From positions 1 to 32,951 of the forward strand of contig JACPQF010000011.1 of assembly GCA_016190625.1 (NCBI GenBank): a DNA stretch of 32,951 nucleotides, written 5' to 3'. Positions 1 to 32,951 of this stretch are shown one piece after another; positions within the stretch are counted from its first letter, which is position 1; each line of letters opens with the position of its first letter. This stretch comes from Chloroflexota bacterium (GTDB taxonomy: Bacteria > Chloroflexota > Dehalococcoidia > JACPQF01). The translations under genes were made by a program, and so were the position numbers. The notes beneath the pieces are model-generated. The model saw only the letters and a list, made by a program, of their open reading frames with translations. It was not told the origin of the DNA and did no database searches.

Positions 1-157
1 CTACGCACGCTGCATAAATAATCCAAAGCCTCGTCTTGGCCGCAGCAATTCGTTTCAAAGCCGGTTTACGGCTGGACTTCTAGGAAAGCGAGCTCTTGGG
101 TAGAAATCATCTGCGAAATCCCAAAATCAGTGCAATCGGCGGTTCAGACAACGTACC
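1..157. other. Window edge without recognisable gene
   Basis: This short stretch lies downstream of the SBBP-repeat gene, which runs toward the window start. I see no ORF with a supported start, no strong hairpin and no RNA gene here. Confidence 0.5.
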
Positions 158-3100
158 TCACCGCCAGACCATCGGCAAGTACAGCGTCCACCCTCTCGAT
201 CCCCACACCGGCCCGTACCACTCCGACCCGCCCCCCAGTCTCACCGCCTCCAGCCGGTATTGGTAACGCCGCCCCGTCCGAGCAGCTTCATCCACGTACC
301 GATACCGGTTGCCCCACGAGCCTCCCTCCGCCGTGACCCTCCCCTCGTTTAACTTGACCCAATCTCCCCCGTCTCCTTCCGCTCGCCACACGTCGAACCC
401 CGTAACGTTCAGCTCGCTCGCCGTCTCCCACTCCACGGCGATGCCCGAAGAGAGGCCGCGGGCCGCCAGCGAAGAGACCTCTACCCCCGTGGGCGAGCCC
501 TCACCGAGGGCGAAGGGAGAGAAGGTGGTCACACCGGCCAGCTCCACGTACTTGTTGGCGTTCTCGTCCGTCCCCCGAACCGCCGTCCCGCTCACCTGCA
601 TCCAGCCGTCGGTGGTGCCGCAGTGGAAGAGGTTCACGTTGCTCGCCGTGGTCCCGTTCGCCTCGCCGGGGGCGTAGTACAGCCGCAGCGTGCCCGATAC
701 CCCCGAGGTGGCGTTGGGCGTCACCTGGTAGAATCGCTTGACCGGCGTGCCGGCGAAGGCGCTCCCGTTGCAACTGGGCGGCGTCTGGCCGATGGTCACC
801 GTGATGGCCGTGCTCCCCAGGGCGGTGCCGCCGGTGGACGTGAGAGCCACCGTGGGGTAGCCGAGGGGGTCGTTGTAGGCGAGACGTGTATTCGCGGTGG
901 CGTTCTGGGCCGGGGCCTCGCGACGGATGGCGCCGTTGTTGGTGAGCGCGCAGCCATCGGCGATGGCGATGTAGTCGTCGGAGACGTCGAGGACCGTCGT
1001 GGTCCGGCTGATGGTGAGGTTGCAGAAGGTCTCTGTGCTGCCCGTGCCCGATTTGCTCAGAGTTGCCGTTCCCGCTTTGTCGAAGATGACCCTGCCGCTG
1101 GCGGGGGAATAGGTCCCTGCCGTGTTGGTCCAGTCGCCGGAGACCGTGAGGGTATAGCCGTTGGTATTGAGGGTGCCAGTGGTGAGGGACACCGAGCCGG
1201 AGATGGCGACGGTGGCGGAGATGGTGGCCGTCACGTTGGTAGAAAACGACAGGGACTGGGTGTAGGTCCCGCCGTAGATGTAGGCCGTTCCGCCGGTAAG
1301 AAGGCCGCCGAGAGCGAGGGCAAGGGTGGCAAAGCAGGGACTGTTCCCGCCACAGGCTTCGGCAGGGTCGGCGTAGGTGGCGGCGTTTGATATTCTGGCA
1401 ACAAAGGCGTCGGAGTCTGAGGCGTAGGCGCGGACCGGCGATCCCCAGGTGGCATTGCTCAGCCCGGAGACGTAGACGTTGCCGCTGCCATCAACGGCAA
1501 TCCCCTGGCCGTAGTCGGACCCCGTGCCGCCGAGAAAGGTATTCCACTGGAGGTTGCCGCTACTGTCCAGCTTGGCGGCAACGGGGTCGTTGCTCGCGGT
1601 GTAGCTGCGGATAGGAGATCCCCAGGTCGCATAGCTATAGCCGCCCACGTAGGCGTTTCCGCTTACATCCACGTCTATGGCATAGCCAATATCAGACCCC
1701 GACCCGCCGAGGAAGGTGCTCCATTGCACGCTGCCGCTATCAGCCAGCTTGGCGACAAACGCATCGTTGTCCGCCGTATAGCTCCGGATTGGCGATCCCC
1801 AGTTGGCCCCACTGTAGCCGACGACGTAGGCGTTCCCGCTCCCATCCAAGTCGATATCGACGCCGTAATCGTTTGCCGTGCCTCCGAGGAACGCGTTCCA
1901 CTGGAGGACCCCGCTGCTATTCAGTTTGGCGACAAAGGCGTCGTCGCCCGCCGTGTAGGTGCGGACTGGCGAACCCCAACTGGCGGCGCTATAGGCGGCC
2001 ACATAGATATTGATGCTCTCGTCCACGGCAATACCATAGCCATAATCGTTGCCCGAGCCCCCGAGGAACGTGTTCCACTGGAGGGTCCCGCTGCTATCCA
2101 GCTTCGCCGCGAAGGCGTCGGCGTTTGCCGTGTAGTTGCGAACCGGCGATCCCCAGGTGGTCCACCCGCCGCCGACGACATATACGTTCCCGCTCCCGTC
2201 CACGGCGATGCCTTCGCCCTGATCGCTGTCGGAACCGCCCAGGAAGGTATGCCACTGGAGGACACCGCTGCTGTTCAGCTTGGCGACAAAGGCATCCTTG
2301 CTCGCCGTGTAGCTGCGGACTGGCGAGCCCCAGGTGGCCTGACTGTAGCCGATTACGTAAGCGTTGCCACTCCCGTCGACCGTGATCCCATAGCCGATAT
2401 CGCTTCCTAACCCGCCAAGAAAGGTGTTCCATTGCAGGCTGCCGCTGCTATCCAGCTTGGCGACAAAGGCGTCGTTGCTTGCCGTGTAGATGCGAACCGG
2501 CGATCCCCAGGAAGCCGCGGTGTAGCCGACCACGTAGGCGTTCCCGTTCCCGTCCACGGCGATCCCGCCCCCATAATCAGATGCCGAGCTTCCCAAGAAG
2601 GTGTTCCAGGCCAGCTCAGGGTCGACCACCAGAGGATAGCGCCTGTCATACTCGTCCGCCGCGAAGCTCACCTCCCGCTCGCCCAGCAGACGAAAGGCCA
2701 CAGCCACGGGCACGCGCTCTCCCTCGACCTCCTGCCAGGCTACCGGCGCGCTCTCCCGCATCTCGCCGGCGTCGAAGCCAAAGACCAGGCTCCCGTCCTC
2801 TGCCATCTCCACGGGCGCGTTGTACCGCAGGCGGATATCCTCGACCCTCGCCCCCGGGTCCACAAAGTAGGTGCTCTTGGCTATGCCGTCCACCAGCGCC
2901 TCATAGCTCAGGCTGATGCCAGGCCAGAGGCCGGCATAGGTGACCTTGCCCAGAGGCGGAGAACTCGATAGACCGACTCGGTCTCCGAGACCGAGTCGGT
3001 CTGGGGGCGGCGAAGCGGCATCCGCAGTAGGCTGATCAGCCACCGGCGTCACTCCCGCGGTTCCCACGAATTCGACCCTTAAGAGGTGATCGCCGCCGGC

Positions 3101-3307
3101 CATGTAGACGCCGCCGGCCTCAAAGCCGAGAACGTGGCCGCCAGCGGTGAAGGTGAGGAGACTAGACGGTGTGTCGGCAAGGGGAGGGGAATGACCGACG
3201 GCAATGGCTGGCGAGGGGATGGCGAGAAGGTTCGCGACCAGCCCAAAGATTAGGCACAGGCCAGCTATTCCAGACAACGCGCGGATACGAAGCGGGGTGC
3301 TTTTCAT
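158..3307 (-). CDS. Exported SBBP-repeat (beta-propeller-like) surface protein
   Basis: A 1049-residue secreted or cell-surface protein of unknown ligand. The N-terminus has a basic stretch and a hydrophobic core ending near 'SPAIA', a plausible Sec signal peptide. Residues about 40-235 resemble the conserved domain that usually precedes SBBP repeats ('YPLVVDPELAW' at its end). Seven SBBP repeats of about 59 residues follow, each starting 'W(N/H/S)xFLGG' and containing 'AVDGSGNxYVxG' and 'WGSPVR'. Next is a Thr/Ser-rich beta-helical-looking region, then an Fn3-like C-terminal domain ('GIAVEWETASELNVTGFDVW') and the tail 'LYLPMVWR'. Tails of the YLPxV type are common in Chloroflexota exported proteins (family knowledge). 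The ATG has GGAGG about 11 nt upstream and a strong promoter about 120 nt upstream. An in-frame 33-bp palindrome codes part of the N-terminal region. Function is inferred only as extracellular or adhesive. Confidence 0.85.
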   Translation of the reverse strand: MKSTPLRIRALSGIAGLCLIFGLVANLLAIPSPAIAVGHSPPLADTPSSLLTFTAGGHVLGFEAGGVYMAGGDHLLRVEFVGTAGVTPVADQPTADAASPPPDRLGLGDRVGLSSSPPLGKVTYAGLWPGISLSYEALVDGIAKSTYFVDPGARVEDIRLRYNAPVEMAEDGSLVFGFDAGEMRESAPVAWQEVEGERVPVAVAFRLLGEREVSFAADEYDRRYPLVVDPELAWNTFLGSSASDYGGGIAVDGNGNAYVVGYTAASWGSPVRIYTASNDAFVAKLDSSGSLQWNTFLGGLGSDIGYGITVDGSGNAYVIGYSQATWGSPVRSYTASKDAFVAKLNSSGVLQWHTFLGGSDSDQGEGIAVDGSGNVYVVGGGWTTWGSPVRNYTANADAFAAKLDSSGTLQWNTFLGGSGNDYGYGIAVDESINIYVAAYSAASWGSPVRTYTAGDDAFVAKLNSSGVLQWNAFLGGTANDYGVDIDLDGSGNAYVVGYSGANWGSPIRSYTADNDAFVAKLADSGSVQWSTFLGGSGSDIGYAIDVDVSGNAYVGGYSYATWGSPIRSYTASNDPVAAKLDSSGNLQWNTFLGGTGSDYGQGIAVDGSGNVYVSGLSNATWGSPVRAYASDSDAFVARISNAATYADPAEACGGNSPCFATLALALGGLLTGGTAYIYGGTYTQSLSFSTNVTATISATVAISGSVSLTTGTLNTNGYTLTVSGDWTNTAGTYSPASGRVIFDKAGTATLSKSGTGSTETFCNLTISRTTTVLDVSDDYIAIADGCALTNNGAIRREAPAQNATANTRLAYNDPLGYPTVALTSTGGTALGSTAITVTIGQTPPSCNGSAFAGTPVKRFYQVTPNATSGVSGTLRLYYAPGEANGTTASNVNLFHCGTTDGWMQVSGTAVRGTDENANKYVELAGVTTFSPFALGEGSPTGVEVSSLAARGLSSGIAVEWETASELNVTGFDVWRAEGDGGDWVKLNEGRVTAEGGSWGNRYRYVDEAARTGRRYQYRLEAVRLGGGSEWYGPVWGSRGWTLYLPMVWR
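1395..2615 (-). repeat. Seven tandem ~174-177 bp coding repeats (SBBP)
   Basis: The marker 'GGCGATCCCCAG', or a close variant, recurs about every 174-177 bp (near 1438, 1612, 1791, 1969, 2143, 2320, 2498). The repeats are coding, each one SBBP unit, and they differ enough to indicate old duplication with some homogenisation. Copy number may vary between strains by slippage or recombination. Confidence 0.85.
2970..3002. repeat. 33-bp perfect palindrome inserted in frame in the SBBP gene
   Basis: AGACCGACTCGGTCTC (2970-2985), one central base, then its exact reverse complement (2987-3002). Each arm is itself an interrupted palindrome (GACCGA-C-TCGGTC). The element is 33 bp, exactly 11 codons, and codes a low-complexity 'DRLGLGDRVGL' stretch in a linker after the signal peptide. 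This looks like a REP-like mobile palindrome tolerated in a linker. Confidence 0.7.
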
Positions 3308-3380
3308 GGCGCGAGATCCTCCACCGGTTCAACTGTCGTCCACCCCACACCCCCAGAGATCTTCCCCACAACAGGTTGGA

Positions 3381-3404
3381 GCGAAAGAAGATGTTCTCTT
3401 TCGC
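3381..3404 (-). promoter_or_regulatory. 5'-leader hairpin of the SBBP gene
   Basis: GCGAAAGA (3381-3388) and TCTTTCGC (3397-3404) form an 8-bp stem around an 8-nt loop. It lies in the leader between the promoter at 3427-3455 and the start at 3307, so the mRNA should carry it. It may affect mRNA stability or translation; no known riboswitch class was recognised. Confidence 0.45.
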
Positions 3405-3426
3405 AAGCTAGGTGACGCCTGGTGAG

Positions 3427-3455
3427 ATTCTATGACATGCGGACGGCCGTGTCAA
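3427..3455 (-). promoter_or_regulatory. Sigma70-type promoter of the SBBP gene
   Basis: On the minus strand, TTGACA (3450-3455) and TAGAAT (3427-3432) are separated by exactly 17 bp. The -35 is consensus and the -10 matches 5 of 6. It points into the SBBP gene, with an expected leader of a little over 110 nt. Confidence 0.75.
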
Positions 3456-3483
3456 GGGCTGTTTTGGGGCACCATCCAGCCTG

Positions 3484-3894
3484 CTAAACCTCAAACGGGT
3501 TGAACAAGCGTACTCCCGTACGGGAGAGGTCAGCAGTGTTTCGGGTGACGAACAGTAGACCATGCACCTTGGCCGTGGCAGCCATGAGGCCGTCCACCAC
3601 TGGCAGCGCGTCGGGAACGTTCATGCGGCCCCATTCCTCTGCGATTTCCAGCGTGACGCTGAGAATCCGGTCGGCGTAGTCGGCCCGCAGCGAGGCCAGC
3701 CAGCTTTCGAAGACGGCAGCCTGCGCTGCATCGCGCCGGCGCAGACGGTCGATGCCCTGCCGGATCTCTCCCAGTGCAAGAACACTCAGGAAAAGATCTA
3801 TGCCGCTGATAGATGATAGCCAGGCTCGCACCCGCGGGTTCCCGTGGGGCTTCCGCGCCTCGGAGATAATGTTCGTGTCGAGGAGATAGCTCAC
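3484..3894 (-). CDS. vapC: PIN-domain ribonuclease toxin, VapC type
   Basis: A 136-residue PIN-domain protein, predicted Mg-dependent RNase toxin of a VapBC module. The acidic active-site residues are visible in order: Asp in 'YLLDTN', Glu in 'LALGEIRQG', Asp in 'VVDGLMAA' and a late Asp in 'NTADLSR'. The ORF track extends this frame to 4140, but the extra N-terminus is only the antitoxin gene read in another frame. The natural start is the GTG at 3892-3894, which overlaps the antitoxin stop as GTGA. The 4-bp overlap implies translational coupling. All active-site residues are present, so the toxin is probably functional. Confidence 0.9.
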   Translation of the reverse strand: MSYLLDTNIISEARKPHGNPRVRAWLSSISGIDLFLSVLALGEIRQGIDRLRRRDAAQAAVFESWLASLRADYADRILSVTLEIAEEWGRMNVPDALPVVDGLMAATAKVHGLLFVTRNTADLSRTGVRLFNPFEV

Positions 3895-4133
3895 AGCTCG
3901 ATATCTCGCTGATGGTCGCCCAAGCGCTGGATATCTAGGGAGCTCAGATCCGGCCCAGTCAACAGAAACTCGGTGAAGTCCGGCTTGCCCCCGGTCAGGC
4001 GCCGGTAGTCCCCGGCCGACATGACCACGACCACGGTCTCGCCATGGCGCGTGACCGCTTGCGGTCCCTCTGAAATGGCCTGCTTCACCAATTGGCTGAA
4101 CTTCTGTTTTGCTTCCTGCAACTGCCAGGGCAT
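3891..4133 (-). CDS. vapB: Phd/YefM-type antitoxin
   Basis: An 80-residue antitoxin. The N-terminus 'WQLQEAKQKFSQLVKQA' and 'GPQAVTRHGETVVVVMSAGDYRRL' are typical of the Phd/YefM DNA-binding fold. The C-terminal part is the variable segment that would wrap the PIN toxin. The start has GGAGGT about 6 nt upstream. It precedes the toxin with a 4-bp overlap and presumably represses its own promoter at the palindrome at 4146-4160. Symbol given by partnership with VapC; the fold itself is Phd-like rather than AbrB-like. Confidence 0.9.
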   Translation of the reverse strand: MPWQLQEAKQKFSQLVKQAISEGPQAVTRHGETVVVVMSAGDYRRLTGGKPDFTEFLLTGPDLSSLDIQRLGDHQRDIEL

Positions 4134-4145
4134 TCAACACCTCCG

Positions 4146-4160
4146 TCTAGTCTGACTAGA
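4146..4160. promoter_or_regulatory. Palindromic operator upstream of the VapBC module
   Basis: TCTAGTC-T-GACTAGA is a perfect 7-bp inverted repeat with a single central base. It touches the -10 element and covers the expected start of transcription of the antitoxin gene, where an autoregulatory antitoxin-toxin complex would bind. Confidence 0.6.
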
Positions 4161-4188
4161 TCATAAACCACACGACGGGTGATGTCAA
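4160..4188 (-). promoter_or_regulatory. Sigma70-type promoter of the VapBC module
   Basis: On the minus strand, TTGACA (4183-4188), a 17-bp spacer and TATGAT (4160-4165). The -35 is consensus and the -10 matches 5 of 6. Spacing to the antitoxin start is short, and the palindromic operator follows directly. Confidence 0.75.
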
Positions 4189-4233
4189 GGCGTCACGATT
4201 ATTGGCCTGTGAGCCCTAATTCACGTTCCCACT

Positions 4234-4281
4234 GATCATGCAGGCGCGGTCCATCTTGGGAAGGATCGCGCCTGCATGATC
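4234..4281. repeat. Long inverted repeat between the vapBC and fmdB genes
   Basis: GATCATGCAGGCGCG (4234-4248) is matched perfectly by CGCGCCTGCATGATC (4267-4281). Pairing continues inward through one G-T wobble and three more pairs, for a 19-bp stem with a 10-nt loop. It lies about 60 nt after the fmdB stop, so it could end the clpB-fmdB transcript, but no T-run follows on either strand. A REP-like repeat is equally possible. Confidence 0.55.
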
Positions 4282-4341
4282 GAGAGGTCCAACCTTTCTC
4301 GATAGATACGATTTGCGGCTGATGGTGTGGCGGCGCCCGCG

Positions 4342-4848
4342 CTAGTCCGGCTTGGACTCGCCCTTCCACGGAGAGCCGTCCTGCCTGGTCTCCGATGCTT
4401 TCCTGTAGTCGCAGACATCGGCGTATCGGGCAAGATCCGGCGGATTGGACGGCTTATCCTGCGCCGCCTTCTTCTCCTCCGGCTTTGGCGCCTCGATCTC
4501 CACGCCGAGCTTGTAATCGAAGGCAGTGGCATACCGCGAAAGTGAAGGTGGGTTGATCGGCTGCTCCTCGGCCGGCTGTTTCTCAGCCAACTCCTCCTCA
4601 TCGTCCTCCGCCGCCTCTTCCGGAACAGATGCCTGTGACGAAGGATCACGCCAGGGCCAATCAGTGCCCTGAATGCGAGTAGCCCAGCCAGTGTAGCTCT
4701 TGCTGAACACCGTGTACGAGTTCGCCAGAATACGGCTGGCCGTTCCCTGGCAGTCAGGACAGGCCGCATCCTCTGTTGCCTGGCTGAACGGTCTCACCAT
4801 CTCGAATACCTTACCACACGACTTGCACCGATAGTCATACCTCGGCAT
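4342..4848 (-). CDS. FmdB-family zinc-ribbon protein with extended acidic tail
   Basis: A 168-residue protein with an N-terminal FmdB-type zinc ribbon ('[16 protein letters not shown]', with Cys8, Cys11, Cys30 and Cys33 as metal ligands). A charged, low-complexity region follows, with a Glu-rich 'EEAAEDDEEELAEKQPAEEQP' type stretch. Two similar segments containing 'NPPSLSRYATAFDYKLG' and 'NPPDLARYADVCDYRKA' form an internal duplication. The start ATG lies inside the end of clpB (14-bp overlap) and has AGGAGGT 7 nt upstream, so it is cotranscribed with clpB. The biochemical function of FmdB proteins is poorly known; regulatory or RNA/protein-binding roles are usually assumed. Confidence 0.85.
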   Translation of the reverse strand: MPRYDYRCKSCGKVFEMVRPFSQATEDAACPDCQGTASRILANSYTVFSKSYTGWATRIQGTDWPWRDPSSQASVPEEAAEDDEEELAEKQPAEEQPINPPSLSRYATAFDYKLGVEIEAPKPEEKKAAQDKPSNPPDLARYADVCDYRKASETRQDGSPWKGESKPD

Positions 4849-7450
4849 CTTCGCTTACCTCCTTCACCAGAAAACTGAAATCTCCGTTTTGATAACCGAC
4901 AAATACGTGGCCTCCCGTCCTCAGTCGCCCTTCGAGGATTTGAAGAGAAAGAGGCTCCAGAATAGCCTGTTGAATCAGCCGCTTGAGCGGTCTCACCCCA
5001 TAGTCGGGGTCGAAACCCTCCTCAGCCAGGGCATCCGCTGCCGCTTGATTTAGATCGATGGACATGCCCTTGTCCGCAAGTCGCTTGTTCGCCTCGGCCA
5101 GTTGCAGCTTGACGATAGCCTTGATGTCCTCCAGATCGAGTGAGCGGAAGATGATGGTGGCGTCCACCCGGTTGAGGAACTCGGGACGGAACTGCTCCCT
5201 GAGCGTCTTCTGCAGCTCGCGTTTGATCTCGTCTTCCGACTGGCCCGCCATATCCTGAAACAGCCGGCTGCCTACGTTGCTCGTCATCACCACTATGGAG
5301 TTCTTGAAATCGACCACCCGGCCATGACCGTCTGTGAGCCGTCCGTCCTCGAGAATCTGGAGTAGGATATTGAATACGTCGGGGTGGGCCTTCTCGATCT
5401 CGTCGAGCAACACGACCGAGTAAGGCCGCCGCCTCACCGGCTCGGACAACTGCCCGGCCTCGTCAAAGCCGACGTAGCCTGGCGGCGCACCGATAAGGCG
5501 AGAAACGGCGTGCTTTTCCATGTATTCGCTCATGTCGAGCCGAACCATGGCGCGCTCGTCGTCAAACAGGAACTCGGCCAGGGCGCGAGCCAACTCCGTC
5601 TTGCCTACTCCCGTCGGGCCGAGGAAGACGAAGCCGCCTATCGGTTTGGTCGGCTCGTTCAGGCCAGCCCTGGCCAGGCGTATCGCCCTCGACACCGCAC
5701 CGATCGCCTCGTCCTGCCCCACCACCCGGCGGCGGAGACGGCCCTCCATGTGGACGTACTTCTCGGCCTCACCTTCCAACATGCGGGCAACCGGAATGCC
5801 CGTCCAACTGCTGACGACCTTGGCCACGTCCTCCTCGTCCACTTCCTCTTTGAGCATCTTGCTAGCCTTCTGCAGCTCGTCGAGGTTATGCTCTTCCCCT
5901 TTAAGCTGGCGCTCCACGTCTGCCAGCGCCCCGAAGCGAATATTGGCGACTTTGGCGGCGTCCTGAGCTCGCTCGGCCATCTCGGCCATAAACCGCTGCC
6001 AGTCGATCTGCTGGCGGAAATTGCGGATGCGGTCGATGGCCGCTTTCTCCTTGAGCCAACGCTCCTTGGTGCGGTCTCTCGCCTCTCTCAGCTCGCCTAG
6101 TTCTTGCTCCAGCTTGCCCAGACGATCTCGCGAGAGATTCTCCTTCTCCTTGCTCAAACCCGCTTTTTCTACTTCCAACTGCACGATTCGACGCTCCAGC
6201 TCGTCCAACTGGGTCGGCATGCTCTCTATCTCTACTCTCAGCCTCGCGGCCGCCTCGTCGATGAGGTCGATGGCTTTGTCGGGGAGATAGCGGCTGGAGA
6301 TATAGCGCTTGGATAGCGTCGCCGCCGCCACGAGGGCGGAATCCCTGATGCTAACGCCGTGATGTATCTCATAGCGCTCCTTTAGTCCCCGAAGGATGCT
6401 AACCGCTTCGTCCACCAAGGGCTCGCCCACCATCACGGGCTGAAATCGTCGCTCCAGCGCCCCATCCTTCTCCACGTGCTTGCGATACTCCTCCAGGGTG
6501 GTGGCGCCGATGCAGCGGAGCTCGCCCCTGGCGAGCATGGGTTTCAACATATTGCTGGCGTCGATCGACCCTTCGGCGGATCCTGCCCCAACCACCGTGT
6601 GGAGCTCGTCGATGAACAGAATGATCTCGCCCTCTGCCTGTTGCACCTCTTTCAGGACCCCTTTGAACCTCTCCTCGAAATCGCCCCGATACTTGGTGCC
6701 GGCAACCAGCGACGGCATGTCGAGGGCGACAATTCGTTTCTGCTTGAGGCTTTCGGGCACGTCTCCCCTGACGATCCGCTGGGCGAGGCCCTCGGCAATC
6801 GCCGTTTTGCCCACGCCCGGATCGCCGATGAGCACGGGATTGTTCTTCGTTCGGCGGGACAGCACCTGGACTACCCGTCGTATCTCCTCATCCCGGCCAA
6901 TGACGGGGTCGAGCTTTCCCCGGCGGGCCAGCCCGGTCAGATAGCGTCCATACTTCTGGAGGTTCAGGTACTTGCCCTCGTAGGTCTGATCAACCACCCG
7001 CGTGCTACCCCGCACCGCAGTTAGGGCCGTGCTGATTCGGTCCTTGGTGATCCCCGCCTCCGAGAGGATCTTGGATGCCTGGCCGTCGACGTTGTCGTTG
7101 GCCATGGCCAGCAGCAAATGCTCGGTGCTCACGTACTCGTCGGTGAGCGCATGAGCCTCGCGCAAGGCCAGGTCGAGAACCTTGTTCAGCCGATCCGATA
7201 TCAAGACTCGCTTCGGACCAGGCTCATAGTTTCTCGGCATCTGATGGAGAGCGGTCTGAACCTTCTGGCGGACGGGGGTCGTGTCGACGCCCATCTGCTG
7301 GAACACCTGGGGCGCGATACCCTCCTCGAGGTCGAAAAGGGCGAAGAGGAGATGCTCGACATCGAGCTCGCTATGACTATAGTCGTCAGCGACCTGTTGG
7401 GCGACCACAACCGCTTCCTGAGCCTTCTCGGTGAGTTTCTGCCAGTTCAC
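4835..7450 (-). CDS. clpB: ClpB ATP-dependent disaggregase
   Basis: An 871-residue Hsp100 chaperone that pulls polypeptides out of aggregates together with DnaK, in the cytoplasm. In order: an N-terminal double Clp repeat domain (1-150), a first AAA+ module with Walker A '[13 protein letters not shown]' and pore loop '[10 protein letters not shown]', the long coiled-coil middle domain (about 400-530) that marks ClpB rather than ClpA/X, and a second AAA+ module with '[13 protein letters not shown]' and pore loop 'GYVGFDEAG'. Length is normal for the family. The start is a GTG with AAGGGGTG upstream. It is transcribed divergently from the UGA-containing lipoprotein gene and has promoter elements at 7501-7558. 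No CIRCE element was seen. Confidence 0.97.
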
Positions 7451-7500
7451 TGGAATTCACCCCTTATCTCGATAACCGCTTGTGCGCTGTGGACAGGTGA

Positions 7501-7558
7501 AGTATAACACGCCAGCGGATGCCTAGGCAAATATACCACATCTGTGAAGATTAGTTAA
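7501..7558 (-). promoter_or_regulatory. Promoter region of clpB (two candidate promoters)
   Basis: Minus strand, proximal: TTGCCT (7525-7530), 18 bp, TATACT (7501-7506). Distal: TTAACT (7553-7558), 17 bp, TATATT (7530-7535), whose spacer contains TAATCTT, the core of the 11-bp repeats seen at nearby promoters. Only one such core is clear here, so shared control with the redox/stress genes is tentative. Confidence 0.5.
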
Positions 7559-7624
7559 GTAGATCTGAGCTTGGTGCCATCTGCGCCGGAAGCCCGATGA
7601 GCTCGTCGCAAGTTGATGCTCTAT

Positions 7625-7664
7625 TAATTCTCCTCTAATCTTGCTCTAATGACGGCGGTGTAAT
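7625..7664 (+). promoter_or_regulatory. Three 11-bp direct repeats and -10 of the lipoprotein gene
   Basis: TAAT occurs at 7625, 7636 and 7647, exactly 11 bp apart (TAATTCTCCTC, TAATCTTGCTC, TAATGACGGCG). TGTAAT (7659-7664) is a reasonable -10, so the repeats cover the -35 region. Such positioning is typical for activation by OmpR/PhoB-family regulators. The leader to the lipoprotein start would be about 80 nt. Confidence 0.65.
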
Positions 7665-7751
7665 CTTGAGGAAACGACACTGAGCAAGGTCTGTCTTGAG
7701 ACGCCAGACGGCCCAATGTTTACGAGGTGTCCTCTCAGAGGAAGGGTCTTG

Positions 7752-8291
7752 ATGTCGACTATCAGAATGGCTTCGGCTATGGGATTGATAATGCTGCTCA
7801 CGCTAGTAGTTAGCTGCGCCGATCCTCCCACCAGTCCGCCCCCCGAGCCGGCGGTTAGACAAGGCATCAACTCTGTGCCCGCAGCCGCGCCAACTGTGGC
7901 TTTGGCCAATCCTCAGTCCGTTACGCCAGCCAAACAGGTGGATCCCGCCTCAACCAAGGGCCCCCGGCTGACTATCAACGCCGAGGCGGTTGATTTCGGC
8001 GAGATACCCTACTCGCAGGCCATTGCCCTGAGCTTCACCATCAAGAACGTGGGAGCGGCGCCGGTGTCCCTCGGCCCGGCCTTCATCCGCGTGAAAGAAG
8101 GCTGCTGACCGCCGAATGTCGTCGTGGGTGCCACGACCCTGAGTCCCGAACAAACCACCTTCGCTAGATTGGCCTTTGCCATGCACGAGGGAATGGGGGG
8201 AGCGCATCTTTTTGAGGTAGTGTTTCCTTCCAACGACCCCTTCGAGCCGGAGAAGGTAGTCTCGATTCGTGCCATCTGGCCCCTGCCCTGA
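7752..8291 (+). CDS. Lipoprotein with in-frame UGA, candidate selenoprotein (Cys118-Sec119)
   Basis: If UGA 8106-8108 is read through, this encodes 179 residues. The ATG at 7752 has AGAGGAAGGG just upstream and gives a proper lipoprotein signal: 'MLLTLVVSC' with lipid-anchored Cys22. The ORF-track start at 7716 lacks this support. A Pro/Ala linker follows, then a DUF1573-like Ig-fold domain ('VDFGEIPYSQAIALSFTIKNVGAAPV'). The frame meets UGA after 'VKEGC' and continues as 'PPNVVVGATTLSPEQ' through 'MHEGMGGAHLFEVVFPSNDP' to a UGA at 8289-8291. As I recall the family, relatives have 'EGCCPP' here, so UGA replaces the second Cys codon. A hairpin of SECIS geometry follows. The alternative is a recent nonsense mutation or a sequencing error. 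The neighbour is a CcdA/thioredoxin fusion, which supports a thiol/selenol role outside the membrane. Confidence 0.65.
8106..8137 (+). promoter_or_regulatory. Candidate bacterial SECIS element (UGA plus hairpin)
   Basis: UGA is at 8106-8108. GTCGTGG (8121-8127) pairs perfectly with CCACGAC (8131-8137) around a GUG loop (8128-8130). The loop begins 19 nt after the UGA and starts with G. Bacterial SECIS models require a short apical loop with an early G, a stem of at least 4 bp and roughly 16-37 nt from UGA to loop, and all three are met. The hairpin lies wholly inside the continued reading frame, as expected in bacteria. No SelB-binding test is possible from sequence alone. Confidence 0.55.
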
Positions 8292-8304
8292 CGGCCCTCG
8301 TTTC

Positions 8305-8357
8305 TCATCTTCCTTTAATCTTGGCTCCATGTGGCATTCATTTTCGCCGGCTATAAT
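8305..8357 (+). promoter_or_regulatory. 11-bp repeats and -10 of the CcdA/thioredoxin-like gene
   Basis: TCATCTTCCTT (8305), TAATCTTGGCT (8316) and CCATGTGGCAT (8327) are in exact 11-bp register. A consensus TATAAT follows at 8352-8357, 17 bp after ATGTGG (8329-8334), which occupies the -35 position. The leader to the TTG start would be about 30 nt, so this gene has its own promoter besides any readthrough from the lipoprotein gene. Confidence 0.65.
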
Positions 8358-8393
8358 TTGAGAGAAGGACCTTAAGCTCGCAGGACTGGGTAC

Positions 8394-9617
8394 TTGCAGA
8401 AAAATATCCTACCCCTCTCCATCTTGCTTCTCCTCGGCGGTTTGTTATGGCCCTCAGCGACTTTGTACGCCGACTCGCCGTCCTATCAACGCGCCACCAT
8501 CTTCTACAGCAGCGGCTGCACCATGTGCTCCGATTTCATAGACTCGGACCTCATGGGCGTGCTTCGGGCCGCCAACGTGAAGGAAGTGGTGAAGAGAGAG
8601 TATTTGAACGATGTGGCGAATCGCAAGGAACTTCAGGATTTGAACCAGCGGCTGGGAATACCACCAGATCTGCAGGGCCATATCACCACGATAATCGACG
8701 ACAGGATCGTTCTCGAAGGGCATGTGCCCAAGGGCATCATGACAGACGTTATCTTTAACACCGAGGGAGACCTGTTTCCCCGCCTAGCCGTGTATCAGGA
8801 CGACATGCACGGCGTCGCCACCACCTATCGCATCTGGGCCTGGCAGGGTGATATTCTGGAATACTCTCTGGGCACGCCGGTGAGCGCGTATTTCGGTCAG
8901 CTCAGGTCGGGCTCGCCGGGGACAGGCCGAAGCGTGAAGACCGGTTCTGGCCTGCTATTGCCGGTAGTTATCGGCGCCGGGCTGTTGGATGGCATCAATC
9001 CCTGCGCCTTCGCCGTCATGGCTTTTCTGGTCGCCTTTCTCTTCACCCTGAGGCGGACCAGGTCAAACATCCTTCAACTCGGATCAGCCTACATCCTCGC
9101 AATGTACGTTACCTACTTCCTCATTGGCCTCGGACTGCTCAAAGTGCTCGTCCTCGCCGGCTATCCTCACATCATTTCTCGCCTTGGCGCTGCCGCGGTC
9201 GTCGTTCTTGGCCTCGTCAACCTTAAGGATTATCTCCTTCCGAATCTACCTATCAAGCTTTCCATGCCCAAGGTGGGCTGGGAAACCACCAAGGGATGGA
9301 TCTCGCGGGCTACGCTGCCTTCCACCTTGATTGCCGGCGCCCTAGTGGGATTGTGCACGCTGCCCTGTTCGGGGGGCATCTATGCGGCCATCCTTGGTCT
9401 ACTGACCGCGCAGACGACCTTCATCGGGGGCCTCGGGTATCTGGCCATCTACAACCTGATGTACGTGGCGCCGCTGATCCTGATTCTTCTGGCCATCACC
9501 ACTCGACCGGTGGCCCGGAATTTGGCGATTTGGGAGAGGGCTCACAGCCGGCAAACCAAGCTCCTGTCTGGAATTATCATGCTCTTGCTCGGCGTACTCA
9601 TACTTTGGATAATATAG
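8394..9617 (+). CDS. Thioredoxin-like domain fused to CcdA/DsbD-type membrane electron carrier
   Basis: A 407-residue membrane protein. After a signal or anchor segment (about 1-26), residues 33-135 resemble a glutaredoxin/thioredoxin fold with a CTMC redox pair (Cys42, Cys45). From about residue 185 there are six or so hydrophobic segments of the CcdA/DsbD type, with 'INPCAF' (Cys204) and 'CTLPCSGG' (Cys321, Cys325). CcdA-type proteins carry electrons from cytoplasmic thioredoxin to thiol proteins outside the membrane (family knowledge). The fused CTMC domain would be the first outside acceptor. The start is a TTG with AGGA upstream. The neighbouring lipoprotein has a Cys-UGA pair, so the natural inference is that this protein reduces it. 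Confidence 0.85.
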   Translation: MQKNILPLSILLLLGGLLWPSATLYADSPSYQRATIFYSSGCTMCSDFIDSDLMGVLRAANVKEVVKREYLNDVANRKELQDLNQRLGIPPDLQGHITTIIDDRIVLEGHVPKGIMTDVIFNTEGDLFPRLAVYQDDMHGVATTYRIWAWQGDILEYSLGTPVSAYFGQLRSGSPGTGRSVKTGSGLLLPVVIGAGLLDGINPCAFAVMAFLVAFLFTLRRTRSNILQLGSAYILAMYVTYFLIGLGLLKVLVLAGYPHIISRLGAAAVVVLGLVNLKDYLLPNLPIKLSMPKVGWETTKGWISRATLPSTLIAGALVGLCTLPCSGGIYAAILGLLTAQTTFIGGLGYLAIYNLMYVAPLILILLAITTRPVARNLAIWERAHSRQTKLLSGIIMLLLGVLILWII

Positions 9618-9706
9618 CTCTGGTGTTCCAGATCAGGTAGCATTGCGTCTTATGACACACTCCGCTGCCCCAAACACCCTTACCCGCCTCTCCACCAGTT
9701 TGCCAT

Positions 9707-9736
9707 TTCGAATTCAGCGCAGAGATCGGTTAAAAT
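9707..9736 (+). promoter_or_regulatory. Weak candidate promoter of the first two-component operon
   Basis: TTCGAA (9707-9712), 18 bp, TAAAAT (9731-9736). The -10 is good and the -35 poor. None of the 11-bp TAAT repeats occur here, so this operon does not show the repeat-based autoregulation that might be expected. Confidence 0.35.
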
Positions 9737-9800
9737 TGAGTTGCCTGGCAAAATGGCAGGCGGCGTTTTCGCCAACCCATGTCGATAGGAGAGATACGAT

Positions 9801-10469
9801 ATGCAGCTCTTGGTTGTCGACGACGATCCTCAGATCCTGAGCCTTCTCAGGCGGGGCCTCTCTCTTGAAGGCTACAGCGTCGACCTGGCCGAGGACGGTG
9901 CGAAAGCTCTCGCCATGCTTAGAGACAAGGCGTACGACCTTGTCGTCCTGGACGTAATGCTGCCGGGTGTGGATGGCGTGGAGATCTGTCGCCGACTTCG
10001 GGCTGGCAGCGAGGTCCCCGTGCTCATGCTGACAGCGCGGGCGTCGGTCCAAGACCGGGTGGTGGGACTGGACAGTGGGGCGGACGATTATCTGGTCAAA
10101 CCTTTCTCTCTCGACGAGCTCCTGGCTAGAGTGCGGGCTCTGCTGCGAAGGCATCAGCCTTCGGCCCACACCCTCTTGCAGTTTGGCGACCTCAAGCTGG
10201 ACCCGGCCACTCGCGAAGTGTGGCGCGGGGATGAGCAAGTCCAGTTGACCGCCAAGGAGTTCGAGCTGTTGGAGCTATTCATCCGACACCCCCGCCAGGT
10301 GCTCAGCCGGGAGACCATCTATGACCGGGTTTGGGGATACGATTTCGGTGGCGAGTCCAACATCATCGAGGTGTACATCCGCTATCTCCGAACCAAGCTG
10401 GAGCCACCGGGAAAGAGCAAACTCATCCAGACTGTTCGCGGCGTCGGCTATGCCCTGCGGGAGCGGTAG
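9801..10469 (+). CDS. OmpR/PhoB-family response regulator 1
   Basis: A 222-residue cytoplasmic transcription regulator. The receiver domain (1-115) shows the acidic pocket 'VVDDDP', phospho-accepting Asp51 in 'VVLDVMLPG' and the conserved Lys in 'DDYLVKPF'. The C-terminal winged-helix domain (about 125-220) has '[12 protein letters not shown]' and 'YIRYLRTKL...[11 protein letters not shown]'. The ATG has AGGAGAG about 7 nt upstream. It is followed after 4 nt by its cognate kinase. OmpR-family regulators bind direct repeats with about 11-bp spacing, making it a candidate for the TAAT repeats found upstream of four neighbouring genes. Confidence 0.95.
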
Positions 10470-10473
10470 TTCC

Positions 10474-11868
10474 TTGTCACTCCGTCTGCGTCTAAGCCTG
10501 TCATATGCGGGCTTGCTGGGGATCGTGCTCGTCGTCTTCAGCGTTGTGCTCTATCTGACAATGGCCAAGATCTTACTAGACGAAGTCGACAGCCGCCTGC
10601 GTCTCGCCGCCTCCCAGGTACACATGTCGGTCGGCGCTGCCGACGAAAGGCATGACCTGAGGATCCTCGCCGATACTGTGTTGGGTGCACCGCTGACGAG
10701 CGAGCTCGCTGCACCGGGACTAACCGTCCAGGTGCTCGACGAGCGGGGCAGGCTCGTCGCCTCGTCTCCCAACTTGAAAAACGAGCAACTTCCCGTCGAC
10801 CCGGCGCTAGTCGATGGTGGCCTGCGTGGCGAACAGAGCGTGGCGACTCTTGCGGCGTTGGCGAAAGAGCGCGTTCGGGTCCTCACCATGCCGCTAACGG
10901 TCAACGCCAAGGTATTGGGCATCGTACAGGTGGGGCAATCCCTCCACGATACCGACATCGCCGTCGCCCGGCTTCGTCTTCTGTTGATCGCCGGCAGCCT
11001 GGCGACGATCGTCGCTGCCGGCATAGTCGGCTGGTTTCTGGCCCGAAGAGGGCTCAAGCCCATCGGCGACATCGCCGACGCCGCCCGGGAAATCGGCGAG
11101 ACCGCCGATTTCGGCCGCCGGATCGACGTGCAACTGCCGGGTGATGAGGTCGGCAGGTTGGCTACCACCTTCAACGACATGATCGAGCGAATCGAGGAAT
11201 CCTTCGAGTCACAGAAAAGGTTCGTGGCCGATTCCTCCCACGAGCTCCGCACGCCGCTGACGGTCATTCGGGGCAACGTGGACTTGCTAAAGCGGCCGCT
11301 GGGCAACGAGGACCGGCGCGAATGTCTCTCCGCCATCGAAAGTGAGGCGGAACGCATGAGCAATATCGTAGCCGAGCTGTTGCTCCTAGCCCGGCTGGAC
11401 TCGGCGCAGGAGTTCGATAGACAACCTGTTGAACTCGACACCCTTCTTCTCGAAGTTTACAGACAAGCGAAGGTCATGGCGCAAGGTAGACGCCTGCTGC
11501 TCGGCCACGAGGACTGCGCCGTCGTTACCGGCGACCCCGGCCGGCTGAGGCAAGTCCTCTACAACCTGGTGGACAACGCCACAAAGTACAGCGGCGAAGA
11601 AGCCACTATTACCCTCTCCCTTCATAGGTTGGACGGCTGGGTCCGGGTCGACGTCGCAGACACGGGCGTTGGCATCGCCGCCGAGGATCTGCCGCACATT
11701 TTCGACCGGTTCTACCGGGTGGACAAGGCCCGGTCGCGCGCCACCGGCGGCACCGGCCTCGGCCTCACCGTAGTCAAGCAGATCGCCGAAGCCCACGGGG
11801 GCAAGGTGACTGTTTCCAGCGCTCTCGGCAAGGGCAGCACTTTTTCCGTATGGCTGCCGCTGACCTAA
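10474..11868 (+). CDS. Membrane sensor histidine kinase 1
   Basis: A 464-residue transmembrane kinase partnered with the upstream regulator. The ORF track begins at 10321 inside the regulator gene. I choose the TTG at 10474, which directly precedes 'SLRLRLSLSYAGLLG' and lies 4 nt after the regulator stop. Two membrane segments (about 10-32 and 168-192) flank an extracytoplasmic sensor region of roughly 135 residues. HAMP (about 190-245), HisKA with phospho-accepting His256 in 'SSHELRTPL', and HATPase_c with N box 'NLVDNATKYS', 'DTGVGI' and 'GGTGLGL' follow. The stop codon forms part of the first 11-bp repeat upstream of the PDZ gene. The stimulus is unknown; position suggests envelope or redox stress. 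Confidence 0.93.
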   Translation: MSLRLRLSLSYAGLLGIVLVVFSVVLYLTMAKILLDEVDSRLRLAASQVHMSVGAADERHDLRILADTVLGAPLTSELAAPGLTVQVLDERGRLVASSPNLKNEQLPVDPALVDGGLRGEQSVATLAALAKERVRVLTMPLTVNAKVLGIVQVGQSLHDTDIAVARLRLLLIAGSLATIVAAGIVGWFLARRGLKPIGDIADAAREIGETADFGRRIDVQLPGDEVGRLATTFNDMIERIEESFESQKRFVADSSHELRTPLTVIRGNVDLLKRPLGNEDRRECLSAIESEAERMSNIVAELLLLARLDSAQEFDRQPVELDTLLLEVYRQAKVMAQGRRLLLGHEDCAVVTGDPGRLRQVLYNLVDNATKYSGEEATITLSLHRLDGWVRVDVADTGVGIAAEDLPHIFDRFYRVDKARSRATGGTGLGLTVVKQIAEAHGGKVTVSSALGKGSTFSVWLPLT

Positions 11869-11915
11869 TCTTCTCCTAATCTACCTCTAAGCATCGCCTA
11901 ACGACCATGTGGCAT
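11866..11915 (+). promoter_or_regulatory. Four tandem 11-bp repeats upstream of the PDZ gene
   Basis: TAATCTTCTCC (11866), TAATCTACCTC (11877), TAAGCATCGCC (11888) and TAAC (11899) are spaced exactly 11 bp apart. The array overlaps the stop codon of the kinase gene. It is followed by CCATGTGGCAT (11905-11915), an 11-mer identical to one at the CcdA-fusion promoter (8327-8337). A clear -10 was not found. This is the most regular array in the window. Confidence 0.65.
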
Positions 11916-12017
11916 GCTTACATGACAATCATCCATGCCCCGGCTGCTGTCGAGGCGGGACGCTCTAAGGCATCGCCTGTTATTTGATCACGGTTTGACC
12001 AGTGGCGGGAAGGACAA

Positions 12018-12512
12018 GTGCTTAGAAAAGCGGCAGGGCCATTCACAGATTCTCGGCTCAAGGGTCTGCCCCGACGAAGGCACCTTCTCACCGGCCTGGC
12101 GACAATACTGATTGTTGCCGCGTTCTCCTCTGCGCTGCTGCAGTGGCGGGCAGGAAGAGCGACGGATAGTCCTTATGGAGCGGCGCCAGCGGTGAGGCCG
12201 GGAGGAGTCAAAACACAGGAGAGGCCCTATCTGGGAATAACCTATGTCCCCATCACCACCCAATTGGCTACCAGCCATGGCCTGGCCGCCGATTCCGGAA
12301 TCTTGATCACCGCGGTGGCGGCGGCAAGCCCGGCCCAAAAGGCGGGCATTCAGCCCGCCGACATAATGACCGAGTTTGCCGGCCAGCGGCTGACCGAGAA
12401 CACAACCATCCTCGAGATCCTCAACCAGCACGCCGCCGGCCACGCTGTGATGGTCTGCGTTCTCCGGAAGGGAGAACAACGTCAGGTGGAGGTCACCCTC
12501 GGCGTGCAATAG
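12018..12512 (+). CDS. Membrane-anchored PDZ-domain protein without protease domain
   Basis: A 164-residue protein. The N-terminus is basic, followed by one transmembrane anchor (about 24-44, 'LLTGLATILIVAAFSSALL'), a short linker, then a single PDZ domain (about 72-164) with the HtrA-like pattern 'GILITAVAAASPAQKAGIQPADIM'. No trypsin-like catalytic domain is present and length excludes a full HtrA. PDZ domains of this kind bind C-termini of unfolded or cleaved envelope proteins. The GTG start has GGGAAGGA upstream. The gene sits between two two-component systems behind four 11-bp repeats. It could act as an accessory sensor that presents peptides to a kinase or protease; that role is inference. 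Confidence 0.85.
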   Translation: MLRKAAGPFTDSRLKGLPRRRHLLTGLATILIVAAFSSALLQWRAGRATDSPYGAAPAVRPGGVKTQERPYLGITYVPITTQLATSHGLAADSGILITAVAAASPAQKAGIQPADIMTEFAGQRLTENTTILEILNQHAAGHAVMVCVLRKGEQRQVEVTLGVQ

Positions 12513-12558
12513 GAAGGCTAGACAAAGCCGCGGCGTCTGCGGCGGCTGTGGCCAGTTG

Positions 12559-12587
12559 TTGACAGCCTGAAATGCCTATGCTAGATT
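12559..12587 (+). promoter_or_regulatory. Sigma70-type promoter of the second two-component operon
   Basis: TTGACA (12559-12564), a 17-bp spacer and TAGATT (12582-12587). The -35 is consensus and the -10 matches 4 of 6. The leader would be about 35 nt. No TAAT repeats are nearby, suggesting constitutive expression. Confidence 0.65.
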
Positions 12588-12629
12588 ACGAGTGACGGGG
12601 AGTAATTAGTTTGTGGTTCAAAGTAAGCC

Positions 12630-14258
12630 ATGGTGAGCCATCGAAGGACCTCAAGAAAGCAAATCGAGAAGCGAGTCCCGCCTCCTGGAGAGACCCTCGA
12701 TTCTGCGGTTTCCAGCATTGTCGAGGCTACTGGGAGCGCGGCTGGTGCTATCACCCTCTGGGACTCTGAGCGACGCCAGTCGTCTCATAGCTCCACCTAC
12801 GGCCTCCGCCCCGATGACTTCGAGCGAATAAAGCCGCTAATCGACCAGACTCTTCCCGCTCTTGACGGCGCGGCGACCGGCCAGGCGCTGCTTCCAGTTG
12901 ATGGAGACGAATCACGCTATCAAGTCGGCACAGCGTCGGCTCCTTTGCGGATGTTCGCTCTTCCTCTCCGCTCGGAAGGTCGGCTCGTGGGCCTGCTGTG
13001 CCTTTTCAACCCACCCGAACAGACCGTTCAAGCCGTGAGCACGGGCGGCCTTCAAGAAGTGGTGGTCAACCCCATGGAGGTAGTCTACCAGAACGCCCAA
13101 CTGCTCCAACGACTGATGGAGGAGAAACGCTGGCTGGAAGGTGTCATTCGCTCCAGCGCCGATGCAATCTTGATAGTCGACCGCGAGTGCCGCGTCGTCG
13201 GCTTCAATCCGGCGTGGGAAAGACTAACGGGGCTGCGAGTCAACGAGGCCCGGGGCCGGCCCTGTGGCGAGGTCTTTCCCCTGCGCGCTTCCACAGGCGC
13301 TGACGACTACCAGATCGGCCACCTGATGCGCGAGGCGGCCACCGACTGGGAGCGCCGAAATGCAGTCATCCCCAACGTGGAGATGCTCTTGCGCCGGCGC
13401 GATGGCAGTGAAGTGCCGGTCGAGACCAGTTACGCGATCGTCCACGACGAGGGGGGAGCCTCTCTCGGCGGCGTCATTACCGTCAGGGACATCACGGCTC
13501 GCAAGGAGGCCGAGGCGCTGCAAACCACTTTCATGTCCGTCATCTCCCACGAGCTCCAGACGCCGATCACCATAATCAACGGCTACGCCGGCCTTTTGAG
13601 CGACCAGGCTGGCAAGGTAGAGACGGCCCAACTGAAGCAGAAGCTCGACGTCATCAAAGAGGAGAGCGAGCGGCTCAGCCGTATGGTGGAAAACCTGCTC
13701 TCAGCCTCCCGCTTTCAGGCGGGCAGACTGGACGTTCAACAGGAGCCGCTCCGGCTGGCTCCCCTTATTCATCGCATCGTCCAGAGGATGCGCAGCATCG
13801 GCTTGCGGCAGACCATGACCACCCGCATTCCTCGCGATCTCCCGCTCGTCTACGCGGATCCGGAGAGAATCCACCAAGTTCTCACCAATTTGCTGGAGAA
13901 CGCGGTGAAATACTCCCCAACGGGCGGCGCCATCCGGGTGTCGGCGGCTGAGGGACCGAAGGAGGTGTTCGTTCGAATCCGGGATAGGGGCGCCGGGGTC
14001 GCCGCGGCCGATAGGGAACGCATCTTCCAGCCTTTCTCACGTCTTGACAGTCGCCTTGTCCGTGAGGTGAAGGGCGCTGGACTTGGCCTTTACATTTGCA
14101 AAGCGATTGTGGAGGCTCACGGGGGACGGATTTGGGTCGAGGCGCCAGAGGGAGGAGGAGCGCTCCTTGTCTTCAGCCTGCTACGAGACGATCACGTCAA
14201 CTCCCGCCAGCTTGCGTCGGGGGAAACATATCGAGGAGAGGCACGCATAAGTGGCTGA
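12630..14258 (+). CDS. Soluble PAS-containing sensor histidine kinase 2
   Basis: A 542-residue kinase with no membrane segment, so it senses an internal signal. Residues about 25-165 look like a GAF domain ('AAGAITLWDSERR', 'LPLRSEGRLVGLLCLF'). A PAS domain lies at about 170-295 ('SSADAILIVDRECRVVGFNPAWERLTG'), then HisKA with His307 in 'ISHELQTPI' and HATPase_c with 'LLENAVKYS', 'DRGAGV' and 'GAGLGLYI'. The motif is HELQTP rather than the usual HELRTP. The C-terminus runs on about 20 residues past the fold. Its end overlaps the next gene by 8 bp, so kinase and regulator are translationally coupled. The start has only a weak ribosome-binding site, so the exact N-terminus is uncertain. Confidence 0.92.
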   Translation: MVSHRRTSRKQIEKRVPPPGETLDSAVSSIVEATGSAAGAITLWDSERRQSSHSSTYGLRPDDFERIKPLIDQTLPALDGAATGQALLPVDGDESRYQVGTASAPLRMFALPLRSEGRLVGLLCLFNPPEQTVQAVSTGGLQEVVVNPMEVVYQNAQLLQRLMEEKRWLEGVIRSSADAILIVDRECRVVGFNPAWERLTGLRVNEARGRPCGEVFPLRASTGADDYQIGHLMREAATDWERRNAVIPNVEMLLRRRDGSEVPVETSYAIVHDEGGASLGGVITVRDITARKEAEALQTTFMSVISHELQTPITIINGYAGLLSDQAGKVETAQLKQKLDVIKEESERLSRMVENLLSASRFQAGRLDVQQEPLRLAPLIHRIVQRMRSIGLRQTMTTRIPRDLPLVYADPERIHQVLTNLLENAVKYSPTGGAIRVSAAEGPKEVFVRIRDRGAGVAAADRERIFQPFSRLDSRLVREVKGAGLGLYICKAIVEAHGGRIWVEAPEGGGALLVFSLLRDDHVNSRQLASGETYRGEARISG

Positions 14259-14940
14259 AACGATCCTGATCGTCGACGACGAGCCCAACATGCTCGACCT
14301 CCTCCGCACGACCTTCGACCGTGATGGCATGTTGGCAATTGAGGCTGGGGATGGCTATGCCGCCCTAGAGAGAGTGAGAGAACATCTGCCAGATCTCGTT
14401 ATCCTGGACGTAATGATGCCTGGCATGGACGGCTTCGAAACGCTCAAAGAGATCCGGCTAATATCCAACGTGCCGGTGATCATGCTTACGGTCGACGCCT
14501 CCGAGCGCTCCCGAGTCCGTGGCCTAGAGCTGGGAGCTGATGACTACATCGCTAAGCCCTTCAGCCACCGGGAGCTGCTGAGCCGGGTCAAAGCTGTTCT
14601 TCGTCGCACGAGAATGGCAGCGCCTTTGGTCAAGTCCAGGATCGACGTCGATGCCGACCTTTCGATAGATTTCGATAAACGGGAAGTCATCGCGCGTGGC
14701 GAGCGTGTCAAGTTGCGTCCTACTGAGTACAAGCTGCTCTATCACCTCGCCAGCAACGCCGGTCGTCTGATGACCCACGAGTCCCTGCTATCGCGGGTGT
14801 GGGGACGCGAATATCGCGACGACACCCAGCTCCTCCGCCTCTATGTGACTTACCTCCGGCAGAAAATCGAAAAGGAGCCTTCACGCCCCAAATACATCCT
14901 CAACGAGCGAGGCATTGGTTACCGGTTCGCCGAGTTTTAG
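14251..14940 (+). CDS. OmpR-family response regulator 2
   Basis: A 229-residue regulator partnered with the kinase above. The receiver domain has 'IVDDEPNMLDLL', phospho-accepting Asp53 in 'VILDVMMPGMDG' and 'DDYIAKPFS'. The C-terminal winged helix shows 'LRPTEYKLLYHLASN' and 'LYVTYLRQKIE...ILNERGIGYRF'. The GTG start has GAGGAGAGG about 9 nt upstream inside the kinase gene. It is the second regulator in the block that could read the 11-bp repeats at 7.6, 8.3, 11.9 and 15.6 kb; sequence alone does not say which of the two does. Confidence 0.95.
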   Translation: MAETILIVDDEPNMLDLLRTTFDRDGMLAIEAGDGYAALERVREHLPDLVILDVMMPGMDGFETLKEIRLISNVPVIMLTVDASERSRVRGLELGADDYIAKPFSHRELLSRVKAVLRRTRMAAPLVKSRIDVDADLSIDFDKREVIARGERVKLRPTEYKLLYHLASNAGRLMTHESLLSRVWGREYRDDTQLLRLYVTYLRQKIEKEPSRPKYILNERGIGYRFAEF

Positions 14941-14993
14941 CTGGCATGATATCTGCTTACTTCACATGGAGTTTAGGTTGTGTCGAGGCGCAT

Positions 14994-15566
14994 ATGGAGC
15001 GAGCAGATATCAGAATAGTCACGTTTGAATACATCGATGCCGAGTTGTTGCTTGAGTTACAGCAACGCCTCTATCAGGTGCTGCCACGGAGCATGACGGT
15101 CAAGGCCGAAACGGCCCTGAGTCTGCCCATTCCCGGAGCGTCATTCAATGCCCGACGCAGCCAATACCTGGCGACGACTTTTCTTGATGCTCTCGAACAG
15201 TTGCCCCTTCCGGGCATGCGCGTGATCGGCGTGGCCAACGTGGATCTCTATGCGCCAGACCTTCGCTACGTGTTTGGCCAGGCGAGAATCCTTGGCAGAG
15301 AAGGCATCATCTCTCTGGCGCGTCTCCGACAGGAGTACTACGGCAAGTCGGCCAATCGCGAGCTTCTCCTCCAGCGAGCGCGGGTAGAGGCCGTCCACGA
15401 GCTCGGCCACACCTTCGGCTTGGAGCACTGCTTCGACCACCACTGCGCCATGTTTCTGTCAAATGGCATTGCCCATACGGATCGCAAGGCCGACGAGTAC
15501 TGCGCTCAATGCCGCGCCGAGCTCGCCAGCCTCATAGACAGATTCTTGAGACAGAGCGCTGCCTGA
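14994..15566 (+). CDS. amzA: Archaemetzincin-type zinc metalloprotease
   Basis: A 190-residue predicted metallopeptidase. The signature is complete: His135-Glu136 and His139 in 'HELGH', Gly142, His145-Cys146 in 'LEHC', then Cys151, Met153, Cys170 and Cys173 ('CAQC'). This matches the archaemetzincin pattern HExxHxxGxxHC plus CxM and CxxC, in which the four Cys hold a structural zinc. The track ORF starts at 14799 inside the regulator gene; the ATG at 14994 has GAGG 5 nt upstream and gives the family's usual N-terminus. Archaemetzincins are common in archaea and vertebrates but scattered in bacteria. It lies between a regulator and Hsp20, suggesting a protein-quality role. Confidence 0.9.
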   Translation: MERADIRIVTFEYIDAELLLELQQRLYQVLPRSMTVKAETALSLPIPGASFNARRSQYLATTFLDALEQLPLPGMRVIGVANVDLYAPDLRYVFGQARILGREGIISLARLRQEYYGKSANRELLLQRARVEAVHELGHTFGLEHCFDHHCAMFLSNGIAHTDRKADEYCAQCRAELASLIDRFLRQSAA

Positions 15567-15581
15567 GAACTCGCAAAACAC

Positions 15582-15634
15582 TAACGTTTCTCTAACATTC
15601 CTCAAGTGCGACTCTAACAAAGCCTCGCTAAAAT
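15582..15634 (+). promoter_or_regulatory. 11-bp repeats and -10 of the hsp20 gene
   Basis: TAACGTTTCTC (15582), TAACATTCCTC (15593), a degenerate AAGT unit (15604) and TAAC (15615) fall on the same 11-bp register. TAAAAT (15629-15634) is a good -10 directly after the array. The core here is TAAC rather than TAAT. Confidence 0.6.
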
Positions 15635-15688
15635 AACAATTGGGAAGGGAAAGAAAGCAAGTCCAACCAAATCAAAGGAGGCGACAAA

Positions 15689-16144
15689 ATGAGTCTTATC
15701 AGATGGGAACCCTTTGGCGACATCACTTCTATTCGGCAGGCTATGGACCAGTTATTCGACGATAGCTTCCTCCGCCCTCAGGCTGCCTGGGTGACGCCCG
15801 AGATGCCGACCATCGACATGTACGAGACCGACGATAGCCTGGTCGTCAAGGCCACCTTGCCGGGCGTGAAGCCAGAGGACGTCGACATCAGCGTCACCGG
15901 CGATACCCTGACGGTGAAAGGTGAGTCCAAGGCAGACCAAGAGGTTAAGAGAGAGAACTATATCAGGAAAGAACGCCGCCACGGCTCTTTCAGTCGGGCC
16001 ATCGCCCTGCCGCTGCCCGTCCAGGTCGACAAGGCTCAGGCGCTTTACGAGAACGGCGTGCTGACCCTGACGCTGCCCAAGGCCGAAGAAATCAAGCCAA
16101 AGTCCATCAAGGTCCACGCCGTCACCGAAGGCAAAGTCAAGTAA
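15689..16144 (+). CDS. hsp20: Hsp20/alpha-crystallin small heat-shock protein
   Basis: A 151-residue ATP-independent holdase chaperone of the cytoplasm that keeps unfolding proteins soluble for refolding by systems such as ClpB/DnaK. The alpha-crystallin domain spans about 38-135 ('MPTIDMYETDDSLVVKATLPGVKPEDVDI', 'GSFSRAIALP', 'YENGVLTLTLPK'). The short C-terminal tail ends 'KPKSIKVHAV'. The ATG has AAAGGAGGCG upstream, a very strong ribosome-binding site, fitting high expression under stress. Its promoter carries TAAC 11-bp repeats shared with the redox and PDZ genes. Confidence 0.96.
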   Translation: MSLIRWEPFGDITSIRQAMDQLFDDSFLRPQAAWVTPEMPTIDMYETDDSLVVKATLPGVKPEDVDISVTGDTLTVKGESKADQEVKRENYIRKERRHGSFSRAIALPLPVQVDKAQALYENGVLTLTLPKAEEIKPKSIKVHAVTEGKVK

Positions 16145-16182
16145 TCTTTGCCGCAAACTCAGGCGCTTGCCGTTTTGATTGA

Positions 16183-16210
16183 GAACCCGGAGGACTGGAC
16201 CTCCGGGTTC
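16183..16210 (+). terminator. Perfect 11-bp hairpin downstream of hsp20
   Basis: GAACCCGGAGG (16183-16193) pairs perfectly with CCTCCGGGTTC (16200-16210) around a 6-nt loop, 39 nt after the hsp20 stop. No T-run follows, so it is a weak intrinsic terminator or an mRNA 3'-end stabiliser. Confidence 0.55.
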
Positions 16211-16308
16211 CCTGGACCCGGCTACGCGTCCAGACGGTAGAGCTGCCCAGAGGCAGTCTGGCGTTTGCGAGTAGATGGCGAATAACCGAATGAGCGGCGA
16301 GCATCCGC

Positions 16309-16879
16309 TTATTCGCTGTTCCATTCGATGACGCCGTCGCTCCCCTCACTGGCAAGCAAACGGACCACAGGCCAATCACCGGCCGACAATGGTCGGCGCA
16401 AGCTCCCGAACCGCCAGACATGGCCTGCTCGTCTTTCTATTGCCCCACGCCCCACAGCCGCCCTGTCCCGTCGACGCTGCCCGAGGCGAGCGTCTTCCCG
16501 TCGGGCGAGAAGGCCACACCGTAAACCCGACTGGAGTGAACGGCGATGGTGCACAGCTCCCGGCCGCCAGCCACCGCCCATAGCTTGACCGTCCCGTCGT
16601 GGCTTCCAAAGGCAACGGTCTGCTCGACGGTGAGCGGCCCTCGCTTCTCCAGCCTGTTCTCTAGGCTGCCGCCGCGCGCCCACCCCATGACGGGGCAGAG
16701 GTCGTCTTCCGCCTCATCGAAATCGTGAACCTTGACGACGTCGGGATGGTCGAGCCTGGCTCCCAGTTGGGCTTCGAAGTCGAACTGTTCGCGGTAGTGA
16801 CGGAAGTCACTGTTGCCCACGCCCGGCATGTCGCGCCGGAGGACCTTGAAGGCACGGGGCGCCGGGTCGGGAGTGAGCT
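16309..16879 (-). pseudogene. Relic of a Ser/Thr protein kinase with WD40 repeats
   Basis: Read on the minus strand, 'AFKVLRRDM' then 'FDFEAQLGARLDHPDVVKVHDF' and 'GGSLENRLEKRGPL' match the N-lobe and hinge of a bacterial Pkn2-type kinase. The glycine loop and the whole catalytic lobe (HRD, DFG) are missing. After 'VEQTVAF' the frame jumps straight into a WD40 unit ('SHDGTVKLWAVAGG', 'VYGVAFSPDGKTLASGSVDGTGRLW'), so a large internal part was deleted. A further WD-like piece ('LLASEGSDGVIEW') follows in another frame. A stop lies just upstream of the fragment. It is a degraded remnant with no function expected. Confidence 0.8.
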
Positions 16880-16992
16880 GTCATAGAATTCGGGAGCGGA
16901 TTGAGCGGACGCAAACGGTCATCCGTGAAATCCGTTCTCAGAAATCCAGTGACAGCCGGCCCGCTGGACTGTATTCGATTCTTCGTGCGTGA

Positions 16993-17021
16993 TAGACAGA
17001 TAGAGATGAATATGGTAAGAT
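16993..17021 (+). promoter_or_regulatory. Promoter of the HTH/PIN toxin-antitoxin pair
   Basis: TAGACA (16993-16998), 17 bp, TAAGAT (17016-17021). AGACAGAT occurs twice nearby (inside the -35 region and again just before the ribosome-binding site), a possible operator for the HTH antitoxin. Confidence 0.55.
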
Positions 17022-17043
17022 CGAGACAGATGGAGGTGTGGGA

Positions 17044-17376
17044 ATGGAACAGGCAAACTCCGTAGATGAGTTCTTGACGTTGGAACAGGCAGAACGGCGC
17101 TACGCGGTCAAGCGTAGTACGCTCTATCGCTACATCGGGAAAGGTTATCTGTCAACATATCGCCGAGCTATGGATAAACGGGCCTACGTCAAGGCTGCCG
17201 ATATCGAGGCGCTCCGCCGCTTTCGACAAACCGTAGCCGTCGGTGGGGTGACCTTGGCGGCCGTTGAGCGCGCCCGTGACTTCCAGCGCCGCGTTTTCGG
17301 AGAGCGGCAATTCTCCACGTCGTCGGCCGAGTTGATTGAAAAGGGGCGCCGTGAGCGCGACGAAGAGCTGCCGTGA
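17044..17376 (+). CDS. Helix-turn-helix (excisionase-like) antitoxin
   Basis: A 110-residue DNA-binding protein. The N-terminal segment 'FLTLEQAERRYAVKRSTLYRYIGKGYLSTYR' followed by 'RAYVKAADIEALRRF' is a MerR/excisionase-like winged HTH as found in many antitoxins. The C-terminal half is helical and charged. I choose the ATG at 17044, since GGAGG lies 7 nt upstream; the GTG at 17038 is too close to it. It overlaps the following PIN gene by 4 bp (GTGA), the same arrangement as the pair at 3.9 kb although the antitoxins are unrelated. Role as antitoxin is inferred from the partner. Confidence 0.8.
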   Translation: MEQANSVDEFLTLEQAERRYAVKRSTLYRYIGKGYLSTYRRAMDKRAYVKAADIEALRRFRQTVAVGGVTLAAVERARDFQRRVFGERQFSTSSAELIEKGRRERDEELP

Positions 17377-17825
17377 ACGGGACGATTGCAACCAAGATGG
17401 TTGCCGTCGATGCCAGCCTGGTCGCGATGTGGGTACTTCCAGAGCGGTACAGCTCACTCGCTCTGAGACTGGCATCCGACTGGGCGCGAGCGAAAGCCGA
17501 GGTCATTGCCCCCGCCTTTATGTTTGCCGAGGTGACAAACGCGGTAAGTAAGCGAGTACGGCGGGGAGAGCTCAGTCTGGCGCAAGCGCAGAAGGCAATG
17601 CAGGTTGTGCTTGGCTTTGGCGTGCGTCAGGAGGATGAACAGAATCTGTATGAACGTGCGCTAGAACTCGCCCACCGCTTGAATCGCCCTTCACCTTACG
17701 ACGCTATCTACATGGCGCTGGCCGAATTTCGAGGATGTGAGTTGTGGACAGGAGACGAGCGGCTCTACAACGCCACCGGCGCGCAGTTGCCCTGGCTGCG
17801 CTGGGTTGGCGCCTACACGCCCTGA
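17373..17825 (+). CDS. PIN-domain ribonuclease toxin
   Basis: A 150-residue PIN protein, predicted RNase toxin. Acidic residues appear in the right order: 'VAVDASLV', 'FMFAEVTNAV', 'SPYDAIYMALA' and 'LWTGDERLYN'. The GTG at 17373 overlaps the antitoxin stop. An ATG at 17397 would give 'MVAVDASLV', the more usual length at the N-terminus, but has a poor ribosome-binding site; both starts are possible. All catalytic positions look intact, so the module is probably active. Confidence 0.88.
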   Translation: MNGTIATKMVAVDASLVAMWVLPERYSSLALRLASDWARAKAEVIAPAFMFAEVTNAVSKRVRRGELSLAQAQKAMQVVLGFGVRQEDEQNLYERALELAHRLNRPSPYDAIYMALAEFRGCELWTGDERLYNATGAQLPWLRWVGAYTP

Positions 17826-17869
17826 GCGCTGGCAGCCATCAGCCACGCCAAACCTTCATTCACGGGAGC

Positions 17870-17899
17870 TTGACGGCTCTCGCACCAGCATCGTAGACT
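17870..17899 (+). promoter_or_regulatory. Candidate promoter of the RHH antitoxin gene
   Basis: TTGACG (17870-17875), 18 bp, TAGACT (17894-17899), about 30 nt before the ATG at 17931. Confidence 0.45.
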
Positions 17900-17930
17900 A
17901 TCATGCAGAAAGCAGTGTTGAGAGGTCGCT

Positions 17931-18200
17931 ATGGGGCGAACTGACGTTAGACAGGCCAATTTCCTGTTGCCGGTTGATCTGATAGAAGAACTGCGGCGCA
18001 GCGTGCCCCGGCGTGAGCAAAGCAAGTTGGCAGTGGACGCGTTGCGGAACGAATTGCGGCGCCTCTGCCTGCGGCGCTCCCTGGATGAGTCGTTCGGCGC
18101 CTGGAGTGAGGAGCTCCACCCCGAGCTGGCGAAAGGAGTCGAGCACTTCATCAGGGCGGGTCGACAATCGTCTCGCAGGGCCAGACGTCCCGAACCATGA
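17931..18200 (+). CDS. Ribbon-helix-helix type antitoxin, toxin partner decayed
   Basis: An 89-residue protein. 'RQANFLLPVDLIEELRRSVPRREQSKLAVDALRNEL' fits a ribbon-helix-helix DNA-binding fold, and the C-terminal half is a toxin-binding-like helical tail. The ATG has GAGAGG about 6 nt upstream. Its stop overlaps (ATGA) the start of a truncated PIN gene, so it was once the first gene of a VapBC-type operon. The antitoxin frame is intact while its toxin is lost. It may persist as a free repressor or as cross-protection against related toxins. Confidence 0.7.
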   Translation: MGRTDVRQANFLLPVDLIEELRRSVPRREQSKLAVDALRNELRRLCLRRSLDESFGAWSEELHPELAKGVEHFIRAGRQSSRRARRPEP

Positions 18201-18274
18201 GAGCCGTGCTCATAGACACCGACATCCCAGTAGATTCCTTGCGTGGCCGTTCAATTGTACCAGAGTCCCAGTAA
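18197..18274 (+). pseudogene. Truncated PIN toxin remnant
   Basis: The frame reads 'MRAVLIDTDIPVDSLRGR' and stops after 25 residues. This is the first strand and helix of a VapC PIN domain ('iDTDixVDxLRG' in relatives); the remaining roughly 100 residues, with the other acidic residues, are gone. The ATG overlaps the antitoxin stop by 4 bp, the normal gene junction for such operons. Too short for the ORF track. Confidence 0.7.
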
Positions 18275-18286
18275 AGCAGAGGAATA

Positions 18287-18838
18287 ATGAAGAGAGAGGA
18301 CTGCCTTCAATCAATCGCGCGGAACGTCAAGAACGGCAACCTCGTCAAACACATGCTGGCGACGGAGGCGATAATGCGGTGTCTGGCCAGGAGGTTTGGC
18401 CAGGACGAGGATCGATGGGGCCTCGCCGGCCTCCTGCACGACGTGGACGTGGAGATTACCGGCAGCGACATGACGAAGCACAGCAAGGTGGGCGGCGAGA
18501 TGTCAAAGGAACTGGGTGCGGACGAAGAAATGGCCGCTGCCATCGTCGCCCACAACGAGGCGCACGGAGTGCCCCGTGATAGCCTCATGGCCAAGGCGCT
18601 TTTCGCCGCCGACCCTCTCACCGGATTCCTAACCGCCGTGGCCCTGGTGCGCCTGGACAAGAAACTCGCGAGCGTCGAGGTTCGCTCAGCCCTCAAGCGC
18701 CTTCCCGAGAAGCGGTTTGCCGCCGGCGCCAACCGGGACCAAATGGCCACCTCCCGGGAGCTCGGCATGGCATTGGAGGACTTCGTGCGCCTCGGCCTCG
18801 AAGCTATGCAAGCCATCGCCCCCGACCTCGGACTCTAG
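18287..18838 (+). CDS. HD-domain hydrolase
   Basis: A 183-residue predicted metal-dependent phosphohydrolase. Likely metal ligands are His22 ('LVKHMLATEAIM'), the His51-Asp52 pair ('GLLHDVDVEI'), His in 'MTKHSKVGG', His in 'VAHNEAHG' and a late Asp in 'AADPLTGF'. Small single-domain HD proteins of this pattern are widespread and act on nucleotides or phosphate esters; the substrate is unknown. The ATG has GAGG 5 nt upstream. It directly follows the decayed toxin gene and is followed by the flavoprotein gene on the same strand after 46 nt. Confidence 0.87.
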   Translation: MKREDCLQSIARNVKNGNLVKHMLATEAIMRCLARRFGQDEDRWGLAGLLHDVDVEITGSDMTKHSKVGGEMSKELGADEEMAAAIVAHNEAHGVPRDSLMAKALFAADPLTGFLTAVALVRLDKKLASVEVRSALKRLPEKRFAAGANRDQMATSRELGMALEDFVRLGLEAMQAIAPDLGL

Positions 18839-18884
18839 TTCACCTGTGGTAAAATAGGGGCGAAGTTCGAGGATAGGAGGGGAC

Positions 18885-19451
18885 TTGAAGGTCCTTGGCA
18901 TTATCGGCAGCCCGAGGGCGGATGGGAACACCGACCTTCTGGTGTCGCGCCTGTTGGTGGGCGCAGCAGCAGCCGGCGCCCACACAGAGAAAGTTCGCCT
19001 GGGCGATCTCAACTATCGGCCCTGCGATGGCTGCGAATCCTGCAAGCCTACGGGCGTCTGCGTGATCGACGACGACCTGCAGCCGGTCCATAGGAAGCTG
19101 ACCGAGGCTGACGCCCTCGTTCTCGGCTCGCCGATCTACTGGCACGGCTTGACCGCCCAGACCAAGGCCCTCATCGACCGCTGCCAGTGCTTCTGGAACC
19201 TCCGGACGGTGCTGCGCAAGGCGCACGCCGGTGCCAGGCGCCCCGCCATCTTCGTATCCCTCGGCGGGCAGCGCCAACCCCGTTTCGAACTGGCTATACC
19301 CACCGTTAAGCTCTGGTTTAGCGTTCTCGGCTTCGCCTACACCGGCCAACTGCTCGTGCCGAACCTCGACTCACCCGGCGAAATCGTAAGGCGCGAGGAC
19401 GTCTGGAGCCACGCGCTAGAGATAGGCAGAGACTTGGCCGTCCGCCGCTAG
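18885..19451 (+). CDS. NADPH-dependent FMN reductase-like iron-sulfur flavoprotein
   Basis: A 188-residue flavodoxin-fold oxidoreductase. The FMN phosphate-binding loop 'GSPRADGNTD' is near the N-terminus, and 'CDGCESCKPTGVCVIDDD' is the compact cysteine cluster found in iron-sulfur flavoprotein relatives. 'GSPIYWHGLTAQTKALIDR' is the second flavin-binding motif. The start is a TTG, well supported by AGGAGGGG just upstream. The physiological acceptor is unknown. Its TAG stop shares the palindrome CTAG with the stop of the convergent SDR gene. Confidence 0.88.
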   Translation: MKVLGIIGSPRADGNTDLLVSRLLVGAAAAGAHTEKVRLGDLNYRPCDGCESCKPTGVCVIDDDLQPVHRKLTEADALVLGSPIYWHGLTAQTKALIDRCQCFWNLRTVLRKAHAGARRPAIFVSLGGQRQPRFELAIPTVKLWFSVLGFAYTGQLLVPNLDSPGEIVRREDVWSHALEIGRDLAVRR

Positions 19452-20218
19452 CTGGCGGTCATGCCGCCATCGATAAGGATCATCGCGCCCGTGATATAGC
19501 TTCCTGCCTCGGAAGCGAGCAGAATGGCAACACCTACCACCTCGTCCGGCCGCGCCAAGCGGCCGAGCACCGAATATCCTTTTAGCATCTCGAACAAGGC
19601 TGGATTGGCGCGAAGCCCAGCCGTAAACTCGGTCTCGACGTAACCCGGCGCCATCGCGTTTACCAGGATGTTGTGGCGCGCCCATTCGAGAGCCAGCACT
19701 TTGGTTAGTTGGACTATCGCTCCCTTGGTGGCCGAGTAAACCGAGAGTCGTGGAAGACCGATCTCCGCTCCCACTGAACCCATGTTGATGATCCTCCCCT
19801 GCTCCTGCTGAATCATGACCTTGCCCACCGCTTGGCAGCAAAGGAAAGTGCCCTTGAAGTTGACGGCCACTAGCCGATCGAACTCCTCCTCCGATATCGT
19901 CTCGAATCGCTTGTAGTAGGGGCTGATGCCCGCGTTGTTTACGAGAATATCGATCCGCCCAAAGGTCTCAAGTGACTTTGCCACGAGGCTGTCCACTTCG
20001 GCAGACAGGCTAACATCAGTCTTCACCGCTAGCGACCGCCGTCCGCGTTGGCGGATCTCTTCGGCCACTTTTTCCACGTCCCCAATGGTCCTGCTCGTAA
20101 CTATTACGTCGGCGCCGGCCTCGGCGTAGCCCAAGGCGATCTCCCTTCCCATTCCCCGGCTTCCGCCGGTCACCAACGCCACTTTTCCCGCTAGAGAAAA
20201 CCTATCAAGGGCTGCCAA
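19448..20218 (-). CDS. Short-chain dehydrogenase/reductase (FabG-like)
   Basis: A 256-residue classical SDR using NAD(P)H. Visible features are the cofactor loop 'TGGSRGMG', 'NNAG', the catalytic Ser in 'NMGSVGA', the 'YSATK' Tyr-Lys pair and 'PGYVETE' after the active site. The C-terminus 'TGAMILIDGGM' is typical. The track start is GTG 20257, but the TTG at 20218 has GGAGGT 7 nt upstream and gives the usual distance to the cofactor loop, so I prefer it. An Arg next to the loop suggests NADPH. The substrate cannot be told; no fatty-acid synthesis genes are nearby. Confidence 0.9.
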   Translation of the reverse strand: MAALDRFSLAGKVALVTGGSRGMGREIALGYAEAGADVIVTSRTIGDVEKVAEEIRQRGRRSLAVKTDVSLSAEVDSLVAKSLETFGRIDILVNNAGISPYYKRFETISEEEFDRLVAVNFKGTFLCCQAVGKVMIQQEQGRIINMGSVGAEIGLPRLSVYSATKGAIVQLTKVLALEWARHNILVNAMAPGYVETEFTAGLRANPALFEMLKGYSVLGRLARPDEVVGVAILLASEAGSYITGAMILIDGGMTAS

Positions 20219-20317
20219 GCGATTCACCTCCGAAGATATTCGTGGGACCTCGCCCACCGTTCAATGCCTGCGATTACACAAACTTCGTTGGAGCGAGGCA
20301 ACCCGCATCCTGTCCGA

Positions 20318-22303
20318 TCACGGCACCTTGACCGGGCCAAGCCTCAAGAGCGTGCTGCCATTGGCCAATTGAAGTCGAGTGTCCCCCGCATAGAGGCCGA
20401 AGTCCAACCAGTATCGACCGGGTGGCAGGTTTTCCGGCAACTGAATTGAGCGCCGGTCGACAAACTCCTCGCCCACCCGCCACTGCGAGGTGGACTCTTC
20501 ACCGTTGAGCGGAGCAGCGTCCTTCTGCGCCCAGCGTTCTCCCCTGTCGTCGAGGAAGTGGACAAACACGACATAGTCCGTATCCATTTTGCCCGTCGCT
20601 TTCCAGGTTAGGGACAGCCTTACCTCGCCACCCGGGGTCGCCGTCTTGGACAGCCCGGCGTCCAGCAACTTGATCTTGCCGCCGAAGCTCAGGTTCACCG
20701 GCAGACGAGGGGGATCTCCCCTGTCGACGCCGTAGCGCCTGACCGCTGTATCGCTCAGATCCCGGGAGCGGCCCGGAAAAGTATTTCTATTCAGCCAACC
20801 GGTAATCAGCTCTGAGCCCGGCCCGATCCCGTTTTGATAAAACGCTAGCCACAGGACGTCATGCTTGGCCGCCAGCTCGGGTAGCCGCTGCGCCACTCGT
20901 TCCGCCAATCCCCTCTCGAAATAGCCGGGCCCGACAATGAAATAGTCCCAGGGCAGATGCCGATGGCTCAAGCTGGCGTAGTAGCCTGCCTGTTCGAGTG
21001 TGATAAAGATCAGGCCATCGCCATCAGATGCGTTGGCGTCGAGGTAAGCTACCAGCCTCTGCGGATCCCAGAAAGAGGGTGGAAGGGGTGGCCGCAGGTA
21101 AAAATCACGCCAGCTTAGTATTCCAACGACGACCAGACCGGCCAAAGCCAGGAATGACACCTGTCGCGCCGTGTGGGCCAGCGACACTAGGCCGCGAGCC
21201 ACCAGCAGCAAGAAGAAAGGCAATACGACGACTAGGTAGCGGGAAGGCAAAGGAAGACGAAGCCATATCTCCGCTATCGCATAGGTCAGGACCAACGAGA
21301 ATACCAGGGCGATTGAAAGAAACCCGTCGCGACGGGAGGTTCCGACATTCCTCACATCGGACCCGCGCCAGCGCCTCAGCGTAGCCAGCGCCAGCGCCCC
21401 CAACGGCACCGCTACGCAAAGAGCCGTGACCGCACCATAACTGAAAGTGGCGTACTCGTTTACCGTTAGGTGGCGCAGCGCGTCGGCGGCAAAGGACCAC
21501 GGCGAAATCGCGCTCTCTCCGTATTCTCGTGGCGCCAGCCCATTGCCGATCTTCTCGAGGGTGGAGGCAATTGCTATCCAGCCCCAGGGGGCGTATAGGA
21601 CACCGATGGCAGCAAATGTGGCGATCCATGGCTTCAGCCTTCGCCGGCCGTCGCGGCTCATCACAACGTAAGCCAAATGAGCCATCACCACGCCGAGCAG
21701 AAGATACGAGGTCAGCAAGCCGGCGACACTAGAAAATGCGAAGGCCAGCCACGCTCCCCACCGTCCATCGCCAGCCCTGTAGCGCTCCGCGTCTAACGCT
21801 CGAAAGAAGGTGAAAGTGGACAGAGCGGCAAAGAAGCCGGCAGCAATGAAATCGCGCACCTCGGCGCTGTGGACGATGCCGAGCGGCGAGACGGCCATCA
21901 GCACTGCCGCCAGAATCCCCAGCCGCGGCCCGCCGAAACGCCGCCCGATGGCGCTGACAACGGCAACGCTCAGCAGCCCGAAAATCAGCGATAGGTATTT
22001 CGCGGCGAACGGCGTGGTGCCCACTGCCAGCATCCAATAGTGAAGAAGAAGGTAGAACAGCGGAGGATGGACGTCCTGGGCGCTGAGGAGGAACACCTCT
22101 CGGGGCCCCAGCCAGGCCAGGGCCAGCGACAAGCCGCCGTCCATTCCCAGCTCGGCCCTGTCGAGACCAATTAGCCGTAGGACAAAGGCAAAGAGAAGAA
22201 CCGCCAGGGCGACACAGACGTATTTGGCGTTATTCCGTCGAGTAGAGCGCCAGCCTGACCCCCGAGAAGGCGTGCTCTTCGACTTTGCGCAAGTGACTGC
22301 CAA
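20318..22303 (-). CDS. GT39-like membrane glycosyltransferase with C-terminal beta-sandwich domain
   Basis: About 660 residues. The N-terminal half has about 11 hydrophobic segments of the ArnT/PMT type, using lipid-phosphate sugar donors, with 'DVHPPLFYLLLHYW' after the first loop. The usual 'DE' of this loop is replaced by 'GMDGG', so activity or donor may differ. The last about 130 residues form a soluble beta-sandwich-like domain ('GGEVRLSLTWKAT', 'PPGRYWLDFGLYAG') found in many Chloroflexota relatives. The ORF track starts at ATG 22330 with a 101-bp overlap with the upstream gene; TTG 22303 has GGAGA 6 nt upstream and is my choice, but the start is uncertain. Third gene of the YfhO-GT39-GT39 operon. 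Confidence 0.78.
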   Translation of the reverse strand: MAVTCAKSKSTPSRGSGWRSTRRNNAKYVCVALAVLLFAFVLRLIGLDRAELGMDGGLSLALAWLGPREVFLLSAQDVHPPLFYLLLHYWMLAVGTTPFAAKYLSLIFGLLSVAVVSAIGRRFGGPRLGILAAVLMAVSPLGIVHSAEVRDFIAAGFFAALSTFTFFRALDAERYRAGDGRWGAWLAFAFSSVAGLLTSYLLLGVVMAHLAYVVMSRDGRRRLKPWIATFAAIGVLYAPWGWIAIASTLEKIGNGLAPREYGESAISPWSFAADALRHLTVNEYATFSYGAVTALCVAVPLGALALATLRRWRGSDVRNVGTSRRDGFLSIALVFSLVLTYAIAEIWLRLPLPSRYLVVVLPFFLLLVARGLVSLAHTARQVSFLALAGLVVVGILSWRDFYLRPPLPPSFWDPQRLVAYLDANASDGDGLIFITLEQAGYYASLSHRHLPWDYFIVGPGYFERGLAERVAQRLPELAAKHDVLWLAFYQNGIGPGSELITGWLNRNTFPGRSRDLSDTAVRRYGVDRGDPPRLPVNLSFGGKIKLLDAGLSKTATPGGEVRLSLTWKATGKMDTDYVVFVHFLDDRGERWAQKDAAPLNGEESTSQWRVGEEFVDRRSIQLPENLPPGRYWLDFGLYAGDTRLQLANGSTLLRLGPVKVP

Positions 22304-23696
22304 GCCATTTCTCCACAAGTCCATCGGCATCCCAGGCGGTATTGGCTACGGGAACGGCCCAAATTCGCTTGTATGAGGTCGCCAGTTCCGCAAGAGATCG
22401 CTCGGTTCCGGCCCGGTCGAGTGGCATGTTGGAGGGAAGCATGCCTCGAGGCGTGCTGCCTCGATAGTAATACAAGAAGGTGGGATCCGGGTAGTTGAGC
22501 AGGATATAGTCCCCACTCCTCTCTTGCTGTCGAATCTCGGCTACCATAGCGCGCCAGCCCGCACTTTTGGCGTATTGCGGCTCGAAGAAGTAGTTTCCCA
22601 TCGATTGAACAGCCACCACGCCCACCAGGGCCGTCGCCAGGACAATTCCCGGCCAGCGCCAGGGCGTCAAGGTCACTGCCCCAAGGGAGATGACCAGAGC
22701 AAAGGCAGAAACGATGATTACGAGATGGCGCTCGTCGAACATGGGACGCCAAAGGGAGAGGGTGAAGAGCAGGAGGGTTGGAGCCGCCAGGTAGAAGGCG
22801 CCGACGGCCAGGGGCCAGGTCACACTCGCCCTCCTCGCCATCACCAGCCCGACCGCGGCCAACAACAACGCCAGCCCGACCATCGCAAACACCGACGGTC
22901 GCTGCTCGACGTCGACCGTGGTTCCCGCGCCAAGGGCGACAAGGGTACGCTCCAGAGATTCCCACCCATTCACCGGCTGGATCCAATCGGCCGAGTGGGA
23001 GGTAAAAGGAACCCTGGCCCACCAAACCCAGGGCAGGTAGGCAACGGCGAGGAGGGCCTGCGCCGAAAGCCACCGCCTAAGCGCTGCCAGCCACTCCTGT
23101 CGGTGAAATGGCAGCAGCGCCAGAGTGGCGACGTTCTCGGTCAGAACGATGTACAGGGCCGAGTAATGGGTGAGCACAGCAGCGTAGGTCACCAAGGCAT
23201 AGGCGAGCCAATTCCTACGCTTCGACAGGTCTGTAAGACTGAGAGCAACCGACGCGGTGGCGAAGAAGGCCAACATGGTGTAGCTTCTGGCATCTTGAGA
23301 GTGCCAGAGGAGGAAGGGGTTGATGGCCACTAGGAGGGACGCCAGCAGGGCCGCGCTCGTGACGGGCCCGCGCCCTCCCGCAAGCCGCTTCGTCAAGACC
23401 CTCGCAAGCCCGAACGTCGCGGGCACCACGAGAAGGCCAAACGCTACCGACACAAAGCGGACGGCAAACTCGCCATCGCCGGCGATACGTATCCAGAAAT
23501 GTAAGGTCGCGTAATACAATGGTGGGTGCGGCTCGCCGGTCGACAGGAGGTTGAACAGCCTACCGAGGTCCCAATTGGCCGCCATAACGCTGAAAGATTC
23601 GTCCCCCCGCAGTGACACAAAGTCGAGGCGGGCCAGCCGCAGGGCGAAAGCGAAGAGCGCGATCAGCAGCGCTAAGATGGTCGTCTTCTTCGCCAT
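22230..23696 (-). CDS. GT39-like membrane glycosyltransferase
   Basis: A 488-residue polytopic protein. The first loop carries the catalytic pair of the family ('FVSLRGDESFSV') and 'EPHPPLYYATLHFW', typical for ArnT/PMT-type transferases that move a sugar from an undecaprenyl-phosphate-type donor. About ten hydrophobic segments follow and a short soluble tail ends 'VRLALYSTE'. It overlaps YfhO upstream by 25 bp and the second transferase downstream, so the three are one transcription unit. Likely decorates surface glycans or proteins; the acceptor is unknown. Confidence 0.9.
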   Translation of the reverse strand: MAKKTTILALLIALFAFALRLARLDFVSLRGDESFSVMAANWDLGRLFNLLSTGEPHPPLYYATLHFWIRIAGDGEFAVRFVSVAFGLLVVPATFGLARVLTKRLAGGRGPVTSAALLASLLVAINPFLLWHSQDARSYTMLAFFATASVALSLTDLSKRRNWLAYALVTYAAVLTHYSALYIVLTENVATLALLPFHRQEWLAALRRWLSAQALLAVAYLPWVWWARVPFTSHSADWIQPVNGWESLERTLVALGAGTTVDVEQRPSVFAMVGLALLLAAVGLVMARRASVTWPLAVGAFYLAAPTLLLFTLSLWRPMFDERHLVIIVSAFALVISLGAVTLTPWRWPGIVLATALVGVVAVQSMGNYFFEPQYAKSAGWRAMVAEIRQQERSGDYILLNYPDPTFLYYYRGSTPRGMLPSNMPLDRAGTERSLAELATSYKRIWAVPVANTAWDADGLVEKWLGSHLRKVEEHAFSGVRLALYSTE

Positions 23697-25951
23697 ACCA
23701 TAGCCGCAACAAGCAGGATTATCGAGGAAAGCAATGTCAGTCCGGTGATCGCGTACCCGACCTTGAAGGAAGCCGGCTCGAAGGTCATTTCGATTACGTG
23801 CCTGCCGGGGTCGAGGGCCACCCCGCGTAGGGTCACATCGGCGCGCAGGATTTTCGACGGCTTGCCGTCCACTTTGACTTTCCAGCCAGGGTAGAACACC
23901 TCGCTCACGAGAAGGATGCCCGGCTTATCGATCTGAGTCTCAATCAGGAGCCTATCGGGTCGGGGCGACGAGAAGGTCGCCTCCGACGGTCCGGCTCCTT
24001 GCCCGGACAGCTTGAGACCGGAATCATCGGCCAGGACGACGACATTGCGAGGGTCGAACTCGGCGGAGCCCAGAATGGCCAGAGCCTTTTCGTCGCTCGG
24101 CTCAACTCTGGCCTCATGGATAACCGAGGCTCTGGGCAAAGGATCGGGCAACTCGTAAAGGTGTATTTTGTCCTCCGTCAAGATCTTCTTGCCCAGAGGA
24201 TAGTCTCCCCGCCAGGTCACCAAATACCGGACGTTCAAGATCTGCCACCACCGCTCCCACGGCAGCTTCTCGAGTTGCTTGTATCTCTTCACCACGAGGG
24301 GGCTGGCCCCCATAATGTCTTCCACGCCGTAGACAAGGCCGTAGTTGAGGGGAATCTGGTATTCGTTGTATACCCTCCCTAGCTTGCTGTGCTCCTGCAG
24401 GTAGCGCACGAGCGGCGTCGCAACGTAATGATCCTCCGGCTTCTTCTCTTCGAGGTTGTTCTTCCAGTTCACTGAGAACAAGTCAAAGACGATCAGGGCG
24501 ACGGCGGCCAGAGAGAAAAGCGGCGTGGCAAGGCCGTTTTCCCTCGCCCGCAGCAGGCCATACCCGAGCAACAGAAGGAGGCTGAGGAAGGACATCCCGC
24601 CCATCACGCTGTCGAGTTTCTCGAAGCGCAGGTCGAGGATGAAGATGACGCCGAGCAGAGCGAGCGCCCCCACACCACACACAAGCAGTACTCTGGCCGC
24701 CCTAGCGACTCGCGCCGTGTCGAGTCGCCCCTCGGCCAGCAAAAGCGCTCCGTAGCCCGCCAATTGGGCAGCGGCAAAGCTCGTCAGGTATATAGCTCTC
24801 TCCTGATCGCGAAAGGTGGAGAAGCCGGGAGCGAGCAAGTAGAACGCGCTATAAAGAAAAGTGTTGCCGCCAAAGGAAATAGCCAGTGACAGGCCCGCAA
24901 AGAACACCCAATAGAGCACCTCCCTGGCGCGACGGAACTGAATGGCCAACACCGCCAGTGCCACGGGGAAGATCCCGACGTACATCGGCGACATCACTGA
25001 AACCGAGCCCGGAAGCGCTATCTGGAGAATGTCTTTCAGAGGAAAGCCTCCGCTGGTGAAGCCATAGGTCAGCTTGTCCCGCGTGGAGACGCGCATGAAC
25101 TCGTAGGTCGGCACTAACTGTATAGCCGCCAGGCCGATCCCCACGATCAGGAGCGCTGGCAACACCCAGCAGGCGGCAAAGGCGGCGCGCTTCCCCTGAT
25201 CGCGATATAACACTGCCAATCTGAAAGCCAGGTAAGCCACGGTCCCGTAGACAACGTACATAAAGGCCTGTGGGTGGCCGGCGAGGGCAGACAGGCCGAG
25301 GGCGAGCCCGCCGCCGATGGTAGCAGCAAGCTGCGACCGCGCCGAGATTCGCGGGCGAGTGGCCAGGTGGGCGAACAGCAGGATCAGGGGCAGCCAGACT
25401 TCCACTTCGAGGATAGACACGCACTGGGTAGGGTAGGAGGTGAGATAGCCGCTGAAGGCGAACACCAGGCCGGCCACGGCGGCGGCAAAGCGGTTCCTGA
25501 AAAGCACCATCCCAAAGGCGTAGGCGAACACGGCAGCCAGGAAGATGTGGAAAACCACCTCGGCCTCATAGGCCCGGAAGGGAAACTGGGCGCCCCTAAT
25601 CAGAATCGTGAACCAACTGAGGGGATAGAACACCGCCGACTGAATATCGGCGACAAAAGGATGGCCGCCGAGAGCGTAAGGCTGCCAGAGGGGAATCCTT
25701 CCGGCAAGCAATTCCTGCGCCCGGAAGAAAGCGAAGGGGTAGAACTGGTCGATGAAGTCTCCCTTGGGAAAGGAGGCGCGATTGACGGCGTCAGGCGTGA
25801 TGATCCGCCAGTAGAAGAGGGCGGTGCCGAATAAGTACATCGCCACGACGGCGCTGTCCCGCCACGCCCTCTCGAATAGCCACTGCAGACGGGCCAGGCC
25901 AGCGCGGGAGGCCAAGCTGGCTTCCGCCCTGGGCAGCGTTACATCGGCCAT
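23672..25951 (-). CDS. YfhO-family polytopic membrane protein
   Basis: A 759-residue membrane protein with about 12-13 hydrophobic segments and a C-terminal periplasmic-like domain. 'RIPLWQPYALGGHPFVADIQSAVFYPLSW' near the N-terminus and 'VSEVFYPGWKVKVDGKP' near the C-terminus are hallmark YfhO motifs. YfhO proteins assist glycosylation of lipoteichoic acids in Firmicutes (family knowledge), and its place with two GT39-like genes fits glycan assembly. The ATG lacks a good Shine-Dalgarno but has a near-consensus promoter about 55 nt upstream. Confidence 0.9.
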   Translation of the reverse strand: MADVTLPRAEASLASRAGLARLQWLFERAWRDSAVVAMYLFGTALFYWRIITPDAVNRASFPKGDFIDQFYPFAFFRAQELLAGRIPLWQPYALGGHPFVADIQSAVFYPLSWFTILIRGAQFPFRAYEAEVVFHIFLAAVFAYAFGMVLFRNRFAAAVAGLVFAFSGYLTSYPTQCVSILEVEVWLPLILLFAHLATRPRISARSQLAATIGGGLALGLSALAGHPQAFMYVVYGTVAYLAFRLAVLYRDQGKRAAFAACWVLPALLIVGIGLAAIQLVPTYEFMRVSTRDKLTYGFTSGGFPLKDILQIALPGSVSVMSPMYVGIFPVALAVLAIQFRRAREVLYWVFFAGLSLAISFGGNTFLYSAFYLLAPGFSTFRDQERAIYLTSFAAAQLAGYGALLLAEGRLDTARVARAARVLLVCGVGALALLGVIFILDLRFEKLDSVMGGMSFLSLLLLLGYGLLRARENGLATPLFSLAAVALIVFDLFSVNWKNNLEEKKPEDHYVATPLVRYLQEHSKLGRVYNEYQIPLNYGLVYGVEDIMGASPLVVKRYKQLEKLPWERWWQILNVRYLVTWRGDYPLGKKILTEDKIHLYELPDPLPRASVIHEARVEPSDEKALAILGSAEFDPRNVVVLADDSGLKLSGQGAGPSEATFSSPRPDRLLIETQIDKPGILLVSEVFYPGWKVKVDGKPSKILRADVTLRGVALDPGRHVIEMTFEPASFKVGYAITGLTLLSSIILLVAAMVWRRRRPS

Positions 25952-26008
25952 CCGGTCAACTTTGTCGACTTCATCACTCCCCCGCGACCCCTGGGTTTGC
26001 TAGTGGCG

Positions 26009-26037
26009 ATTATAACGCTTCCGCGAAGGCTTGTCCA
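26009..26037 (-). promoter_or_regulatory. Near-consensus sigma70 promoter of the YfhO-GT39 operon
   Basis: Minus strand: TGGACA (26032-26037), 17 bp, TATAAT (26009-26014). The -10 is consensus, the -35 matches 5 of 6, and the leader is about 50 nt. Confidence 0.75.
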
Positions 26038-26075
26038 TCGAGACAAGATCGAAACGGCGGCGAAAGCTTACACCA

Positions 26076-27578
26076 TTACGTATTTTCGCCCCCGCGAAGG
26101 ATGACATCGTGCGCGCCGGCTTCTCTGAAGCTCAGCTCCGACACCAAAGTAAGGCGAGCCTTGCCGTGGTACTCTTGCAGAGAGCGCGCCCCGCAGTTGC
26201 ACATCACGGCCTTGATCTTGGAAAGCGTGGTGCGCACATTTTCGGCGAGCCCTCCAGCGTACGGCACGTAGGCGTCCACCCCTTCCTCAAAAGGCAGTAC
26301 GCCGCCCTTTCCCCCTAAATCATACCTTTGCCAGTTTCTGGCTCGGTTGCTTCCCTCTCCCCAATACTCTTTGACGTAGCTCGATCCCAGCTTCAACCTT
26401 TGCGACGGGCTCTCGTCAAAGCGGGCGAAGTATCGCCCCATCATCACGAAATCGGCTCCCATCGCCAGAGCTAGAGCGATGTGATAATCGTAGACCAGCC
26501 CGCCATCGGAACAAAGCGGAATGTAAACGCCCATCTTGTCGTAGTACTCATCCCGCGCTCGGTCGACCTCAATAACCGCGGTCGCCTGTCCTCTGCCGAT
26601 GCCTTTCTCCTCGCTTGTGATGCATATCGAACCGCCGCCGATCCCGATCTTGACGAAGTCGGCGCCCGACTCTGCGAGGAACAGGAAGCCCTCGCGATCC
26701 ACCACATTGCCGCCACCTACCTTGACCGAATCGCCGTACTCCTCCTTGACGAAGCGGATAGTATCTCCCTGCCACTCCGTGAATCCGTCGGAGGAATCCA
26801 CGCACAGCATGTCGACCCCGGCCTCCACCAGGGCAGGTACCCTTTCTCGATAATCCCTCGTGTTGATCCCAGCTCCCACCACCAGCCTCTTCTTAGCGTC
26901 TACCAGCTCCTGGGGATTGTCCTTATGCGCATCATAGTCTTTTCTAAACACGAGGTAGAGCAGTCGCTGCGCTTCGTCCACGATAGGAAGACAATTCAGT
27001 TTGTGGCCCCATAGCAGATCGTTTGCCTCTTCCAAAGTGGTCGTCTCTCCCCCACAGACCATCTGGGAAAACGGAGTCATGAATTCCTCGACCTTCGCAT
27101 CGACCGGGGTCCTAGAAGGTCTGTAGTCCCGACTGGTAACGATGCCCAACAAGCGCCCTGACGGCGAGCCATCCGCGGTGATCGCGATCGAGGAGTGGCC
27201 AGTTTTCTCCTTGAGAGCAAGAACATCTGCCAGCGTGTGCTTGGGAGTGAGGTTTGAGTCGCTGACCACGAACCCCGCCTTGTGCTTCTTGACCCGCCTC
27301 ACCATTTCGGCTTGCTCCTCGATGGGCTGAGACTGGTATATGAACGATATCCCCCCGGACCTTGCCAGGGCAATGGCAAGGCGGTCGTTGGACACAGACT
27401 GCATGACCGCGGACGAAAGAGGAATATTGAGGTTCAACGACGAAGCCTCACCCTTGCGAAACCTCACAACTGGGGTACGCAATTCCACGTTTTCGGCAAT
27501 GCAATCCCTGGCCGTAAGGTTTGGAATCAGCATGTATTCTCTGAATGTGCGGGAAGGCTCGTTGCAATAGTAGGCCAC
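26076..27578 (-). CDS. guaB: IMP dehydrogenase, Tritrichomonas-like type
   Basis: A 500-residue enzyme converting IMP to XMP with NAD, the first step of GMP synthesis. The core barrel is interrupted by a CBS pair (about 105-220). The catalytic Cys319 lies in '[17 protein letters not shown]'. The flap has '[21 protein letters not shown]' in place of the common YRGMGS loop, and '[13 protein letters not shown]' follows. From memory this closely tracks the IMPDH of the protozoan Tritrichomonas foetus, including the 'MxxYYNEP'-like N-terminus and 'MCNCGA' near the end. One odd change is Ser instead of Arg after 'ICIT'. The start is GTG with GAGGTGAGG upstream. The leader carries two hairpins. Confidence 0.93.
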
Positions 27579-27621
27579 GTCACCTCACCTCTTTTGTCGT
27601 GGAGTTCTAAATCGTGTCCCG

Positions 27622-27679
27622 CCATCGAAGTGTTAATCACTCCGATGGTATAGATTGCCGCGATCACCTCGATCGCGGC
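27622..27679 (-). promoter_or_regulatory. Two hairpins in the guaB leader
   Basis: GCCGCGATC (27657-27665) and GATCGCGGC (27671-27679) form a perfect 9-bp stem with a 5-nt loop. CCATCGAAGTG (27622-27632) and CACTCCGATGG (27638-27648) pair with one mismatch around TTAAT. Both lie between the TATAAT at 27689 and the guaB start. They do not match a riboswitch class I know. The first could also end transcripts from the oxidoreductase gene upstream, but no T-run follows. Confidence 0.5.
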
Positions 27680-27688
27680 TCCATCGTA

Positions 27689-27717
27689 ATTATACTAGCA
27701 TACCGAAATGCAAACAA
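27689..27717 (-). promoter_or_regulatory. Candidate guaB promoter
   Basis: Minus strand: TTGTTT (27712-27717), 17 bp, consensus TATAAT (27689-27694). The weak -35 suggests an activator or moderate strength. The leader is about 100 nt. Confidence 0.55.
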
Positions 27718-27773
27718 CCTCTCCCACTATTCAAGATGATAGTGGCGGTCCAGTCCAGCACGTTCGACAGCTA

Positions 27774-28862
27774 TCATCTCGTCTTCACACGCAGAGCAGC
27801 AATATCGACGTCGGTGAGGGTCCCGTTTGCCACTTCCCATTCACGCCCCACCAAAGGATTCACTTCACAGGTGATAGGTAGGAAGTTGTGGAGGCGCTTG
27901 TAGCACTTATTGCAGGCATTGCAGACCGTGATCTCCGCTTCACGCCCTTCCCTGACCTTCTGTGCCCAGTAGGGATCGGCGATGAGCTGGCGGCCGACGG
28001 CGATGAGATCGGCTTTCCCTTCCCGCAAAACGCGCTCGGTTACCTCTCCGGTGTTCATGCGGCCGACGGCGATAACCTTGGCCCTCGTTACCACTCCCTT
28101 GACCGCTGCTGCCAGATCGGCGTGGGTGGCCATCGGCATGTTCTTGCGGGGCATGACGTAGTCTTTCCTGCCGGGACCATGCGCGACCGAGATGTCAAGT
28201 ACGTCCACGCCGGCATTTTCGAGGGCGACGGCGAATGGCAGCGTGTCCTCGATCGTGATGCCGTCGTCAAAGTATTCTATGGCGCTGTGCCGATACATTA
28301 TCACGTAGTCGTCACCCACAGCGGCGCGCGTTCCGGCGACGAGCTCCAGGGCGAAGCGCATGCGCCGCTCCAGGCTGCCGCCATATTCATCGGTGCGCTT
28401 ATTGGTTCGGGGTGAGAAGAACTCCTGGGCGAAATGGCTATGGGCGCCGTGCAAGTTCACGGCATCGAACCCGGCTTCCTTTGCCATAGCGGCAGCAAAG
28501 GCGAGCCGCTGAACGGTATCTCGGATCTCCTGTCTAGTGATCTCTCTCATGCCGTCGGTGGCGGAAGGCGCCACCGCCTCACCCGACGGTAACTTATTTC
28601 CGCACAACAATTGGATCGCCGCTTTGGCCCCCGCCGCATGTATCGCTTCGACTAGTCTAGCCACTCCGGCGACGAACGACGCCTTCTGGAAAACGTCGAT
28701 TGGCGTGGCCTGAGCGATGACAAGGCCGGCGCCACCCTTGGCCCGCTCAGCATAGTAGGTGACGGCCCGGTCCGAGCGCAGGCCGAAATTCGTGGCCATC
28801 GGCGGCATAACAATCCTGTTTTTGAGCTTGAGTGCGCCAATTTCCAGCGGCTCGAAAAGCAT
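27774..28862 (-). CDS. NADH:flavin oxidoreductase (Old Yellow Enzyme family)
   Basis: A 362-residue FMN-dependent TIM-barrel reductase. 'LFEPLEIGALKLKNRIVMPPM' is the usual N-terminus; 'GFDAVNLHGAHSHFAQEFFSPRTNKRTDEYGGSLERR' (read in parts) carries the family HxxH-like and 'DEYGG' motifs. The late 'VCNACNKCYKRL' and 'CEVNP' cysteines fit the iron-sulfur branch related to 2,4-dienoyl-CoA reductase, but the C-terminal flavin/NAD domains of those larger enzymes are absent. The track start at 29009 has no support; the ATG at 28862 has AGGAG about 9 nt upstream and begins the fold. The substrate is an unknown enone or similar electrophile. Confidence 0.9.
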   Translation of the reverse strand: MLFEPLEIGALKLKNRIVMPPMATNFGLRSDRAVTYYAERAKGGAGLVIAQATPIDVFQKASFVAGVARLVEAIHAAGAKAAIQLLCGNKLPSGEAVAPSATDGMREITRQEIRDTVQRLAFAAAMAKEAGFDAVNLHGAHSHFAQEFFSPRTNKRTDEYGGSLERRMRFALELVAGTRAAVGDDYVIMYRHSAIEYFDDGITIEDTLPFAVALENAGVDVLDISVAHGPGRKDYVMPRKNMPMATHADLAAAVKGVVTRAKVIAVGRMNTGEVTERVLREGKADLIAVGRQLIADPYWAQKVREGREAEITVCNACNKCYKRLHNFLPITCEVNPLVGREWEVANGTLTDVDIAALRVKTR

Positions 28863-29211
28863 CTGACCATCTCCTATCAAACTGCAGGTTTTTCCTTTTG
28901 TCTCGCCCCTGTCACTCAATGGTGGCACTGCGTAGAAGGCTTCCCAGATGGCATCTCTTGCCCGATCTAAGCAAGTAGTGGAAAGTTCCTTTCGGTCTTC
29001 CACGCTCAAAGGGTGAAAGAAACTTTCCTCGATCTACTTAGTAGCTCGCCAATTCCCGCAGGTCAGTCTTGAATCAGGCACTGAGGCGACTAGCAGAGTA
29101 CCACCAAGCCTGTCGCCCTTGCTGACACCAACTGGCGGCCACAAAAAACGGAGATCCTTATGGCACGGTGCGATTATATTCCCTTTTGAGGTAGTGATCA
29201 ATCCTCCGATG

Positions 29212-29249
29212 TGTACTCGTCCAGTAACAGGGGTTACTGGACGAGCACA
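29212..29249. repeat. Long inverted repeat upstream of hicBA
   Basis: CTCGTCCAGTAAC (29216-29228), loop AGGG, GTTACTGGACGAG (29233-29245), all perfect. After one mismatch pairing continues with TGT and ACA, giving 16 of 17 pairs. No T-run follows. It could be a REP-like element, the end of a lost mobile element, or a transcription stop. Confidence 0.6.
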
Positions 29250-29334
29250 GGCTGCAACCCACCGTTTGGAGGTGGGATTTCCGGCCTTGCCGATTCACCT
29301 TCAAACGATGGTACTGCATTGGGAGACAGGAATG

Positions 29335-29343
29335 TGCGATAAT
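29335..29343 (+). promoter_or_regulatory. Extended -10 promoter of hicBA
   Basis: TGC-GATAAT is an extended -10 with a 5 of 6 match; no good -35 is seen. The leader would be about 30 nt. Confidence 0.45.
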
Positions 29344-29378
29344 AAGTTTGTGGTCGACAAGGTTGCAAGGAGGACGAC

Positions 29379-29663
29379 GTGAACATCGAATATACGGTTC
29401 AAATCTGGAAAGAGGGCGGACAATTCGTAGCCCACGCCATGCCACTGGACCTGACGAGCTCGGGTCGAACGCCCGAAGAGGCGCGAAAAGCGCTGGATGA
29501 GGCGGTAACTCTGTTTCTCGAGACTGCCGGAGAAATGGGGACGCTCGATGACGTACTTCTCGAGAGCGGCTACGAACTTGAGCAAGGAAACTGGATCAGT
29601 CCTGTGTGGGTTGGGGTCGAAATGCATTCGATCGCAGTTGGCGCCGAGGCGTGGCGAAGATAA
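29379..29663 (+). CDS. hicB: HicB-family antitoxin
   Basis: A 94-residue HicB-type protein. The strand-rich start 'YTVQIWKEGGQFVAHAMPLDLTSSGRTPEEARKALDEAVTLFLE', read in parts, is the partial RNase H fold of HicB with the usual 'G.T.EEA...L.EA' pattern. No C-terminal DNA-binding domain is present. The GTG start has AAGGAGG 5 nt upstream. It precedes the toxin gene with a 13-bp overlap, the reversed order (B before A) seen in many such modules. Confidence 0.85.
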   Translation: MNIEYTVQIWKEGGQFVAHAMPLDLTSSGRTPEEARKALDEAVTLFLETAGEMGTLDDVLLESGYELEQGNWISPVWVGVEMHSIAVGAEAWRR

Positions 29664-29881
29664 CTCCCGTTCACTGGAGAGTGTTGGAAAGGGTCGTTCA
29701 GGCCGCAGGTTTTCGGTTTGCCAGGCAAGTGGGCAGCTACCGCTCTTACGTCAAATCCGGCGTCTCCAGACCGCTGGTAATCACTACTTGCGATGAAGTT
29801 CCAGTATCCATCATAAGAAGCAACGTGAAGACGGCAGGAATCTCAAGAGACCAATACTTCCGTTTGCTCGCGGAAGACTAG
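29651..29881 (+). CDS. hicA: HicA-like toxin lacking the catalytic histidine
   Basis: A 76-residue dsRBD-fold protein. 'VVQAAGFRFARQVGSYRSYVK' and 'VPVSIIRSNVKTAGISRDQYFRLL' align with the HicA family, where the first motif normally reads 'GSHxxY'. Here Tyr30 replaces the catalytic His, so mRNA cleavage may be lost. The GTG at 29651 starts the fold; the ATG at 29606 in the track is an extension into hicB. The pair may be a decayed module that retains binding, or a variant with a different active site. Its stop shares CTAG with the convergent abrB-like gene. Confidence 0.8.
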   Translation: MAKITPVHWRVLERVVQAAGFRFARQVGSYRSYVKSGVSRPLVITTCDEVPVSIIRSNVKTAGISRDQYFRLLAED

Positions 29882-30195
29882 CGCCAGACTTTTGGAGCAC
29901 GGTCTCGCTCTGCCATGCGAGGGATCGCGCGGACCGAAGCAGCCTTTTCCGTGGCCGCCTCGCTCCAGGCAGCGTGCGTCGCCTTGTCCCATTCCTCGCC
30001 GGCCAGAACGGTGGCTCTCGAATGAGAGGCCAGACTACCCTTTAGTGAGCGCTTATGTTCTGGCGGAACGAAGTAGACTTCTACGTGATCATTCACCAGA
30101 CGTTGGAGCGCGATCCATCCAGCCTGAACGCCGAGCCTATCGCGAATCTCCTTTGATATGACTATCTGGCCCCTTGAGCCTACGACGTTGGCCAC
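29878..30195 (-). CDS. AbrB/MazE-type DNA-binding protein, lone antitoxin
   Basis: A 105-residue protein with an N-terminal swapped-hairpin AbrB domain ('NVVGSRGQIVISKEIRDRLGVQAGWIALQ') and a longer, charged C-terminal region that could bind a partner. The GTG at 30195 has GGAG 8 nt upstream and starts at the fold; the track start at 30234 is less likely. No toxin gene follows on its strand, since it runs into the convergent HicA-like gene. An orphan antitoxin or transition-state-like regulator is possible. Confidence 0.75.
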   Translation of the reverse strand: MANVVGSRGQIVISKEIRDRLGVQAGWIALQRLVNDHVEVYFVPPEHKRSLKGSLASHSRATVLAGEEWDKATHAAWSEAATEKAASVRAIPRMAERDRAPKVWR

Positions 30196-30269
30196 CGCAT
30201 GTTCTCCAACTCTTCCGTAGAAACAAGATAACATGAAATGGTCTGCGCAGCAAGCGCGCTGATTTTGCA

Positions 30270-30328
30270 GACCTGGTACAGAGAGTGCACCAGGTCCTGG
30301 GGTCGCACCCTCGGCTCAGACAGCCGAG
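30270..30328 (+). promoter_or_regulatory. Two hairpins upstream of the methyltransferase gene
   Basis: GACCTGGT (30270-30277) pairs with ACCAGGTC (30289-30296) around an 11-nt loop. CTCGGCT (30310-30316) pairs with AGCCGAG (30322-30328) around CAGAC, followed by AAAAAGCG. They lie about 100-160 nt before the start at 30427. They match no S-adenosylmethionine or -homocysteine riboswitch that I can recognise. Confidence 0.4.
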
Positions 30329-30426
30329 AAAAAGCGATCACACCGTATCTCCGCGCTGGGCAGACGCATGACACGGAGGTCTACAGAGTAAGGATAGTCG
30401 ATTTTCGATGTAGTGGGAAATCAGAA

Positions 30427-31218
30427 ATGAGGGATCGAGCGGAACACAAAAAACCTACGGCCTACGACCTCTGGGGCGGGCTGGGAATCACCGAGCACCC
30501 GGGCGGGGTGAACGCCACCCGCCGGCTCATCGCCCTATGCGGCGTCCGGCCGGGCCAGAACGTGCTGGTCATCGGCTGTGGCACCGGCCATACGGCCTGC
30601 CTGCTGGCCAAGGAATACGGCGCCAGAGTCGTCGCCCTCGACGTCAGCCCGCAGGTTCTGAGATGGGCCGGGAGAAGAGTGGCAGCAGAAGGCGTAAGCG
30701 ACAGGGTGATCCTCATGGTGGCCGACGCCCAGAACCTCCCCTTCGCCCCCGGTAGCTTCGACGCCGCCGTCGCCGAGTCCGTACTCATGTTCTGCGACCA
30801 GGCGCAAGCAGCGACCGAGGCTCGCCGGGTTCTAAAGCCAGGAGGTGTGTTCGGAGACAACGAGCTGACCTATCTCAAGCCCCCGCCGGACCGCCTGCGC
30901 TCCCTTCTTTCCGGCGAGATCTTCGGCGTGCGGGTTCGAGCCCTGAACGAGGTCGAGTGGAAAGCGGTTTTCGCCGGCGCCGGGTTCGCCCGAGTGACAT
31001 CAGTTCTGCATCGCCTCTCTGTCTGGGAACAGCTCTGGAGCCACCTCCAGATCGACGGCGTTCGGCAGTATCTCACGGCCACCATCCAGTCACTTCGCGA
31101 CCCGACAGTTAGATCCCTTGCCTTCAACTTGGACGTACTCCGGCAAGCCATCCGATTAGTGCCCTACGTCGGCTACGGTCTGTACGTGTGCCGGAATGCG
31201 CCGCCGGACGATAATTAG
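30427..31218 (+). CDS. Class I SAM-dependent methyltransferase
   Basis: A 263-residue enzyme. Motif I 'VLVIGCGTGHTACLLA', an acidic residue ending strand 2 ('VVALDVSP'), 'VADAQNLPFAPGSFDAAVAESVLMF' and 'EARRVLKPGGVFGDNE' are the standard sequence of a Rossmann methyltransferase of the UbiE/small-molecule type. The last 80 residues are helical and hydrophobic and may bind a lipid-like substrate. The track ORF begins at 30238, but the 63 extra residues look non-coding; the ATG at 30427 starts a fold-like N-terminus, though its ribosome-binding site is weak. The substrate is unknown. It is convergent with the MFS exporter gene. Confidence 0.87.
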   Translation: MRDRAEHKKPTAYDLWGGLGITEHPGGVNATRRLIALCGVRPGQNVLVIGCGTGHTACLLAKEYGARVVALDVSPQVLRWAGRRVAAEGVSDRVILMVADAQNLPFAPGSFDAAVAESVLMFCDQAQAATEARRVLKPGGVFGDNELTYLKPPPDRLRSLLSGEIFGVRVRALNEVEWKAVFAGAGFARVTSVLHRLSVWEQLWSHLQIDGVRQYLTATIQSLRDPTVRSLAFNLDVLRQAIRLVPYVGYGLYVCRNAPPDDN

Positions 31219-31279
31219 CTACCTTGCCGCCTTCTCTTCCTTTTGGTATTCGAAGGCAGTCACCTTTTGAGCGCTCTTC

Positions 31280-32704
31280 TTATGAGGCCGTCGGAACAGG
31301 AGGCATCTCGGCCCTTGCTCGCCGGGAGAGAGCGTGGACCAGCGAAACGAAGATGCCGATGAAGGCCATGCCGGCGGCTGCCGCCGACGCTTGCCGAAAA
31401 CCGAGGATATAGGCAGCACTGCCCGCTGGACCGGGTGCTGCCCCCACCACTGCCGCTGCCATGATAGCGCCAGAGATGCTTACGCCGATCATATTCCCAA
31501 ACTGGCGAGAAGTCTCCAATATTCCCGCGGCGAAGCCCCGCAAATGGGCTGGCGCCTCGCTCATGATGATGACGTTGTTTGGCGTGTCGAAGAAGCCAAC
31601 GGTAACGCCCAGTCCAAGGCTGGCAGCCATCAGAAGAACAAAGGGCCAGCTGGGAGCGAGAAACCCCATTATTGCCAGCCCGATAGCGACGAGACCCATG
31701 GCCACCGGACACAGAAACCTCCATCGCGTCCGGTCGTAAACCCTCCCGCTCAGGGGCGACCCCAGCATTTTACCTGCCGACATTGCAATCAGAGCCGCCC
31801 CTACATGCGCCGGCGAGAGCCCGAGGCCCTTCTCGATCAGGAATGGCATGAGGAAGAAAGAGGACATCATTGTCGTGCGGAGAATGAGGTTGGCAACGAG
31901 GGAGAAGCTGAAGGTTGCGTTACGCAAAGCAGTCAGATCCACCATCGGCTGGGAGGCGCGCCTCTCGACAGCGGCAAACAGCAGCAAACCCATGATGGTC
32001 GCGGCCAGAAGTCCGCCATGATAGCGCCAGCCTTCAGAGGAGCTGGCTTCACCTGCGTGCAGGTGGCTGAAGGCAAGAGAGAAGACACTCAGCGTCGCGG
32101 CCAGAAGGGCCGCTCCTAGAAGGTCGACTTTCGGCGGATCCTTTGCTCGGGTATCGCCCGGTAGGTTTCGGCCTGCCACCATGGCGACCAGGCCAACGGG
32201 AAGCGTAACGTAGAACAGCCATTGCCAGTTCAAGTATTGGGCTAGAGACACGCTGAGGACAATCCCCAGAAGCCCGCCGAAGGAAGCAGACATTCCGATG
32301 ATGCCAATGGCCACGCCCCTGTCCTTAGCCGTGAAGGTATTGGTGATTATGGCTAGGCTGTTTCCGGATATTAGCGCTCCGCCTACACCCTGAGCCAGAC
32401 GGAGCGCGATCAAGGCTCCGAAGTCCTGCACAAAGCCGCAAAGAGTACCGACGCCAGTGTAGAGGACAATTCCAGCCAGATAGACGTTCCGGTGCCCGTA
32501 GAGGTCGCCCAACCTGCCCGCGACAAGCAGCGAACTGGCAAGAATCAAAAGGTATGCGGTCTGCACCCAACCCGCCGTGCCAGGATCGACGTGGAAGAAG
32601 TCCGCGATGGTCGGCATGATGGCCGATAGGGGACTAATCGTCAGCATGATCAGGAAATTGGTGACGACGCAGGCGGCAATGGCAGCGCTCTTGTGGCTAG
32701 TCAT
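31280..32704 (-). CDS. DHA2-type MFS drug/proton antiporter
   Basis: A 474-residue transporter with about 13-14 hydrophobic segments. 'AYLLILASSLLVAGRLGDLYGHRNVYLAG' carries the MFS motif A (GRLGDLYGHR), and 'LRLAQGVGGALISGNSLAII' carries the motif with 'RxxQGxGgA' typical of EmrB/QacA-type exporters. 'DTPNNVIIMSEAP' near the C-half is also usual. The track start at 32851 is unsupported; the ATG at 32704 has GAGGAGGG 5 nt upstream and gives the normal N-terminus. The substrate is unknown, likely a hydrophobic compound. Confidence 0.9.
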   Translation of the reverse strand: MTSHKSAAIAACVVTNFLIMLTISPLSAIMPTIADFFHVDPGTAGWVQTAYLLILASSLLVAGRLGDLYGHRNVYLAGIVLYTGVGTLCGFVQDFGALIALRLAQGVGGALISGNSLAIITNTFTAKDRGVAIGIIGMSASFGGLLGIVLSVSLAQYLNWQWLFYVTLPVGLVAMVAGRNLPGDTRAKDPPKVDLLGAALLAATLSVFSLAFSHLHAGEASSSEGWRYHGGLLAATIMGLLLFAAVERRASQPMVDLTALRNATFSFSLVANLILRTTMMSSFFLMPFLIEKGLGLSPAHVGAALIAMSAGKMLGSPLSGRVYDRTRWRFLCPVAMGLVAIGLAIMGFLAPSWPFVLLMAASLGLGVTVGFFDTPNNVIIMSEAPAHLRGFAAGILETSRQFGNMIGVSISGAIMAAAVVGAAPGPAGSAAYILGFRQASAAAAGMAFIGIFVSLVHALSRRARAEMPPVPTAS

Positions 32705-32735
32705 GAGTGCCCTCCTCGAACTTGCAGACGGCCTC

Positions 32736-32764
32736 AGCATATCAGCCGCGTGGTACCTTGTCAA
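32736..32764 (-). promoter_or_regulatory. Sigma70-type promoter of the MFS gene
   Basis: Minus strand: TTGACA (32759-32764), 17 bp, TATGCT (32736-32741). The start codon is about 30 nt downstream. The remaining sequence to the window end holds no supported gene. Confidence 0.65.
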
Positions 32765-32951
32765 CCGCCGTCGGCGCTGCAACCAAGCATTGTGCTCCTT
32801 ATCGCCATGCCGGTTATAGCTTCGCAGTTCAGCTAATCCCACTGCTGACACTTGCCCTTCCCAAGCGTGAATTTGGACTCATGCTCCTTTTGATCCCTAG
32901 AAATGCAGCCGAAAACTGGCAATATGCAGAGACCCGCGAATTCTGTCCCCA

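Follow-up and report, generated by a model that had tools for sequence, protein, structure and literature searches.

A Chloroflexota lipoprotein with a Cys-Sec pair in a DUF1573-type fold and the adjacent CopG-like/CcdA-type fusion gene

We describe here a new DUF1573-type selenoprotein, a lipoprotein of Chloroflexota in which selenocysteine (Sec) follows a Gly-Cys pair (GCU). Its gene lies in a 32,951-nucleotide stretch of DNA from a Dehalococcoidia genome (the window, meaning this whole stretch), where it precedes by about 100 bp a gene fusing a CopG-like domain to a CcdA-type channel (Table 1); this gene order, lipoprotein and then channel, makes a functional link plausible. A Sec at the GCU position of a DUF1573-type fold is absent from the 119-family selenoprotein inventory of 2026 (PMC13188914), which counts differing Sec positions as distinct subfamilies, and it is undescribed in the literature searched, whose coverage is incomplete; with the same proviso, the fusion also appears to be undescribed. 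The finding adds a well-validated selenoprotein subfamily, tied to copper and cytochrome assembly and found in some 5-8% of the Chloroflexota genomes sampled (793 in total, 400 from the phylum and 393 from the class), which is easily missed by gene callers because its UGA reads as a stop. The fusion offers a concrete and directly testable possible route for electrons to copper sites beyond the membrane.

Table 1. Features of the two genes and their surroundings in the window.
Feature	Coordinates	Strand	Evidence or remark
Possible response-regulator half sites CTCTAATCTTG-CTCTAATGACG, upstream of lipoprotein	7633..7654	+	weak
Lipoprotein gene, 179 aa, one in-frame UGA	7752..8291	+	ATG 7752, stop 8289-8291
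Lipobox Cys22 (LVVSC)	7815..7817	+	sequence; lipid anchor inferred from lipobox pattern
Cys118 codon and UGA (Sec119, 8106-8108), motif EGC-U-PP	8103..8108	+	invariant in alignment
SECIS hairpin: 6-bp stem 8121-8126/8132-8137, apical loop GGUGC 8127-8131	8121..8137	+	covariation
Met/His motif MHEGMGGAH, residues 144-152, putative soft-metal ligands	8181..8207	+	conservation
Possible matching site CTCATCTTCCTTTAATCTTG, upstream of fusion	8304..8323	+	weak
CopG-like domain and CcdA-type channel fusion gene, 407 aa	8394..9617	+	TTG start 8394
CTMC motif (Cys42, Cys45)	8517..8528	+	aligned in three relatives of the N-terminal domain
CcdA-like channel, residues 185-407; Cys204 (NPCA), Cys321 and Cys325 (LCTLPCSG)	8946..9614	+	invariant Cys
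OmpR-family response regulator (9801-10469) and histidine kinase (within ORF 10321-11868)	9801..11868	+	possible regulator

Results

The lipoprotein UGA is read as selenocysteine

The lipoprotein was found in 24 of the 400 phylum genomes, where nearly all loci contain exactly one internal TGA, always within a C-U-P motif that mostly reads EGC-U-PP, and its profile matched 37 of the 393 class genomes, again with one TGA in most. Across the 793 genomes more than 50 relatives carry a single UGA at the identical GCU spot, and Cys replaces Sec in three sequences (L169, L174 and the L186 paralogue). The SECIS hairpin, whose apical loop is of the GGUNC type across relatives, is backed by covariation: 97.5% of the stem cells are paired in 27 phylum sequences, with two-sided changes at all six pairs, a level of pairing reached in none of 500 shuffles, and shifting the pairing partners abolishes the signal. 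All six pairs also form in 26 Sec sequences of the class, with four displaced by one codon through an insertion, and the hairpin is absent from the three Cys forms (0-2 of 6 pairs). The host genome encodes both selB, above the cut-off, and a tRNA-Sec (69.8 bits). Taken with the conserved UGA, the Cys homologues and the SECIS, this machinery establishes that the codon is read as Sec; a plain stop codon or a pseudogene is ruled out by the first three of these observations. The Rfam scan of the window returned no match.

Fold and motifs of the lipoprotein

An AF2 model (pLDDT 86.7) predicts an Ig/ASH (PapD-like) domain for residues 64-179, the nearest structural match being 2qsv (Z 12.5); a PDB search with the lipoprotein profile led to ciliary HYDIN-type Ig domains and again to 2qsv, matches that inform on fold only. 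In sequence comparisons the protein is DUF1573-like, yet it falls under the cut-off of that family, scoring 18.3 bits against PF07610 (gathering cut-off 26.1); all 27 family members match DUF1573 at E<0.1 (best 1.8e-11). The window lipoprotein had no match to NF041425 (OS_HP2) at E<=0.1, and its best-scoring relative reached 37.7 bits against a cut-off of 100 bits. A wider search of genome contigs with the lipoprotein gave a Planctomycetaceae DUF1573 relative as its sole match, and a search of plasmids gave none.

Residues M144, G147, M148, G150 and H152 are each at least 90% conserved in the lipoprotein alignment, and the Met/His motif is missing from one paralogue that keeps the CU pair (L052). 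This motif may bind a metal. PCuAC is absent from the Pfam matches of the 27 members, and its chaperone motif, H(M)x10Mx21HxM, differs from the MHEGMxGxH of the lipoprotein. The model places Cys118-Sec119 in a loop (CU loop, 117-122) within the order strand, CU loop, strand, strand, loop 144-149, strand, from which the CU loop and the Met/His loop probably share one end of the sandwich, provided that residues 105-116 form a single bulged strand.

The fusion protein and a CopG-like paralogue

The second protein is, as judged from sequence and model matches, a CcdA-type channel with a predicted exported domain of thioredoxin fold. The top Foldseek match of its AF2 model, of moderate confidence (pLDDT 76), was CcdA (5vkv, E 0.014, 25% identity over 226 alignment columns), and C204, C321 and C325 are invariant in 16 aligned channel sequences; the window channel thus combines the predicted CcdA fold with a redox Cys in each pseudo-repeat (C204 and C325, and also C321). 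Comparison of the fusion with PDB sequences gave no match, and the window fusion did not match PF02683 (DsbD_TM) at E<=1, for which a second complete fusion, in genome G192, scored 16.8 and a relative in L106 scored 31.1 (cut-off 27.1).

Residues 30-161 gave as best structural match CopG (6wis, Z 10.0, 113 of 124 residues, 3.0 A), followed by a second CopG structure (6wje, Z 9.4), with ordinary thioredoxins at about 7-8. Sequence matches to CopG were weak (DUF411 in the G192 fusion, E 5e-4; 6wis, E 0.58). CopG is a copper-thiol oxidoreductase with a copper cluster bound by CxCC (PMC7558416, PMC8456105); this motif is absent from the N-terminal domain, which has CTMC instead. The model comparison thus points to a CopG-type thioredoxin fold, and a common fold proves no function. 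The original prediction, which described a UGA-bearing Cys-Sec lipoprotein followed by an exported thioredoxin-like domain fused to a CcdA-type channel, had the coordinates and residues of both proteins right, including all five Cys of the fusion, and its observation is confirmed.

Elsewhere in the host genome, a CopG-like lipoprotein paralogue (L104:6879-7640, G000:C113) has a UGA at the position of Cys42 (SPD-U-HDC, UxxC) and a SECIS-like hairpin in matching register, and it is likely, from its sequence, the second selenoprotein of this genome. A CPH-type P-type ATPase (L104:4064-6217) is encoded close to it.

Genomic neighbourhoods of the relatives

A PCYCGC gene (PF13798) occurs near 18 of 28 phylum lipoprotein loci, in six families, and near none of 20 control loci (p 1.8e-6); these controls were other retrieved stretches, mostly around CcdA-like genes and thus non-random, and the loci are mutually related. 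The same gene accompanies 14 of 31 class lipoprotein loci. In nine genomes of one family, COX2/CuA proteins (PF00116, C-x3-CG-x2-H-x2-M) are encoded 1-3 kb upstream of the lipoprotein, usually two of them and mostly together with an Fe-S membrane protein; the CuA link is limited to this family in the phylum sample, and the class sample holds two more CuA-motif neighbours. In two other families the genes downstream of the lipoprotein belong to cytochrome c maturation: CcmE and CcmF, assigned by Pfam, are directly downstream in G121, with matching genes in G029 and G002. Copper-transport domains (HMA domains or Cu-type ATPases) are found near the lipoprotein at several loci, and the closest relatives of the channel often sit behind membrane-anchored cupredoxins, members of its subfamily adjoining cupredoxin or DUF1573 genes. 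The host genome carries cytochrome c maturation (Ccm) genes; in its assembly, which is 64.9% complete, neither a COX2 domain nor PCYCGC was found, the control for the PCYCGC search being silent.

The partnership of the two window proteins is only partly borne out. The neighbourhood survey, on which the original prediction had staked this partnership, found the two families rarely together: the complete CopG-like/CcdA fusion is present in 2 of the 400 phylum genomes, and in the phylum and class samples it stands beside an EGC-U lipoprotein in the window only. Two DUF1573 (CGCT) genes flank the fusion in G192, and G411 has a CcdA-like gene immediately next to a DUF1573 gene. At the level of whole genomes, the channel subfamily and the lipoprotein show a weak co-occurrence (5/21 against 35/378, p=0.048, uncorrected for relatedness).

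Sequences upstream of the two genes

The promoters of both genes had been predicted to be controlled by repeats. The 11-mer CTYTAATCTTG has exactly two copies in the window (7633 and 8313), one upstream of each gene, and its 7-bp half site is repeated 11 bp off, at 7644. Nevertheless, 0.61 matches are expected by chance when up to one mismatch is allowed, 14 of 100 shuffles gave at least two, and the repeat finder detected no family of direct repeats upstream of the two genes; the common 11-mer is thus a weak hint of joint regulation. The regulator directly downstream (9801-10469) matches PF00072 and PF00486, and the kinase was assigned from its ORF alone; it is possible that they control the gene pair. 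Regulators of the OmpR and kinase families, some with Met-rich sensors, occur near the lipoprotein in other genomes.

Discussion

A proposed role in the handling of copper or thiol sites

The copper and cytochrome assembly genes around the relatives suggest that the pair probably reduces, or keeps reduced, copper or thiol sites outside the membrane, and does not work as a peroxidase. We regard it as an evenly balanced proposition that the two genes form an extracytoplasmic copper/thiol handling pair for the assembly of respiratory proteins, with the fusion as the probable reductant. In such a pair, the membrane-anchored Ig-fold lipoprotein would display the vicinal Cys118-Sec119 near the Met/His loop, and it would bind Cu(I), reduce the Cys pairs of CuA-type or c-type cytochrome partners, or both; electrons would pass from cytoplasmic thioredoxin through the channel (Cys204, Cys325/321) to the CTMC domain, which would hold the Cys-Sec pair, or its copper, in the reduced state. 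There are precedents for this logic: during CuA assembly TlpA reduces and Sco or PCuAC load the site, some of these chaperones being beta-fold proteins, and Cox11 has two Cys on an Ig-like fold (PMC7558416); several known CU motifs occur in metal-linked selenoproteins (PMC13188914). The chain originally drawn from thioredoxin via the channel and CTMC to the lipoprotein is thus partly supported, by the Sec, the channel, the redox-type domain and the gene order, and is weakened by the rare co-occurrence. Counting against the copper/thiol reading are the unique adjacency, the loss of Met/His in L052, CTMC in place of CxCC, the pLDDT of the fusion model, the COX2 and PCYCGC searches of the host assembly and a CuA link that concerns mainly one family.

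Among the specific forms that this reading may take, it is tempting to speculate on an extracytoplasmic relay for copper delivery based on selenium, in which the CopG-CcdA protein would re-reduce a Cys-Sec/Met/His lipoprotein, the latter loading Cu(I) onto, or reducing, respiratory CuA or cytochrome partners. We put this forward tentatively; if true, it would be, as far as the literature searched shows, the first selenoprotein metallochaperone of a respiratory chain. Clearly less probable in our estimation than the copper/thiol pair is a relay of pure thiol reduction, free of metal, from the channel through CTMC and the Cys-Sec lipoprotein to CcmH or the CxxCH of apocytochromes. CcdA serves cytochrome c maturation in other organisms, which fits this alternative, as do the Ccm genes of the host and those adjoining the lipoprotein in G121 and matched in G029 and G002. 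However, the majority of the neighbourhoods hold PCYCGC or copper genes and not Ccm, the N-terminal domain resembles CopG and not CcmG, a vicinal Cys-Sec pair is an unusual geometry for a reductant, and the conserved Met/His motif would be left without explanation.

It seems unlikely that the lipoprotein is a genuine metal-related selenoprotein next to an unrelated CopG-CcdA gene, their adjacency being a local accident. The rarity of the fusion, a pairing unique to the window and the spacing of the genes, which probably have separate promoters, would all agree with such an accident, but copper and redox contexts are common to both proteins, the identical 11-mer precedes both genes, and both G192 and G411 have DUF1573 genes next to CcdA-like ones. 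As to the extracytoplasmic selenoperoxidase or oxidised-protein repair system of the original prediction, Sec with a CcdA-type electron supply could be catalytic, yet nothing specific favours this improbable reading: an Ig/ASH domain is no peroxidase or repair fold, comparisons with Pfam and structures found no known peroxidase domain in the window proteins, no peroxiredoxin or Msr gene was seen among the recurrent neighbours of the lipoprotein, and its persistent partners, PCYCGC, CuA, copper and Ccm genes, point to copper and cytochrome assembly instead of peroxide removal or repair.

Relation to known systems

The closest known selenoprotein is OS_HP2, a DUF1573 selenoprotein (PF07610, NF041425) with the motif UGC, which has been known since 2008 (PMC2398784) and is also listed in the 2026 inventory (PMC13188914). 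Both are exported proteins with the same Ig-like DUF1573-type domain and Sec in a matching region of the fold; in OS_HP2, however, Sec replaces the first Cys of CGC, whereas in the window lipoprotein it follows GC, and the new family has the additional MHEGMxGPH motif. With the transmembrane domain of CcdA/DsbD the window channel shares six helices and one conserved Cys per half, and it differs in its NPCA and LCTxPCSG motifs, the additional invariant Cys321 and the N-terminal exported domain. The latter resembles CopG (DUF411) in its thioredoxin fold, GHVP motif, export and the copper neighbourhoods of relatives, but it has CxxC, is fused to a channel and stays under any Pfam cut-off in sequence similarity. 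The likeness to TlpA, Sco, PCuAC and Cox11 is an analogy of function, these being membrane-anchored redox or copper proteins that have Met/His ligands or a Cys pair and in some cases a beta-fold (PMC7558416); no sequence relation to the window proteins was found, and CuA genes are adjacent mainly in one family.

Variants among the relatives

Several loci deviate from the common arrangement. In L176, L177 and L179 two DUF1573-like domains stand in tandem, with the Sec motif confined to the second, and in L180 an apparent rhodanese-type segment (RALVDLGFTNVWNLEGGFVGWEAQGY) precedes the Sec domain within a shared open frame. In L168 the lipoprotein and PCYCGC genes stand one after the other in a common reading frame, and a readthrough frame thus links both. 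L043 and L060, at the start and end of one contig (G112:C1), have near-identical lipoprotein neighbourhoods, one with a broken frame, and are probably the overlap of an unclosed circle combined with a sequencing error. Finally, L193 and L194 are DUF1573-like proteins with two in-frame UGAs each (GG-U-S-U-G and GG-U-M-U-G) where relatives carry CGCG, which may represent a double-Sec variant.
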